Shown: piece after piece, positions 1-64,000 of the stretch
Layout of the letters: every line of letters starts with the position of its first letter
How positions within the stretch are numbered: position 1 is the first letter of the stretch
From: Flagellimonas zhangzhouensis
GTDB lineage: Bacteria > Bacteroidota > Bacteroidia > Flavobacteriales > Flavobacteriaceae
DNA: 64,000 bases
Assembly (NCBI RefSeq): GCF_900102925.1
Contig: NZ_FNKI01000001.1
Span: 1,240,001 to 1,304,000, forward strand
Direction: 5' to 3'
Notes under the pieces: generated by a model
Databases searched by the model: none
What the model was told of the DNA's origin: nothing
The model's input: only the letters and a program-made list of their open reading frames with translations
Program-made: the position numbers and the translations under genes

Positions 1-1062
1 AATACTGATGATGGTAATTGCAAATCCGATGCAGTTGACAATGGTAAGTGCGGTGCCTTTAATTTCTGGGGAAGCATTTTGAGCCACTAAAGTGGAAAAT
101 AGGGGAGAGTCGGCAATCACTACCAAACCCCAAAAAATAAGAAAGGCTATAAAAATTGCTTCGGATGATTGACCAAATAGCAATGGCGAAACCAGGCAAC
201 AAATACAAGAAAGCAAAAGGGCCACAAAGGCCACTTTTTTGGTCCCCAATTGCTGTGATATATATCCTCCTACAATGCATGCCAATCCACCTAAGGCAAT
301 AATTAAAAAGGACCACAAAGGAATGTTAAATGCAACTTCTGGGTGTGCCCATGCATAGGTTTGCAGCATGATAGGAACAAAGGCCCAAAAGGTGTAGAGT
401 TCCCACATATGTCCAAAATAGCCAAAAGCAGCAGCACGAAACTTGGGAAACTGAAAGACTTTGACAAATGCCGATATTTCCAGTTTTTGACTTGGTCTTC
501 GGAATGGTCCATCTGGAACAAAACTCAACATAAGTACTCCTCCCAAAATTGCCAAACTGGAGGTGGCTACCAAGACCATTTTCCAAGGAAAGGCATGGGT
601 CATGTTTTTTAATAAATGCGGAAATGCAGTACCCACCACCAGGGCCCCGACAAGAAAACCCAGAGATTTGCCCAATCCTTTTTCATAATAATCTGCGGCA
701 ATCTTCATGCCTACGGGATAGATACCAGCTAAGAAAAATCCTGTGAAAAACCGAAAACTCAAAAGGCTGGTAAGGCTATTGCCATCCCAAATCACTCCAA
801 GATTAAAGATTGCACCCAAAATGGCACAGCTTAAAAACACTTTGGAGGGCGAAAAGCGGTCTGCTATGGATAAAATGGCAAAAAGTAAAGTGCCCACGAT
901 AAACCCAAACTGTACCGCCGAGGTTAAATGCCCCACAGCGCTATCATTTAACCCAAAAGTGGACACAAGATCTTGCATCACCCCATTGCCTGCAAACCAA
1001 AGTGACGTACAGCAAAACTGCGAAAACACAATGATGGGCAGTATGATTTTAGAGGGTTTCAA
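1..1062 (-). CDS. MFS transporter, 3' end cut by window edge
   Basis: Translating the minus strand gives one open frame from about 1113 to the left edge, rich in hydrophobic helices. It contains the fragment SLWFAGNGVMQDL near the start and a membrane-helix pattern typical of the major facilitator superfamily, including a central charged loop after about helix 6. It is an inner-membrane secondary transporter; the substrate cannot be told from sequence. No ATG lies near the natural N-terminus. The first in-frame stop is at 1114-1116, and a TTG at 1060-1062 would give MKPSKIILPIIV, a plausible start just before helix 1. An ATT or other rare codon further upstream is possible. About 354 codons are visible and the C-terminal helices are missing. 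Confidence 0.8.
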   Translation of the reverse strand, partial: MKPSKIILPIIVFSQFCCTSLWFAGNGVMQDLVSTFGLNDSAVGHLTSAVQFGFIVGTLLFAILSIADRFSPSKVFLSCAILGAIFNLGVIWDGNSLTSLLSFRFFTGFFLAGIYPVGMKIAADYYEKGLGKSLGFLVGALVVGTAFPHLLKNMTHAFPWKMVLVATSSLAILGGVLMLSFVPDGPFRRPSQKLEISAFVKVFQFPKFRAAAFGYFGHMWELYTFWAFVPIMLQTYAWAHPEVAFNIPLWSFLIIALGGLACIVGGYISQQLGTKKVAFVALLLSCICCLVSPLLFGQSSEAIFIAFLIFWGLVVIADSPLFSTLVAQNASPEIKGTALTIVNCIGFAITIISI

Positions 1063-1146
1063 CGACTGGAAATCAATGTTTGAGGTTAAGAACTTAAAAA
1101 CGATTGGTCTAACTTACTTATTTAGCCTTACGAATTAAGGTAATAT

Positions 1147-1860
1147 TTAATTCAATTTAAATCCCTTGTTTTCTTGAGCTTCAAAAATTGGGGGTGGTGG
1201 TGGCGGTGGAAAGGAAATATCAAAATAGTTTTCCTCCTCAAAAATCAATAGGTATCTATAATAGTCTTCGCCCATTACTAAATTCGCTAACTTAAATTGA
1301 TTTTCAATCTCTGAAAGTATCTGCTTGGTTTTTATAATTGGATATTTCTCTTCTACATACAAATAAATCAATACCTTTTTTAGAATAGGGTTTCCACTGG
1401 TGTCAATGTAGTCCACATGTTCCATAGTTTTCAATTGCTCGGCTATTGACTCAATTGGATAATATTGGTCAATGGAAACACGATAATTTTTTAATGAATC
1501 GTTCTTTATGCGAATGGTATTTCGATTGAAAAAGCATGAAGTGACGTTGCTAGTTGGGCAAATGGTAACGCCATATTGATAATGGATGGTGTCATTTAAA
1601 CTATATGTGAGTCCCGTAAATTTATCTTCACAAGATAAAAGCTGCATTTTTTCAATCAAAGATTCGAAGTTAGATGTTTCGTCAAGATTGATGACCTCAA
1701 ATTTCGGGTCGCCTTCAAACTTTAAATATTCATTTGAGTATATTTTTGAAGCAGAAAATTGAATTGGATTTCCATCTAGATAGTTTTCTGTTGAATTTTC
1801 ACAACTTAAATAGATGGTGGATGCACAAATAAGCAAGTAAACTTTGAATTGATTCTTCAT
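1147..1860 (-). CDS. Hypothetical lipoprotein with polyproline tail
   Basis: A 237-residue protein with an N-terminal hydrophobic stretch ending in a lipobox (IYLSC, lipid Cys about residue 20), so it is probably a lipoprotein of the cell envelope. The mature part has no family I recognise. It has two Cys pairs in the middle and ends with a run of seven prolines followed by a short charged tail. The MFS gene follows on the same strand after about 85 bp, and polA precedes it by 27 bp, so it may be read through from polA. Function unknown. Confidence 0.7.
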   Translation of the reverse strand: MKNQFKVYLLICASTIYLSCENSTENYLDGNPIQFSASKIYSNEYLKFEGDPKFEVINLDETSNFESLIEKMQLLSCEDKFTGLTYSLNDTIHYQYGVTICPTSNVTSCFFNRNTIRIKNDSLKNYRVSIDQYYPIESIAEQLKTMEHVDYIDTSGNPILKKVLIYLYVEEKYPIIKTKQILSEIENQFKLANLVMGEDYYRYLLIFEEENYFDISFPPPPPPPIFEAQENKGFKLN

Positions 1861-1886
1861 GTTAGGAAGTAATCAAAAAATATGCC

Positions 1887-4721
1887 TTAATGCGCCTCCA
1901 ACCAATTCTCGCCAATACCCACTTCGACATCTAGGGGAACGGATAACTCATAAGCGTGTTCCATTTCAGTTTTGATTAGTGCTTTCATTTCTTCCAACTC
2001 GGGTTTGTAGCAATCGAAAACCAATTCATCGTGCACCTGCAGCAACATTTTGGTCTTGTATTTGCCATCCGAAAGCTTTTTGTGGATGTTGATCATCGCA
2101 ATCTTGATGATGTCCGCAGCACTCCCTTGAATAGGCGCGTTTACGGCGTTGCGTTCAGCCGCGCCGCGCACCACTTGGTTCCCCGCATTGATGTCTTTTA
2201 AATAGCGACGACGCCCCAACACCGTTTGCACATACCCATGATCACGGGCAAAATCAATCTGCTCGCTGATGTAATTGCGCAATTTTGGATAGGTTTTGTA
2301 ATAGGTGTCGATGAGTTCTTTGGCCTCAGTTCGGCTCAAATCAGTTTGGTTGCTCAACCCAAAGGCCGAAACCCCATAAATAATCCCGAAGTTTACTGTT
2401 TTGGCATTGCTACGTTGTTCACGGGTCACTTCTTCAATCGGTACGTTAAACACTTTGGAAGCGGTAGATGCGTGAATGTCCTCTCCATGTTTAAAGGCTG
2501 AAATCATGGTGTCCTCATCGCTCAATGCCGCAATAATACGCAATTCTATTTGGGAATAATCCGCAGCCAATAAAACATAGTTTTCATCACGTGGGATAAA
2601 CGCTTTTCGCACTTGGCGTCCACGTTCAGTTCGGATAGGAATATTTTGCAGGTTCGGATTGTTACTGCTCAATCGGCCCGTAGCCGCTACGGTTTGCATA
2701 TAATCGGTGTGCACGCGACCTGTTTTTGGTTGCACCTCGTTGGGCAATGCATCCACATAGGTGCTTTTTAGTTTGGCCAATCCGCGGTAATCCAACACAT
2801 TTTTAATGATCTCATGATCTTTGGCCAAATAGGAGAGTACATCTTCCGAAGTGGAAAACTGTCCCGTTTTGGTCTTTTTGGGTTTGTCCACCAAATTCAA
2901 TTTTCCAAATAGGATGTCACCCAATTGTTTTGGGGAAGCAATATTGAATTCTTCGCCTGCATCTTCATAAATTTTCTTTTCCAGATCTGCAATGTCTACC
3001 TCGAGCGCAGTCGAGAGGTCATTTAAATACTTTTCATCTAAATTGATACCCTCCAATTCCATATCGGCCAAAACGCGAAGCAATGGAATTTCGATATCGT
3101 TGAACAATTTATCGGTTTGGGCTTCTTTCAACTCAGGAGTAAATTTTAATCCCAATTGAAAGGTAACATCGGCATCTTCTACTGCATATTCCGTTTGCTT
3201 TTCCAATGGAACTTGACGCATACTGAGCTGGTTCTTGCCTTTTTTACCAATCAGTTCGGTAATGGAAATGGGAGTGTAGTTGAGATAGGTCTCGGACAGC
3301 ACATCCATATTGTGGCGCATATCTGGGTTGATGAGGTAGTGGGCCAACATGGTATCGAACAATTTGCCCTTGACTTCCACACCGTAGTTTTGCATCACTT
3401 TGATGTCGTATTTTAGGTTTTGCCCCACCTTTTCAATATCCTCGGATTCGAAAAATGGGCGTAGTTTTTCAATCAAAGGTTTGGCATCGTTCTCGTTATC
3501 GGGAAATGGGACATAAAATCCTTTTCCTGGTGACCAACTAAAGGCAATGCCCACCAATTCGGCTTCCAATGGGTTTAGGGAGGTGGTTTCAGTATCAAAA
3601 CAAACGGAGGGTTGTTTCATCAGCATTTCCAAAAAGAGGTCCATGCCCAATCCGTTTTGCACGTTTTGGTACAAATGGGAAACATCGGCAATGGTTTTTC
3701 TGCTATTCACATCCTTGATGGTCGCTGCCGCTTCAGTTGGGTCTCCACCAAACAAGGTAAATTGACCACTGCCAGCAACCTTGGCCTCCTCTTTGGCGGT
3801 TTCCGTGCTGGTTACAGGGGTGCTTGCCTCGGCTTCTTCGGTAAAAAGTTTTATGAATTGATCCTTTAATCTTCGGAATTCCAATTCTTCAAAGATTTCC
3901 TGAACTTTTTCTGCATCAGGTGGACACATTTCGTAATCCTCCGCATGGAATTGTACGTCGCAATCCGTTTTTATTTCTGCCAGTTTTCGGGAAAGGCGGC
4001 CCAACTCGGCATTTTCCTCAACTTTCTCCTTCATTTTGCCTTTGAGCTGGTCGGTGTTCGCCAATAAGCCCTCCAAAGAATCGAATTGTTCCAAGAATTT
4101 TTTGGCCGTTTTGTCACCCACACCTGGCAATCCAGGAATATTGTCACTGGCATCCCCCATCATTCCCAAATAGTCAATAACTTGCTCTGGACGTTTAACT
4201 CCGAAGCGTTTTTGAATCTCGGGAATCCCCCAAATCTCAATACCGTTACCCATTCTGGCTGGACGGTACATAAAGATATTTTCACTTACCAACTGCCCAA
4301 AATCCTTGTCGGGCGTTACCATAAAAACTTTGTAATTTTCTTTTTCGGCTTGTTTGGCCAAAGTACCGATAAGATCATCCGCTTCGTAGCCCGCCAATTC
4401 CACCACGGGAATTTTCATGGCTTCCAATATTTGTTGAATATAGGGCACTGCGATTCGAATGGCATCTGGAGTCTCATCACGATTGGCTTTGTACTCCTCA
4501 AAAAGTTCAGTACGCTCCACACTGCCCCCCTTGTCAAAAGCTACGGCCAAATGGTCGGGCTGTTCACGTTTGATTACATCAAAAAGGGAATTCATGAACC
4601 CCATAATGGCGGAAGTGTCCATTCCCTTTGAATTGATTCTTGGGTTTTTGATGAGGGCGTAGTAACCACGAAATATAAGTGCGTAGGCGTCTAAAAGGAA
4701 AAGTCTTTTTTGTTCGGACAT
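1887..4721 (-). CDS. polA: DNA polymerase I
   Basis: A 944-residue family A polymerase used in Okazaki-fragment processing and excision repair. Three domains are visible in order. The 5'-3' nuclease spans residues 1 to about 290 (start FLLDAYALIFRGYYAL, helix-hairpin-helix GLPGVGDKTAKKF). A 3'-5' exonuclease spans about 350-550, with its acidic residues apparently intact (CFDTETTSLNPLE, YAVEDADVTF). The polymerase domain holds motif A (DYSQIELR), motif B (RSNAKTVNFGIIYG) and motif C (LQVHDELVF). Proofreading is therefore probably active. The ATG start matches the family N-terminus. Length is normal for Bacteroidota PolA. Confidence 0.98.
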   Translation of the reverse strand: MSEQKRLFLLDAYALIFRGYYALIKNPRINSKGMDTSAIMGFMNSLFDVIKREQPDHLAVAFDKGGSVERTELFEEYKANRDETPDAIRIAVPYIQQILEAMKIPVVELAGYEADDLIGTLAKQAEKENYKVFMVTPDKDFGQLVSENIFMYRPARMGNGIEIWGIPEIQKRFGVKRPEQVIDYLGMMGDASDNIPGLPGVGDKTAKKFLEQFDSLEGLLANTDQLKGKMKEKVEENAELGRLSRKLAEIKTDCDVQFHAEDYEMCPPDAEKVQEIFEELEFRRLKDQFIKLFTEEAEASTPVTSTETAKEEAKVAGSGQFTLFGGDPTEAAATIKDVNSRKTIADVSHLYQNVQNGLGMDLFLEMLMKQPSVCFDTETTSLNPLEAELVGIAFSWSPGKGFYVPFPDNENDAKPLIEKLRPFFESEDIEKVGQNLKYDIKVMQNYGVEVKGKLFDTMLAHYLINPDMRHNMDVLSETYLNYTPISITELIGKKGKNQLSMRQVPLEKQTEYAVEDADVTFQLGLKFTPELKEAQTDKLFNDIEIPLLRVLADMELEGINLDEKYLNDLSTALEVDIADLEKKIYEDAGEEFNIASPKQLGDILFGKLNLVDKPKKTKTGQFSTSEDVLSYLAKDHEIIKNVLDYRGLAKLKSTYVDALPNEVQPKTGRVHTDYMQTVAATGRLSSNNPNLQNIPIRTERGRQVRKAFIPRDENYVLLAADYSQIELRIIAALSDEDTMISAFKHGEDIHASTASKVFNVPIEEVTREQRSNAKTVNFGIIYGVSAFGLSNQTDLSRTEAKELIDTYYKTYPKLRNYISEQIDFARDHGYVQTVLGRRRYLKDINAGNQVVRGAAERNAVNAPIQGSAADIIKIAMINIHKKLSDGKYKTKMLLQVHDELVFDCYKPELEEMKALIKTEMEHAYELSVPLDVEVGIGENWLEAH

Positions 4722-4824
4722 GTATTTTCAGTTGTCAATTAGCAATGTTCAATAAACAATATGAGGTTCCCAAAATAGGATGGGGATTAAAAGTACGAAT
4801 TGATGTTTTAATAGAAGCAAGAAA

Positions 4825-4860
4825 CTAGATGTTAGATTTGAGAACGCTTCGCTTCTAGAT
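4825..4860. repeat. Left arm of inverted intergenic repeat
   Basis: The segment holds AGAACGCTTCGCTTCTAGA. Its reverse complement (TCTAGAAGCGAAGCGTTCT) closely matches 5495-5513 (TCTAACAGCGAAGCGTTCT), with two differences over 19 bases. The two copies are inverted and bracket the small membrane-protein gene at 4900-5412. The rest of 4722-4899 holds no gene that I can see. Confidence 0.6.
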
Positions 4861-4899
4861 ATTGGATACAAGAGTCAGGATGCAAGAGGAAGAATTAAT

Positions 4900-5412
4900 T
4901 CACAAGGTTTTTTTAATAAATTTCCTGTATTTGGGACCAAATAATAATTCATTTAAATAATGATCTGGTGGAGTTAGGGAAACCTTGATTTTTGGATTTT
5001 TAGTTTTGAGCCAATTATAAAATTCAACAAATTCATCATTAATAGAAACAGCTTGAAATTTTTTAGATTTTCTACTTTTATTTGTTTTAAAATAAATTCT
5101 GTTCATGTCGGGAGCTTTTTGAACAGATATGTATTTTATTTCAACCAAGTCGGAATATTGAATTCTAGTTTTTTGTTTTTTTAAATGAAAATCAATTATG
5201 ATTTCAGTCTCTTCAAAAAAAATACTAAACACAATATTTCTTAAGTATAAGGCAATTGAAACCAAAATCAATAGTGTAAAGCAAATGGTAGTAGTCTTCA
5301 AAAATATTGAAGTAGTTGCTGAGAATAGGCCATAACCGATTAAGCACAATATAATTGAGGCAAAAATTGCTTCAAAAATAAAATAGCTTGAGGATGAATA
5401 GTATTTGGTCAT
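4900..5412 (-). CDS. Small membrane protein with PH-like tail
   Basis: A 170-residue protein. Two hydrophobic helices (about residues 10-31 and 36-62) are followed by a cytoplasmic segment of about 105 residues. That segment reads EETEIIIDF, then a basic loop, then a beta-rich stretch, a layout seen in bacterial PH-domain membrane proteins; this is weak resemblance, not recognition. It is AT-rich compared with its neighbours. It stands alone, bracketed by inverted AGCGAAGCG repeats, which hints that the gene may be an insertion in the polA to asparaginase interval. Function unknown. Confidence 0.65.
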   Translation of the reverse strand: MTKYYSSSSYFIFEAIFASIILCLIGYGLFSATTSIFLKTTTICFTLLILVSIALYLRNIVFSIFFEETEIIIDFHLKKQKTRIQYSDLVEIKYISVQKAPDMNRIYFKTNKSRKSKKFQAVSINDEFVEFYNWLKTKNPKIKVSLTPPDHYLNELLFGPKYRKFIKKTL

Positions 5413-5439
5413 TTTTTTATTGAAATCGTTTACCTTGAC

Positions 5440-5519
5440 TCTAGAAGCGCTCTTAATTCTTGAATCTAAAAGCGCAGCGGTCTAGCATCTCACGTCTAAC
5501 AGCGAAGCGTTCTAACTTC
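5440..5519. repeat. Right arm and degenerate AGCG(A/C)AGCG repeats
   Basis: This stretch carries several degenerate units: TCTAGAAGCGC, TCTAAAAGCGCAGCGGTCTAG and TCTAACAGCGAAGCGTTCTA. They are separated by short TCT-rich spacers. The last unit matches the reverse complement of 4842-4860 and runs up to the stop codon of the next gene. It resembles the short interspersed intergenic repeats common in Flavobacteriaceae. Confidence 0.6.
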
Positions 5520-6511
5520 TATTCATAAAAACTGATCACCTCTCGATTCTCGTGACCTTTTTCGGAATATTCCCGATAGGTAAACCCAGGGTGAACACAA
5601 TAGCCACCTGTTTCTCCATTTTTATTGATGGCCAAGAATCCGATTTGGAAATCTTTTCGGCCCTTATTTTTTTTCATGATGCGTTTTACACCCTCTTCGC
5701 AGGCTTCTTGTGGACTTTTACCTTGACGCATCAATTCCACAATTAAAAAACTGCCTACAGTACGGATTACTTCTTCACCCACTCCCGTAGCGGTAGCACC
5801 ACCGACTTCATTATCGATAAAAAGTCCAGCGCCAATAATGGGGGAGTCTCCAACACGACCTCCTACTTTGTAGGCCATGCCACTCGTGGTACATGCTCCA
5901 GCAATATCCCCGTTGGCATCGATGGCCAACATGCCAATGGTATCGTGGTTTTCTATGTTGATGGTGGTTTCATATTTCGAGGTTTTTAACCACTCTTCGT
6001 ATTGTTTTCGGGTACTTTCTGTAAACAAATCCTCTTTTTTGAAGCCTTGCTCATAGGCGAATTTTTCGGCACCTTTTCCAGCTAAAATAATGTGTGGGGT
6101 TTCTTCCATCACTTTACGGGCTACCGAAACGGGGTGCGCAATATTTTGTAGGTAGACCACGGAACCGCAATTCCCATCTTTGTCCATGATGCAGGCATCC
6201 AAAGTCACGTTGCCATCACGGTCTGGACGACCACCTTTACCCACGGTCTCGTTGGTTACATCAGCTTCTTCCACCATCACACCTTGTTCTACGGCATCGA
6301 GGGCATTTCCACCAGCGCTCAATACTTCCCATGCTTTGTTGGTGGCATTGAGAAAATTCCAAGTGCAAACCACAATAGGTTTTATGGGTTCTATCGCAGC
6401 AATCGCAGCTGCTTCGGACTTAGTTTCGGTTTTACAAGAGGCCAATGTGGTGGCAGAAACCAGTCCTGCAGCGGTAAGGCTCGAATTTTTAAGGAATTTG
6501 CGTCGTTCCAT
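5519..6511 (-). CDS. Exported N4-(beta-GlcNAc)-L-asparaginase, Ntn hydrolase
   Basis: A 330-residue glycosylasparaginase-family (aspartylglucosaminidase) protein, which cleaves the GlcNAc-Asn bond of glycoasparagine. The precursor cuts itself in two before a Thr nucleophile, here Thr191 in ENHDTIGMLAID. The upstream GGRPDRDG and downstream GRVGDSPIIGAGLF segments fit the family. The N-terminus carries twin arginines (MERRKFLKNSS), a hydrophobic helix, and LASC, a possible lipobox with Cys26. It is probably exported by Tat and may be lipid-anchored. It is divergent from cutC with a 40-bp gap. It may help degrade glycoprotein glycans. Confidence 0.93.
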   Translation of the reverse strand: MERRKFLKNSSLTAAGLVSATTLASCKTETKSEAAAIAAIEPIKPIVVCTWNFLNATNKAWEVLSAGGNALDAVEQGVMVEEADVTNETVGKGGRPDRDGNVTLDACIMDKDGNCGSVVYLQNIAHPVSVARKVMEETPHIILAGKGAEKFAYEQGFKKEDLFTESTRKQYEEWLKTSKYETTINIENHDTIGMLAIDANGDIAGACTTSGMAYKVGGRVGDSPIIGAGLFIDNEVGGATATGVGEEVIRTVGSFLIVELMRQGKSPQEACEEGVKRIMKKNKGRKDFQIGFLAINKNGETGGYCVHPGFTYREYSEKGHENREVISFYE

Positions 6512-6551
6512 GCGTTGGTATGTTTACTTTTAAGGGTCATAAATATACAAT

Positions 6552-7271
6552 ATGCTGGTAGAAGTTTGTGCCAATTCGTTGGAATCGGCAGTGAATGCGG
6601 AAAGGGCTGGGGCGGACAGAATTGAGCTGTGTTCGGAGCTTGGTGTTGGAGGCATAACTCCCTCAGCTGGACTTATCCGATTGGTTAAAAAGGAGTTGAA
6701 TATTCCTGTACATGTGCTGCTGCGTCCGAGAGGGGGGCATTTCACCTATTCGGATTATGAATTTGAGGTAATGAAAGCCGATATTTTAGCTTGTAAAGAA
6801 ATGGGGGTCGATGGGATTGTGTCTGGTATTTTAGATCCTGATTTTACAGTTGATATTGAAAGAACTAAAGTTCTTGTCGAACTGAGTGGGGAGTTGCATT
6901 TTGTTTTCCATCGCGCTTTTGATTGGGTGGCGAATCCGTCAAAAGCCATAAAACAATTGGAATCCATCGGAGTGCAGACAGTATTGACTTCTGGTGGCAA
7001 AACTTCAGCAGAACTAGGATTGAAAAATTTGAAGACATGGCAGCAGCAAACCACCATGACGATTATGGCTGGGGGAGGGGTCTCATCAGCTAATGCGTTG
7101 AAGTTTAAAAATGAAGGCTTAATTGCTATTCACTGTTCAGGATCTTCTTTTCAGAATGCAGTGAACATCAGTAACAAAATAAGCATGAACTCGTCTAAAC
7201 ATTTGGTGGAAGACCAAGTTGCAGTTTCCAATCCAGAAGTGCTCAAGGCCATTGTGGCAGCCGTTAAATAA
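6552..7271 (+). CDS. cutC: CutC family protein (copper homeostasis protein)
   Basis: A 239-residue TIM-barrel protein of the CutC family. The N-terminus VEVCANSLESA followed by GADRIELCSEL, and the RPRGGHFTYSD segment, are diagnostic. The family was named for copper tolerance in E. coli, but its biochemical role is unclear. It is cytoplasmic, with no signal peptide. It shares a short divergent intergenic region with the glycosylasparaginase gene, a pairing that may be functional since the two promoters must overlap. Confidence 0.93.
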   Translation: MLVEVCANSLESAVNAERAGADRIELCSELGVGGITPSAGLIRLVKKELNIPVHVLLRPRGGHFTYSDYEFEVMKADILACKEMGVDGIVSGILDPDFTVDIERTKVLVELSGELHFVFHRAFDWVANPSKAIKQLESIGVQTVLTSGGKTSAELGLKNLKTWQQQTTMTIMAGGGVSSANALKFKNEGLIAIHCSGSSFQNAVNISNKISMNSSKHLVEDQVAVSNPEVLKAIVAAVK

Positions 7272-7305
7272 TATTTAAAAGCACTGCTAGATAGGAGATT
7301 AACCC

Positions 7306-7313
7306 TAATTTTG
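7306..7313 (+). promoter_or_regulatory. Candidate -7 box upstream of metallophosphoesterase
   Basis: TAATTTTG fits the Bacteroidota TAnnTTTG consensus. It sits 13 bp before the start codon and implies a very short leader. No convincing TTG lies at the -33 distance. Confidence 0.3.
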
Positions 7314-7326
7314 CAAAAAAGATTGT

Positions 7327-8562
7327 ATGTCGAGATTTATTGTGTTGGCCATTATTTATATGATTTTGGCTACTTATGGTTTTCAAGCATTTAGGACCTT
7401 ATTTAAAAGTCCATGGATGCATTGGACCTATATTGCCCTGTTCTTGGGCGCCTTATTATTTTTGGCTGTTAAGGTGATGACTTATGACCCTAGTGATGGG
7501 TTTAAAGGAACTGCAGCCATTGCAGGAAGCATTTTTGCCGCCTTTTTTCTGTTGGCTTTGGTTTTGGGTTTCTTTCTTTTGTTGGAAGATGTGGTACGGT
7601 TGATTGGCTACGGTTACAATAAAATAGTTGGAGTTTCTGATGCCGATACAGGTTATTTTCCATCCCGAAGAAAATTTATCAGTGGTTTGGCCCTTGGTTT
7701 GGCCTCTTTGCCTTTTGGTGCATTGCTCTATGGCATGTATCGAGGTAAATACAACTACCAAGTTTTAAAATACGAGCTTGAGTTTGATGATTTACCTGAT
7801 GCTTTTCACAACTATCAAATCACCCAGATTAGTGATGTGCACAGTGGTAGTTTTGATGATTACCAAAAAGTAGAATATGGGGTAAACTTGGTGAATGAAC
7901 AACAAAGTGATGTGATTTTCTTTACGGGTGACATTGTAAACAATCGTTCTGAAGAGTTGAAACCTTGGAAGGAGGTATTTTCCCGTTTGGAGGCGAAAGA
8001 TGGAGTCTTTTCCATTTTAGGAAACCACGATTATGGGGATTATGCCGTTTGGGATACCGAAGAAGCCAAAGCCCAAAACTTGGAAGACCTTAAGGCCATG
8101 CAAAAAGAAATGGGTTTTGACCTGATTTTGAATTCTAACCGTTATTTGGAGAAAGATGGCGAAAAAATTGCTTTGGTCGGTGTTGAAAACTGGGGCCGTG
8201 GTGGATTTATAAAAGCTGGGGACCTACAATTGGCCAAGGAGGGCGTCCATCAAGATGACTTCAAAATATTATTGAGCCACGATCCATCCCACTGGGAAGA
8301 TGTAGTGATTCATGATGACTACCATTTTCATTTAACATTGAGTGGTCACACCCATGGAATGCAATTTGGCGTTGAGATTCCTGGATGGGTAAAATGGAGT
8401 CCTGTAAAATGGCGTTACAAATATTGGGCTGGTATTTATAAAGAAATGGATCAGTTCATCAATGTGAACCGAGGTTTTGGTTTTATTGGTTACCCTGGTC
8501 GTTTTGGTATTTGGCCAGAGGTGTCTGTAATCACCTTAAAGAAAAAAGGAAAGGTTGCTTAA
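7327..8562 (+). CDS. Membrane-anchored metallophosphoesterase
   Basis: A 411-residue protein with three N-terminal hydrophobic helices (about residues 3-20, 32-50, 62-88), a fourth at about 118-135, and a calcineurin-like phosphoesterase domain from about 160. The metal ligands are present: D170 and H172 in QISDVHSG, GDIVNN at about 201, GNHDY at about 232, and SGHTHG near 340. This arrangement resembles the YaeI/YkuE group, which acts at the membrane on lipid-linked substrates, but the substrate here is unknown. An arginine pair precedes the fourth helix (PSRRKFISG), resembling a Tat motif, so the catalytic domain probably faces the periplasm. Confidence 0.93.
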   Translation: MSRFIVLAIIYMILATYGFQAFRTLFKSPWMHWTYIALFLGALLFLAVKVMTYDPSDGFKGTAAIAGSIFAAFFLLALVLGFFLLLEDVVRLIGYGYNKIVGVSDADTGYFPSRRKFISGLALGLASLPFGALLYGMYRGKYNYQVLKYELEFDDLPDAFHNYQITQISDVHSGSFDDYQKVEYGVNLVNEQQSDVIFFTGDIVNNRSEELKPWKEVFSRLEAKDGVFSILGNHDYGDYAVWDTEEAKAQNLEDLKAMQKEMGFDLILNSNRYLEKDGEKIALVGVENWGRGGFIKAGDLQLAKEGVHQDDFKILLSHDPSHWEDVVIHDDYHFHLTLSGHTHGMQFGVEIPGWVKWSPVKWRYKYWAGIYKEMDQFINVNRGFGFIGYPGRFGIWPEVSVITLKKKGKVA

Positions 8563-8567
8563 AGCAA

Positions 8568-9029
8568 TTATTTCCAATGTTCCGATTTTAAGCTCATAGT
8601 GGCTTTCAGAATATCCTTTTGGGAAATTTGGCCTACAAGTTTGCCGTTCTCAACAATGGGGAAACGTCTTCTTCTTACTTCGAGGAATTTCTTGGCTGCA
8701 TCAAAGATATTCATGTTGCCATCGATGGTCTCAACATTTTTGATCATGCGAAGACCTACTTTACGCTCGGCCATGGGCATATTGTAGTATCTGCTATCAC
8801 TGATATGCTTGATGCAGTCACCCTCTGAAATCATCCCGATAAGTTCGTTTTTATCGTTAACTACGGGTCCTCCTGAAATTCTGTATTTCAACAATGCTTC
8901 AATAACTTCTTCAACGGGTTGTTCTGGGCTAAAGGTGATGAGGTTTCGAGTCATATAATCACTCACTTTTAGTCTTGTTTCTTTGGGAATCTCCTTGACT
9001 CTTCTTCCTGTGTAACTTTTAATTGCCAT
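8568..9029 (-). CDS. Two-CBS-domain protein
   Basis: A 153-residue cytoplasmic protein made almost entirely of two CBS repeats. The first spans about residues 24-80 (YMTRNLITFSPEQPVEEVIE ... GMISEGDCI). The second spans about 92-148 (VETIDGNMNIFDAAKKF ... VGQISQKDIL). CBS pairs bind adenine nucleotides and normally regulate a partner, but no partner enzyme is adjacent. It is convergent with the metallophosphoesterase gene, with only 5 bp between them. Confidence 0.92.
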   Translation of the reverse strand: MAIKSYTGRRVKEIPKETRLKVSDYMTRNLITFSPEQPVEEVIEALLKYRISGGPVVNDKNELIGMISEGDCIKHISDSRYYNMPMAERKVGLRMIKNVETIDGNMNIFDAAKKFLEVRRRRFPIVENGKLVGQISQKDILKATMSLKSEHWK

Positions 9030-9116
9030 GACGATATATTTATGTGTTGCCTATTAAAGATACTGAAATTCAGTGAGATAATTATCTACCTGTTGGGGGT
9101 GAATACTTGAATTAAG

Positions 9117-9147
9117 AAAGGCACTGAAGATAATTCAGCGCCTTTTT
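9117..9147 (-). terminator. Rho-independent terminator of the FadL-type gene
   Basis: The stem AAAGGC(A)CTGAA pairs with TTCAG(C)GCCTTT around a 5-nt loop. The gene-distal side on the minus strand reads into T-rich sequence. It lies 22 bp past the stop codon at 9169. Confidence 0.75.
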
Positions 9148-9168
9148 CTATGGTTATTTTGGGTTATT

Positions 9169-10473
9169 TCAAAGTTTGAGGGATGCGCCAAAACCGATCA
9201 TCATAGTGGTCATGTCATAAGAAACCTCACTTCCTGGAATGGCTCCGTAGGGTGGGAAGTTTTGAATGAATTGGGGATTCAGCAATGGACCTGAAGTGGC
9301 ATCGCCACTTGTGCCATAATGAATCAATGCATCCAAGGTAAAGCGTTCGCTAAATTCATAGCTTATCCCAAATTGGTAGGCATTTTTAATGATGGCGGTC
9401 GCAGGCACATTAAAAAATGCAACGTCACTATTAATAGGATTGGAACTGTAAGTGTAGCCAACCCTAATGGGTAATTTGTTCACTCCTTTGTATTGCACAC
9501 CTGCAGAAATAATGTTTATGTTCTCCCATCCAAAGCCAGCTACAGAAGCGGTTTGTGTCCAACCAGCAGTGGAAAATCCATCAGTGTTTTCATAATCGAC
9601 CATTCTATAGTCCAAAGCAATGTCGATGTTTCCCAAAGAATAGCCCAATCCAAAGGAAAGTATGGATGGGTAATCCATATTAAAATCATTAGTGCTTGTT
9701 GAGCCATCCAAATAGGTATTCTCCAATTCGAAGTCTTCAAAATACTGAGTGGTTTTATAGGAAACCCCAGCTTTAATTCCTGTTGATGAATGGTAAAACA
9801 CACCAATTTGACCTCCAAAACCTAATGCTGAAGCCCTATCGGCGGTTGGGTAACCTGCTTGTGTTGGATTTGCTGTTGGGTTTGGCATTAATTCCAATGA
9901 AGAGTAGTTAAACGTGGGTTGGATTCCGATGGAGAATTCGTCTGAAATCTCATAGGCCCATGCAAGTCCAACCTGTAACAGCATATAATCCGATTCAATG
10001 CGTCCAAAACCGCCATTGGCTTGTGGCATGGTAATGGGATTGCTCATGCTTTCAGGAAACGTGACCCCAAAGCCACTGATACCAAAAATGGAAGCTCCAA
10101 AAGTGCTTTTACTTTCTGGTTTGCTCCAAACCATTGCCAAGGCAGGCATTGGCGAAACACCTCTGTCATCTTCAGTTGTTCCACTGTAAAAATTACCTGT
10201 GGGCTGTCCTTGATCATCAAATTCCGGTACAGTTGAGCTTACTTCAGGTGAAGAGAAAAACAAACCAACATCCAATTTAATAATGTTGTCATCAAAAGTA
10301 GTGATCGTGGCAGGATTCCATTGTAATGCTCCAGAGATGTCCAGCGGTTGTGCGGTGGCCGCTCCCCCCATGGACATGTTCACCGATCCAACACCTTGCA
10401 TAATGTGTCCTGCCTGAGAAAAGGTGATGGTGGTCATTAATAATGCAACAAGTGTTGCCAATAAAGTTTTCAT
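9169..10473 (-). CDS. OmpP1/FadL-type outer membrane transport protein
   Basis: A 434-residue outer-membrane beta-barrel. A signal peptide (MKTLLATLVALLMTTITFSQA) is followed by the family's N-terminal hatch region: HIMQGVGSVNMSMGGAATAQ, then GALQWNPAT, matching the N-P-A element of FadL. Later segments alternate aromatic and small residues typical of barrel strands, and the protein ends in a short strand (MMIGFGASLKL). FadL members import long-chain fatty acids or other hydrophobic compounds; the substrate here is not determined. It is monocistronic with its own terminator. Confidence 0.9.
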   Translation of the reverse strand: MKTLLATLVALLMTTITFSQAGHIMQGVGSVNMSMGGAATAQPLDISGALQWNPATITTFDDNIIKLDVGLFFSSPEVSSTVPEFDDQGQPTGNFYSGTTEDDRGVSPMPALAMVWSKPESKSTFGASIFGISGFGVTFPESMSNPITMPQANGGFGRIESDYMLLQVGLAWAYEISDEFSIGIQPTFNYSSLELMPNPTANPTQAGYPTADRASALGFGGQIGVFYHSSTGIKAGVSYKTTQYFEDFELENTYLDGSTSTNDFNMDYPSILSFGLGYSLGNIDIALDYRMVDYENTDGFSTAGWTQTASVAGFGWENINIISAGVQYKGVNKLPIRVGYTYSSNPINSDVAFFNVPATAIIKNAYQFGISYEFSERFTLDALIHYGTSGDATSGPLLNPQFIQNFPPYGAIPGSEVSYDMTTMMIGFGASLKL

Positions 10474-10615
10474 ACGAAGAGGTTTTACACAGTAAGTGGC
10501 TGATGTGTAGTAGATTGTTCAGTCAGATGCTGTACAGTTAAATCTAGTGTAAACCTACTAATAAACTGGAGTAAAGTGTATGATAAAAATCATGAATCAT
10601 GGTGTAAAAAAGGGA

Positions 10616-10635
10616 AAGCCCCTTAAAAGGGGCTT
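10616..10635 (-). terminator. Terminator of the lipoprotein gene
   Basis: A perfect inverted repeat, AAGCCCCTT-AA-AAGGGGCTT, sits 33 bp past the stop codon of the lipoprotein. On the minus strand it is followed by a T-rich run interrupted by CCC. Confidence 0.75.
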
Positions 10636-10667
10636 AATCAACAACAAACTAGAATTATGGAACTAAC

Positions 10668-11441
10668 CTACCACGCCAGATTGTAGGTGTTTCCACTGCC
10701 CATGGTTAGTGTTGCAGTTTGGTTACCCGTAAATTCCAGGGTGCCTGAAAAATTATAGGAGTTTCCGTTGGTTGCTTTGCCTACAAAACTTGCATATACG
10801 GTACCCGAAGCAATATTGTAATTGGATTTTAGTATGGCCAGGTTTGTAGTAGTGAATTCAATGGTGCTTGTAAATGAATTGATGGTACTCACATTGGATT
10901 CTTGTGTTCCGGAAATACTGAAGGTTTCATTAACAAGATAACTATTGCTGGCATCATCCAGATTGGTGATATTTATAGTGGCACTTGTACTGGCTTCGCT
11001 TGAAATTCTAGGTCCATCGTAGGTTGATGTGCCGTCCAATTCAAAATCTGCAGCAGAAGGAATAATTCCCGTTCCACATTGTACCATCCAGCTCCAGATT
11101 AAACTGGCATCGTATGAGATGCTTCCGGATTGACCCGAAATGTTGTAGGATGAGCCATACTCCACTCCACATTCGTAATCTTCAGCTTTACCTGAAGTTG
11201 AGTTGTCTTCCTCAAGAGTGTAAATGGCCTCTTGGGTAATTTCTACCATTCCGCCAGAGTCTGGAGAAACTGACATTGCAATGGCTTCTGCGGCTTCCTC
11301 TTCGGTAATGGTAGCTTCTGGTTCGCCTACACCATCGTCTCCATTGCTACAGGAAGCAAAAGTCAAGGTGAAAGCTGCAGCTCCCAATACGATAAGGTTT
11401 TTTGTGTTGAATTTGGTTTTTGGTAAGATTAGATTTTTCAT
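10668..11441 (-). CDS. Hypothetical beta-rich lipoprotein
   Basis: A 257-residue protein with a 30-residue signal region ending FASC, giving a lipid-anchored Cys, then an Asp/Glu-rich linker (EPEATITEEEAAEAIAM). The rest is rich in Ser, Thr and Asn and appears all-beta. It has a Cys in ECGVEYG and one in VQCGTG that could form a disulfide. No family recognised. A LytTR-type direct repeat lies 90 bp upstream with a -7-like box between, so it is probably controlled by the neighbouring LytTR regulator (inference). Confidence 0.75.
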   Translation of the reverse strand: MKNLILPKTKFNTKNLIVLGAAAFTLTFASCSNGDDGVGEPEATITEEEAAEAIAMSVSPDSGGMVEITQEAIYTLEEDNSTSGKAEDYECGVEYGSSYNISGQSGSISYDASLIWSWMVQCGTGIIPSAADFELDGTSTYDGPRISSEASTSATINITNLDDASNSYLVNETFSISGTQESNVSTINSFTSTIEFTTTNLAILKSNYNIASGTVYASFVGKATNGNSYNFSGTLEFTGNQTATLTMGSGNTYNLAW

Positions 11442-11489
11442 AATTGATAAGGTTTAAAAATTAATTTTCTTTTTATTGTTATTTTTTGG

Positions 11490-11497
11490 CTAAACTA
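11490..11497 (-). promoter_or_regulatory. -7-like box of lipoprotein promoter
   Basis: Read on the minus strand this is TAGTTTAG, one mismatch from TAnnTTTG. It starts 33 nt downstream of the proximal TTCACC element, the same distance as at 14704-14711. No TTG is present at the -33 position, as expected if an activator replaces it. Confidence 0.45.
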
Positions 11498-11530
11498 GGC
11501 TGGTCTGTAATGTTTGGGGGGCATAAAAAA

Positions 11531-11560
11531 GGTGAAGCTGTCAATTTTGGGGGTGAATCA
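11531..11560 (-). promoter_or_regulatory. Putative LytTR operator 1 (upstream of lipoprotein)
   Basis: On the plus strand GGTGAAGCT (11531-11539) and GGTGAATCA (11552-11560) form a direct repeat with a 12-bp spacer, a 21-bp period. Six A residues border it on the gene side. The same layout occurs at 12401 and 14745. LytTR regulators are known to bind paired 9-bp direct repeats with such spacing. Confidence 0.6.
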
Positions 11561-11564
11561 ACCC

Positions 11565-12341
11565 TTAGCCCTTGTAATCCATTTTGCCCTTGAAATAATC
11601 ATAAAATCCTTTGAAGATTAGTACCAAAGGATTGTTGCTGATGAAACCCGTGGTGATTCCATAAGTGGGTTTTTCGGTTTCGGGTTGATAGGTGCCGAAC
11701 ATACGGTCCCAGATCATAAGTACACCGCCAAAATTCTTGTCGATATAATCTTCATTTGATCCATGATGTACTCGATGCGCAGAAGGTGTGGCCAAAATAC
11801 CTTCAATAAATCCTAATTTGCCGACGGCCTCGGTATGTAGAAAAAATTGATACAACAAGTTTAATCCGAAGGAAACAGCGACCAACTCAAAAGGAAGGCC
11901 TATTAAAATAAGTGGAGCAACCACAAAAGGGGTCAACAATGCACTGAGCCAATTGAGGCGGTAGGAAACGGTAAGGTTCATGAACAAACTCGAATGGTGC
12001 ACCAAATGAAATGCCCAAAGAAATTTTATTTTATGACTGTACCTATGGTACCAATAGTACATAAAATCTACTGCGATAAAACTGATGAGGAATACCCACG
12101 CATTGATTTTTAATTGAAGCAAGGCAAATTGCGCCAAATAGGACATGGTGGCATATTGAAACCCAAAAAGGAACACTTTAGACATTTGAAAACCCGCAAA
12201 AATGGCCAGATTCGCTAAGGTGTCCTTTGTTTCATAGACTTTTTTATCATTTTTCCAGCTCCAGATAATCTCCAAGATTACCAAGATGAGCAAAATAAGG
12301 AAGATTGCTCCTCCATGCTCCATTCGTGTTTCGTTTTCCAT
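11565..12341 (-). CDS. Sterol desaturase / fatty acid hydroxylase family enzyme
   Basis: A 258-residue integral membrane di-iron enzyme. The family's histidine clusters are visible: YHRYSH at about 95-100, HLVHHSS at about 110, and HRVHHGS near 190, separated by hydrophobic helices. The family hydroxylates or desaturates lipids using O2; the substrate here is unknown. I place the start at the ATG at 12341. A GTG at 12350 would add three residues, but it falls inside a 20-bp palindrome that is more likely untranslated. It lies downstream of the LytTR regulator and has its own candidate operator at 12401-12430, so regulation by that system is plausible. Confidence 0.92.
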   Translation of the reverse strand: MENETRMEHGGAIFLILLILVILEIIWSWKNDKKVYETKDTLANLAIFAGFQMSKVFLFGFQYATMSYLAQFALLQLKINAWVFLISFIAVDFMYYWYHRYSHKIKFLWAFHLVHHSSLFMNLTVSYRLNWLSALLTPFVVAPLILIGLPFELVAVSFGLNLLYQFFLHTEAVGKLGFIEGILATPSAHRVHHGSNEDYIDKNFGGVLMIWDRMFGTYQPETEKPTYGITTGFISNNPLVLIFKGFYDYFKGKMDYKG

Positions 12342-12344
12342 AAT

Positions 12345-12364
12345 CTTCACTTTTTAAAGTGAAG
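12345..12364. promoter_or_regulatory. Perfect palindrome before the desaturase start
   Basis: CTTCACTTTTTAAAGTGAAG has 9-bp arms around a 2-nt centre and lies 4 bp before the chosen ATG. Each arm carries CTTCAC, which also occurs in the nearby direct-repeat sites. It could be an operator or an RNA hairpin over the start region. Confidence 0.45.
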
Positions 12365-12400
12365 TTGCCTTAAAATGGAAATTACTGAAGGGGAAAAAAA

Positions 12401-12430
12401 GGTGAAGCTGACAAAATCGGTGTTGAGACT
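12401..12430 (-). promoter_or_regulatory. Putative LytTR operator 2 (upstream of desaturase)
   Basis: GGTGAAGCT (12401-12409) and a weaker copy GTTGAGACT (12422-12430) are spaced by 12 bp. The run of A residues on the gene side is conserved. It lies between the stop codon of the response regulator and the desaturase start. The region 33 nt downstream has no good TAnnTTTG match, unlike the other two sites. Confidence 0.5.
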
Positions 12431-12441
12431 TTTCAAGAAGG

Positions 12442-13215
12442 CTATTCGTCCAGCCACTTTTTAAATTCTGGGGATTTGGCCTTACTCACTATTATTTTTT
12501 CGTGTGGTTTGGGTTCCACATTGACCACAAGTCGGCCATTAAAATAAAAGTCGATGTCCCTAACGGCCCAGCGCTGCACAATAAATTGTCGATTGGCCCT
12601 AAAAAATAGTTTGGGGGATATTTCAGCCAGAATTTTGTCCAAGGTAGACTCTATAGTGTATTTTTTTCCATCTGCGGTGTGGGCATACACAATTTCCTGT
12701 TCCGTAAAAAACCATTGGATTTTATCAACTGGAAGGGGTATGAGCTTGTTTTGGTAATGAACCAAATAGGCTTCGCGATAGGATTTGCTGGTGTTGTTTT
12801 GTATGTAGTTTAAAAGCTCGTGGATCTTATCGTTTTCCACAGTTTTGTTGCCCAATGTGGTTTTATATTTTTTAAGGGCCTTTTCTACATCTTCCGATTG
12901 AAAAGGTTTTAAAATATAATCAAGTCCGTTCACCCTAAAAGCCTCCAAGGCATAATGATCATAAGCGGTAATAAAAATTACTGGAACGCTGGGTGAAATG
13001 GATTTGAAAATTTCGATAGAAAGTCCGTCGGTAAGTCGAATATCCATGAACAAAAGCTGGCAATCCCCCATATGATTTTGCAACCAATCAATGGAACCTT
13101 TTACGCTGTCCAATTTTTGAAGCACATTGATTTCGGGTTCCAAATTTTTTAGTGTGAATTCCAAATTACGCGCAATGGCAGGTTCATCTTCAATAATGGC
13201 AATATTGATAGGCAT
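12442..13215 (-). CDS. LytTR-family response regulator
   Basis: A 257-residue two-domain regulator. The receiver domain (about 1-120) has acidic residues E9/D10, the phospho-acceptor D58 (LLFMDIRLTDG), T83 (FITAYDHYAL) and K103 (YILKPFQSED). The C-terminal LytTR DNA-binding domain (about 150-257) holds the pattern KIQWFFTEQEIVYAHTADGK and LFFRANRQFIVQ. It sits 4 bp after the sensor kinase gene and is certainly its partner. Its likely targets are the direct repeats at 11531, 12401 and 14745, the last giving possible autoregulation. Confidence 0.95.
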   Translation of the reverse strand: MPINIAIIEDEPAIARNLEFTLKNLEPEINVLQKLDSVKGSIDWLQNHMGDCQLLFMDIRLTDGLSIEIFKSISPSVPVIFITAYDHYALEAFRVNGLDYILKPFQSEDVEKALKKYKTTLGNKTVENDKIHELLNYIQNNTSKSYREAYLVHYQNKLIPLPVDKIQWFFTEQEIVYAHTADGKKYTIESTLDKILAEISPKLFFRANRQFIVQRWAVRDIDFYFNGRLVVNVEPKPHEKIIVSKAKSPEFKKWLDE

Positions 13216-13219
13216 AGGG

Positions 13220-14245
13220 TTATGGATTTAAGGGCAATTGTACGGTAAAATGTGTGTCGGATTTTACGATATCTATGGATTTCCCCATCAAAATTTGGTA
13301 ACGCTCGTTGAGGTTTAAAAGTCCAATTCCTGTTGAAGGTTCCTTATAAATGGCTTCTTTGAGGGTATTTTTGAAAATGAGTTTATCATTTTCTTGAAAA
13401 ACATCGATGCGCAGCGGATATTCTTTAGAGACATAATTATGTTTTACCGCATTTTCCAAAAGCGGTTGTAGTGACATATGGGGTAGGTTTATGCCATGGG
13501 TTTTGGGAACATGGATATGGATGTCCAAGGCATCCTCAAAACGCATTTTCAGCAATTGTATATTGGAATCCAACAGTTCCAATTCTTTATCCAGACCAAT
13601 AAGTTGTTCGTGATGGTTGCCCAAGGAATAGCGAAACACCTTTGATAAGTGCGTAATGTAATCTTGTGCTTTGTTTGGATTTTCCCTGACCAAGGCAGAC
13701 AGGCTGCTCAATGCGTTGAACAAAAAATGGGGGTTTATCTGTGCCTTTAAATTTTTTATTTCGGCATCAAAATAAGCTGATTTCAATTGTTCGTTTTCGA
13801 GTTCCTTTCGTTTTTGAACCCGATTCAGCAAAACAATTTTGAGCATAATGGAAAGCAGTACCAAGCTGGTAATCAAGCGAAACATGTAGCCCAGTATAAA
13901 CAGTTTAAGGTTCGGAGCATTTTGAAACAAATATTTTTGGCTAATGCTTCCAATCGCCAGAAACAAAACCAAAAACAGTAAATTAAACAGCAGGTTCTTG
14001 GTGATTTCTTTCTTGTTTGTATTTTCCCATCGAAGCCACTTTAAGTTTAAGAAACCAATAAAAATACAATAGCCAAATTGGAAAAGTGTCTGATAGGCGA
14101 GCTCTGGTGCATTGAAGACCCAAGGTAACCCTATTCGTCTAGCCTCTCCGGGCAGCATCACGAACAAGCGATGAACGTTTAATGCGATGGCCAAAAATAC
14201 TGAGGCGAGGAGCAGTATTCTTTTTTCCGATTTGGTCATTTTCAT
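13220..14245 (-). CDS. LytS/YehU-type sensor histidine kinase
   Basis: A 341-residue kinase with four N-terminal transmembrane helices (about 10-27, 50-68, 86-104, 117-141) and no recognisable extracytoplasmic sensor domain. A short coiled linker leads to the His_kinase domain, with H173 in AQINPHFLFNALSSL. The ATPase N-box (SLQPLLENAVKHNY) and G-box (GIGLLNLNERYQ) follow. The signal may be sensed in the membrane or through the small exported protein encoded just upstream. It is co-transcribed with the LytTR regulator. Confidence 0.95.
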   Translation of the reverse strand: MKMTKSEKRILLLASVFLAIALNVHRLFVMLPGEARRIGLPWVFNAPELAYQTLFQFGYCIFIGFLNLKWLRWENTNKKEITKNLLFNLLFLVLFLAIGSISQKYLFQNAPNLKLFILGYMFRLITSLVLLSIMLKIVLLNRVQKRKELENEQLKSAYFDAEIKNLKAQINPHFLFNALSSLSALVRENPNKAQDYITHLSKVFRYSLGNHHEQLIGLDKELELLDSNIQLLKMRFEDALDIHIHVPKTHGINLPHMSLQPLLENAVKHNYVSKEYPLRIDVFQENDKLIFKNTLKEAIYKEPSTGIGLLNLNERYQILMGKSIDIVKSDTHFTVQLPLNP

Positions 14246-14261
14246 TGTTTAAAAATACAAA

Positions 14262-14297
14262 GGCTTCCCCAATCCACAACATTGGACAGGGAAAGCC
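14262..14297 (-). terminator. Imperfect terminator/attenuator between small ORF and kinase
   Basis: On the minus strand GGCTTTCCC...CCAAT pairs with ATTGG...GGAAGCC with one bulge, followed by TTTGTATTTTT. It lies between the stop codon of the 118-residue gene and the kinase start. It should reduce read-through into the kinase and regulator genes. Confidence 0.6.
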
Positions 14298-14324
14298 ATG
14301 ATCACTGTGTGAAAAAGTTATTTG

Positions 14325-14681
14325 TTATGAATTCTTTCGTTGCTTGTAACGCTCTTTGAGCTTACTTCTATTTTCCTTTTGCATCTCTTTGAACGATTCA
14401 AATTCACTCTCGCTCAAAAGTTGTTTCAATTCTTCATTTTTATTGTCCTGAATAGTTTTTAATGCTTTCATTTTGGTTAATCGTGACCCCTCACTTTCCC
14501 TTGTACTCTTAAATTGTTCAAAGTACTTATTGCTGATTTCAACAAAGGCTTCTTTCTTTTCCCCTGTTAATTGTAAAGTTTCGATTTGATGATCTAGAAC
14601 TGCTGCAAATTCCTCATCACTCTCTTGCGAGAAACCTAGAATAGACACACAAAACATTAAGGCAAACATTAATTTTTTCAT
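14325..14681 (-). CDS. Small exported helical protein, Spy/CpxP-like in appearance
   Basis: A 118-residue protein with a clear signal peptide (about 1-19, ending GFSQ). The mature part is highly charged and almost all helix. It contains LQLTGEKKEAFVEI, an ES(E) region and a Lys/Arg-rich C-terminus. Spacing and composition resemble periplasmic Spy/CpxP (LTxxQ) proteins, but I cannot confirm membership. Its position just before a sensor kinase recalls CpxP next to the Cpx system, so it may modulate the kinase. A three-copy direct-repeat site lies 64 bp upstream. Confidence 0.7.
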   Translation of the reverse strand: MKKLMFALMFCVSILGFSQESDEEFAAVLDHQIETLQLTGEKKEAFVEISNKYFEQFKSTRESEGSRLTKMKALKTIQDNKNEELKQLLSESEFESFKEMQKENRSKLKERYKQRKNS

Positions 14682-14703
14682 GGTAGTTTATTTAAATTTT
14701 AAG

Positions 14704-14711
14704 CAAGTTTA
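14704..14711 (-). promoter_or_regulatory. -7-like box of the small exported protein promoter
   Basis: Minus-strand TAAACTTG has one mismatch to TAnnTTTG. It begins 33 nt downstream of the proximal TTCACC of the direct-repeat site, exactly as for the lipoprotein promoter. Confidence 0.45.
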
Positions 14712-14744
14712 GGTTGATCCTTGAGGCGCTATGGAAGTAAAAAA

Positions 14745-14795
14745 GGTGAAACTGCTAAAATTGGAGGTAGGACAATGGATTTTAGGGGTGAAGCA
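14745..14795 (-). promoter_or_regulatory. Putative LytTR operator 3 (three repeats)
   Basis: Plus-strand 9-mers GGTGAAACT (14745-14753), GGTAGGACA (14766-14774) and GGTGAAGCA (14787-14795) follow each other at an exact 21-bp period. They sit between the divergent small exported protein gene and the thioredoxin-like gene. The A-tract on the 14744 side is shared with the other two sites. Confidence 0.6.
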
Positions 14796-14870
14796 AGTGA
14801 AGGCTAGAGTAAGTTGATTTTGAAAAGAATTGAACTTACTACTCCATGCAAAAACGTTAACAATTTTTCT

Positions 14871-14878
14871 TACTTTTG
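14871..14878 (+). promoter_or_regulatory. Candidate -7 box of the thioredoxin-like gene
   Basis: TACTTTTG fits TAnnTTTG, 19 bp before the start codon. No clear TTG is found at the -33 distance. Confidence 0.35.
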
Positions 14879-14897
14879 ACTGTAAACCTTTGAATTC

Positions 14898-15194
14898 ATG
14901 TCTAAATTTGGTGAACTTATCGATTTGAAAATTCCAGTTCTGTTGGATTTTTATGCAGAATGGAACGAGCAATCCACGTCCATGCATCCTGTTTTGAGCG
15001 ATGTTGCTGCGGCACTTGGCGAAAAAGGAAAAGTAATCAAGATAGATGTGGATAAGAACAAAGAACTGAGTCAAGCTTTGCGCATTAAAGGACTACCAAC
15101 CCTAATGATCTACAAAAAAGGAGAAATGGTCTGGCGACAGAGCGGTGAGCAAGATGCCAATACACTCATCGGCATTCTAAACGAATATATTTAA
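14898..15194 (+). CDS. Thioredoxin-fold protein lacking catalytic cysteines
   Basis: A 98-residue cytoplasmic thioredoxin-fold protein. The central strand LLDFYAEWNEQ and the cis-proline segment GLPTLMIYKKGE are typical. The active-site WCGPC is replaced by WNEQS, and the whole protein contains no cysteine. It therefore cannot perform dithiol exchange; a binding or scaffold role is more likely (inference). Family length is about 100-105 residues, so it is not truncated. It ends at a shared bidirectional terminator. Confidence 0.9.
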   Translation: MSKFGELIDLKIPVLLDFYAEWNEQSTSMHPVLSDVAAALGEKGKVIKIDVDKNKELSQALRIKGLPTLMIYKKGEMVWRQSGEQDANTLIGILNEYI

Positions 15195-15200
15195 ACAAAA

Positions 15201-15222
15201 AAGCGAGGTTTTTACCTCGCTT
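15201..15222. terminator. Bidirectional terminator
   Basis: AAGCGAGGT and ACCTCGCTT pair around a TTTT loop, with A-rich sequence before and T-rich sequence after. It serves both the thioredoxin-like gene and the convergent DUF2723 gene. Confidence 0.9.
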
Positions 15223-15229
15223 TTCTTTT

Positions 15230-18200
15230 TTATTGCTGTTCCATTTCAATTGAATCGGGAACCGATTCTATGGTATCCAATGGAATGGAATCTTCCAAGT
15301 CAGGGTCCATGAGCATTGGGTCGTCCAAAACCTCTTCTTCGTCATCCACAAATTGGGAGAACATATCAATGTATTCATTAAAGATGATGGTCTCGGATTC
15401 TGCCAAGTCTTTGTCGCTGTTCTCAATTAAGATATCAATGTTTCGGCGATAGGCTTGCATATCGGATAAGATATCGTCTATTTTATCGTATTGCTCATCC
15501 AAAGGCAAGGCGGCGTAGTATTCCAAATGCTCTTGATAGATTTTTTTGAGTTGGTTGAACAATTCCCGCGCTTTTTCAGTTTCACCAACTTTATAGTAGC
15601 CATCAACGAAAGGTTCTACAAACGCATAGAAATAATAATATTCAACTGGCATGTTGGTCAATGACATATCGATGACCTCCTTGGCTTTGTCAATTTTGTT
15701 TTCTTGGATTAGAGTTTCCATCAATCGGGCCAAGTTGCTCCTAAAAGAAAGTCCTTGAGAACGGGTTTGTGGATCGTGGTAGATTTTATCACTTCCTGAA
15801 TTGCCCCAATCCCAATTCTTCACAATGTCGTACATCAAATCAGAATCAATGCGACCCATTTCAAAAGAATTGCGGTTTGGAGTTTTAATTGGCACCAATT
15901 TATATACCAATCCATCCAATTGTAGATAATCTTTCAACCAAATGTATTCCGCGCTGTCAAAACTTCCACCAGAGAAATAAATTGGACGTTTCCAATCGTT
16001 ATTGGCTAGCAAATCCAACATTAAAATTCGGTTTTTCGGCAAAGCGCTTTCTGGAAGGTCTATGTCGATGTAGTCCACAATCAATGCTGAGTCTTTCTCT
16101 TTTACCAATCCACTTTCCAAAACATTTTTCTTGTTGACAGGGATTCGGATTTTGTTGGTAGGGTAGTACACAATATCCAAAGTACTCTGTGGGTATTGTG
16201 ATAAATCAGCTCCTTGATTGCTCAAAATATGACCAAATTTGGTTTGTTCTTTATCGCTTCCGACCCAGTTCATGAAATCTTTGATATCCCAACGGTTTTC
16301 GGTAATGCCACGGTAATAAATGGCATCTCGTGTTCCATAGCGGTATTTGTCGTGGGTTAATTGAGACGGAATCGGATCACTTTCGTACGCTTTGCGTTTC
16401 ATTTGATCGATGTACCAATCCGTAGCAAAAAGACTGGTGTTGACCACACGAACATCGGTACGGTAGTTTTCAATTTCTTGGGCATACCAGATTGGGAACG
16501 TATCGTTATCCCCAATGGTAAACAGAATGGCCCCTGCATCTTCCTGGCAGGAATCCAAATAAGCTTTTGCTGTTGATTTTGCCGTGTAGCGATTCGCTCT
16601 GTCATGGTCGTCCCAGTTTTGGAAAGCCATTAAAAAAGGTACGGCCAATAAACAAATAGCGCTGATGGCTGGTGCCGCGATTTTAGCAGACAGTAGTTTT
16701 TTAAATTCTTCAAACAATCCATAAACCCCAAGTCCGATCCAAATGCAGAATACGTAGAACGAACCTACGAGTGAATAATCCCTTTCCCTAGGTTGGAAAA
16801 TGGAAGGGTTGGTATAAAACTGGATGGCGAATCCTGTGAACATGAAGAACACAAACAGCATCCAAAATTGTTTTGGGTTTTTTGAAATCTGGAATACGAT
16901 ACCCAAAATTCCGAGCAATAAGGGCAAGAAATAGTAGGTGTTTCTTCCTTTATTATTTTCCCAATCGCTAGGTAGATTTTTTTGACTTCCCAAGCGAAGA
17001 CTGTCTATAAACCCGACACCACTGAGCCAATTTCCGTTTTCGTCGTACTTGCCTTGCATGTCGTTTTGCTTTCCAACAAAATTCCACATGAAATAGCGCA
17101 TGTACATATATCCGAATTGAAAATCGAACAGGTAACTTAGGTTTTGACCCAGAGTAGGAGGTTGCACCTCGATGTATTCTCCAAATTCCCTTAAGAATCG
17201 AATGTATTGTGGTGTATCAATCTCCCCTTGTGAGTAGGCAGTTTTAAATTGGCTAACGGCCTGACGTAGCTCGTTGTTGGAAATGTATTCCGATTTTATT
17301 TTAAAATCAAGGGCGCCAAAGTAGCGCATGTAATTTTCGGCATGTTGATCGCTCCACATCCTTGGCAGAATGCCTACATGCTTTTCATTTGGTCCTGGAA
17401 CAGCACCCTCGTAATGGTTTACAATAATGTATTTGCCCGTTGCATAATCCTTTTCATATTTGGGGCTGTCATCCCTGTCATCTCCTGCTGGCGCAAAAGT
17501 ATCGGAATAATAAGCGCCATAAATAGGGCTGTCTACCCCTGGGTATTGCTCCCTGTTGTAATAGGCTAAAAGGGAACGTGCATCGGCTGGATTGTTCTCG
17601 TTAACCACGGTTTTGGCATTGGCACGGATGGGCAACATCAACCAAGAAGAAAAACCTAAAAGCAAGAACATTAAGCTCAATACAATGATGTTTAGGTTAT
17701 GGAAATGATGTTTTCTGGTATATCGAAGTCCAAAATAAAAGGCCGCTACGAAAATCAGTCCCATAATTAGGGTCCCTGAGTTGAACGGCAGGCCAATTTC
17801 GTTGATAAAGAACACCTCGCTCCAACCAAACAATTCCAATACGTAGGTCAGGGAGAATTTATAGACCAAAATCAAAAGGGCAACCACAATAATGTTTGCC
17901 AATAGAAAATTCTTAACGGTGGTGGTCTTGTATTTTTTGAAGTAATATAAAAGTCCAATGGACGGAATGGCCAAGAAGCCCATGAACTGGATTCCGAAGG
18001 TCAGACCGATTACAAAGCAAATCAACAACAACCAACGGTGGCCTCTAGGGTCTTCCAGATTGTCGGTCCATTTAAGCCCCAGCCAAAGTAAAAGCGCCAT
18101 GATAAAACTGGCCATGGCATACACCTCGGTCTCTACGGCGTTGAACCAAAAACTATCGGAAAAAGTAAATGCCAATGCACCCACCAATCCACTACCAAAA

Positions 18201-18565
18201 ATAGCAATAGCTTGACTATTGGTAATGGCTGTTTCTTTAGAAATAAGTTTTCCCACCAAATTCGTAATGGTCCAAAAGGTGAACAACACTGCAAAAGCAC
18301 TGGAAACAATAGAAACTGCATTCACCATGAGGGCAACTTTGGTTTCATCCCCGAAGGCGAACATGGCAAAGAACGCTCCGATCATTTGAAGCAAGGGTGC
18401 TCCTGGAGGGTGTCCTACCTGTAGTTTTGCCGAGGTGGAAATATACTCCCCTGCATCCCAAAAACTTCCAGTGGGTTCAACGGTAAGTGCATAAACTATA
18501 AAGGCGATAGCGAAAGAAACCCACCCAAGGATGGTGTCCCATTTTTTGAAGTCTTTTGCAAACAT
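15230..18565 (-). CDS. TMEM260-like (DUF2723) membrane glycosyltransferase
   Basis: About 1111 residues. The N-terminus holds some 12 transmembrane helices with the family hallmark FWDAGEYI near the end of helix 1 (a GT-C type acidic motif), then GHPPGAPLLQMIGAFFAM. The domain was known as DUF2723. The eukaryotic relative TMEM260 is a protein O-mannosyltransferase, so this protein may glycosylate exported proteins. A soluble C-terminal half (about 700-1050) looks helical and TPR-like, ending in an Asp/Glu-rich tail. I chose the ATG at 18565 (MFAKDFKKWD). An upstream ATG at 18646 adds 27 residues that do not fit the family N-terminus. Confidence 0.9.
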   Translation of the reverse strand: MFAKDFKKWDTILGWVSFAIAFIVYALTVEPTGSFWDAGEYISTSAKLQVGHPPGAPLLQMIGAFFAMFAFGDETKVALMVNAVSIVSSAFAVLFTFWTITNLVGKLISKETAITNSQAIAIFGSGLVGALAFTFSDSFWFNAVETEVYAMASFIMALLLWLGLKWTDNLEDPRGHRWLLLICFVIGLTFGIQFMGFLAIPSIGLLYYFKKYKTTTVKNFLLANIIVVALLILVYKFSLTYVLELFGWSEVFFINEIGLPFNSGTLIMGLIFVAAFYFGLRYTRKHHFHNLNIIVLSLMFLLLGFSSWLMLPIRANAKTVVNENNPADARSLLAYYNREQYPGVDSPIYGAYYSDTFAPAGDDRDDSPKYEKDYATGKYIIVNHYEGAVPGPNEKHVGILPRMWSDQHAENYMRYFGALDFKIKSEYISNNELRQAVSQFKTAYSQGEIDTPQYIRFLREFGEYIEVQPPTLGQNLSYLFDFQFGYMYMRYFMWNFVGKQNDMQGKYDENGNWLSGVGFIDSLRLGSQKNLPSDWENNKGRNTYYFLPLLLGILGIVFQISKNPKQFWMLFVFFMFTGFAIQFYTNPSIFQPRERDYSLVGSFYVFCIWIGLGVYGLFEEFKKLLSAKIAAPAISAICLLAVPFLMAFQNWDDHDRANRYTAKSTAKAYLDSCQEDAGAILFTIGDNDTFPIWYAQEIENYRTDVRVVNTSLFATDWYIDQMKRKAYESDPIPSQLTHDKYRYGTRDAIYYRGITENRWDIKDFMNWVGSDKEQTKFGHILSNQGADLSQYPQSTLDIVYYPTNKIRIPVNKKNVLESGLVKEKDSALIVDYIDIDLPESALPKNRILMLDLLANNDWKRPIYFSGGSFDSAEYIWLKDYLQLDGLVYKLVPIKTPNRNSFEMGRIDSDLMYDIVKNWDWGNSGSDKIYHDPQTRSQGLSFRSNLARLMETLIQENKIDKAKEVIDMSLTNMPVEYYYFYAFVEPFVDGYYKVGETEKARELFNQLKKIYQEHLEYYAALPLDEQYDKIDDILSDMQAYRRNIDILIENSDKDLAESETIIFNEYIDMFSQFVDDEEEVLDDPMLMDPDLEDSIPLDTIESVPDSIEMEQQ

Positions 18566-18686
18566 AAAGCTGGTTATTGACCGAGTTGGGGCGAATTTAG
18601 TAAATATAGCACAGACGGTTAGCCAATTTTGGAAAACCTTTAACATGCTATTGGGAGAAAAATTATTCGGATTCTGATTAAAATAT

Positions 18687-18716
18687 TTGTTGAAACCAAA
18701 GTTTGTTATAAATTTG
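18687..18716 (+). promoter_or_regulatory. Promoter of tRNA-Gln
   Basis: TTG at 18687-18689 and TAAATTTG at 18709-18716 form a -33/-7 pair with a 19-nt spacer, matching the Bacteroidota sigma-A consensus. The tRNA starts 42 bp later. Confidence 0.6.
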
Positions 18717-18757
18717 CACGCTCAATTGCTGAATCAGTTTTGGCATTTGAATGGTAC

Positions 18758-18829
18758 TGGCCTATGGTGTAATTGGTAACACAGCTGATTTTGGTTCAGT
18801 CGTTCAAGGTTCGAGTCCTTGTAGGCCAA
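18758..18829 (+). tRNA. tRNA-Gln (TTG anticodon)
   Basis: A cloverleaf can be drawn. The acceptor stem is TGGCCTA with TAGGCCA. The D-loop holds AATTGGTAA. The anticodon stem-loop GCTGA-TTTTGGT-TCAGT has anticodon TTG. The T-loop region is GTTCGAGTC. The discriminator is A and the 3' CCA is not encoded. Confidence 0.95.
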
Positions 18830-18836
18830 CAGAAAG

Positions 18837-18872
18837 CCCTCTTAAACACGTTTTAAGGGGGTTTGTTTTTTT
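18837..18872 (+). terminator. Terminator after tRNA-Gln
   Basis: CCCTCTTAAA pairs with TTTAAGGGGG (one G-T pair) around a 5-nt loop, followed by TTTGTTTTTTT. The remaining 150 bp up to the next gene show nothing else. Confidence 0.8.
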
Positions 18873-19030
18873 GTGTCTACTCCAGGTGTTCAAAATTATT
18901 CCATAACTACATTCTAAGTTGTTCCTAATTAGGTAATCATTTTAAAATGATTGAATTAAGTCTTGATTGTGTTCGCTTAAGAGCCAAAAATTAAATACCT
19001 TTAATAGGTATAATTCAATCTCTTTCAGTT

Positions 19031-20089
19031 ATGCGGCGTTCTGAAATCAATTGGCATGTTAAGTGGCCCAATTCAATTAAAAAAGCTTGTTTCTTTTTAT
19101 TTCTAATTGTAGGAGCTCCCACGCAAGCACAGGATTTTAATTTCAAGGATTATTTGGTGTTGGGAGTTGAGTATGCCGAAGACTTGACATCCATTTATTT
19201 GGAGCCTTTGAACGAAGGTTTGATGTATGCCTTGACTGGTGGCTGGAACAATGATGCTCAAGTACTCAATGAATGGCAAGTGCAATTATCCCTTGTGACC
19301 AATGGTTCTTTTGTTCCCAATGATAAATTATCCCGAACCATTAATATTGGTGATTATGAAAATTTGTCGGTGTTGGGAGGAGGAAATCAAGTTGAGATTC
19401 CAACTATTTTAGGCAGCACCAATTCCAATGTCACATTTGTGGCCACGGTGGAGGGAGAGGAGTATCAGTTTGATGCACCGACAGGTATTGGTTTGTTTTC
19501 CACCAATTGGTTGCCTGCTCCCTTATTGCAGGGAAGTGTTGGTCTACCAATGCATTTTGAAGCAAGTTTCAGGTATTTTCCCAAACTAAATATTGATGAT
19601 GCAGCATTTGGAGTGATTGGTTTTGGTCTCAAAAATCAAATCACCGAGCATTTTGAAGGAGGGAAATCCTTGCCTGTGGCAATTTCGTTGTTTGGGGCCT
19701 TTACCCGATTGGATGCCAAATACGATTTTCAAGCCAATGGATTTATTACAGGTAGCGACCAACATGTGGATGGATATTTGAATACCTTTTTGTTTGAAAC
19801 ATTGATTTCCACCAAAAACCCCGTTTGGAATCTCTATGGAAGTATTGGGTATATCACAGGGAAATCTAATTACGAGCTTAAAGGGGTTTATGTGATAGAA
19901 ACCCAGAACAATACTTTAGAGTTTGTAGATCCTTTTGATGTACAGACCAAGATTTCTGGGCTAAGAGGTTCCTTAGGTGGCAAGGTGAATATCAATTGGT
20001 TCAGTATTAATCTGGATTACACTTTGCAAGGGTATAACAACCTTTCTTTGGGCTTGAATTTTATGTTGAACGGAGGGAACAGCAATTGA
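19031..20089 (+). CDS. DUF6588-like envelope protein
   Basis: A 352-residue exported protein. A long basic N-region and a hydrophobic helix (about 18-32) end at a likely cleavage after AQA. The start of the mature part (DYLVLGVEYAEDLTSIYLEPLNEGLMYAL) and later glycine- and aromatic-rich strands resemble the flavobacterial DUF6588 family of predicted outer-membrane beta proteins. Function unknown. It stands alone between tRNA-Gln and the convergent cyclase gene, which starts 7 bp beyond its stop. Confidence 0.75.
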   Translation: MRRSEINWHVKWPNSIKKACFFLFLIVGAPTQAQDFNFKDYLVLGVEYAEDLTSIYLEPLNEGLMYALTGGWNNDAQVLNEWQVQLSLVTNGSFVPNDKLSRTINIGDYENLSVLGGGNQVEIPTILGSTNSNVTFVATVEGEEYQFDAPTGIGLFSTNWLPAPLLQGSVGLPMHFEASFRYFPKLNIDDAAFGVIGFGLKNQITEHFEGGKSLPVAISLFGAFTRLDAKYDFQANGFITGSDQHVDGYLNTFLFETLISTKNPVWNLYGSIGYITGKSNYELKGVYVIETQNNTLEFVDPFDVQTKISGLRGSLGGKVNINWFSINLDYTLQGYNNLSLGLNFMLNGGNSN

Positions 20090-20096
20090 TTGCAAG

Positions 20097-21200
20097 TTAA
20101 CTTTTGATTTTCGGCACATAAAGAGCAATATCTGCCGCTCTGCCTTCAATATCCATGGTGCCCAATGAAGTAAATGAAATGTCCTTTGTTTTGGTCAATT
20201 GGTTGACCAAATCATCTGAAACAATCAGTTCTTCATCAAATTTTTTACAGAGCTTTTGAATGCGGGCGGTAACGTTCAACACATCGCCTGTAAAAAATAT
20301 TTCTTTTTTTAAAGCACCAATTTCACCAGTGGTTACTTCACCTAAATGCAAACCAGCTCTAAATGCAGGTTGTACTCCGTAGGTTTTTTCAAAGTAAGAA
20401 GCCTTTTTTGTCAAGCTTTGCTTCATGGCATAAAAACAGCGGATGCAGTTTGCATGGTTTAGACCATCCTCCTTTTTCCAAGTGATTACAATTTCATCCC
20501 CAACATATTGGTACACCTCTCCTTCATATTGAATAATGGCATTTGACAATTGATTGTAATAGTCACTCAAAAACCGAAAATAAACAGTGTGACCCAATTG
20601 CTCTGCAAGTGAAGTGGAGGATTGCATATCCAAAAACATAAAAACCCTCGACTCATTTTTAGGTTGATGGTATTTGCCCGAAAAGAAATTTAGGAGCACA
20701 TTGTGTCCCAAATGTTCGCTAAAACCTGAATACAATAACGAAACAAAAATGCTAAAGGCTAACGAAACCATGGTGCTCAAAAAGGTAAGGCTCACAATAT
20801 AATGGGAGAACTTTTCCCAAACACCTTCGCTTAAAACGGAATCGCCTAATTCAATACTTGCGGCAATGGGATAGGTGATAAGGTTGATCACCAGCATGAA
20901 CAACAAGTAAAATCCCATTTTGTAAAGGATCTTAATGCTGAAGCTTTTCGATTTAAACCGCTTTCCCAACCAAAGTACCTCCACGGCTCCCATAGTGATA
21001 CCCACAAGAAATACAGCAGTAGAGGCGAATATTAAAACAGTCCAAGTAACAGTAATATCCGTATCGGGCCTATGGTTTTCGTATTCATTGGCCATGGATT
21101 CAATTAAGAGTATAAACCAACTCAATGCCAACCAAATAACCCCAAAGGGTAAAATCCGTTTTATATAGTATTTGGTCTTGGGGTTTTTAAACAGACGCAT
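20097..21200 (-). CDS. Membrane adenylate/guanylate cyclase (class III)
   Basis: A 367-residue protein with about four N-terminal transmembrane helices and a class III nucleotide cyclase domain from about residue 170. The first metal Asp lies in FMFLDMQSSTSLAE and the second in YQYVGDEIVITW. The transition-state Asn/Arg pattern is in GDVLNVTARIQKL. The base-selecting positions cannot be assigned with confidence, so cAMP or cGMP is open. I use the ATG at 21200 (MRLFKNPKTKYY). An ATG at 21257 would add 19 hydrophobic residues. Confidence 0.88.
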   Translation of the reverse strand: MRLFKNPKTKYYIKRILPFGVIWLALSWFILLIESMANEYENHRPDTDITVTWTVLIFASTAVFLVGITMGAVEVLWLGKRFKSKSFSIKILYKMGFYLLFMLVINLITYPIAASIELGDSVLSEGVWEKFSHYIVSLTFLSTMVSLAFSIFVSLLYSGFSEHLGHNVLLNFFSGKYHQPKNESRVFMFLDMQSSTSLAEQLGHTVYFRFLSDYYNQLSNAIIQYEGEVYQYVGDEIVITWKKEDGLNHANCIRCFYAMKQSLTKKASYFEKTYGVQPAFRAGLHLGEVTTGEIGALKKEIFFTGDVLNVTARIQKLCKKFDEELIVSDDLVNQLTKTKDISFTSLGTMDIEGRAADIALYVPKIKS

Positions 21201-21418
21201 GCTGTAAAGTAAAATGATTTTGTTGAGGTGCAGAAGTTTATGCTTGTTTAAATCCAAAGTAAGCTATATCAATTTAGCGATATTTATGAAGAGAGCAGGG
21301 TCTTAAAATAGTAATTTAGTGCAGTTGCAGTTTCAAAAGTTTCATTTTCAAGGATTTGAAATGGTGGTTGCAACGGCAAACAAACAAGCACATAAAATAC
21401 TATTCAAACTAAAGAACG

Positions 21419-23347
21419 ATGGCGGAGGTTAATTACGCGCAGGAATTTAAGCGGTCCATCAAAGATCCAGAGAACTTTTGGATGGACCAAGCTTCGAACA
21501 TTAGTTGGTTTCAAAAACCACAACGAGCACTTACCAAAGATCAAAATGGATTTTACCGCTGGTTTAAAGGAGGTAAACTAAATACGTGCTATTTGGCACT
21601 AGATGTTCACATAGAAAATGGTCGGGGAGAAGACATAGCATTGATTTACGATTCGCCTGTTACGCAATCGATTGAGAAATATACCTATCTGGAACTTCGA
21701 GATCAAGTAAGCAGACTGGCTGGAGGAATGAAACGGTTGGGGGTTGAAAAGGGCGATACGGTCATTATATATATGCCCATGATACCCCAAGCCGTCATTT
21801 CCATGTTGGCCTGTGCCCGTTTGGGAGCGGTACACTCCGTGGTTTTTGGTGGTTTTGCCCCACATGAATTGGCCATTCGAATAGATGATGCCAAGCCGAA
21901 ATTGATCATCACGGCCACTTCGGGAATTGAGGTAGATCGAATTATTCCATACAAACCCATGGTGGACGAAGCCATTGCCAAGTCAACCCATAAACCAGAT
22001 CATGTAATTGTCTACAACCGTAGGATGGGGGCAGTTCGTCCTGATCAAGAAAACGACATCGACTATGCAACTTTAATGAAGATTGCCGACCCTGTTCGTT
22101 GCATTGAGGTAGATGCCACAGACCCATTATATATTTTGTACACCTCAGGAACTACAGGAAAACCCAAAGGGATTATTCGGGACAATGGAGGTCATGCCGT
22201 AGCCATGCATTACAGTATGAAACACGTCTATGGTGTCAACCCAAGAGAGGTGTTCTGGGCAGCCAGTGATGTTGGATGGGTGGTAGGTCATAGTTATATC
22301 GTGTATGCTCCTTTGGTTTATGGTTGCACAACGGTTTTGTTTGAAGGTAAACCTGTTCGTACGCCAGATGCCTCCACTTTTTGGAGAGTAATCAGTGACC
22401 ATGAGGTGGATGTGATGTTCACGGCGCCAACAGCCATCAGGGCCATTAAAAAAGAAGACCCCGAAGGGGAATTCATCAAACAATTTGATATGAGCCGATT
22501 GCGTTATTTGTTTTTAGCAGGCGAGCGTTGTGATGTTTCCACTTTGAATTGGGCAGGAGAAAAATTAAATGTTCCCGTTATCGATCATTGGTGGCAAACC
22601 GAAACAGGATGGCCTATTGTGGCCAACATGATGGGCTTCAATGAACATTTTGATGTAAAACCAGGCTCAGCAACCCAAGCTGTATGTGGTTATGATGTGC
22701 AAATTTTGCGGGAAGATGGAAGTGAAGCAGAAAGAGGAGAGGAAGGCTATGTGACTGTAAAATTGCCATTGCCCCCAGGTACTTTGCCCAATTTATGGGG
22801 AGATACCGAACGTTTCATAAAAGGATACCTAAATAAATTTGATGGTTATTATTTCTCTGGTGATGGGGGATATATCGATGAAGATGGTTATGTGTTCATT
22901 ACGGGTAGGGTAGATGATATCATTAATGTGGCAGGACACCGTTTGTCTACTGCAGAAATGGAAGAGGTGGTTGCCAAACATCCCGATGTTGCCGAATGTT
23001 GTGTGGTTGGAATTGAAGATGACCTAAAAGGTCAGATTCCGTTGGCCATTGCAGTATTAAAAGCAGGGGCATGTATAGAGAGTTTTCAATTGCAATCGGA
23101 AGTAGTGGGCGATGTCCGTAAAGAAATCGGTCCAGTGGCCTCTTTGAAAAAAGTATTGATTGCGGAACGATTGCCCAAAACTAGATCAGGCAAAATATTA
23201 CGAAAAGTAATAAGGGCCATTGCCGATGGAAAAGAATTCACCGTACCATCAACTATTGATGATCCAGAAATATTAAATGAAATCGAAAAGTTGTTTCAAG
23301 ACCAAATGGTGGGTTCGTTCGAGAAAAAAGTGAAACAATCCAATTAA
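21419..23347 (+). CDS. prpE: Propionyl-CoA synthetase (acyl-CoA synthetase family)
   Basis: A 642-residue ANL-superfamily ligase that activates a short-chain acid to its CoA ester via an acyl-adenylate. Motifs: P-loop YTSGTTGKPKGI followed by IRDNGGHAVA, which is typical of PrpE/ACSS3 rather than Acs; the WWQTETGWPI core; the hinge region FITGRVDDIINVAGHR; and the C-terminal acetylation-site Lys in PKTRSGKILRK. Cytoplasmic. No methylcitrate-cycle genes are nearby, so it may feed the methylmalonyl-CoA route or accept acetate as well. The stop lies 9 bp from the convergent next gene. Confidence 0.9.
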   Translation: MAEVNYAQEFKRSIKDPENFWMDQASNISWFQKPQRALTKDQNGFYRWFKGGKLNTCYLALDVHIENGRGEDIALIYDSPVTQSIEKYTYLELRDQVSRLAGGMKRLGVEKGDTVIIYMPMIPQAVISMLACARLGAVHSVVFGGFAPHELAIRIDDAKPKLIITATSGIEVDRIIPYKPMVDEAIAKSTHKPDHVIVYNRRMGAVRPDQENDIDYATLMKIADPVRCIEVDATDPLYILYTSGTTGKPKGIIRDNGGHAVAMHYSMKHVYGVNPREVFWAASDVGWVVGHSYIVYAPLVYGCTTVLFEGKPVRTPDASTFWRVISDHEVDVMFTAPTAIRAIKKEDPEGEFIKQFDMSRLRYLFLAGERCDVSTLNWAGEKLNVPVIDHWWQTETGWPIVANMMGFNEHFDVKPGSATQAVCGYDVQILREDGSEAERGEEGYVTVKLPLPPGTLPNLWGDTERFIKGYLNKFDGYYFSGDGGYIDEDGYVFITGRVDDIINVAGHRLSTAEMEEVVAKHPDVAECCVVGIEDDLKGQIPLAIAVLKAGACIESFQLQSEVVGDVRKEIGPVASLKKVLIAERLPKTRSGKILRKVIRAIADGKEFTVPSTIDDPEILNEIEKLFQDQMVGSFEKKVKQSN

Positions 23348-23356
23348 GATTCGCTT

Positions 23357-24532
23357 CTAATTTTTGTTCACTCGGTACGTAACACCTCGGTTGGTAACTA
23401 CACTGCCTGATTTAACGGTTAAAGTAGCTGCGTCAGAGGTAATAGGTGTGTTGCAAGATGACCCTACATTGGACACCAAAACTCGGAATAGATAGCCATT
23501 CTTGTTCATATCTGGTGTGATTACGGTCAAGTTTTCTGTTTGGGTTCCTGAATAGGCACTTCCGTCAGAAATATTGGAATAATTGGCTCCATTATCCATA
23601 CTCACCTGCCATTGAAAAGTATCAGCATTAGATGAAGTGATGAAAAAAGTACCATTGGTCCCTTTGAAAGTTTCTTGATCTTGAGGCTGCAATACTACCG
23701 AAGGAGCTCCATTAACGGTTACATCCACACTTTTGGTATTGCTAATGGTGCCATCGGAAATGGTTACGGTATAGGTGTAAGAACCTTCAATTAATCCAGT
23801 TATTATTGGATTTTCACTGGAAGAACTATAACTATAGCCAGATGGTCCAGTTGCGGACCAACTATAAGTTGCGCTTGAGGAACCAGCCCCAGAAGGATTG
23901 CTATAAAGGTTCAAGGTTTCACCTTCACAAATTGGGCCGTTCGATGTTGGGTTCACCGCTATGGTTCCGCCTGAATCGTTTATGTCTTGAAAGCTGTAAA
24001 TCCCACTTCCATTACCATTACAAGTTGAATAGGTGGTACTTCCGATAATTAATCGTTTTGAAGCGCTACAAGGGTTGTCGGTAGCAAGTGTTCCTCCTGA
24101 ATTTACGACAAATGCTGCCCCAGAAGGAAGGGAAAAGTCTTTGTTTGCAGTCCATTCAACCAAACCTCCATTTTCAATTGTCACTAATTCGGTTTGCAGG
24201 CTAGAGGTATTTCCAATATAGAAATTATCGGTTGCTCCAGTTCCATCACCCACTGTAAGGGAATTAAGGGTGTTCGAAATATTAGAGGTTAAGGTCACGC
24301 TGTAACCACCTTGAATGTAAACATCGTTGGTTCCTGTTGACTGACCTGGATAACCAGTTGCGGATACCCAACTAGTGCCATTATAAACTTGCCAAATAGA
24401 AGTGTTGGTCCAATTTCCAGATGCAATGGATCTATAGTCGCCAACAGATTGGGCGCTTACTGCTTTTGATGCGAAAACGGAGATGGTAATGAAAAACAAA
24501 AACCGTATTACGCTTAATGGGATAATCTTCAT
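23357..24532 (-). CDS. Secreted Ig/PKD-like protein with TNRGVTYRVNKN tail
   Basis: About 391 residues from the ATG at 24532; an upstream in-frame start at 24568 would add 12 residues that spoil the signal peptide. A signal peptide (ends VSAQ) leads to an N-terminal domain with GNWTNTSIWQVYNGTSW and repeated short beta units, common in surface proteins of Bacteroidota. A PKD-like segment (about 225-280) and an Ig-like domain (about 285-375) follow. The last about 95 residues are paralogous to the C-terminus of the next protein, ending in the basic tail RGVTYRVNKN. No classical T9SS C-terminal domain is recognised. Probably cell-surface or extracellular. Confidence 0.8.
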   Translation of the reverse strand: MKIIPLSVIRFLFFITISVFASKAVSAQSVGDYRSIASGNWTNTSIWQVYNGTSWVSATGYPGQSTGTNDVYIQGGYSVTLTSNISNTLNSLTVGDGTGATDNFYIGNTSSLQTELVTIENGGLVEWTANKDFSLPSGAAFVVNSGGTLATDNPCSASKRLIIGSTTYSTCNGNGSGIYSFQDINDSGGTIAVNPTSNGPICEGETLNLYSNPSGAGSSSATYSWSATGPSGYSYSSSSENPIITGLIEGSYTYTVTISDGTISNTKSVDVTVNGAPSVVLQPQDQETFKGTNGTFFITSSNADTFQWQVSMDNGANYSNISDGSAYSGTQTENLTVITPDMNKNGYLFRVLVSNVGSSCNTPITSDAATLTVKSGSVVTNRGVTYRVNKN

Positions 24533-24658
24533 ATGATAACCTAGAGGTTGACTGGAAAGTCCAGCCAAAAAATCTAACCCCCTAGCTAAATAAAAACGGC
24601 TCGGGTCCTAAAAAATTGTTTGTTTGACAATCAATTTTGGAAGAGCATTCTGAAGGAT

Positions 24659-27600
24659 TTAGTTTTTGTTCACACGAAAGGTAATACCGCGGTTGGTAAT
24701 CACTCGTCCAGATTTAACGGTTAAGGTTGCCTCGTCAGATGTTAATGCGGAACAACTGCCCGAACTATTGGAAACCAAGACACGGAAAATATATCCATTT
24801 TTGTTGGTGTCGGGTTGAGAAATGCTCAAGCTTGCCGTTTGGGTTCCTGTGTATTCTCCTCCGTCCACAATTGTGGCAAAGTTGCTTCCACCATCGGTAC
24901 TCACTTCCCATTGGTAGGTGTCCACATTTGACGCGGAAACCGAAAAAGTCCCATTGTTTCCAACAATCACTGTTTGATCCGTCGGTTGGGATGAAATTGT
25001 GAAAGGTGAAACAGTAATGGTTTGTTCTACATCAAAAGTGTTTCCTGAATCGTCTGTAATCCTATAAGTTCTTGTAATAATTTCTGGGTTTGAACCTCCA
25101 TCACTTACATCACTTACAAAAGTTACGGTTGGATCGGCATCACAATTATCAGCTTCATTCGTAATAACGGTTACATCTGCAGCTGGAATATCGTCAGAAC
25201 AATAAACTGTAATAGGTGCAGGGGCACTTGCCGTTGGAGCAATTGTATCAACGGTGATGTTGGTTGTTGCCGCCAAGTTAGGATAAGGTGGATCCCCAGC
25301 CATTCCGCCATATTCTACCAAATACCCTTTGGGTTGGTAATCTCCACTTGCAGCTCCTGTATTGGAAAGATCGTTCCAAGAACCTGGCAAACCAACACCT
25401 GGTGCTGTAATATGAGCATAGTCTTCATCGCCTGATTGGTTGGGTTCTCCTGAATTCCAGAATTCATAGGCGTAAGCTGTACCTCCTGCGTTCCCTCTCC
25501 AGAATAGAGTTCCAGCTTCAGGTCCAGTTACCCAGTACCAATCTCCTTCGGTAGTGGCATCACTTGCTCCAATCCAACCAGCTCCAGGAGCTTGGGAACC
25601 CAATAAATCAGATTCATCTTGAATGGAAATAGTGGCCAAATACCCTTGAAGACCGTAAAATGTTCTTAATTCTGCCGCAGCTTTAGCTGAGGTCCATGTA
25701 ATTCCTAGTGCAGGTACATATTCATAGTAGTGACCAGTAGATTCCAAATAATTGGCTTCGTTCAATACGATTGAGAAAGTTCTTGTGTCTCCTGAAGTTA
25801 CTGTTGCTGTGGTTTGGAATTCAACCGCGGCGATTGCAGTTTCGAATTCAGCCAAGGTAGCGGGGCCAGTTAGTGTTAGTTTCCCTTCTGAAGTATCCCA
25901 ACTTGCCGTGATATTTGGATGGGTTCCTGTTAAACTCAAAAGATCGCCCGATACATCATAATTCGAAGAAATTTGGATATAAACCGCGTCCAAAGTACTG
26001 CTGTCGGCATCGGTTATGGAAACACTTTCGGCAATTGCAATGGTGGAACCAGGGCAAAATACTTGGTCACCTGTGGCGGTAATCGATGGTGGGTCGTTAT
26101 CGTCCACCGTGTCATCCCTAAAGTCAAGGTCGCCACCAGAGTTTACGTCACCGTCAGAATCGGGTAGCATTAAAGAGCCACCGTTTGTGTTCAACGGGTT
26201 GTCTATGGTTCCTCCAGGGTCGGAATATCCTGTGGAGGTATCCGTAGCATTATCCAATCCGTCACTATCACTATCGGATCCTGAAAGCGTAAGTGCTGCT
26301 TCCGTTGTATCAGAAGTGCCATCATCGTCACTATCGGTGTCCATAAAATCTGGAGTTCCATCTCCGTCAGTATCAATAGGGGAAATACCATTACTTTCAT
26401 AGGCATCATCCAAACCGTTATTGTTGGCGTCGACTCCAGAAGGAGCAACATAGCCTAAAGATGTTTGGGCTTCTACATTGTCGGGTATGCCATCGCCATC
26501 ACTATCCAAATCTTGATAATTGGGAATTCCATCACCATCAGTATCTACGGTAGAGCAATCCACGGTGCCCCCATAACTGGCACCATGTACACGTGCCCCA
26601 AGTTGGTAAGCTTCAACCCTAAAGGATTGGAAATTACTGGAAGATACGTTAAAGGTAATTTCTGTTATGGAACCAGAAGGTATTGCGTTAGCACTGGCAA
26701 TCCATCCTCCACCAGAATTTTGTATTTGCATATCTGACGTAGAAACAGCGGGATCCGCACTTAAGAAAACACTCACTGTTGTTCCTATTGGAATTACTTG
26801 GGCAAACTGAAATAAAATAATAGATGACCCTGAATAGGTATAAACAGGGTTAGAGGCATATGTGGTACCTGGGTCTCCCTCCGCATTGGAAGTGTTGCTG
26901 AAATTTTGAACATTGGTCGCGGTTTGTACAAAATTTCCACCTAATCCACCACATTCATCAACATCCAAAATGCCATCATTATCGTCATCTATATCTGTTA
27001 CATCGTCCACGCCATCACCATCAAGGTCAGCACTTGCCACACTACAGTTGGAATATAATTTTGAAAATGGAATATTTTGTTTGCTTATAGATGGTCCTTG
27101 GTAGGAAACGGAAAGGTTTTCTCCTCCCCCGTTCTCAAAGAACAAGACAGTGATGTCATGTAGGCCAGAAGTAAGGGTAATAGAACCTGATCTTTCTTGT
27201 GATCCGTGAGCTCCATCATTATCCACTACTTGAGTCCCATCAATATATAATTTGGAACCATCGTCGGATGTGGTGTAAAAAGTATATGATCCTTGGGTAT
27301 CTATTTGGATGTAGCCAGTATATCGAATACTAAAATTATCCGTGTCTCCTGGGTCTTCCTGATTTTGAAGGGTTCCAACATTAAAGGTTGAAATAGTTCC
27401 AGATCCTAGATATCCAGCAGTAGGAATATTGTCGGTTGTGCTTCCAGAAGGAGAGCTGTCATAAAACTCAAAGTCAACTTCTCCATTACAAAAGTCTGTT
27501 GAGCCCTGTACTAAAATGTTATCTATATAATAATATTCGTTGCTTGCAGTGTTGTAAAACCGAATTCTAATTTCTAAAGTGTTTCCTGTTGAAGGTAGAT

Positions 27601-28069
27601 TAACGGTGTATGAGGAATCCAAAGGGTCTGATGGGTTGGAATCGCCAGATGCATTTTCAAATTCAATCCAGGAACCACCATCTACTCTGTATTCACCTAT
27701 AAAATAATCTGAACCCGCTTCAAACTGGTTGGTCGCAGATTGGGTAGCTACATCAAGGCTGAAATTTACAGTGTGGTAGCCATAAATATTGATTGGGTTG
27801 GTTTGCCAAATACCCTCAGTGCCTAGGTTGTTGGCTTCAATACGATTTCCTTGTACCCAAACATTACCAGTTAAGGTTGTTGTCCAATTGGATGCAGATG
27901 ATCCAGATGCAGTTCCATTTTCCGTATTATTCGCATAACTAGAAAAATCCTCGCTCCAAAGCGTGGTTTGTGAATAGGAAAGTGATGTCCCCAATAGCAA
28001 GATTATCACTATAGGTATCCATCTCTTTAAAAAATCTATGGGTTTTATGTTGGTTGAGGTTGTGCCCAT
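24659..28069 (-). CDS. Large secreted adhesin-like protein: PA14, TSP3, C-type lectin, Ig
   Basis: About 1136 residues from the ATG at 28069; a TTG at 28093 is an alternative. After a signal peptide (ends SYSQ) come a beta-sandwich region, a PA14 domain at about 215-335 ([18 protein letters not shown]), and thrombospondin type-3 calcium repeats ([38 protein letters not shown] and others) at about 340-640. A cadherin-like region follows, then a C-type-lectin domain at about 780-930 ([31 protein letters not shown]), then HYR-like and Ig-like domains. It ends [12 protein letters not shown]14 and lectin domains suggest carbohydrate binding. Confidence 0.88.
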
Positions 28070-28284
28070 TTGCTCTTGATGATTTGGGCGCAAAAGTTAA
28101 ACAGGACTATTAAGCCTCAAAATATTTGTTGCGAAACTGGACTAAACCACTGCCAATGGTTCACTTTTATGATAAAGTGTGTTCGCATGTAGGAATTTGT
28201 AGTCCTTTTTCAGGGTGAGGGTGGATTCGGAAAAAGTAAATCCTTGATAAATAATAATTAACCATTTTTTAAAAAAGGGATAGG

Positions 28285-28316
28285 TTGTGTAGACTATATA
28301 ATTTGTCGTATATTTG
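28285..28316 (+). promoter_or_regulatory. Promoter of the rimP-nusA-infB operon
   Basis: TTG at 28285-28287 and TATATTTG at 28309-28316 with a 21-nt spacer match the -33/-7 consensus of Bacteroidota. It gives a leader of about 60 nt that contains the hairpin at 28346-28366. The rest of the 28070-28384 interval holds no gene. Confidence 0.65.
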
Positions 28317-28345
28317 CACCACTGAACGGATATAAAAGTATTCAT

Positions 28346-28366
28346 GAGGGGACCTTGAGTCCCCTC
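28346..28366 (+). promoter_or_regulatory. Leader hairpin upstream of rimP
   Basis: GAGGGGAC and GTCCCCTC form an 8-bp perfect stem around CTTGA, followed by TTTTATTA, 18 bp before the rimP start. Form and place suggest an attenuator or RNA leader for the translation operon. Confidence 0.6.
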
Positions 28367-28384
28367 TTTTATTACTGATTTCTT

Positions 28385-28846
28385 ATGTTGAAGGAAAAAG
28401 TGGAATCCTTGTTGAACAAGGCGTTGGAAGAAAATCCTTCCTTGTTTTTGATAGATTTTACCGTAGGAGGTGATAACACAATCAGAGTTATTTTGGATGG
28501 TGACAATGGGGTGAACCTTCAGGATTGCATGAACGTGAGCCGTGCCATTGAGCATAACTTGGATAGGGAAGATGAAGATTTTTCGTTGGAAGTGACCTCT
28601 GCGGGAGCTACTTCTCCATTGGAATTGCCCCGTCAGTACAAAAAGAATATTGGAAGAAAATTAAAGGTGAGAACCAGCTCCGAAGAAGTGGAGGGAAAAC
28701 TGGTGGAAACCTCCGAAGACCATATTACCTTGGAGTGGAAAGCACGTGAGCCAAAACCCGTGGGTAAAGGTAAAGTTACAGTACAGAAAAAACAGCAAAT
28801 TGCCTTTTCTGACATCAAAGAAGCAAAAGTTATTTTAAATTTTTAA
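28385..28846 (+). CDS. rimP: Ribosome maturation factor RimP
   Basis: A 153-residue cytoplasmic protein needed for 30S subunit maturation. The N-terminal alpha/beta domain has the family pattern [34 protein letters not shown], split across about residues 22-60, with [11 protein letters not shown] after it. The C-terminal Sm-like domain ends [10 protein letters not shown]. It is first in the conserved rimP-nusA-infB operon, 12 bp ahead of nusA. Confidence 0.97.
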
Positions 28847-28858
28847 TTGTAGTAGAAA

Positions 28859-30091
28859 ATGGAAAACCTAGCGCTCATCGAATCCTTTTCGGAATTTAAG
28901 GACGATAAGTTTATTGACAGGGTGACCCTTATGGCCATTTTGGAAGAAGTCTTCCGTAGTGCGCTAAAGAAGAAATTTGGTTCTGACGACAATTTTGATA
29001 TTATTATCAACCCCGACAAAGGGGATTTGGAAATATGGAGAAACCGTGTGGTTGTAGAAGATGGTGAGGTAGAGGATCCTAATGAGGAAATTTCATTGAC
29101 CGAAGCACGTAAGATTGAGCCGGATTTTGAAGTGGGTGAAGATGTTTCCGAAGAGGTGAAATTGATTGACCTTGGTAGAAGGGCGATTTTGGCCTTGCGT
29201 CAAAATTTGATCTCTAAAATTCATGAGCACGACAACACTACAATTTACAAGCAATTTAAAGACCTCGAAGGTGAGATTTACACTGCAGAGGTTCATCATA
29301 TTCGTCACAAGGCAGTAATTTTGTTGGATGACGAAGGAAACGAGATTATTCTTCCAAAGGAAAAGCAGATTCCTTCTGACTTCTTCCGCAAAGGAGACAA
29401 CGTTCGTGGAATTATCGAGAGCGTAGAGCTAAAAGGAAACAAGCCAGCCATTATCATGTCCAGAACATCCCCAATTTTCTTGGAACAATTGTTCTTCCAG
29501 GAAATTCCAGAGGTGTTCGATGGTTTGATCACCATTAAAAAGGCAGTGCGTATTCCTGGTGAAAAAGCCAAGGTTGCGGTAGATTCTTACGATGATAGAA
29601 TTGATCCTGTTGGTGCCTGTGTGGGTATGAAAGGATCAAGGATCCACGGAATTGTTAGGGAATTGGGCAATGAGAACATCGATGTGATCAACTGGACCAA
29701 TAACCCACAATTAATGGTGACACGTGCGTTGAGCCCGGCAAGAGTTTCTTCTGTAAAGTTGAACGACGAGAAGAAAACAGCTCAAGTTTACCTTAAGCCA
29801 GAGGAAGTTTCCAAAGCCATTGGTAGAGGTGGGCACAACATTCGATTGGCTGGTCAATTAACTGGTTATGAGATTGATGTATTCCGTGAAGGTGTTGAGG
29901 AAGATGTGGAATTGACCGAGTTTTCAGATGAAATCGAAGGCTGGGTGATTGAGGAATTCAAAAAGATTGGTTTGGATACCGCACGTAGCGTTTTAGAGCA
30001 TGACGTTAACGATTTGGTGAAGCGAACCGATTTGGAAGAGGAAACAATCCTTGATGTGATTCGAATCCTCAAGGAAGAATTTGAAGATTAG
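28859..30091 (+). CDS. nusA: Transcription termination/antitermination factor NusA
   Basis: A 410-residue RNA polymerase-binding factor. The N-terminal domain (1 to about 130) is followed by an S1 domain (about 135-200) and two KH domains (PVGACVGMKGSRIHGIVREL; AIGRGGHNIRLAGQLTG) to about 345. A short acidic tail remains, without the long C-terminal repeats of the E. coli protein. This is the usual short form in Bacteroidota. Operon context is standard. Confidence 0.97.
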   Translation: MENLALIESFSEFKDDKFIDRVTLMAILEEVFRSALKKKFGSDDNFDIIINPDKGDLEIWRNRVVVEDGEVEDPNEEISLTEARKIEPDFEVGEDVSEEVKLIDLGRRAILALRQNLISKIHEHDNTTIYKQFKDLEGEIYTAEVHHIRHKAVILLDDEGNEIILPKEKQIPSDFFRKGDNVRGIIESVELKGNKPAIIMSRTSPIFLEQLFFQEIPEVFDGLITIKKAVRIPGEKAKVAVDSYDDRIDPVGACVGMKGSRIHGIVRELGNENIDVINWTNNPQLMVTRALSPARVSSVKLNDEKKTAQVYLKPEEVSKAIGRGGHNIRLAGQLTGYEIDVFREGVEEDVELTEFSDEIEGWVIEEFKKIGLDTARSVLEHDVNDLVKRTDLEEETILDVIRILKEEFED

Positions 30092-30132
30092 ACTTATATT
30101 AGCAGCGAATTTTTAGGGAAGTAAAACAATTT

Positions 30133-32904
30133 ATGGCAGGAAATCCAACAATACGACTTAATAAAGTTCTTAGGGAATTGAACATTTCATTGGATAGGGC
30201 AGTAGACTATCTCTCCTCAGAGGGGCACGAGATAGAGGCACGTCCTACCACAAAAATAACAGATGAGGTGTATCAAGTGCTGTTGGACGAATTCCAAACG
30301 GATAAGAGCAAAAAAGTAGCCTCCAAGGAAGTTGGTGAGGAAAAGCGTAAGGAGAAGGAAGCTATTCGTATCCAAATGGAACAAGAGTTGGAAGAGAAAA
30401 GAATAGCCAGGGAAAAAAGAGAAGCTGCGCAGCAGGTGATCAAGGCTAAGGCGGAACTTTCTGGACCAAAAACCGTTGGTAAAATCGATTTGGACAAAAA
30501 GCCGGGCGAAACGAAAGCTGAAGAGCCAAAAGCAGAAGAGCCCAAGGTGGCAGAAGCACAATCTCCTGTTCAAAAAGAAGAAGCTCCAAAAACTGAAGCT
30601 CCCAAAAAAGAAGTTGCTGAGCCTGTGGCGAAGAAAGAAGAAGCTTCGCCTGTTGCCAAAAAAGATGAAGCTGCACCTGTAACCAAGGAAGAGGCAACTG
30701 AAAAACAGGAAGAGCCGAAAGGTGAAGAGGAGTCTGGTACCATCAAAACCAAATACCAAAAACTTTCTGGTCCTAAAATCACAGGGGATAAAATTGACCT
30801 TTCCCAGTTCAATAAACCAAAGAAGAAAAAAGAGGATGCAAAGTCCAACGCTTCAGCGGGGAATGCAGACCGAAAGAAAAGAAGAAAGAGAATTGTTAAG
30901 AATGGTCCACAGCCTGGTGGCGGTGGCCCTCGAGGCAATAACAATAGAGGAGGTAATCAACGTGGCAAAGGTCAGCGCACCAATGTTCCAAAAGTTGAGC
31001 CTACCGAAGAAGAAGTACAAAAACAAGTAAGGGAGACCTTGGAGAAACTCCAAGGGAAATCCAGCAAAGGCAAAGGGGCCAAATATAGGAGAGAGAAAAG
31101 AGATCAGCACCGTCAACAAACGGAAAAAGATCTTGAACAACAGGAATTGGAAAGCAAAATCCTTAAGGTTACAGAGTTTGTAACCGTAAACGAGGTTGCA
31201 ACCATGATGAATGTGTCTTCTACCCAGATTATTTCTGCCTGTATGTCGTTGGGAATCATGGTGACCATGAACCAGCGTTTGGATGCGGAAACTCTTTCCA
31301 TCGTAGCTGATGAATTTGGTTATGAAGTGGAGTTTGTAACGGCAGAAATCGAAGAATCCATCGAAGAGGAAACCGATGCACCGGAAGATTTGAAGCCAAG
31401 AGCGCCGATCGTTACGGTTATGGGTCACGTTGACCACGGTAAAACATCTTTGTTGGATTATGTTCGTGAAGAAAACGTAATCGCAGGTGAAAGTGGGGGG
31501 ATTACCCAGCACATTGGAGCTTACGGTGTTTCCTTACCGGATGGACAAAAAATTACTTTCTTGGATACACCAGGTCACGAGGCGTTTACCGCTATGCGTG
31601 CAAGGGGTGCCCAAGTAACGGATATCGCAATTATTGTAATTGCTGCGGATGATGATATTATGCCGCAAACCAAAGAAGCTATCAGTCACGCGCAAGCTGC
31701 GGGTGTGCCAATCATATTTGCCATCAACAAGGTGGATAAGCCTACTGCCAACCCTGACAAGATCAAGGAAGGTTTGGCTCAAATGAACCTTTTGGTTGAA
31801 GATTGGGGTGGTAAAATCCAATCCCATGATATTTCTGCCAAAACAGGTCAAGGAGTTAATGAGTTGTTGGAAAAAGTATTGTTGGAAGCTGAGTTATTGG
31901 AATTGAAAGCCAATCCAGATAAATTGGCCAATGGTACAGTTGTGGAAGCTTTCTTGGATAAAGGTAGAGGATATGTTTCCACTATTTTGGTTCAAGCAGG
32001 TACACTTCGTATTGGAGATTATGTGTTGGCAGGAACATGTAGTGGTAAGGTAAAAGCCATGCAAGATGAGCGTGGAAAAGATATTAAAGAAGCAGGGCCT
32101 TCAACTCCAATCTCTATTTTAGGTTTGGATGGAGCGCCGCAGGCAGGTGATCGATTCCACGTATTGGAAGATGAGCGTGAAGCGAAGCAAATTGCCGCCA
32201 AGCGTTCACAGCTTCAACGTGAGCAATCGGTAAGAACGCAGCGTCATATTACACTTGATGAAATTGGACGTAGAATTGCGTTGGGTGATTTCCAAGAATT
32301 GAACATTATCCTTAAAGGTGATGTGGATGGTTCTGTGGAAGCGTTGACCGATTCATTCCAGAAACTGTCTACCGACGAAATTCAAGTGAACATTATCCAC
32401 AAAGGAGTTGGTGCCATTACCGAATCTGATGTGTTGTTGGCAAGTGCCTCCGATGCGATTATTATCGGATTTAACGTAAGACCAATGGGTAATGCTAGAA
32501 TGATTGCTGATAAGGAAGAAATCGACATTAGAACATATTCCATTATCTACGCTGCGATCAACGACCTTAAAGATGCGATGGAAGGAATGCTTTCACCAGA
32601 AATTAAGGAGGAAGTTACTGGTAATGCCGAAATCAGGGAAACCTTTAAGATTTCTAAAATCGGAACCATTGCAGGTTGTATGGTAACCAGCGGAAAAATC
32701 TTCAGAAACTCCCAAATCCGTTTGATCAGGGATGGTGTTGTGATCTTCACTGGAGAATTGGCTTCCTTGAAGCGTTTCAAAGATGATGTTAAAGAAGTAT
32801 CTAAAGGATACGATTGTGGATTACAGGTGAAAAACTACAACGATGTGCGAGAAGGAGATATCCTTGAAGCCTTCCAAGAAGTTGCAGTGAAGAAGAAATT
32901 GTAA
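30133..32904 (+). CDS. infB: Translation initiation factor IF-2
   Basis: A 923-residue GTPase that places initiator tRNA on the 30S subunit. The N-terminus (about 1-330) holds an IF2_N helix module ([20 protein letters not shown]) and a long Lys/Glu/Ala/Pro-rich linker, then a second basic region with [17 protein letters not shown]. The G domain has [33 protein letters not shown] and SAKTGQG. C-terminal beta domains follow to [12 protein letters not shown]. It ends the operon at a strong terminator. Confidence 0.98.
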
Positions 32905-32928
32905 TCACTACAAATAATATAGAAATAA

Positions 32929-32953
32929 AAAATCCCGCTAATTGCGGGATTTT
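32929..32953. terminator. Bidirectional terminator after infB
   Basis: AAATCCCGC and GCGGGATTT pair around TAATT, with A-runs before and T-runs after. It is shared with the convergent SPOR gene. Confidence 0.92.
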
Positions 32954-32954
32954 T

Positions 32955-33344
32955 TTATGACTTTTCTTTCGGTTTCACCTCTTTTTCCTTCGGCTTTAAA
33001 AGCATCGCATTGGGGTACTTTTTGCGGACTTCCAGATATTTTCGTTCCGCTTCCAGTTTGGTTTTAAAACGACCCAATCTAACTCTGTAGGTGGGTGATT
33101 CAAACTCAATTTTAGAATACCAATCTGGAAAATCGATGTCTACCTGATCTTTTAATTCTTGGGCTTTTTCATAGTTGCCAAAACCAACTTGAATTTGGTA
33201 AAAGCCAGTATTTGCATGTGCTGTGGTGTACAAATCAACCAATTGGTCAATTTTCCCATCCTGTTGAATGGTCACTTGGCCTTGCTGTGCGGATATTTGG
33301 AGGGTTAAACCGAATAGTATTGCAGTAAATACGGTGGTTTTCAT
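32955..33344 (-). CDS. SPOR domain-containing exported protein
   Basis: A 129-residue protein with a signal peptide (ends ISAQ) and a SPOR domain at about 43-120 (FYQIQVGFGNYEKAQELKDQ ... YRVRLGRFKTKLEAERKYLEV). SPOR domains bind denuded septal peptidoglycan. The tail is Lys/Glu-rich. It is the only gene between infB and the act operon and is read towards infB. A role in cell division or envelope maintenance is likely but unproven. Confidence 0.9.
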   Translation of the reverse strand: MKTTVFTAILFGLTLQISAQQGQVTIQQDGKIDQLVDLYTTAHANTGFYQIQVGFGNYEKAQELKDQVDIDFPDWYSKIEFESPTYRVRLGRFKTKLEAERKYLEVRKKYPNAMLLKPKEKEVKPKEKS

Positions 33345-33484
33345 TGTGTTCTATTGTTTTAACTTGTTATGCTTGATGCAAATGTAAATTATTAATCACA
33401 AAAAGGATTCCGCTATTTTATTTAGAATCTGTATAAATTGTAATTTATGAATACCTTAAGATTTCAAAAATTGCCCGTATGTCT

Positions 33485-33492
33485 TATTTTTG
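33485..33492 (+). promoter_or_regulatory. Candidate -7 box of the act-cox operon
   Basis: TATTTTTG fits TAnnTTTG and lies about 88 bp before actA. A TTG is present at 33471-33473, but that spacing (11 nt) is too short for a -33 box, so the assignment is weak. The stretch 33345-33579 shows no gene. Confidence 0.3.
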
Positions 33493-33579
33493 TCGCCACT
33501 CTAGGTAGGGTAAAAAGCTATTGTTCTCAATTTCAATAGAAAGAATCGTGCCATAGATTTCGATAGAAATTTCGTAAAT

Positions 33580-34947
33580 ATGAAAAAGGTTTTATACCGC
33601 CATCTATTTTCTAAAGTTTTAGGTTTATCTCTCCTATTATCATCCACTTCTTTTTACGCACAGGAAGCAACAGAAGCTGCTGCAGAGCCAACTACCGAAG
33701 TTGCTGCTGATGCCGCAGGTGGTGATGCTGTAAAAGGGAAGCAACTTTTCAACCAGAACTGTGCTGCATGTCACGCATTGGATCGTAAAATGACAGGTCC
33801 TGCATTGGCTAACGTGGAAACACGTTTGGCAGATGATGAAGGGTTAGATAAAGAATGGATTTATGCTTGGGTTAAAAACAGCCCTGGTGTTATTTCTTCT
33901 GGAGATGCCTATGCCAGTAAAATTTATAGCGAGTACAATCAGGCGGCTATGACGCCTTTCCCAACATTGTCCAATCAAGATATCGACGATATTTTGGCCT
34001 ATACTGCTGCTCCACCTGCTACGCCTGCTGCAACGCCAGCCGCTGCTGGAGGTGCTGCTGCAACAACTGGTGCTAGCTCTGGAATATCAAATGAATTGAT
34101 TCTTGGTGCATTGGCTTTGATTTTTGGTCTTTTGGTGTTGATGTTGTTCTTGGTGAACAAAACACTTAAAAGAATTGCTGAGGCCAATGGAGTTGTGTTG
34201 GAGCAAGAAAGAGAAAAGCGCATGCCAATTTGGAAAGCGTTCATCAAAAACCAATTCTTGGTTTTGGTGACTGTGATTTTCCTATTGCTTTCAGGTGCAT
34301 ACTTCGCTTACGGTTACTTGATGCAAGTGGGTGTTGATCAAGGATACGCTCCTGTTCAGCCAATTCACTTCTCGCACAAAATCCATGCAGGAGACAACAA
34401 AGTTGAATGTAAATACTGTCACTCATCCGCAAGGGTTTCCAAAACTTCTGGAATCCCTTCATTGAATGTGTGTATGAACTGTCATAAGTCAATCTACCAA
34501 TACGCAGGTAACCCAGAAGGTCCATCTGCTGAAGATTTGGCTGCAGGGCATACCAATGACTTCTATACAGGTGAAATCAAGAAATTGTACAAAGCTGTGG
34601 GGTGGGATGAGGAAAACCAAAGTTACACAGGTGAGACGCAACCTGTAGAGTGGGTGAGAATCCACAACCTTCCAGATTTCGCATACTTCAACCACTCTCA
34701 GCACGTATCTGTTGCTGGAGTAGAGTGTCAAACATGCCACGGACCTGTTGAAGAAATGGAAATTGTTGAGCAATTCGCTCCGTTGACCATGGGATGGTGT
34801 ATTAACTGTCACCGTGAGACCAACGTGAAAATGGAAGGAAACGAGTACTATGAAGCAATTCACGAAGAGCTTTCCAAAAAGTATGGTGTAGAGGAATTGA
34901 CCGCTGCCATGATGGGCGGTTTGGAATGTGGTAAGTGTCACTATTAA
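33580..34947 (+). CDS. actA: Alternative complex III subunit ActA, six-heme cytochrome c
   Basis: A 455-residue membrane-bound multiheme cytochrome, the periplasmic electron-transfer subunit of ACIII. After a signal peptide there is a monoheme domain (CAACH at 61-65), an Ala/Pro/Gly-rich linker, and two transmembrane helices (about 170-192 and 227-248). A pentaheme domain follows with CKYCH (277), CMNCH, CQTCH, CINCH and CGKCH near the C-terminus. That is six CxxCH sites. It is the first gene of actABCDEF-coxBA, with gaps of 2 to 45 bp between genes. Confidence 0.95.
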   Translation: MKKVLYRHLFSKVLGLSLLLSSTSFYAQEATEAAAEPTTEVAADAAGGDAVKGKQLFNQNCAACHALDRKMTGPALANVETRLADDEGLDKEWIYAWVKNSPGVISSGDAYASKIYSEYNQAAMTPFPTLSNQDIDDILAYTAAPPATPAATPAAAGGAAATTGASSGISNELILGALALIFGLLVLMLFLVNKTLKRIAEANGVVLEQEREKRMPIWKAFIKNQFLVLVTVIFLLLSGAYFAYGYLMQVGVDQGYAPVQPIHFSHKIHAGDNKVECKYCHSSARVSKTSGIPSLNVCMNCHKSIYQYAGNPEGPSAEDLAAGHTNDFYTGEIKKLYKAVGWDEENQSYTGETQPVEWVRIHNLPDFAYFNHSQHVSVAGVECQTCHGPVEEMEIVEQFAPLTMGWCINCHRETNVKMEGNEYYEAIHEELSKKYGVEELTAAMMGGLECGKCHY

Positions 34948-34979
34948 GAATTAAAAGAAGATAATCTCAGATATATCGT

Positions 34980-37900
34980 ATGGCATCAAACAAAAAATAT
35001 TGGAAAAGTGAAGCGGAGTTGAATCCGAACGATTCCATTGTTGAGGCGCTAAGAAACAACGAGTTTACAGAACAAATTCCAGTTGATGAGTTTTTAGGTG
35101 ACAAGCAAAACTTGTCCGAATCTAACACTACCCGTAGGGATTTCTTGAAATATGTTGGTTTTAGTACGGCTGCTGCAACTGTAGCTGCTTGTGAGGGACC
35201 AGTGCATAAATCTATTCCTTATGTGGTGCAACCAGAGAATATTGTTCCTGGTGTGGCCAACTACTACGCAACCACGATCGCGGATGGTTTTGATTTTGCC
35301 AGCATTTTGGTAAAAACAAGAGAGGGTAGGCCCATCAAAATTGAAAACAATACCGATGCTAAGGTGAATGGAGGAGCTAACGCAAGAGTGCAAGCTTCTG
35401 TTCTTTCCTTATATGATAGCAAGAGGGTTCAAGGTCCAAGTGCTAATGGTGAGCCTATCGAGTGGAAAGTGTTGGATGCGACCGTTAAGGCAAAATTGAA
35501 TGCTTTAAAAGGTTCCAATAAACAAATTGCATTGTTGACTCAGACATACGCGAGTCCATCAACCGCAAAATTGATTGCTGAGTTCAAAGCTGCTTACGGA
35601 GAGAATGTAAACCACGTGGTTTATGATGCTATTTCTGAAGATGCTGCTTTGAATGCTTTCGAAAAAGCCTACGGTGAAAGAGCCTTGGCTGATTACGATT
35701 TTGAAAAAGCTGATTTGATCGTTTCTTTCGGTGCTGATTTCTTGGGAGATTGGCAAGGTGGAGGTTACGACAGTGGATATGCAAAAGGACGTGTGCCGAA
35801 ATACGGTAAAATGTCCCGTCATATTCAAATGGAGTCCAATATGTCTTTAACGGGTGCAAATGCTGACAAGCGTTACCCAATGACTCCGACCCAGCAAAAA
35901 ATTGCCTTGGCAAAATTGTATGGGAAATTGAACGGTAGCAGCGTTGGAGGTGGAACTTCTGATGTGGATGAAGCTGTGGATAAGGTAGCTGCCGAAATCA
36001 AGAAAGCTGGAAGCGGTGCCGTTGTGGTATCTGGTTTAAATGATGTGAATGCCCAAACAGTTGTTTTGGCTATCAATAAATTATTGGCGAGTAAGGCATT
36101 TGATGCTGAAAAGCCAAAATATGTACGTCAAGGTGATACAGCTAAAGTAGCCAAGTTGGTTGCTGATATGAATGCTGGTCGTGTTGGTGCATTGATTATG
36201 GATGGTGTGAACCCAGTGTACACACTTCCAAATTCAGAAGAGTTCGTAACTGGACTTGGGCAAGTAGATTTGTCGGTAAGCTTTGCTTTCAACAATGATG
36301 AAACTGCTCAATCCGTTGGTTATGTTGCTGCTGCTTCCCACTATTTGGAATCTTGGGGTGATGCAGAGCTTAAAAAAGGACATTACAGTTTGGCGCAGCC
36401 AGCCATTCGCGAGTTGTTTGATACTAGACAGTTTCAAACGGCTTTGTTGACTTGGATGGGCGTTGAAAAAACATATTACGAATACATCAAAGAATCTTGG
36501 GGTGCAGATGTACTGCAAGGTGGTTCATGGAACAAAGCTTTGATGGATGGTGTATTTGTAGCGCCAGTTGTTGAAGAAGATACTGAAGTGACTGCTTCTG
36601 AAACAGAAGAAGAAACTGAAGTGGCTCCAATCGCTGCTGCGGTTCGTTCTTTGGTGAATGCGACTAGTAGTGGAACTGAATTGGTACTTTATTCTAAAAC
36701 TGGAATGGGTGACGGTCGTCAGGCCAACAACCCATGGTTGCAAGAATTCCCTGATCCTATTTCCCGTGTTTCTTGGGACAACTATGTAACGGTTTCCAAA
36801 GCGGATGCTGAAAGCTGGGGTCTAGAAAATACAATTGAAGCCGATGGTGGTGTAAATGGAAGCTACGTAAACTTGACTGTTGACGGAACGGTATTGGAAA
36901 GTGTTCCAGTTATTGTTCAGCCAGGTCAGGCAGTAGGAACTGTTGGACTTTCATTCGGATACGGTAAAAAAGCTGGAATGCAAGCTGAGATGGCTACAGG
37001 TGTAAATGCATATACACTTTATAGCAACTTCTCCGATGTGCAAACGGTGTCTGTTGAAAAAGCAGCTGGTGAGCATGAATTTGCTTGTATTCAATCACAT
37101 AAAACATTAATGGGTAGAGGAGATATCATCAAGGAAACTACCTTGGAGATCTTCAATACCAAAGACCACGCTGAGTGGAACCCAATGCCACACGTTTCAT
37201 TGGATCACAATGAAATCCCTGTGACTTCCCCAGATGCCGACCTATGGCAAGAATTTGACAGAAGTATTGGGCATCACTTCAATTTATCTATCGACTTGAA
37301 TGCTTGTACTGGTTGTGGTGCTTGTGTTATTGCTTGTCATGCAGAGAACAATGTTCCTGTTGTAGGTAAAGCGGAAATGCGTCGTTCAAGAGATATGCAC
37401 TGGTTGCGTATTGATAGATATTACTCTTCAGAAGAAACTTTCGAGCTTGATAACGAGAAGAAAGACGGAATGGAAGGTTTGTTCGGAGATAAAGGTGCTC
37501 TTGGAGGATTTGGTGAAATGGAAGATCCATCGGCCAACCCACAAGTAGCATTCCAGCCTGTAATGTGTCAGCACTGTAACCACGCTCCATGTGAGACGGT
37601 TTGTCCAGTTGCTGCAACATCCCATGGTAGACAAGGTCAAAACCATATGGCTTACAACCGTTGTGTAGGTACAAGGTATTGTGCAAACAACTGTCCTTAC
37701 AAAGTACGTAGGTTCAACTGGTTCTTGTACAACAACAATGATGAGTTCGACTTTAACATGAACAACGACTTGGGTAAAATGGTTATCAACCCAGACGTTA
37801 ACGTTCGTTCAAGAGGGGTTATGGAAAAATGCTCCATGTGTATCCAAATGACTCAAAAAACTATTTTGGATGCCAAGAGAGATGGAAGAGCCATCAAAGA

Positions 37901-38090
37901 TGGAGAGTTCCAGACCGCATGTTCTGCAGCTTGTAGCAGTGGAGCCATGGTATTTGGAGATGTTAACGATCACGACAGCAAAATTGCCGAGTTGAAAGCA
38001 GATGATAGAATGTACCATTTATTGGAGCATGTGGGCACAAAACCAAATGTGTTCTATCATGTTAAAGTAAGGAACACCAACGAGGCTTAA
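34980..38090 (+). CDS. actB: Alternative complex III subunit ActB, molybdopterin/Fe-S-like
   Basis: A 1036-residue subunit related to a fusion of molybdopterin oxidoreductase (about 100-740) and an iron-sulfur protein (about 760-1030). ActB proteins bind Fe-S clusters but no molybdenum cofactor. Near residue 52 is a twin-arginine motif (TRRDFLKYVG) followed by a hydrophobic stretch and Cys71, which may be lipidated. Cluster motifs start at residue 776 (CTGCGACVIACHAEN), then CQHCNHAPCETVCP, CVGTRYCANNCPYK and CSMCIQ. An acidic insert (about 530-550) is present. Confidence 0.95.
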   Translation: MASNKKYWKSEAELNPNDSIVEALRNNEFTEQIPVDEFLGDKQNLSESNTTRRDFLKYVGFSTAAATVAACEGPVHKSIPYVVQPENIVPGVANYYATTIADGFDFASILVKTREGRPIKIENNTDAKVNGGANARVQASVLSLYDSKRVQGPSANGEPIEWKVLDATVKAKLNALKGSNKQIALLTQTYASPSTAKLIAEFKAAYGENVNHVVYDAISEDAALNAFEKAYGERALADYDFEKADLIVSFGADFLGDWQGGGYDSGYAKGRVPKYGKMSRHIQMESNMSLTGANADKRYPMTPTQQKIALAKLYGKLNGSSVGGGTSDVDEAVDKVAAEIKKAGSGAVVVSGLNDVNAQTVVLAINKLLASKAFDAEKPKYVRQGDTAKVAKLVADMNAGRVGALIMDGVNPVYTLPNSEEFVTGLGQVDLSVSFAFNNDETAQSVGYVAAASHYLESWGDAELKKGHYSLAQPAIRELFDTRQFQTALLTWMGVEKTYYEYIKESWGADVLQGGSWNKALMDGVFVAPVVEEDTEVTASETEEETEVAPIAAAVRSLVNATSSGTELVLYSKTGMGDGRQANNPWLQEFPDPISRVSWDNYVTVSKADAESWGLENTIEADGGVNGSYVNLTVDGTVLESVPVIVQPGQAVGTVGLSFGYGKKAGMQAEMATGVNAYTLYSNFSDVQTVSVEKAAGEHEFACIQSHKTLMGRGDIIKETTLEIFNTKDHAEWNPMPHVSLDHNEIPVTSPDADLWQEFDRSIGHHFNLSIDLNACTGCGACVIACHAENNVPVVGKAEMRRSRDMHWLRIDRYYSSEETFELDNEKKDGMEGLFGDKGALGGFGEMEDPSANPQVAFQPVMCQHCNHAPCETVCPVAATSHGRQGQNHMAYNRCVGTRYCANNCPYKVRRFNWFLYNNNDEFDFNMNNDLGKMVINPDVNVRSRGVMEKCSMCIQMTQKTILDAKRDGRAIKDGEFQTACSAACSSGAMVFGDVNDHDSKIAELKADDRMYHLLEHVGTKPNVFYHVKVRNTNEA

Positions 38091-38120
38091 TCAATAAAAG
38101 AAGTAATTAGAAGATAAATT

Positions 38121-39536
38121 ATGGCGTCGCATTACGAAGCACCTATTCGAAAGCCCTTAGTTGTCGGAGACAAAGGATATCACGATGTAACCGTGGATAT
38201 TGCCCGTCCAGTAGAGGGAAAGGCCAACAAACAATGGTGGATTGTATTTTCCATCGCACTTGTGGCATTCCTTTGGGGTCTAGGATGTATCATTTATACC
38301 GTTTCCACGGGTATTGGGGTTTGGGGTCTAAACCGAACCGTTAACTGGGCCTGGGATATTACCAACTTCGTTTGGTGGGTAGGTATTGGTCACGCAGGAA
38401 CCCTGATTTCAGCGGTACTCTTATTGTTCCGTCAAAAATGGAGAATGGCGATTAACCGTTCTGCAGAGGCGATGACCATCTTCTCGGTAGTTCAGGCAGG
38501 TTTGTTCCCGATCATCCACATGGGTCGTCCATGGTTGGGATATTGGGTACTTCCAATCCCTAACCAATTTGGATCCCTTTGGGTGAACTTTAACTCGCCA
38601 TTGCTTTGGGATGTATTCGCGATTTCAACCTACCTTTCTGTGTCATTGGTATTCTGGTGGACAGGTCTTTTGCCTGACTTCGCCATGATTCGTGACAGAG
38701 CGGTAAAACCTTTCCAAAAGAAAATATATAGCTTGTTGAGCTTCGGTTGGACAGGTAGAGCTAAAGACTGGCAACGTTTCGAGGAAGTTTCCTTGGTATT
38801 GGCTGGTTTGGCAACACCTTTGGTACTTTCCGTACACACCATCGTATCGTTTGACTTTGCTACTTCGGTAATTCCAGGATGGCACACTACCATCTTCCCA
38901 CCGTACTTCGTTGCTGGTGCGATTTTCTCTGGATTTGCCATGGTAAACACGCTTTTGATCATTATGCGTAAAGTGTGTAACCTAGAAGCTTATATCACAG
39001 TACAACATATTGAGTTGATGAACATCGTAATCATGATTACAGGTTCCATCGTTGGATGTGCCTATATCACGGAGTTGTTCATTGCTTGGTACTCAGGAGT
39101 TGAGTACGAACAGTACGCTTTCTTGAACAGAGCTACAGGACCTTACTGGTGGGCTTACTGGTCCATGATGACTTGTAACGTGTTCTCGCCTCAGTTCATG
39201 TGGTTCAAAAAATTACGTACCAGTATCATGTTCTCTTTCTTTATCTCTATCGTGGTAAACATAGGGATGTGGTTCGAGCGTTTCGTGATCATTGTTACCT
39301 CATTGCACAGGGATTACTTGCCATCATCTTGGACAATGTTCTCCCCAACCTTTGTGGATATCGGAATCTTTGTAGGTACTATCGGATTCTTCTTCGTGTT
39401 GTTCCTATTGTATTCCAGAACATTCCCTGTAATTGCACAGGCAGAGGTAAAATCGATCTTGAAAGCTTCAGGAGAGAAATACAAGAAGTTGCGTGAGGCC
39501 AAAGAGGCTAATAATTTAATTGACGATAAAGAATAA
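38121..39536 (+). CDS. actC: Alternative complex III subunit ActC (NrfD/PsrC family)
   Basis: A 471-residue integral membrane subunit with about ten helices. It belongs to the NrfD-like quinol-oxidising family; conserved-looking stretches are [23 protein letters not shown] and [10 protein letters not shown], reported here in part. It is expected to hold the menaquinol site of ACIII together with ActF. Only 2 bp separate it from actD, so the two are translationally coupled. Confidence 0.95.
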
Positions 39537-39538
39537 TT

Positions 39539-40066
39539 ATGGCATCAAAAGTTATACAAGCACTTTACGACGATGACGATGTATTGATGCATGCCGTAAA
39601 AAAGGTTAGGGCAGAGCACCATCATATTGAGGAAGTGTACACTCCATTCCCTGTTCACGGGTTGGACAAGGCTATGGGATTGGCAGATACACGTATCGCC
39701 ATCACCTCTTTCCTTTATGGATGTTTGGGATTGACCGTTGCCGTAGTGATGATGAATTTTATCATGATCGAGGACTGGCCCCAAGATATTGGTGGTAAGC
39801 CTAGCTTTAGCTACTTGGAGAATATGCCAGCGTTCGTACCGATCATGTTCGAGCTTACCGTGTTCTTTGCAGCGCACTTAATGGTAATCACTTTCTACCT
39901 AAGAAGTAGAATGTGGCCATTTAAAAAAGCCGAAAACCCAGACGTACGTACCACAGATGACCACTTTTTGATGGAAATTGGCGTACACGATAATGAAAAG
40001 GAACTTGCTGCTTTGTTGATGGAAACAGGCGCGATAGAAGTAATAGTTACAGAAAAGGAGTCTTAA
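39539..40066 (+). CDS. actD: Alternative complex III subunit ActD (DUF3341)
   Basis: A 175-residue DUF3341 protein with two transmembrane helices (about 60-82 and 102-122). The cytoplasmic N-terminal domain has EEVYTPFPVHGLDKAMGL, the family signature. It bridges ActC and ActF in known ACIII structures. It is 4 bp ahead of actE. Confidence 0.95.
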   Translation: MASKVIQALYDDDDVLMHAVKKVRAEHHHIEEVYTPFPVHGLDKAMGLADTRIAITSFLYGCLGLTVAVVMMNFIMIEDWPQDIGGKPSFSYLENMPAFVPIMFELTVFFAAHLMVITFYLRSRMWPFKKAENPDVRTTDDHFLMEIGVHDNEKELAALLMETGAIEVIVTEKES

Positions 40067-40070
40067 TAAT

Positions 40071-40640
40071 ATGAAGCAATTAGGTAAAATAAGTGTTGCT
40101 TTGGTTTTGGTACTGTTCGCTGCATCCTGTGCAGATAAAAACAGTCCAAACTACCAATTCATGCCAAACATGTACGAACCCGTAGGCTATGAAACCTATC
40201 AAGGGGTAGACAATGGTTTGTTCCCTGATGGAACAGAGGCCATGTTGCCAGTTGAGGGAACCATTGCCCGTGGATTTTTACCCTATGAGTTCGAAAACAC
40301 TCCAGAAGGAAAAGAATTGGCCCGTTTGAACACAAGTCCATTGGATTCTTTAAAACAAGATGAAAATTTTGCAAAAGGGGCTGAGCTTTATGCCATTTAT
40401 TGTGCTGTATGCCATGGACCTAAAGGTGATGGGCAAGGTAATTTGGTGAAAAGAGAAAAAATATTGGGTGTTCCCAGCTATGATGACCCAGCAAGAAATA
40501 TTACAGTAGGAACCACCTACCACACTATTTATTACGGATTGAACTCTATGGGCTCCTACGCCTCACAGTTCGCCAACGAAGAAGAAATGTGGCAAGTATC
40601 TGAATACGTAATGAAGTTAAAGGGAGACCTAACAAAATAA
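40071..40640 (+). CDS. actE: Alternative complex III subunit ActE, monoheme cytochrome c lipoprotein
   Basis: A 189-residue lipoprotein cytochrome. The lipobox FAASC gives lipid Cys20. The heme site is CAVCH (111-115) in GAELYAIYCAVCHGPKGDG, with an axial Met probably in the GLNSMGSYA segment. It takes electrons from ActA and hands them on to the oxidase. YEPVGYETYQ near the N-terminus is typical of ActE. Confidence 0.94.
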   Translation: MKQLGKISVALVLVLFAASCADKNSPNYQFMPNMYEPVGYETYQGVDNGLFPDGTEAMLPVEGTIARGFLPYEFENTPEGKELARLNTSPLDSLKQDENFAKGAELYAIYCAVCHGPKGDGQGNLVKREKILGVPSYDDPARNITVGTTYHTIYYGLNSMGSYASQFANEEEMWQVSEYVMKLKGDLTK

Positions 40641-40661
40641 TAGGATAAGAGTAAGAGAACT

Positions 40662-41999
40662 ATGTATACCTTTTCAAACAAACTTAGAATAGGATCTTTC
40701 ATTGCCATGGCGCTAGGATTAATCTTCCTGGTAATTGGATTTGTTTCGGCCCCATCAACGGTGGAAGAAGCAAAAGCTATGGTTGCGGTTCATGGCGAGA
40801 GTCATGACGGAGGTCATGCTGAGGAAGCAACAGCAGAACATGGTGAGGAACAAGGTCATGGTGCAGAAGCTGCCCATGGTGAAGAGCACGATGCCTCTCA
40901 CGATACACATTTGTTGCACCAATTGCAAAACAGACCTTGGTCTGCATTGTACGTAGCTGCTTTCTTTTTCTTTATGATAGCATTGGGCGTGTTGGCATTT
41001 TATGCCATTCAAAGAGCTGCCCAAGCAGGTTGGTCTCCATTATTGTTTAGAGTAATGGAGGGAATCACGGGATATTTGGTTCCTGGTGGAATCATTGTAT
41101 TTGTGATCTTGGTACTTTCCGTAATGCACATGAACCACATGTTTGTTTGGATGGATCCAGAAGTAGTAGCTCATGATGAGTTATTACAAGGCAAAGCGGG
41201 TTACTTGAACCCTGTATTCTTCTTGGTAAGAGCAGCCATCTTTTTGGGTGGTTGGATTTTCTACCGTCAATTGTCTAGAAAGCTTTCTTTGGCTCAAGAC
41301 GAGTCAAACGACAATAGCAACTTTGTAAAAAACTTTAGATGGTCTGCTGGTTTCTTGGTATTCTATCTAGTAACCGAGTCCATGATGTCTTGGGATTGGA
41401 TCATGAGTGTGGATCCACACTGGTTCAGTACCTTGTTCGGATGGTATGTATTCGCTAGTATGTTCGTATCTGGTATTACTGTGATTGCCATGGTAACCGT
41501 TTACCTAAAATCAAAAGGATACTTGGAAGATGTGAACGATAGCCACATCCATGATTTGGCCAAGTTCATGTTCGGTATCAGTATTTTCTGGACCTACCTT
41601 TGGTTTGCACAGTTTATGTTGATTTGGTACGCAGATATCCCTGAAGAGGTAACTTACTACGTAACTCGTATTGCTGATTACAAATTGCCATTCTTCGGAA
41701 TGTTGGCATTGAACTTCATCTTCCCATTGTTGGTGTTGATGAACAGCGATTACAAGCGTGTGAACTGGTTCGTGATCATGACAGGTGTTGTAATCCTATT
41801 CGGTCACTATTTGGATATTTTCAACATGATTATGCCATCAACCGTTGGTGACCAATGGTTTATAGGTGTACCTGAGATAGGTGGAATTTTGTTCTTTGGA
41901 GGTTTGTTCGTGTTCACGGTGTTTACCACTTTGACCAAGGCGCCATTACGACCAAAGCGAAACCCATTTATTGGAGAAAGCAAACACTTTCATTATTAA
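40662..41999 (+). CDS. actF: Alternative complex III subunit ActF (NrfD-like)
   Basis: A 445-residue membrane subunit with about ten helices, homologous to ActC. Between helix 1 and helix 2 is a hydrophilic insert (about residues 37-90) with ten histidines and many Glu/Asp, of a kind that could bind metal. Later segments (SVDPHWFSTLFGWYVFAS; FGHYLDIFNMIMP) fit the quinol:cytochrome c oxidoreductase family. It is followed by coxB after 31 bp. Confidence 0.95.
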   Translation: MYTFSNKLRIGSFIAMALGLIFLVIGFVSAPSTVEEAKAMVAVHGESHDGGHAEEATAEHGEEQGHGAEAAHGEEHDASHDTHLLHQLQNRPWSALYVAAFFFFMIALGVLAFYAIQRAAQAGWSPLLFRVMEGITGYLVPGGIIVFVILVLSVMHMNHMFVWMDPEVVAHDELLQGKAGYLNPVFFLVRAAIFLGGWIFYRQLSRKLSLAQDESNDNSNFVKNFRWSAGFLVFYLVTESMMSWDWIMSVDPHWFSTLFGWYVFASMFVSGITVIAMVTVYLKSKGYLEDVNDSHIHDLAKFMFGISIFWTYLWFAQFMLIWYADIPEEVTYYVTRIADYKLPFFGMLALNFIFPLLVLMNSDYKRVNWFVIMTGVVILFGHYLDIFNMIMPSTVGDQWFIGVPEIGGILFFGGLFVFTVFTTLTKAPLRPKRNPFIGESKHFHY

Positions 42000-42030
42000 A
42001 ATAATACGATAAGGCTTAGATAGATAAACG

Positions 42031-43089
42031 ATGACTGCATTATTAACATTGACTGTTTTAGTTCTAGTGGCGATTGCAATCTGGCAAATGACCAAGATTT
42101 TCGAATTGTCCCAAACCAAAACGGAAGACGCTGAAATAGCCAACGATTCTGACAATAAAAACAATGGGTACTTATTGTTCACCTTTTTGATTTTTATCTA
42201 CGGAATCACCATTTTTAGTTTTGTGAAGTATTCCAAAATGTTGTTGCCAGAAGCGGCTTCTGCACACGGTGGAGAGTACGATCAACTAATGTGGGTATCC
42301 TTTGCGATTATTTTCTTCGTACAGACCATTACCCAAGCTTTGTTGCACTATTTCGGATACAAGTATAGAGGTCAAAAGGGAAGAAAAGCCCTTTTCTATG
42401 CAGACAACGATCGTTTGGAATTTATCTGGACTATTATTCCAGTAGTGGTTTTGGCAGGATTGATCCTTTGGGGATTGTACACTTGGACCAACATCATGGA
42501 TATCAACGAAGACGATGACCCTATCGTAATCGAACTTTACGCCCAACAGTTTAACTGGACAGCTCGTTACGCAGGTGACGATAATGTTTTGGGTGATGCA
42601 AATGTTCGTTTGATCAACATCGACAAAGCGAACATTTTGGGTATCGACGAAGCCGATCCAAACGGTGAAGACGATGTGATCGTAAAAGAATTGCACTTGC
42701 CAGTAGGTAGAAAAGTGAACTTTAAAATGAGGTCTCAAGATGTATTGCACTCTGCTTACATGCCTCACTTTAGAGCGCAGATGAACTGTGTGCCAGGTAT
42801 GATTACCCAGTTCTCCTTTACACCTACGGTTACTACTGCAGATATGAGAATGAATCCTGACGTAGTGGAAAAGGTAAAAAGAACCAATGCGTTGAGAGCA
42901 GAAAGGGCTGCTGAGGGAATACCTAACACAGACCCGTGGGAGTTTGATTATGTATTGTTGTGTAATAAGATTTGTGGTAAATCACACTACAACATGCAAA
43001 TGAAGATTGTTGTTGAAACCGAAGAGGAATTCAACGCATGGATGGCAGAACAGTCTACCTTTAAGGCTAGTATGTCACCCGCAGAGTAA
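42031..43089 (+). CDS. coxB: Cytochrome c oxidase subunit II
   Basis: A 352-residue subunit carrying the CuA centre. It has about four N-terminal hydrophobic helices, more than the usual two, then a periplasmic cupredoxin domain from about 160. CuA ligands can be placed: the His in DVLHSAYMPHF and the C-x3-C-x3-H-x2-M set in CNKICGKSHYNM. The usual CxExC has Lys in place of Glu, as far as I recall a common state in Bacteroidota. No separate signal peptide is needed. Electrons come from ActE/ActA. Confidence 0.95.
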   Translation: MTALLTLTVLVLVAIAIWQMTKIFELSQTKTEDAEIANDSDNKNNGYLLFTFLIFIYGITIFSFVKYSKMLLPEAASAHGGEYDQLMWVSFAIIFFVQTITQALLHYFGYKYRGQKGRKALFYADNDRLEFIWTIIPVVVLAGLILWGLYTWTNIMDINEDDDPIVIELYAQQFNWTARYAGDDNVLGDANVRLINIDKANILGIDEADPNGEDDVIVKELHLPVGRKVNFKMRSQDVLHSAYMPHFRAQMNCVPGMITQFSFTPTVTTADMRMNPDVVEKVKRTNALRAERAAEGIPNTDPWEFDYVLLCNKICGKSHYNMQMKIVVETEEEFNAWMAEQSTFKASMSPAE

Positions 43090-43134
43090 TTTAGGATAGG
43101 AAGAACACAGAATTTAAAAAACTTAAAATAGATT

Positions 43135-44949
43135 ATGTCAGCTACTGGACACGAAAACGGACACGAAGATCACGGGCATCATCATAAAGAAACCTTTGTA
43201 ACCAAATACATCTTCAGTCAAGACCATAAGATGATATCTAAGCAATATCTGATTACAGGTTTGATTATGGGATTCATTGGTATTGCCATGTCTTTGCTAT
43301 TTAGAATGCAATTGGCTTGGCCAGGAGAGTCCTTTGGAATCTTTGAGACCGTATTGGGCAAATGGGCACCTGATGGTGTTATGGATGCCGATATTTACTT
43401 GGCATTGGTGACCATTCACGGTACCTTGATGGTGTTCTTTGTATTGACACAGGGATTGAGTGGTACTTTTAGTAACCTTTTGATTCCATTGCAGATTGGA
43501 GCAAGAGATATGGCATCAGGATTTATGAACATGGTTTCGTACTGGATGTTCTTCGTTTCCTCTGTGATCATGATCATCTCATTGTTCGTAGAAGCAGGAC
43601 CTGCCGCCGCTGGTTGGACTATTTACCCGCCTTTGAGTGCTTTGCCAATGGCTCAGCCTGGTTCTGGTATGGGTATGACCTTGTGGTTGGTTTCTATGGC
43701 CATCTTTATCGCTTCATCACTTTTGGGATCATTGAACTATGTGGTAACCGTACTTAACTTAAGAACCAAAGGGATGTCAATGACTCGTTTACCATTGACT
43801 ATCTGGACATTTTTTGTAACTGCGATTATCGGTATTATTTCGTTCCCAGTATTGTTGTCAGCAGCCTTATTGTTGATCATGGACCGTAGCTTCGGTACTT
43901 CATTCTTCCTTTCGGATATCTTTATCCAAGGTGAAGTATTGCATTACCAAGGTGGTTCACCAGTATTGTATGAGCACTTGTTCTGGTTCTTGGGTCACCC
44001 TGAGGTATACATTGTATTGTTGCCAGCATTGGGTATTACTTCCGAAGTAATGTCTACCAATGCTAGAAAACCGATTTTTGGATATAGAGCGATGATCGCT
44101 TCCGTATTGGCCATTGCTTTCCTTTCAACTATTGTATGGGGTCACCACATGTTCGTATCAGGTATGAACCCATTCTTGGGATCTGTATTTACCTTTACAA
44201 CTTTGTTGATCGCGATTCCATCAGCAGTAAAAGCATTTAACTATATCACGACACTTTGGAAGGGTAACCTTCAATTGAACCCAGCTATGCTGTTCTCTAT
44301 CGGATTGGTATCTACCTTTATCACGGGTGGTCTTACAGGTATCATTTTGGGTGATAGTACTTTGGATATCAACGTTCACGATACCTACTTTGTAGTAGCT
44401 CACTTCCACTTGGTAATGGGTATTTCTGCCTTGTACGGTATGTTCGCTGGTATCTACCACTGGTTCCCGAAAATGTTCCAAGGTCGTATGATGAACAAGA
44501 ACCTAGGTTACGTTCACTTCTGGATTACCGCAGTTTGTGCCTATGGGGTATTCTTCCCAATGCACTTTGTGGGTATGGCAGGGGTGCCAAGACGTTACTA
44601 CGAGAATACTGCATTCCCAATGTTCGATGAATTGACCAATGTTCAGGTATTGATGACCGTGTTCGCTATCATCGCAGGTTTGGCGCAGTTGATTTTCGTA
44701 TACAACTTTATCACAAGTATCTTTTACGGTAAAAAAGGACCAGTTAACCCATGGGGCTCTAACACATTGGAGTGGACAACTCCACAAGAGCACATTCACG
44801 GAAACTGGCCAGGAGAGATTCCTCACGTATACCGTTGGGCATACGATTACAGTAAAACCTATGAAAATGGGGAGTACATTATTGCTGGACAGGATTTCGT
44901 TCCGCAGAACGTGCCGCTTCAGGAAAATGAAGAAGAACTCAACCATTAG
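43135..44949 (+). CDS. coxA: Cytochrome c oxidase subunit I
   Basis: A 604-residue heme-copper oxidase core with twelve helices. Motifs: HGTLMVFF (low-spin heme ligand helix), FWFLGHPEVYI with the cross-linked His-Tyr, WGHHMFVSGM for CuB, and HDTYFVVAHFHLVMG for the heme ligands. It reduces O2 and pumps protons. The first 17 residues include seven histidines (GHENGHEDHGHHHKE). No subunit III gene follows; a terminator comes 19 bp after the stop. Confidence 0.97.
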   Translation: MSATGHENGHEDHGHHHKETFVTKYIFSQDHKMISKQYLITGLIMGFIGIAMSLLFRMQLAWPGESFGIFETVLGKWAPDGVMDADIYLALVTIHGTLMVFFVLTQGLSGTFSNLLIPLQIGARDMASGFMNMVSYWMFFVSSVIMIISLFVEAGPAAAGWTIYPPLSALPMAQPGSGMGMTLWLVSMAIFIASSLLGSLNYVVTVLNLRTKGMSMTRLPLTIWTFFVTAIIGIISFPVLLSAALLLIMDRSFGTSFFLSDIFIQGEVLHYQGGSPVLYEHLFWFLGHPEVYIVLLPALGITSEVMSTNARKPIFGYRAMIASVLAIAFLSTIVWGHHMFVSGMNPFLGSVFTFTTLLIAIPSAVKAFNYITTLWKGNLQLNPAMLFSIGLVSTFITGGLTGIILGDSTLDINVHDTYFVVAHFHLVMGISALYGMFAGIYHWFPKMFQGRMMNKNLGYVHFWITAVCAYGVFFPMHFVGMAGVPRRYYENTAFPMFDELTNVQVLMTVFAIIAGLAQLIFVYNFITSIFYGKKGPVNPWGSNTLEWTTPQEHIHGNWPGEIPHVYRWAYDYSKTYENGEYIIAGQDFVPQNVPLQENEEELNH

Positions 44950-44967
44950 AAAAGAAAAAAAATAGAT

Positions 44968-44999
44968 AAAAGCCCGTCCAATTTGGATGGGCTTTTTTT
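44968..44999 (+). terminator. Terminator of the act-cox operon
   Basis: AGCCCGTCCA pairs with TGGATGGGCT (one G-T pair), flanked by AAA and a T7 run. Confidence 0.92.
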
Positions 45000-45077
45000 A
45001 TGGTATCAATTTTGTAGAAAGTCTATTCAATTGAATTGTAATATCTTTAGTAAAGCATATCATTCAAAAACACTGTT

Positions 45078-45899
45078 ATGAGAAAACTACTGGTGCTCAT
45101 TTTTGCCATTATCCCCTTATTGACCATTGCCCAACGCAAACCTAAAATTAAAGGTAGCAGAATCATTACCGAAGTATCAGATGAGTTGCCTGCGTTTAAT
45201 GCCATTGTCCTCAATGATGACCTCGAAATCCATTTGGAGCGATCCAATGGACCAGGCTTTCATATTGTAGCCGATGATAATCTCATCGATATTTTAAAAT
45301 TTGAGGTAGAGGGAAGCACCTTAATGATCAGTTCCTACTATGATATTACAGCCAAAAAACAATTGGATATCACCGTGAAGTATTCAGAACTCCAGTCCAT
45401 TTCTATTAAAAAAGGAAGCATTATCGCCAATAATGTGATAGAAAGCAATGAGCTTTTTGTGGATGGCTTTGAAAATACACGAATGGATATAAAGGCGAAT
45501 GTGGCCGTGTTGGATATTAATCTGGAAGAAAATAGTAAGGGGGATTTTCATGTGGATGCAGATTCTCTCAATATCAGTTTGAATAATAGAACCGAAGCAT
45601 TGGTATATGCGACCACCAATACCGCAAATTTGGATTTGGAGGGTAATGCCACCTTGACTTTGGAGGGGAGCTCAGAAGAATTACAGGCTAATTTTTTCCA
45701 ACAATCCAGATACAAAGGAGAATCCATGCAAGCAGGACATTTTAAACTTTCCATACAAGATGATGCCAGCGCTAGAGTTTTCGCTGTGGATGAAGTGGAT
45801 ATAACCGCTAAGGGGAGTTCAGTGATTTATTTGTACGGCACCCCAAAAATTCAAATCCAAGAATTTCTGGATACCACCCAATTAATCAAAAAGCAGTAA
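45078..45899 (+). CDS. GIN-domain (DUF2807) exported protein
   Basis: A 273-residue protein with a signal peptide (ends LTIAQ). The mature part is a repeated right-handed beta structure of the head GIN domain type: [39 protein letters not shown], and later short strands with turn residues. Its role is unknown; the family is abundant in Bacteroidota envelopes. It is separate from the cox operon by a terminator and lies 34 bp before ruvB. Confidence 0.85.
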
Positions 45900-45933
45900 C
45901 AGATCAAGTTCCTTCAACTATATTTGTGGAACA

Positions 45934-46956
45934 ATGAATGAGAATCTAGATCCTACAGCAGATAATTTTTCCCAAGAAGAATTCGATATAGAAAGAGCCT
46001 TAAGGCCCGTTACTTTCGATGATTTTACTGGACAGGCGCAGGTATTGGAAAACCTAAAGGTTTTTGTGCAAGCGGCGAACATGAGGGGAGAGGCTTTGGA
46101 TCATACCTTATTTCATGGTCCTCCTGGACTGGGTAAAACCACTTTGGCCCATATTCTGGCCAACGAATTGGGAGTGAACATCAAGGTGACTTCAGGTCCC
46201 GTTTTGGATAAACCAGGAGATTTAGCTGGATTGTTGACCAATTTAGAGGAGCGTGATGTCCTTTTCATTGATGAAATCCACCGCTTGAGTCCCATTGTAG
46301 AGGAGTACCTGTATTCCGCCATGGAGGATTATAAAATTGATATCATGATTGAGTCGGGTCCAAATGCCCGTACCGTTCAAATAAATTTGAGTCCATTTAC
46401 CTTGATAGGGGCCACAACGCGATCTGGATTGCTCACCGCTCCCATGCGTGCCCGATTTGGAATTCAAAGTAGATTGGAATATTACCACACCGAATTACTC
46501 TCTACCATTGTGGAACGAAGCGCGGAAATTCTAAAAGTGCCCATCACCAACGATGCAGCTATCGAAATTGCAGGTCGTAGTCGCGGAACGCCACGTATCT
46601 GTAACGCGCTATTACGTAGAGTTCGGGATTTTGCCCAGATCAAAGGCAATGGGAATATCGACTTGGATATTTCCCAATTCGGATTAAAAGCATTGAATGT
46701 AGATGCCCACGGATTGGATGAAATGGACAATAAAATTCTAACTACCATCATAGATAAATTTAAGGGTGGACCTGTTGGTATTACCACTTTGGCCACCGCA
46801 GTATCCGAAAGTGCCGAAACCATTGAAGAAGTCTACGAGCCTTTTCTCATTCAACAAGGGTTTATAATGCGTACGCCCCGCGGTCGCGAAGTCACAGAAT
46901 TGGCATACAAACACTTAGGTCGAATAAAAGGCGGTACTCAAGCGGGTCTTTTTTAG
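45934..46956 (+). CDS. ruvB: Holliday junction branch migration helicase RuvB
   Basis: A 340-residue AAA+ motor that drives branch migration with RuvA. Walker A is GPPGLGKTT, Walker B is LFIDEIHRL, and sensor 1 is GATTRSG. The arginine-rich [18 protein letters not shown] follows, and the C-terminal winged helix ends at [12 protein letters not shown]. ruvA lies 7 kb downstream next to maeB and sprA. Start ATG is consistent with the family. Confidence 0.98.
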
Positions 46957-47145
46957 CCTCTATACAGAATTACCAAATTTTTGTTAAAAAAATAAGAGCT
47001 TGCTTTGCAATCTTTTGTATATTGTTCTGATTTGTAATGAATTATGTTGATTGGGCTAACTAATTGATACATTGCAATTTTCATCTTATGTTTATCGGCC
47101 AGTTCCCAAATCCGCCATTTAATTTCATCTCCAACAGGATCAATT

Positions 47146-48222
47146 ATGGGGGGCGGTCAAGACAGTCAAAATTCTTCCAATAGTAACAATGTTCAATTGC
47201 TATCCAAGCAGATTAGGTCGCTTTTCGTTAAAATTGGCCTTTGCTCCACATTGATCATTGTTTTGGCATTTTCGTTAATGATGGTTGGATTGGGGTTTGG
47301 CAATCAAAAAAGTGATTATGTTGAATTTCCTGATGATGCATTTTATATGGACTACAATGTCTATAACCTTTCCTTTTCAAAGCAAAATGAACTCATCAAA
47401 AAAGGATTTGATATTTTCAGGAATACCCCATTGCACATCGGCCCTAAACAAAAGGATAGCACTCGAATGTTTGCAGGCAACAACTTGGCCTGTGCAAGTT
47501 GTCATTTAAATGGTGGGACAAAACCCTACGCTGCGCCATTGATAGGCGTGGTGCAACGTTTCCCACAGTATCGCGGACGCGAGGATAAAATGGGAACCAT
47601 TGAAGAACGCGTCAATGGTTGCATGGAACGTAGCATGAATGGCAAGATGATGGCAGAAGATGCTGAGGAAATGGTGGCACTTGTCGCCTATATGGACTGG
47701 TTGGGCAGAGCAACCCCATCCAATGGAAAAATAGAAGGTCAAGGTTTCTTAAAAGTTGAGATTCCCAATAGGTCAGTGGATTTGGCAAATGGCGAAATCG
47801 TTTACCAAAAAAACTGTGTGGAATGCCATGGTTTGGATGGCCAAGGCGAGACTTTGGAAACTACAGGACTTTATTTATACCCTCCCCTATGGGGAAACGA
47901 TTCTTATAATAATGGTGCGGGGATGACCCGAGTAATTACCGCAGCAGAATTTATCAAGGGCAATATGCCCTACGGAACTACATTCGACAATCCCATTCTT
48001 ACTGACGAGGAGGCCTATGATGTGGCGGGATACATCAACCAAAAATTGCGGCCTACCAAACCCAACAGGGAAAAAGACTTCCCCGACCTGGTTAAAAAAC
48101 CAGTTTCTACCCCCTATGGTCCTTATGTGGACCACTTCACCGAAGAACAGCACCAATTGGGGCCGTTCCAACCCATCATGGAGTACTACCAAAAAGAACA
48201 TCAAATCAGTAAATCTAAATAA
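47146..48222 (+). CDS. TsdA-like diheme cytochrome c (thiosulfate dehydrogenase type)
   Basis: A 358-residue protein with an N-terminal membrane anchor (about 32-52) and two cytochrome c domains. Heme 1 is at CASCH (116-120), followed 39 residues after its His by Cys159 in RVNGCMERSMNGK. TsdA enzymes use such a distal Cys as an axial heme ligand at the active site. Heme 2 is CVECH (224-228), with FIKGNMPYG (about 269-277) giving possible Lys/Met ligands. TsdA interconverts thiosulfate and tetrathionate. It opens a three-gene unit with a Tat protein and a DsrE protein. No promoter was seen in 46957-47145. Confidence 0.85.
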   Translation: MGGGQDSQNSSNSNNVQLLSKQIRSLFVKIGLCSTLIIVLAFSLMMVGLGFGNQKSDYVEFPDDAFYMDYNVYNLSFSKQNELIKKGFDIFRNTPLHIGPKQKDSTRMFAGNNLACASCHLNGGTKPYAAPLIGVVQRFPQYRGREDKMGTIEERVNGCMERSMNGKMMAEDAEEMVALVAYMDWLGRATPSNGKIEGQGFLKVEIPNRSVDLANGEIVYQKNCVECHGLDGQGETLETTGLYLYPPLWGNDSYNNGAGMTRVITAAEFIKGNMPYGTTFDNPILTDEEAYDVAGYINQKLRPTKPNREKDFPDLVKKPVSTPYGPYVDHFTEEQHQLGPFQPIMEYYQKEHQISKSK

Positions 48223-48231
48223 ACATGTAAA

Positions 48232-48909
48232 ATGGAAACAACACGAACAACTACGCGACGCAATTTTATGGGCGCCATGATGTTGGGGGCAACTGCTTCT
48301 ACATTATCCGCCTTTACGAACCCTATTTTGGCGGGAATGCCAGAATTTAGTACTTCAGAAATGAATGATGCCGAAGCTTGGATCAAAACCATCAAAGGAT
48401 CCCATAGGGTGGTTTATGATGGAAATTATCCCCACAAAGGATTTCCCGTGATTTGGAACTGGGCCTTTTATTTATCCAATAATGAAACTGGGTCAGAGGA
48501 TAGTGATATTACTGCAATGACGGTTTTCCGTCATGATGCTATTCCCTTTGCATTTAATGATGAGCTCTGGAAGAAATACCCACTTGGGGAAATGTTTCAT
48601 GTTAAAAAAGCGGATGGTACCCCCTATGATCGTAACCCTTTTTACGAACCTCAAGAAGGTGATTTTCCTTTACCCATGATTCAAGGGGTGAAAGATATGC
48701 AGGCAAGAGGAGCAATGTTCTGCGTGTGTAATTTGGCCATGGGCGTTTATAGCGGAGCCATTGCACAGCAAACAGGTCAGGACGCAACTGCTGTTTATGA
48801 AGAATGGAAAGCTGCTGTTTTACCAGGTATCCAAATAGTGCCATCTGGAGTTTGGGCCTTGGGTAGAGCACAAGAAGAAGGATGCGGATACATCTTTGCA
48901 GGAGAATAA
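48232..48909 (+). CDS. Tat-exported protein of unknown function
   Basis: A 225-residue protein with a Tat signal (TTRRNFMGAMMLGATA). The mature part has MFCVCNLAMG, a CxC motif near residue 163, and EGCGYIFAGE at the C-terminus, three cysteines in all that could bind metal or carry sulfur. I do not recognise the family. It lies 9 bp after the TsdA-like gene and 11 bp before the DsrE gene, so all three are probably one transcript. Tat export suggests a cofactor or prior folding. Confidence 0.8.
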   Translation: METTRTTTRRNFMGAMMLGATASTLSAFTNPILAGMPEFSTSEMNDAEAWIKTIKGSHRVVYDGNYPHKGFPVIWNWAFYLSNNETGSEDSDITAMTVFRHDAIPFAFNDELWKKYPLGEMFHVKKADGTPYDRNPFYEPQEGDFPLPMIQGVKDMQARGAMFCVCNLAMGVYSGAIAQQTGQDATAVYEEWKAAVLPGIQIVPSGVWALGRAQEEGCGYIFAGE

Positions 48910-48920
48910 AGTTTGTAGCA

Positions 48921-49349
48921 ATGAAAAAAGCAATCGTATTGATACTGTTATTGGTATCAGGCTTTGCCATGGCTCAAACCGAACCCATCAAAGTAGTATT
49001 TGATGTTACCAGTGCTGACCCCGATGTACATAGAACCGCTGCCAAACATTTGCGGTTGATGTCGGAGGCTTATCCAGAATCCGAATTTGAACTGGTCATT
49101 TACAGTGGTGCCTATAAGATGGTGGACAAGAAATCATCTGTGGCTGGAGAAACACTTTCAGAGATTGTACAGCATGAAAATGTCTCCATTGTGATTTGTG
49201 AACAAACCATGAAAAGGCACGAAATGACCATGAATGATTTAATACCTGGTGTTGGCTCTGTACCCGATGGTATTTATGAAATTGTCACTAAACAAAAGCA
49301 AGGGTGGGGCTACATAAAAGAAGCCAATAATCAAAATACCCAAAATTGA
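48921..49349 (+). CDS. Periplasmic DsrE-like protein
   Basis: A 142-residue protein with a signal peptide (MKKAIVLILLLVSGFAMAQ). The mature part resembles DsrE/DsrF-like sulfur-carrier folds: IKVVFDVTSADPDVHRTA, then SEFELVIYSGAYKMV, and VSIVICEQTMKRHEM with one Cys at the place DsrE proteins carry the sulfur-accepting residue. I use the ATG at 48921 because it gives the signal peptide; an in-frame ATG at 48882 lies inside the previous gene. It closes the TsdA-Tat-DsrE unit. Confidence 0.82.
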   Translation: MKKAIVLILLLVSGFAMAQTEPIKVVFDVTSADPDVHRTAAKHLRLMSEAYPESEFELVIYSGAYKMVDKKSSVAGETLSEIVQHENVSIVICEQTMKRHEMTMNDLIPGVGSVPDGIYEIVTKQKQGWGYIKEANNQNTQN

Positions 49350-49373
49350 ATTTTAATGGATTAACTTTAGGGC

Positions 49374-50294
49374 ATGAACGCCGCTAAAAGAACCCAGTTG
49401 ATAAAAGCCGAGGCCAAACGCCTCGGCTTTTTGTCATGTGGAGTGTCCAAAGCTGATTTTTTGGAAGAAGAAGCTCCCCGTCTGGAGCAATGGCTCAACA
49501 AGCAAATGCATGGCGAAATGCAGTACATGGAAGACCATTTCGACAAGCGTTTAGATCCCACAAAATTGGTGGAGGGTTCCAAGTCGGTCATTTCTATGCT
49601 ATTGAACTACTACCCATCCGAACAACAGAATGCGGATTCCTATAAAATTTCCAAATACGCTTACGGGACCGATTATCACTTTGTGATAAAGGATAAGTTG
49701 AAAAATCTTTTACACTTTATCCAAGAAGAAATTGGAGAAGTGCATGGGCGCGCCTTTGTAGATTCCGCTCCAGTTTTGGATAAGGCCTGGGCAGCAAAAA
49801 GTGGACTGGGTTGGATTGGAAAGAACAGTAATCTGCTCACGCAACAGGTAGGTTCATTTTATTTTATAGCTGAATTGATTGTCGATTTAGAGCTGGAATA
49901 CGATAACCCAGTTACGGATCATTGCGGAACTTGTACCGCTTGTATCGATGCTTGCCCAACAGATGCCATTGTGCAACCTTATGTGGTGGACGGCAGCAAA
50001 TGTATTTCCTATTTTACCATTGAGTTGAAAAATGAGATACCCAACGAGTTCCAAGGCAAGTTGGATGAATGGATGTTCGGCTGTGATGTGTGTCAAGATG
50101 TGTGTCCTTGGAATCGATTTTCAAAACCACATTCCGAACCACTTTTTAACCCGAATCCAGAATTGCTTTCATTTACAAAAAAGGATTGGGAAGAAATCAC
50201 TGAGGATGTATTCAAGCAGGTTTTTAAGAAGTCCCCAGTAAAGCGAACCAAACTTTCGGGACTTCAACGAAATATCAAATTTTTGAAAGACTAG
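49374..50294 (+). CDS. queG: Epoxyqueuosine reductase QueG
   Basis: A 306-residue cobalamin- and Fe-S-dependent enzyme that makes queuosine in tRNA by removing the epoxide from epoxyqueuosine. The N-terminal domain carries [19 protein letters not shown] and a substrate Asp in [13 protein letters not shown]. Two cluster motifs, [16 protein letters not shown] and [11 protein letters not shown], are present. At the C-terminus is the R-N-x-K ending typical of the family ([10 protein letters not shown]). It lies 24 bp after the DsrE gene. Confidence 0.96.
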
Positions 50295-50420
50295 CACTTA
50301 AACAATTGAATGTTAAACTATTTTGAGTTTAGATTAATGAAAAGTGCTATATTGAGGTCAATATTTTACGGATTTCTCATATCACCACCGACTAAACTGC
50401 TGATTAACTAAACTTCTCCC

Positions 50421-51755
50421 ATGATCAAGATCAATAAACCCAAACTGAGTTTTTGGCAAATTTTCAATATGAATGTTGGATTTTTAGGCATTCAGTACAG
50501 CTTTGGACTTCAGCAAAGTGCAATCAACCCGATTTTTTTATTTCTGGGAGCTGATGAAGAACTTTTACCCATTTTAAATATTGCAGGACCCGTCACAGGT
50601 TTAATCATTCAGCCAATTATCGGGGCAGTTTCAGATAAAACTTGGTCGCCTAGATGGGGAAGGAGAAAGCCATTTTTCTTGATAGGAGCCCTTATGGGTA
50701 GTTTATGTTTGTTTGCATTTCCGTTAAGTCCAGCCCTTTGGTTTGCCGTAGGTTTACTTTGGATTTTGGATGTGGGTAATAATATGGCCATGGAACCTTA
50801 CCGTGCCTTTGTTGGGGATAAACTTCTAGATTCCCAATTGAGCATAGGGTATCAAATGCAAAGTTTGTTCGTGGGTGCAGGTATTTTGTTGGCCAATGCG
50901 TCTATTTTCTTGTTTCAAGATTGGTTTGGAGGTGGACAGGAAGTTGAAGGAACTGTGCCCAAGTGGTTGTATTATTCCTTTTTTATTGGTTCTTTTTTAT
51001 CCATAGCGACGATACTCTTTTCGGTTTTAAAAACACCAGAAATACCTCCATCCGATGAAGAGTTGGCAGAAATCAACAAGCATAAGGCATTGCCTTTTAT
51101 GAGTAGGGTAAAAGTGCCCTTTGTAGAAATAAAACATGCCGTAAAGGAAATGCCCAAGTTTATGTGGAAGTTGTCGGGCGTTTATCTATTCCAATGGTAT
51201 GCACTATTTGTGTATTGGCAATTTATAACCCCATTATTTCGGGTTTCCTTGGGCTACGATACCTCACAAGCAGCTGCCCAAGCAGCAAAAATGAGTACTA
51301 CCTATAATATTGTAACCGCAGTTGTTGCCTTGGTTTTAGTGCCATTGACGATGCGTTTCGGAGGAAAAAAGGTGTATGCCCTTAGTTTGGTTGGTACAGC
51401 AATTGCTTTATTTTCCATACCGTTCATCAAAGATCCCATTTATGTTTTGTTCCCAATGGTGCTTTTCGGAATTGGATGGGCCGCAATGATGGGTATCCCG
51501 TATAGCATGGTTTCCAAGATTGTGCCTCAAGAACGAAGGGGGGTTTATATGGGCATTTTAAATATGATGATCGTAATCCCTATGGGAATCCAGACCCTGT
51601 CCTTTGGACCGATCTTTAAAAATCTTCTTGGAGGAAACTCTGTTAATGCCATCTTATTTGCGGGGGCATTTTTCGCTATAGCTGCAATTCTTGCTATGCG
51701 ATTGAATATGCCAAAATCCAGCAACGAAACAGTATTGGATGGTCCAGATCTGTAA
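50421..51755 (+). CDS. SLC45-like MFS sugar transporter
   Basis: A 444-residue transporter with about twelve helices. The loop 2-3 signature (SDKTWSPRWGRRKPFFLIG) and NMNVGFLGIQYSFGLQQ near helix 1 match the SLC45/sucrose transporter-like MFS family. It probably symports a disaccharide with protons; the substrate is unknown since no glycosidase is adjacent. A small inverted repeat (TAAACT...AGTTTA, about 50314-50332) lies in the 126-bp upstream gap. Confidence 0.9.
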   Translation: MIKINKPKLSFWQIFNMNVGFLGIQYSFGLQQSAINPIFLFLGADEELLPILNIAGPVTGLIIQPIIGAVSDKTWSPRWGRRKPFFLIGALMGSLCLFAFPLSPALWFAVGLLWILDVGNNMAMEPYRAFVGDKLLDSQLSIGYQMQSLFVGAGILLANASIFLFQDWFGGGQEVEGTVPKWLYYSFFIGSFLSIATILFSVLKTPEIPPSDEELAEINKHKALPFMSRVKVPFVEIKHAVKEMPKFMWKLSGVYLFQWYALFVYWQFITPLFRVSLGYDTSQAAAQAAKMSTTYNIVTAVVALVLVPLTMRFGGKKVYALSLVGTAIALFSIPFIKDPIYVLFPMVLFGIGWAAMMGIPYSMVSKIVPQERRGVYMGILNMMIVIPMGIQTLSFGPIFKNLLGGNSVNAILFAGAFFAIAAILAMRLNMPKSSNETVLDGPDL

Positions 51756-51877
51756 GAAGGTGTGGTGATTCTCTTAAAAGATTAATTTTTTATTCAAAAA
51801 TCTGTTAAAAATTGGGCTTCAACTTATTCCAATAAAAACCTATAATGACCTAACTTTACCGATTCATAATTCAAGCA

Positions 51878-54172
51878 ATGAGCAAGGAGAGACAAAGACG
51901 GGAAGCATTACTATATCACGCAAAACCACAACCAGGTAAAATCAAGATTGTACCAACCAAACCATACTCTACTCAAAGAGATTTGGCATTGGCCTATTCC
52001 CCTGGAGTAGCAGAGCCCTGTTTGGAAATCGAAAAAAACAAGGACGATGTTTACAAATACACCGCCAAAGGAAATATTGTTGCCGTAATTTCCAACGGTA
52101 CCGCTGTGTTGGGATTGGGTAATATTGGTCCTGAAGCCTCTAAACCAGTAATGGAGGGTAAAAGCTTGCTCTTTAAGATATTTGCAGATATCGATGGTAT
52201 TGACATTGAATTGGATACCACCGATGTGGAACGATTTATCCAAACGGTAAAAACCATTGCGCCAACATTTGGGGGAATCAACCTGGAAGATATTAAGGCA
52301 CCTGAAGCTTTTGAAATTGAAAGACGATTGAAGGAGGAATTGGATATTCCTGTAATGCACGATGATCAACACGGTACTGCAATAATTTCTGCAGCCGCAT
52401 TGTTGAATGCCCTTGAAATTGCCAATAAAAAGATAGACGAGGTTAAAATTGTGGTGAGTGGAGCTGGTGCCGCCGCCGTTTCCTGTACAAGATTGTACAA
52501 AGCTTTCGGTGCAAAGGGAGAGAATATTGTGATGCTGGACAGTAAGGGGGTTATCCGAAGTGACAGAGACAACCTTAGTGTTGAGAAAAAGGAGTTTGCC
52601 ACCGATAGAAAAATTGACACTTTAGACGAAGCAATGATTGGTGCTGATGTATTCATTGGACTTTCCATCGCTGATATTGTGACTCCTGAAATGCTCAAAA
52701 CCATGGCGCAAGATCCTATTGTTTTTGCCATGGCCAATCCAGATCCAGAAATTGAATACAACTTGGCTTGCTCAACCCGAAAAGATATCATCATGGCTAC
52801 AGGACGTTCCGATCATCCGAACCAGGTGAACAATGTTCTGGGATTCCCATTCATTTTTAGGGGAGCTTTGGATGTTCGTGCGACCAAGATCAATGAAGAT
52901 ATGAAAATGGCGGCCGTTCGTGCCTTGGCCGATTTAACAAGGGAGTCGGTTCCAGAACAGGTGAACATTGCTTATGATGCCACAAGGTTGACCTTTGGTA
53001 GAAATTATATCATTCCAAAACCATTTGATCCAAGATTAATTACCAAGATTCCACCAGCAGTGGCAAAAGCAGCTATGGAAAGTGGAGTTGCCAAAGCACC
53101 AATTCAAGATTGGGAAAAGTATGAAGAAGAGCTTTACCAGAGGTCTGGTAACGATAACAAAGTGGTGCGTTTGTTGCACAACCGTGCGAAGGTGAATCCG
53201 AAACGTGTGGTTTTTGCAGAAGCTGAATTACTTGATGTAATGAAAGCTGCCCAAATTGTTCACGATGAAGGAATAGCGCAACCTATTCTTTTAGGGAACA
53301 AGGACATCATTGAGCACCTAAAAAGAGAGCTTGATTTTGATGCAGAAGTGCCAATTATTGATCCTCGTTCAGATGAGTTCAGTGAAATGCGTTCCAAATA
53401 CGCATTGAAACTATGGGAGTCTAGAAAAAGAAAAGGTGAAACCAAATACAGCGCTCGTGTAAACATGGGCAAGCGAAATTATTTTGGCGCCATGATGTTG
53501 AAGGAAGGTGATGCTGATGGAATGATTTCAGGATATTCCAGAGCCTACCCAAAAGTATTACGTCCTGTTTTTGAGGTTTTAGGTAGAGCAAAAAATGTAA
53601 AGAATGCCAGTACGGTGAACATTATGATCACGGAAAGAGGTCCAATGTTTTTAGCGGATACCTCAATCAATATTGACCCTAGTGCGGAGGAATTGGCAGA
53701 GATTGCCCAAATGACAGCGAATGTGGCCAAAACCTTTGGTTTTAGCCCTGTAATGGCCATGCTTTCCTATGCCAACTTTGGGTCTTCAAGTCACCCGAAT
53801 GCGCAAAAGGTACGAGAAGCTGTACAGATTTTGCATGAAACCAATCCTGAGTTGGTGGTAGATGGAGAAATTCAAACCGATTTTGCATTGGATGATGTGC
53901 TTTGTACCAACAATTTCCCTTTCTCCAAAATTTCTGGTAAAAAGGTAAACACCCTTATTTTTCCAAACTTGGAATCGGCCAACATCACCTATAAATTATT
54001 AAAAGGGCTGCACAAAGCGGATTCCATTGGACCTATTATGGTTGGGTTGACAAAAGCTGCCCATATTTTGCAATTGGGTGCCAGCGTGGACGAAATGGTA
54101 AATATGGCTGCTGTGGCAGTTATCGATGCCCAAGAAAGAGAGAAACGAAGAAAGGCAAAAACAGAACAATAA
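51878..54172 (+). CDS. maeB: NADP-dependent malic enzyme with phosphotransacetylase domain
   Basis: A 764-residue bifunctional-type enzyme. The N-terminal malic domain (about 1-430) shows SPGVAEPC, GLGNIGPEASKPVMEGK, MHDDQHGTAIISAAAL and the nucleotide site VSGAGAAAVSCTRLY. The C-terminal PTA-like domain (about 430-760) includes SGYSRAYPKVLRPV and SYANFGSSSHPNA. It converts malate to pyruvate and CO2, giving NADPH; the PTA part is usually regulatory. Followed by ruvA after 12 bp. Confidence 0.97.
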   Translation: MSKERQRREALLYHAKPQPGKIKIVPTKPYSTQRDLALAYSPGVAEPCLEIEKNKDDVYKYTAKGNIVAVISNGTAVLGLGNIGPEASKPVMEGKSLLFKIFADIDGIDIELDTTDVERFIQTVKTIAPTFGGINLEDIKAPEAFEIERRLKEELDIPVMHDDQHGTAIISAAALLNALEIANKKIDEVKIVVSGAGAAAVSCTRLYKAFGAKGENIVMLDSKGVIRSDRDNLSVEKKEFATDRKIDTLDEAMIGADVFIGLSIADIVTPEMLKTMAQDPIVFAMANPDPEIEYNLACSTRKDIIMATGRSDHPNQVNNVLGFPFIFRGALDVRATKINEDMKMAAVRALADLTRESVPEQVNIAYDATRLTFGRNYIIPKPFDPRLITKIPPAVAKAAMESGVAKAPIQDWEKYEEELYQRSGNDNKVVRLLHNRAKVNPKRVVFAEAELLDVMKAAQIVHDEGIAQPILLGNKDIIEHLKRELDFDAEVPIIDPRSDEFSEMRSKYALKLWESRKRKGETKYSARVNMGKRNYFGAMMLKEGDADGMISGYSRAYPKVLRPVFEVLGRAKNVKNASTVNIMITERGPMFLADTSINIDPSAEELAEIAQMTANVAKTFGFSPVMAMLSYANFGSSSHPNAQKVREAVQILHETNPELVVDGEIQTDFALDDVLCTNNFPFSKISGKKVNTLIFPNLESANITYKLLKGLHKADSIGPIMVGLTKAAHILQLGASVDEMVNMAAVAVIDAQEREKRRKAKTEQ

Positions 54173-54184
54173 TCCAACAGTAAA

Positions 54185-54766
54185 ATGATTACCCATTTAC
54201 GTGGAAAATTAGTAGAAAAGAATCCCACTTATGCCATTGTGGAATGTAATGGTGTGGGCTATTTTTTGCATATTTCATTGCATACCTTTTCGCTCCTTCC
54301 CAGCGAGGAGAATATTACCATTTATACCCATTTATTGGTCAAGGAGGATTCCCATACCCTTTTCGGCTTCATGGAAAATTCAGAACGGGAAATATTCCGT
54401 CTTTTGATTTCGGTTTCAGGGGTGGGTTCCAGTACGGCGAGAACAATGTTATCGTCACTTTCTCCATCTGAAGTTAGAGATGCCATCGCAAATGGAGATG
54501 TGCCAACAATTCAGTCCGTAAAAGGAATCGGGGCGAAGACCGCCCAACGGGTAATTTTAGATTTAAAAGACAAGATTTTAAAAGTCTACGACATAGCCGA
54601 AGTTTCACAACAATCAAACAATACAAATAAAGAAGAAGCGTTATCTGCATTAGAGGTTCTTGGTTTCCTTAGAAAGCAATCTGAAAAGGTGGTGGACAAG
54701 GTACTGACCCAAGACGCTTCACTAAGCGTCGAGAACATTATAAAACAGGCGCTTAAAAATTTGTAA
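54185..54766 (+). CDS. ruvA: Holliday junction protein RuvA
   Basis: A 193-residue junction-binding protein. The N-terminal OB domain (MITHLRGKLVEKNPTYAIVE) is followed by two helix-hairpin-helix motifs: LISVSGVGSSTARTMLSS and IQSVKGIGAKTAQRVIL. The C-terminal domain ends SVENIIKQALKNL and contacts RuvB. The maeB-ruvA-sprA-gcvH order seems characteristic of Flavobacteriia. The gap to sprA is 5 bp. Confidence 0.98.
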   Translation: MITHLRGKLVEKNPTYAIVECNGVGYFLHISLHTFSLLPSEENITIYTHLLVKEDSHTLFGFMENSEREIFRLLISVSGVGSSTARTMLSSLSPSEVRDAIANGDVPTIQSVKGIGAKTAQRVILDLKDKILKVYDIAEVSQQSNNTNKEEALSALEVLGFLRKQSEKVVDKVLTQDASLSVENIIKQALKNL

Positions 54767-54771
54767 CTAGT

Positions 54772-57700
54772 TTGAAAAGAGGGGCAAAACCAATACTTAA
54801 ATCGAAAAGCTTTAAGTACACTTTCTTTGTTGTTTGTTTGCTGACCGTTTCCACAGTGATGGGACAGGAAGACAATGAGCAGGTTCAGGATTCCGTGCAA
54901 ACGGGAGTTGAGCTTGGCCGTATTCTTTTGGAGAACCCGGATAGCATAGTTGCCAAATACACTTACGACCCCAAGACCAATCAATATATTTATACGCAAA
55001 GTGTTGGTGATTACAATGTAAGCTACCCTTTGATTCTTACACCGGAACAGTACTATGATCTGGTAAAGAAAGAGGAGATGAAAGCCTATTTTAAGCGTAA
55101 GGCCGATGCCTACGCAGGAAAAAAAGAAGGTAGTGAGGAAGATCGAAAAAATCTTCTCCCCAATTTTTACGTAAACAGTAGCTTTTTTGAATCTGTTTTT
55201 GGAGGAAATACAATTGAAGTAATTCCGCAAGGTTCCGTGGCCATGGATTTGGGAGTATTGTGGCAGAAAAATGATAATCCAGCCCTTTCGCCACGAAACA
55301 GAACCAACCTCTCTTTTGATTTCGACCAACGAATCAGCTTAAGTTTGTTGGGTAAAGTAGGGGAGCGACTTCAGGTGACTGCCAATTACGATACCGAGGC
55401 CACCTTCGATTTCCAAAACTTGGTAAAGTTGGATTACACCCCAACCGAAGATGATATTATCCGAAAAATTGAAATTGGTAATGTGAGCATGCCCCTTAAT
55501 AGCTCTTTGATTACTGGTGCGCAAAGTTTATTCGGGGTAAAGACGCAATTGCAATTTGGAAAAACAACTGTTACCGCGGTATTCTCAGAACAACGATCAC
55601 AGACCAATACGGTGGTGGCCCAAGGAGGTGGAACGGTAAATGAGTTTTCCTTGAGTGCTTTGGATTACGATGAAGACCGACACTTTTTCTTGTCCCACTA
55701 CTTTAGGGATAATTACGACCGAGCTTTGTCAGCATACCCATTTATCCAAACCCAGGTGCAAATAACTCGTTTGGAGGTGTGGGTGACTAACCGAGGCCAG
55801 ATAACACAAAATGTTCGTAATGTGGTGGCAATTCAGGATTTGGGGGAAGCGTTGCCAACCAATACAAGAATTGGCGTGAATGGAGGAAATCCGCCAGGAT
55901 TTTTTAATCCATCAGCTGTGGCAACGGAATTACCACAAAACGCCGCCAACCTTTACGATCCCAATCAAATTGGAACCACAGGAGTTTTGACCAATGCCAT
56001 ACGTGATATTGCCACGGTAGAAAATGGATTCAATGTGCCAGGTTACCCCGTAAATCAAGGGTATGATTATTCCATTTTGGAAAATGCCAGAAAATTGGAA
56101 GCAGGAAGGGATTATGATTTCGATTCTCAATTGGGATATATTTCCTTGAGCCAAAGTTTGAGTAACGACGAAGTTTTGGGTGTCGCATTCCAATACACCT
56201 ATAATGGTCAAGTTTATCAAGTTGGTGAATTTGCCAATGGAAGCATCGACGCAACTACAGTTTCTACAGGAACCAATTTAGTAGAAAACAATTCTTTGAT
56301 TCTTAAATTACTGAAAAGTAACATCACCAATGTTCAGGATCCAATTTGGGATTTGATGATGAAAAACATCTATTCCACGGGAGCCTATCAATTGAGTCAG
56401 GAAGATTTTAAATTGAATATTCTGTATTCTGATCCCACGCCAAGAAACTATATTACTCCTGTGGATCCCAATGCGGGTTGGCCAGAAGGATTGGAAGATC
56501 GCATTTTATTGAGCGTATTCAATTTGGATAAATTAAATACCTACAATGATATTCAGCCTGGTGGTGATGGTTTTTTCGATTATGTAGAAGGAATTACGGT
56601 AGATTCCCAAACAGGACGAATCATTTTTACGAAAGTGGAGCCTTTTGGTGAATTTCTATTTAATGAACTGGGTGGTGGGACTTATGATGTAGAAGATGAT
56701 CAAGGCTATAATGTCAACCAACAGCGCTATGTGTTCCGAAATATGTATGCCAAGACCAAGGCAGCTTCTTTACAGGATGCAGAAAAGAACCGATTTAAGA
56801 TTCAAGGCCGCTATACATCACAATCCAACAATGGAATTCCAATTGGAGCCTATAATGTGCCACAAGGTTCGGTAACAGTTACCGCTGGAGGACGACAGCT
56901 TCAAGAAGGTATTGATTATACGGTGAACTATATGGCAGGCACCGTTCAAATTATAGATCCAAGTTTACAAGCTTCGGATACGCCCATCAATATTTCCGTG
57001 GAGAACAACGCCATTTTTGGACAACAGACTCGACGTTTTGCTGGATTCAATGTGGAGCATCAGTTCAATGAAAACTTTGTATTGGGTGGTACCTTCCTTA
57101 ATTTGAACGAGCGTCCACTTACCCAAAAATCCAATTACGGGATTGAGCCAGTGAACAATAGTATTTATGGTCTTAATGGAAATTTTAGTACGGAAGTTCC
57201 ATTTTTGACCCGTTTGGCCAATAAGCTTCCAAATATAGATACCGATGTACCTTCCAATTTGAGTGTAAGGGGGGAAATTGCTTTTTTGAGTCCAAATTCA
57301 CCTAAAAATGCAGATTTTCAAGGAGAGACCACTACGTATCTGGATGATTTTGAAGGAGCGCAAGCACTGATCGATATCCGATCTTCTTTAGGATGGACTT
57401 TGGCTAGTCCACCAGTTGAATTCATAAACGATAGAACAGGAATAGATGTGGGGAACGAAAGGGCTAAATTGGCCTGGTACACCATCGACCCTATTTTTTA
57501 TACCAATCAAAGACCTGCGGGAATGTCCGATAATGATATTTCATTGAACTCAACACGTAGAGTGTTTATAGATGAGGTATTTACAGAAACCGATATAGCC
57601 CAAGGTCAAACGCAGGTGCAGAGTACGTTGGATATTGTGTATTACCCCAATAATAAAGGACCTTACAATGCCAATCCGAGCTTTGAAAATGAAACTCCAG

Positions 57701-60700
57701 ATAGCAAATGGGCAGGGATAATGCGTCCGTTGAGCAGCACCAACTTTGAACAGTCTAATGTCGAATTTGTTCAGTTCTGGGTTTTAGACCCATATATAGA
57801 TGGAGAAACCACCGATGCAAATGCAGGTGAGTTGGTATTGAACTTAGGTAATATTTCTGAAGACATCCTTAAGGATGGTCGTAAACAATACGAGAACGGA
57901 TTGCCTTCATCCACCAGTACCGAGGTGCCAAGGGAAACCATTTGGGGGCAGGTGCCATCTACCCAATCTTTGGTTTATGCCTTCGATGCAGATGAAACAA
58001 ACAGAACACTACAGGATATCGGTCTTGATGGATTGGATGATGCAGCAGAGGCGGCAATTTATAATGGTCCAGCAAATGACCCAGCGTTGGACAACTACCA
58101 ATATTATTTGAATCGCGATGGCGGTGTTTTGGAGCGTTATTTTGATTTCAACAACACGCAAGGAAATTCACCTGTTGCTGTAACCGACACCAATAGAGGT
58201 TCTACTACCTTGCCCGATGTAGAGGATATTGATCGTGATTTAACTATGAACACGGTGAACAGCTACTACGAATACCGAATAGAAATTAAGCCGAACACCA
58301 CGATTGATGATAAATATGTAACCGATATTCGAGAAGGACAAACGCCCTCCTTGCCCAATGGCACCCAATTGAACCGAAGATGGATTCAATATAAAATTCC
58401 ATTGAGCGACTTTACCGATGCAGTGGGTGGTATTTCCGATTTTAGGTCTATCAGTTTTATGCGAATGTACCTTACTGGGTTTTCGGATGATGTGGTGCTC
58501 CGTTTTGCAACACTTGATTTGGTACGCGGCGATTGGAGAACCTATACAAGTTCCTTACAACCCGATGTGGACAATGACCCAACGGACGACGCTACGGTTA
58601 TAGATGTAAATACGGTGAATATTGAGGAAAACTACGGTAGAACTCCAATTCCTTATGTGTTGCCTCCAGGAGTTATTCGTGAGCAATTGAACAATAACAA
58701 CACCATTATCCGTCAGAACGAACAATCGCTTTCAATTCGAATTGAGAATTTGGAATCGGAGGATTCTAGGGGTGTTTTCAAAAATGTGAATATTGATATG
58801 CGACAATACGAACGCATTAAAATGTTCTTGCATGCCGAAAAGATTTTTAATTCGGATTACGCTGATAGCGACACGCCCTTGGTAGGATTTTTAAGATTGG
58901 GTACTGATTTCAAAGAAAACTTCTATCAAATAGAACTTCCCCTTCAATTTACACCTTATGGTTCTTCTACCGCCGATGAAATTTGGCCAGATGTGAACCA
59001 ACTTGAAGTGGATATGGGTGATTTGCGTAAAGTAAAATCAAAAGGTATTTCGGATGATACGCTTTCCGAAATCATCTTCTATGAAATTGTAAATGGCGAA
59101 CCTGTTTTGGTGGATGAATTTGCTCCAAGAACTCCAGGGACCATTCGTATCGGAATTCGAGGTAATCCTTCTTTGGGAAGTATTCGCGGAATGATGTTGG
59201 GAGTAAAAAACATTGATGATGTTGCAGCAAGAGCAGAGGTTTGGTTCAACGAACTTCGTTTGGCAGGTTTGGAAAATAATGGTGGCTGGGCAGCCATTGT
59301 AAGTATGGATGCAAACATGGCCGATTTTGCAAATGTAACCGCAACAGGAAGTAAAAGTACTTCTGGATTTGGTTCCATAGATCAATCCCCAACTCAACGT
59401 GCCTTGGAAGATGCCGTTTCATATGATGTGGTGACCAATGTGAATGTTGGGCAACTTTTTCCTAAAAAATGGAATTTGCAATTGCCGTTCAATTATGGAA
59501 TTTCAGAAACCTTGATCACTCCTGAATACGACCCTGTTTATGATGATTTGAAGTTGGAAGATCGTATTTCGACCGCTACCACCGATGAAGAGGCAGAGGC
59601 AATTCAAGAACAAGCAGAAGATTACACAAAAAGAACCAGTATCAACCTAATCGGAGTTCGAAAAAATAGAGGAGAAGAAGCTGAAGAGAACTTTTTCGAT
59701 ATTGAAAACTTTACCTTCAACTATAGCTACAACGAAACCGATCATAGGGATTTCGAGGTTGCAGAATTACGCGATCAAAACGTAAAAACTGGAGTGGTTT
59801 ACAATCACAATTTTAGACCTGCACCAATTGCTCCATTTGCCAAAAAAGACTCTATGCTTACGGGTAAATACTGGCAATGGCTAAAAGATTTAAACTTTAA
59901 CGCCCTGCCTACCAGTTTTTCATTTAATGCCAATTACAACCGCTCTTTTAACCAACAGCGATTCAGAGATGTATTGGAACCAGGGGTAGATGCCTTGGAA
60001 TTGCCTTTGTTGCAACAACGTAACTATCTCTTTAATTGGCAATATGCTCTTAACTATAGCATTACAAAGTCGTTGCGATTGAACTTGACCACATCCAACA
60101 ATAATATTGTGCGCAACTATTTTAATGTGGATGACGATGCTGATTCTGGAATCAACCAAATGTTGGATCTGTGGGATGGATTCTTTGATATTGGAGAGCC
60201 TAACCGACATGCGCAACAAATGCAATTGAATTATGAATTGCCATTTGATAAGTTCCCATTTTTAAATTTTATAAATGCGCAATACACCTACACCAGTAAT
60301 TTTGATTGGCAGCGTGGTGGGGATGCCTTGATTGAGGTGGCTGGAGAGAACATTAATACGGTACAAAACGCGAACACCCATAATTTGACCGCCAATTTGA
60401 GCATGCAACGTTTTTACGATTTCTTGGGTCTTAAAAAACGTGATGGTAAAGTGTTGGCCAACCAAGCACCTGTGAGAAGGGACAAAGCAGGGAATCCAGC
60501 AGGTGGACAAGAGGAGTCTGCTCCCAAAAAGACCAGTAAAGGGTTCAATACTTTGGTTGATATTGTAACCATGGTGAAGCGAGTGAATGTAAATTATAGC
60601 GAGAACAATGGTACCGTGCTTCCTGGTTACACCCAATCTGTTGGATTTATTGGTACTACCCGACCAACATTAGGATTTGTTTTTGGTAGTCAGGCAGATG

Positions 60701-61878
60701 TTCGTTTTGAGGCCGCCCGTAATGGTTGGTTGACCAATTACCAAGAGTATAGCAACCAGTACATCAGGAATACGAACAAACAGCTTAATATTACCGCGAC
60801 GGCACAACCTACACAAGATATTACGATTGACTTGACCACGGATCGTATGTACAATAGTTCTTCACAAGAGACCTATAGTCCAGATCTTTGGGCCAATGGT
60901 GTGGATGGATTGATCAATGAGATGGGGAATTTTAGTATTTCTACCATGATGATCAGTACCATTTTTAATAAAAGCGATGAGTTTGATTCCAAAACCTTTG
61001 AAGAATTCAAACAAAACAGGATCATCATTGCAAATAGGTTGGTAAACGATAGGGGAGGCACTGTAGGTGATTTGGACGAGGACGGATTCCCTGAACGTTA
61101 TGGTAAAACCCAACAAGAAGTATTGTTGCCAGCATTCTTTGCCGCATATACAGGTCAAGATGCAAACCGTGTAAACTTGGATGCTTTTAGAGAAATTCCA
61201 ATTCCAAACTGGAACATAAAATATACGGGTTTGATGAAAAACCGCTGGTTCAAGGAAAAATTCACTCGTTTTTCATTGAGTCATGGATACCGTGCCGCGT
61301 ATAGTGTCAATCAGTTCCAAACAAATCTTGAAAGACAAAACACCAATTTTGACCCCGAAACTGGTGATTTATTACCTGAAATGTTGATCAATAATGTGGT
61401 GTTAACTGATGAGTTCAGCCCGTTGATCCGAATGGATTTTGAAATGCGAAACTCTTTTAGTCTTTTAGCTGAGGTTAGAACCGACAGAACCCTTTCATTG
61501 AGTTTTGATAATAACTTAATGACGGAAATTAATGGTAAGGAATATACGGTAGGTTTGGGTTATCGATTTAAAGATGTAAAATTTGTGACCAATATTGGAG
61601 GTGAAAAAACTCGCTTAAAGGGAGATTTAAACCTAAAGGCCGATGTTTCATTAAGAGACAATATTACCATCATCCGTAATTTGGATATCAACAACAACCA
61701 AATTACCTCAGGACAACGCTTAATGTCTATCAAATTTACTGCAGACTATGCGTTGAGCAAAAGTTTGAACGCCTTGTTCTTCTACGATCACTCCTTTTCA
61801 GAATTCAAGGTTTCCACTGCATTTCCACAAACTACGATCAATACAGGGTTTACTTTAAGGTATAACTTTGGGAATTAA
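54772..61878 (+). CDS. sprA: Cell surface protein SprA, T9SS outer-membrane translocon
   Basis: A 2368-residue outer-membrane barrel, the type IX secretion channel and a gliding-motility protein. A signal peptide (FKYTFFVVCLLTVSTVMGQ) is followed by ENPDSIVAKYTYDPKTNQYIYTQ and YPLILTPEQYYDLVKKEEM, which are SprA hallmarks (each split here). The strand-rich remainder repeats patterns such as LRGDLNLKADVSL near the end. The start is TTG at 54772; no ATG exists before the signal peptide core, so TTG is required. It stands 5 bp after ruvA. Confidence 0.97.
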   Translation: MKRGAKPILKSKSFKYTFFVVCLLTVSTVMGQEDNEQVQDSVQTGVELGRILLENPDSIVAKYTYDPKTNQYIYTQSVGDYNVSYPLILTPEQYYDLVKKEEMKAYFKRKADAYAGKKEGSEEDRKNLLPNFYVNSSFFESVFGGNTIEVIPQGSVAMDLGVLWQKNDNPALSPRNRTNLSFDFDQRISLSLLGKVGERLQVTANYDTEATFDFQNLVKLDYTPTEDDIIRKIEIGNVSMPLNSSLITGAQSLFGVKTQLQFGKTTVTAVFSEQRSQTNTVVAQGGGTVNEFSLSALDYDEDRHFFLSHYFRDNYDRALSAYPFIQTQVQITRLEVWVTNRGQITQNVRNVVAIQDLGEALPTNTRIGVNGGNPPGFFNPSAVATELPQNAANLYDPNQIGTTGVLTNAIRDIATVENGFNVPGYPVNQGYDYSILENARKLEAGRDYDFDSQLGYISLSQSLSNDEVLGVAFQYTYNGQVYQVGEFANGSIDATTVSTGTNLVENNSLILKLLKSNITNVQDPIWDLMMKNIYSTGAYQLSQEDFKLNILYSDPTPRNYITPVDPNAGWPEGLEDRILLSVFNLDKLNTYNDIQPGGDGFFDYVEGITVDSQTGRIIFTKVEPFGEFLFNELGGGTYDVEDDQGYNVNQQRYVFRNMYAKTKAASLQDAEKNRFKIQGRYTSQSNNGIPIGAYNVPQGSVTVTAGGRQLQEGIDYTVNYMAGTVQIIDPSLQASDTPINISVENNAIFGQQTRRFAGFNVEHQFNENFVLGGTFLNLNERPLTQKSNYGIEPVNNSIYGLNGNFSTEVPFLTRLANKLPNIDTDVPSNLSVRGEIAFLSPNSPKNADFQGETTTYLDDFEGAQALIDIRSSLGWTLASPPVEFINDRTGIDVGNERAKLAWYTIDPIFYTNQRPAGMSDNDISLNSTRRVFIDEVFTETDIAQGQTQVQSTLDIVYYPNNKGPYNANPSFENETPDSKWAGIMRPLSSTNFEQSNVEFVQFWVLDPYIDGETTDANAGELVLNLGNISEDILKDGRKQYENGLPSSTSTEVPRETIWGQVPSTQSLVYAFDADETNRTLQDIGLDGLDDAAEAAIYNGPANDPALDNYQYYLNRDGGVLERYFDFNNTQGNSPVAVTDTNRGSTTLPDVEDIDRDLTMNTVNSYYEYRIEIKPNTTIDDKYVTDIREGQTPSLPNGTQLNRRWIQYKIPLSDFTDAVGGISDFRSISFMRMYLTGFSDDVVLRFATLDLVRGDWRTYTSSLQPDVDNDPTDDATVIDVNTVNIEENYGRTPIPYVLPPGVIREQLNNNNTIIRQNEQSLSIRIENLESEDSRGVFKNVNIDMRQYERIKMFLHAEKIFNSDYADSDTPLVGFLRLGTDFKENFYQIELPLQFTPYGSSTADEIWPDVNQLEVDMGDLRKVKSKGISDDTLSEIIFYEIVNGEPVLVDEFAPRTPGTIRIGIRGNPSLGSIRGMMLGVKNIDDVAARAEVWFNELRLAGLENNGGWAAIVSMDANMADFANVTATGSKSTSGFGSIDQSPTQRALEDAVSYDVVTNVNVGQLFPKKWNLQLPFNYGISETLITPEYDPVYDDLKLEDRISTATTDEEAEAIQEQAEDYTKRTSINLIGVRKNRGEEAEENFFDIENFTFNYSYNETDHRDFEVAELRDQNVKTGVVYNHNFRPAPIAPFAKKDSMLTGKYWQWLKDLNFNALPTSFSFNANYNRSFNQQRFRDVLEPGVDALELPLLQQRNYLFNWQYALNYSITKSLRLNLTTSNNNIVRNYFNVDDDADSGINQMLDLWDGFFDIGEPNRHAQQMQLNYELPFDKFPFLNFINAQYTYTSNFDWQRGGDALIEVAGENINTVQNANTHNLTANLSMQRFYDFLGLKKRDGKVLANQAPVRRDKAGNPAGGQEESAPKKTSKGFNTLVDIVTMVKRVNVNYSENNGTVLPGYTQSVGFIGTTRPTLGFVFGSQADVRFEAARNGWLTNYQEYSNQYIRNTNKQLNITATAQPTQDITIDLTTDRMYNSSSQETYSPDLWANGVDGLINEMGNFSISTMMISTIFNKSDEFDSKTFEEFKQNRIIIANRLVNDRGGTVGDLDEDGFPERYGKTQQEVLLPAFFAAYTGQDANRVNLDAFREIPIPNWNIKYTGLMKNRWFKEKFTRFSLSHGYRAAYSVNQFQTNLERQNTNFDPETGDLLPEMLINNVVLTDEFSPLIRMDFEMRNSFSLLAEVRTDRTLSLSFDNNLMTEINGKEYTVGLGYRFKDVKFVTNIGGEKTRLKGDLNLKADVSLRDNITIIRNLDINNNQITSGQRLMSIKFTADYALSKSLNALFFYDHSFSEFKVSTAFPQTTINTGFTLRYNFGN

Positions 61879-61923
61879 TCGAGCAACAGAACGTATTTTT
61901 TAGCATTTTGGACAAAAGTTTCT

Positions 61924-61954
61924 TTGAAAAGCTTTGTGCAATCTGTTACATTTG
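61924..61954 (+). promoter_or_regulatory. Promoter of gcvH
   Basis: TTG at 61924-61926 and TACATTTG at 61947-61954 with a 20-nt spacer match the -33/-7 consensus. The leader is about 20 nt. Confidence 0.6.
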
Positions 61955-61981
61955 TCCATCGACTAATTCAAAAAGAAAATA

Positions 61982-62362
61982 ATGAACTTACCATCAGAAT
62001 TAAAGTACACAAAAGACCATGAATGGGTCAAAATAGATGGAGATGTCGCCACAGTGGGTATTACAGATTTTGCCCAAAGTGAGTTGGGAGATATCGTATA
62101 TGTCGAAGTGGAGACTTTGGACGAAACTTTGGATAAAGAAGAAGTGTTTGGTACTGTGGAAGCTGTAAAAACAGTTTCTGACCTTTTCTTGCCATTGAGC
62201 GGCGAAATCATTGAGTTCAATGAAGCTTTGGAAGATGAGCCTGAAAAAGTGAATACTGATCCTTACGGTGACGGTTGGATGATCAAGATTAAGTTGAACA
62301 ATGCTGATGAAGTAGCCGAACTAATGTCTGTTGAAGACTACAAGGCATTGATTGGTGCTTAA
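61982..62362 (+). CDS. gcvH: Glycine cleavage system H protein
   Basis: A 126-residue lipoyl carrier that shuttles the aminomethyl group between P, T and L proteins. The lipoyl-lysine is K63 in [15 protein letters not shown], and [10 protein letters not shown] comes before it. The C-terminus ([13 protein letters not shown] ... YKALIGA) is normal. Its stop codon overlaps the start region of the vanZ-like gene. Confidence 0.98.
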
Positions 62363-62765
62363 TACAACCTATTTACATACCTTATTATTTATAAGCTGGA
62401 TGTTGTTGATTACAATGCTCAGCTTATTTTCTTTTTCAGAGATCAGTTTGGATACGGGAGGTTTAAATATTCCCTATGCCGACAAGATCACACATTTTAT
62501 ATTTCATACCGTGTTTGTGTTTTTGGGGAGTCTTGCAGTAAGGGAAAGAACACGTGGACAAATTGGGATAAAAAAAGCCACGATAATGATTTTGGTCTTG
62601 GCCATTATTTACGGTATAATTATTGAGGTATTACAGTATACGATCACAATGGATCGACATGCCGAATTTGGCGATGTTTTGGCAAATACTTTAGGAGCAT
62701 TTGCAGGAATTATCCTGATTCGATGGCTATTTTCTAAAGAAAAGCCGTTAAAATGGAAATTTTAA
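62352..62765 (+). CDS. VanZ-family membrane protein
   Basis: A 137-residue protein with four transmembrane helices and the VanZ pattern: [17 protein letters not shown] near helix 2 and [28 protein letters not shown] in the second half (split). VanZ relatives include teicoplanin-resistance proteins, but most are of unknown role. No ATG is available; the start is TTG 62352 or GTG 62355, both within the 3' end of gcvH, suggesting translational coupling. Confidence 0.85.
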
Positions 62766-62819
62766 TTGCTTATTTAACTAATTAATAATTAAATTAGCGA
62801 ACACTAAATTAAAAAAAGG

Positions 62820-63524
62820 ATGGAACTTAAAAAGAACCCAAAAGCAGACGTAGGAAGAAATAGTGCCCTCTATTTTGTGATAGGATTGGCAGCTGTTTTG
62901 GGCGTGGTCTACGGTGCAATGGAGTGGAAAAAGTACGACAAGGTCAATGATTACGACATTTCTATGAATGTTGAGGATCAGTTGGACGAAGAAGTACCGA
63001 TGACCGAACAAATAAAAACCCCGCCACCACCACCGCCACCAGCAGCACCAGAAGTTATTGAGGTGGTAGAGGATGAAGAAGAAGTTGAAGAAACTGTAAT
63101 CGAATCAACCGAGACCAGCCAAGAAGAAGAAGTGGTTGAGATCGAAGAAGTTGAAGTAGAGGAAGTTGAAGAAGATATCACCGTTCCTTTCGCAGTTATT
63201 GAGGATGTTCCTGTATTCCCAGGTTGTGAAGGAGAAAGCGATAAAAAAGCTTGTTTCCAGGAAATGATGATGAAGCACATCCGTAAAAACTTCCGTTACC
63301 CTGAAATTGCTCAAGAAATGGGTGTTCAAGGTAGAGTAAGTGTTGTGTTTGTGATTCAAAAAGATGGATCTATCGGCAACATTAGAATGCGTGGACCAGA
63401 CAAAAACTTGGAAGCAGAAGCATTACGTATTATCGAGAAATTGCCAAAAATGACTCCAGGAAAACAAAGAGGTAGACCAGTAAAAGTACCTTTCAGTATT
63501 CCAATTACATTTAAGCTTCAGTAA
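62820..63524 (+). CDS. Energy transducer TonB-family protein
   Basis: A 234-residue protein with a cytoplasmic N-terminus, one transmembrane helix (about 16-36), and a short polyproline run (PPPPPPPAAP, about 63-72). A 50-residue Glu/Val spacer leads to a TonB C-terminal domain (about 145-234; FRYPEIAQEMGVQGRVSVVFVIQKDG is the core, split here). It transmits proton motive force to TonB-dependent receptors. The acidic spacer replaces the more usual Pro/Lys-rich one. Strong terminator after the stop. Confidence 0.94.
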   Translation: MELKKNPKADVGRNSALYFVIGLAAVLGVVYGAMEWKKYDKVNDYDISMNVEDQLDEEVPMTEQIKTPPPPPPPAAPEVIEVVEDEEEVEETVIESTETSQEEEVVEIEEVEVEEVEEDITVPFAVIEDVPVFPGCEGESDKKACFQEMMMKHIRKNFRYPEIAQEMGVQGRVSVVFVIQKDGSIGNIRMRGPDKNLEAEALRIIEKLPKMTPGKQRGRPVKVPFSIPITFKLQ

Positions 63525-63556
63525 GATTTATATAATTCCTATTGAGGTAGGAATTG

Positions 63557-63590
63557 AAAAAGCCCTGATGGTAAACGTCAGGGCTTTTTT
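63557..63590. terminator. Bidirectional terminator after tonB-like gene
   Basis: AGCCCTGATG pairs with CGTCAGGGCT (one G-T pair) around GTAAA. It has an A-run before and a T6 run after, and is shared with the convergent MBL gene. Confidence 0.92.
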
Positions 63591-63594
63591 GTTT

Positions 63595-64000
63595 CTATTC
63601 TTTGATTGGAGATGTTAAACTAAGGTATACCGTTTCCCGCATCCGTTCTGGATTTATGAAGCCGGTACCATAATCGGCATCATATTTAGAGGTAAGGTTT
63701 TGATTGCTCTTTACCTCTTCCAAAGATTTTCCAGCGCTGATTTCTTGTTGGATAATTGCTCTCACATCTTCCAGTACGCTAACAAAAGTTTCCAATTCAG
63801 CTTTATTTGAAGGTCTGCCGTGACCAGGAATAATTTTGGTCTCAGAATCGATCACAAGCAAGGCTTTTTTGTGAGCTTCTATATAACCGTTAATGCTTCC
63901 GCCACTATTTAAATCAATATAAGGATAGCGACCTGCAAAATAAGTGTCACCCATATGGATCACATTTTCGTTCATAAAATAAATCATCGTGTCGCCATCT
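63595..64000 (-). CDS. MBL-fold metallo-hydrolase, 5' part beyond window
   Basis: The C-terminal 135 codons or so of a minus-strand gene that enters from the right edge. The visible frame reads DGDTMIYFMNENVIHMGDTYFAGRYP, split here, which is the typical late part of beta-lactamase-fold hydrolases. The metal ligands H and D are in HMGDTYF, and IIPGHGRPS holds the last His. The N-terminal HxHxDH motif is outside the window. A C-terminal helix (ETFVSVLEDVRAIIQQEI) follows. Substrate unknown. Confidence 0.88.
   Translation of the reverse strand, partial: DGDTMIYFMNENVIHMGDTYFAGRYPYIDLNSGGSINGYIEAHKKALLVIDSETKIIPGHGRPSNKAELETFVSVLEDVRAIIQQEISAGKSLEEVKSNQNLTSKYDADYGTGFINPERMRETVYLSLTSPIKE

Follow-up and report, generated by a model that had tools for sequence, protein, structure and literature searches.

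A locus in which tandem 9-bp direct repeats stand before three promoters, around the genes of a two-component system with a LytTR regulator, raises the question of whether these repeats are operators and, if so, for which regulator and with what effect. Flavobacteriaceae genomes encode many LytTR regulators, and a literature search returned neither a LytTR recognition site reported in this family nor a LytTR paper on Muricauda. The window (the whole 64,000-nt stretch of DNA that was analysed, taken from a genome of 3.74 Mb) had been interpreted in an earlier, sequence-only reading, which proposed that the repeats are activator sites of the regulator encoded at 12442-13215 and that they make up a local envelope or lipid regulon with autoregulation. 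In the present analysis the sites, their geometry, their conservation, their specificity to the locus and their co-occurrence with the regulator were obtained by computation. On this comparative basis, the repeats are probably activator operators of that LytTR regulator, with an autoregulated local regulon (a probability of roughly 0.86). A defined operator with a fixed promoter geometry and a small closed regulon, recurring in many genera, allows direct tests of binding, of activation at promoters that lack a -33 element and of the nature of the signal.

The repeats, the boxes and the genes they precede

The features of the locus are collected in Table 1; the minus-strand order is small exported protein, histidine kinase, LytTR response regulator, desaturase-superfamily enzyme and lipoprotein. 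Operator 3 lies 5' of the first operon, operator 2 between the stop codon of the regulator and the desaturase, and operator 1 between the desaturase and the lipoprotein. The seven plus-strand 9-mers were found where they had been placed before, with an exact 21-bp period. In gene sense the half-site is approximately WGNTTCACC, with TTCACC as its strong core, and the middle repeat of operator 3 (14766) is weak in the window genome.

The -7-like boxes at sites 1 and 3 begin 33 nt past the repeats, as originally described, and a box at the identical 33 nt, omitted from that description, was found at site 2. All three are near-matches to the TAnnTTTG-type -7 box of the Bacteroidota sigma-A promoter (consensus from PMC9723704). 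The reported lack of a TTG at -33 also extends to relatives: none of 32 orthologous promoters has a TTG at a spacing of 17-23, where chance would supply one in about 19% of cases per promoter. An A-tract (T6 in gene sense) had been ascribed to all sites; it is kept at the lipoprotein promoter (10 of 12 species) and not at the desaturase (1 of 11) or small-protein (2 of 9) promoter.

The classical LytTR consensus is [TA][AC][CA]GTTN[AG][TG], which the window-type repeats do not match, as their core is TTCACC/T with no fixed GTT. The LytTR family as a whole has no common consensus, and its sites are generally repeats of 9-11 bp with spacers of 11-13 bp (PMC4847170). At all window sites and in the relatives, the repeats are 9 bp long with a 12-bp spacer; they stand just upstream of their putative target promoters, at a constant 33 nt in the three cases, and are linked to a regulator that carries a LytTR DNA-binding domain (PF04397).

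Table 1. Positions of the operators, boxes and genes in the window, and of candidate RNAs and peptides in other genomes (locus identifiers precede their own coordinates)
Feature	Position	Strand	Remarks
Operator 1 (lipoprotein promoter)	11531..11560	-	TGATTCACC-N12-AGCTTCACC in gene sense, two 9-mers 21 bp apart
Operator 2 (desaturase promoter)	12401..12430	-	AGTCTCAAC-N12-AGCTTCACC in gene sense
Operator 3 (putative autoregulatory promoter)	14745..14795	-	TGCTTCACC-N12-TGTCCTACC-N12-AGTTTCACC in gene sense, 21-bp period
-7-like box of operator 1	11490..11497	-	TAGTTTAG, 33 nt after operator
-7-like box of operator 2	12360..12367	-	CAACTTCA, 33 nt after operator
-7-like box of operator 3	14704..14711	-	TAAACTTG, 33 nt after operator
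Small exported helical protein, 118 aa	14325..14681	-	First gene of operon
Sensor histidine kinase	13220..14245	-	PF06580, PHFLFN at residue 172
LytTR response regulator	12442..13215	-	Response_reg PF00072 1.7e-13, LytTR PF04397 5.5e-19
Membrane fatty acid hydroxylase / sterol desaturase superfamily enzyme	11565..12341	-	PF04116
Lipoprotein, 257 aa	10668..11441	-	Lipobox Cys31
Multicopy ~140-nt candidate small RNAs after LytTR operator and box	L264 (G017:C7), L265 (G145:C5), L310/L317/L319/L321 (G221)
40-45 aa peptide genes directly 3' of operator	L126:7166-7303, L215:5261-5398, L214:4499-4636, L216:4701-4838
40-45 aa peptide genes directly 3' of operator, further cases	L268:2551-2673, L314 near 1570		L314: minus strand

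The kinase has hydrophobic helices and no large extracytoplasmic domain, and the phosphoacceptor of the regulator is Asp58. For the desaturase, whose start was assumed to be the ATG at 12341, the nearest NCBIfam model is the OlsE ornithine-lipid hydroxylase; this match scores far below its cutoff, and a membrane-lipid or envelope response is therefore plausible rather than established. The lipoprotein matched no Pfam family; it has two more invariant Cys residues and a predicted antiparallel beta structure. For the small exported protein, a resemblance to Spy/CpxP (LTXXQ) is putative. The protein did not itself match the LTXXQ profile PF07813, and its homologues in L125 (0.0022) and L124 (0.039) gave sub-threshold matches. 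A Foldseek comparison with the PDB found nothing significant for this protein or for the lipoprotein; the best match of the small protein on a second look was 5io8 (Z 6.8), which is possibly meaningless for a helical protein.

Specificity and conservation of the sites

Within the window, the pattern GGTGAANCN13GGTGAANCW with up to three mismatches occurs 11 times against 3.1 expected, and none of 100 shuffles reached 11. Genome-wide, a loose consensus with two mismatches gave 36 matches and its reversed counterpart 40, i.e., no enrichment. Because the loose consensus alone is not enriched over the reversed control, specificity must come from operator and box together. Position matrices that included the box were each derived from a single promoter type of other species, and every window position was ranked. 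With the lipoprotein-trained matrix, the lipoprotein, desaturase and small-protein sites ranked first, second and third of 127,858 window positions, and the same three combinations of operator and box came out on top with the desaturase-trained and the small-protein-trained matrices. A further matrix match at 20784-20813, inside an adenylate-cyclase-like gene, was dismissed as chance.

In the whole 3.74-Mb genome, model R1 returned three strong sites, with E values of 3.1e-13, 2.7e-12 and 9.0e-9, and the next best match was at 0.06. This bears out the proposal of a local regulon, with the qualification that the training set of R1 included promoters later found by R1, so that the matrix cross-validation is the unbiased test.

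Orthologues of the regulator (74-91% identity) were found in 10 of 72 other genomes of the genus, which carry the names Muricauda, Allomuricauda or Flagellimonas. The lipoprotein (at least 62% identity) is confined to those 11 genomes of the genus that carry the regulator orthologue, and the gene order is maintained among them. In an ungapped alignment of the promoters by half-site, the period of 21 bp and the gap of 33 nt held at the three promoter types in nearly every species. R1 recovered all three sites in each of nine other regulator-bearing genomes and no strong site in four genus genomes without a regulator orthologue (best E 0.01-0.1). Part of this co-occurrence reflects shared inheritance, since the regulator and two of the targets are linked. 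The box of operator 1 is unchanged in 11 of 12 species and reads TACTTTAG in Lutibacter sp. B1, where the operator sites are also kept; the box of operator 2 appears in relatives as CAACTTCG, CAACTTAG or CAGTTTTG. Conservation upstream of orthologues, on which the sequence-only reading had staked itself in advance, was thus seen at three promoters, in nine other genomes, in Lutibacter sp. B1 and in the more distant G077 (see below).

Additional copies of the targets were also observed. An unlinked lipoprotein paralogue, 62% identical (L147, G220:C43:125053-125781), bears an operator with a TAGTTTAG box, and a second desaturase-lipoprotein copy with operators lies in a fragmented metagenome-assembled genome (L146/L159, G206:C36) and may be contamination. 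In six or more regulator-bearing relatives, a gene for an M43 metalloprotease lipoprotein is found between regulator and desaturase. The inserted reading frame (L080:5775-6713, and at the same place in L081, L083, L084, L085 and L087) is convergent with the regulator and divergent from the desaturase, and it encodes the M43 protein where tested (L080, L085, L087). Operator-like pairs precede this gene; in L083 the distance downstream from the repeats to a TATTTTTG box is about 55 nt instead of 33 nt. The divergent metalloprotease lipoprotein of the six relatives appears to be a target as well.

The same operator in other genera

The geometry was also examined at 29 loci with regulators 36-46% identical to that of the window. 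A fixed core was run over the sequence upstream of the kinase with half-site spacings of 14-29 and gaps of 15-50, which gives 576 combinations. The combination of spacing 21 and gap 33 was the unique maximum (z = 8): 15 loci scored at least 14 of 16, where the mean was 0.26. In 18 of 21 cases there is a third half-site at exactly -21, and none was found at neighbouring offsets. The same arrangement, usually with three copies and with TACATTTG-type boxes, precedes LytTR operons in many genera of Flavobacteriaceae.

A second model, R2, was built from 17 of these wider-clade promoters, all outside the genus of the window. It recovered window sites 3 and 1, and it found strong sites in genera absent from its training (e.g., G032, G037, G127 and G140). 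In G077, whose regulator is 43% identical, operators precede the operon, the desaturase (47% identical) and a homologue of the window lipoprotein (hhalign probability 99.4%, E 2.4e-21), so that the same three-promoter regulon is kept in a distant genus. No operator was recognised at L089, a metagenome-derived locus with a regulator 51% identical.

These observations bear on the possibility that the repeats are real LytTR sites bound by a different LytTR regulator encoded elsewhere, alone or as cross-talk. The genome yields 15 matches to the window regulator, and with so many LytTR-type relatives the cognate pairing has to rest on linkage, co-occurrence and specificity. Strong sites are nevertheless limited to this locus in the window genome and to genus members with the orthologue, and across genera the operator travels with the window-type regulator operon, which makes another regulator improbable.

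The operator also serves as a search handle, as it pinpointed, in other Flavobacteriaceae, a candidate RNA family unmatched in Rfam as well as small peptides that are conserved. In G017 and G145, strong R2 operators occur without a sizeable reading frame downstream; they are followed instead by sequences of ~140 nt that start at, or a few bases from, the end of the operator model, have AATAGTAAGTTTTTCATATGGTTAGTTTGGTTAGTTTG as a near-invariant core and finish with an intrinsic terminator. A covariance model made from these copies found about seven of them in each of the G017 and G145 genomes; in the window genome it found none. G221 is a second species of the genus of G017 and was outside the training; there, six of six operator-adjacent stretches are copies of the candidate RNA, and they start at the base right after the operator. 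Rfam gave no match for the G017 and G145 loci, nor for L266 and L133. Outside the two genera, the RNA model (R3) gave weak matches (E 1e-7 to 0.01) that were set aside as terminator-like background, one of them (G109) beside an operator. The core was also considered as a micropeptide (MVSLVSLKTAQ); this is disfavoured by the loss of the ATG in 2 of 10 copies, the varying frame end and the equal conservation of the nucleotides preceding the ATG. At L266 (G109:C13, 1060-2070), four LytTR operators lie 275-370 bp apart, at least three of them followed by short non-coding stretches with terminator-like hairpins, apparently of a different RNA family.

In the genera of G017 and G145, the kinase operon starts with a peptide of ~45 aa with the conserved C-terminus EVYTLNDYNEESILFI (C-terminal peptide sequence ESREVYTLNDYNEESILFI). 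Peptides of 40-45 aa with a conserved C-terminus (e.g., EVYTLNDYNEESILFI, INRDTNDIHMFI) lie directly behind other operators (Table 1) and are candidate signal or effector peptides. Further products were noted behind LytTR operators: 62-aa peptides in three genera (L270:5373-5561, L269:5062-5250, L275:1062-1250), with similar alanine-rich C-termini (EEYGTAAGVAMRH, EIYGAAAAAAIRN); DUF6515 proteins, a recurrent find (L125:7108-7698, L274:2723-3277, L268:917-1558); and, as the first gene of LytTR operons in other genera, acidic exported proteins (L128, L129, L273, L276, L130), several with FDTxxYLPEDFNAY-like repeats. Tentatively, and at somewhat less than even odds, the window system may be a branch of a LytTR autoinduction family that extends across the Flavobacteriaceae and recognises three tandem repeats spaced by 21 bp. 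Other branches would have multicopy, terminator-ended regulatory RNAs as direct outputs (Qrr- or RNAIII-like logic) and the ~45-aa peptide as a possible signal; in the window branch, the place of these outputs would have been taken by a lipid-modifying enzyme and a lipoprotein, joined in relatives by a metalloprotease.

Proposed mechanism and comparison with known systems

In the proposed mechanism, the membrane histidine kinase would phosphorylate the LytTR regulator, of which two (or three) LytTR domains would occupy successive 9-bp half-sites, separated by two helical turns and facing the same side of the DNA. The -7 box of F. psychrophilum extends from -12 to -5 (PMC9723704). Counted from this box, the half-sites fall at -54 to -46 and -75 to -67 and the third one at -96 to -88, on a single face of the helix. 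The operator covers about -75 to -46 of promoters without a -33 TTG, as would be expected of an activator; such a layout would suit an activator that contacts the polymerase at a promoter lacking its own -33 element. The bound regulator would thus recruit RNA polymerase to promoters with a TAnnTTTG-type -7 box 33 nt downstream. The putative targets are the membrane lipid hydroxylase/desaturase, the surface lipoprotein and the regulator's own operon with the small exported protein and the kinase. As this operon carries the operator, autoregulation is expected, as first proposed, and would take the form of positive feedback. The activator claim likewise gains comparative support from the upstream position, the missing -33 TTG and the conservation with the regulator. 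The label "envelope or lipid" derives from gene content, and the signal is most likely the state of the envelope or of the membrane lipids.

The regulator could instead bind and repress, so that its removal would raise expression. The sign of regulation is beyond the reach of computation, and no computed result favours repression. The operator leaves the core promoter free and occupies positions farther upstream (about -46 and beyond), the -33 TTG is lacking in 32 of 32 promoters, the invariant 33-nt gap suggests polymerase contact, and LytTR systems of such a layout are activators (PMC6193735); repression is accordingly very improbable. That the repeats are chance or a structural A/T-tract feature without any regulator, for which the absence of genome-wide enrichment of the loose consensus might speak, is contradicted by the cross-validation, the phylogenetic footprint, the spacing grid and the recovery in untrained genera, and is hardly credible.

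The preferred reading, an autoregulated LytTR activator, has several known counterparts. Quorum-sensing systems of the AgrCA and ComDE class also combine a LytTR regulator, paired 9-bp repeats and positive feedback, and agr also drives a regulatory RNA. They differ in that the window kinase is of the PF06580 family and its operon has no peptide gene; no peptide processing gene was recognised with the window system. The Cpx/Spy envelope stress response likewise has a small exported helical protein whose gene is co-transcribed with those of the system, but its regulator is of the OmpR type rather than LytTR, and the LTXXQ resemblance of the window protein is only putative. YpdA/YpdB of E. coli (PMC4847170) shares a LytS-like kinase, a LytTR response regulator and a tandem direct-repeat operator, whereas its operator sequence is different (GGCATTTCAT), its promoter is proteobacterial and its target is unrelated.

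LytTR systems are known to autoactivate via 9-bp repeats that are separated by 12-bp spacers and stand some 10 bp before the promoter (PMC6193735). HdrRM/BrsRM of Streptococcus mutans and the LRS-like operons of Bacteroides have, like the window, direct repeats ~21-22 bp apart close before the promoter and, as proposed for the window, autoregulation of the regulator operon (PMC6193735); the repeats are 9 bp long in the former, as in the window, and 11 bp in the latter. Both pair a LytTR protein with a membrane inhibitor, in contrast to the kinase and response regulator of the window, and the window type is further set apart by its TTCACC/T consensus, by the usual three repeats at the operon promoter and by the lack of a -33 element. 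In the Bacteroides operons, the repeats stand 34 nt (11 + 4 + 19) before TATCTTTG (PMC6193735), a distance nearly equal to the 33 nt of the window.
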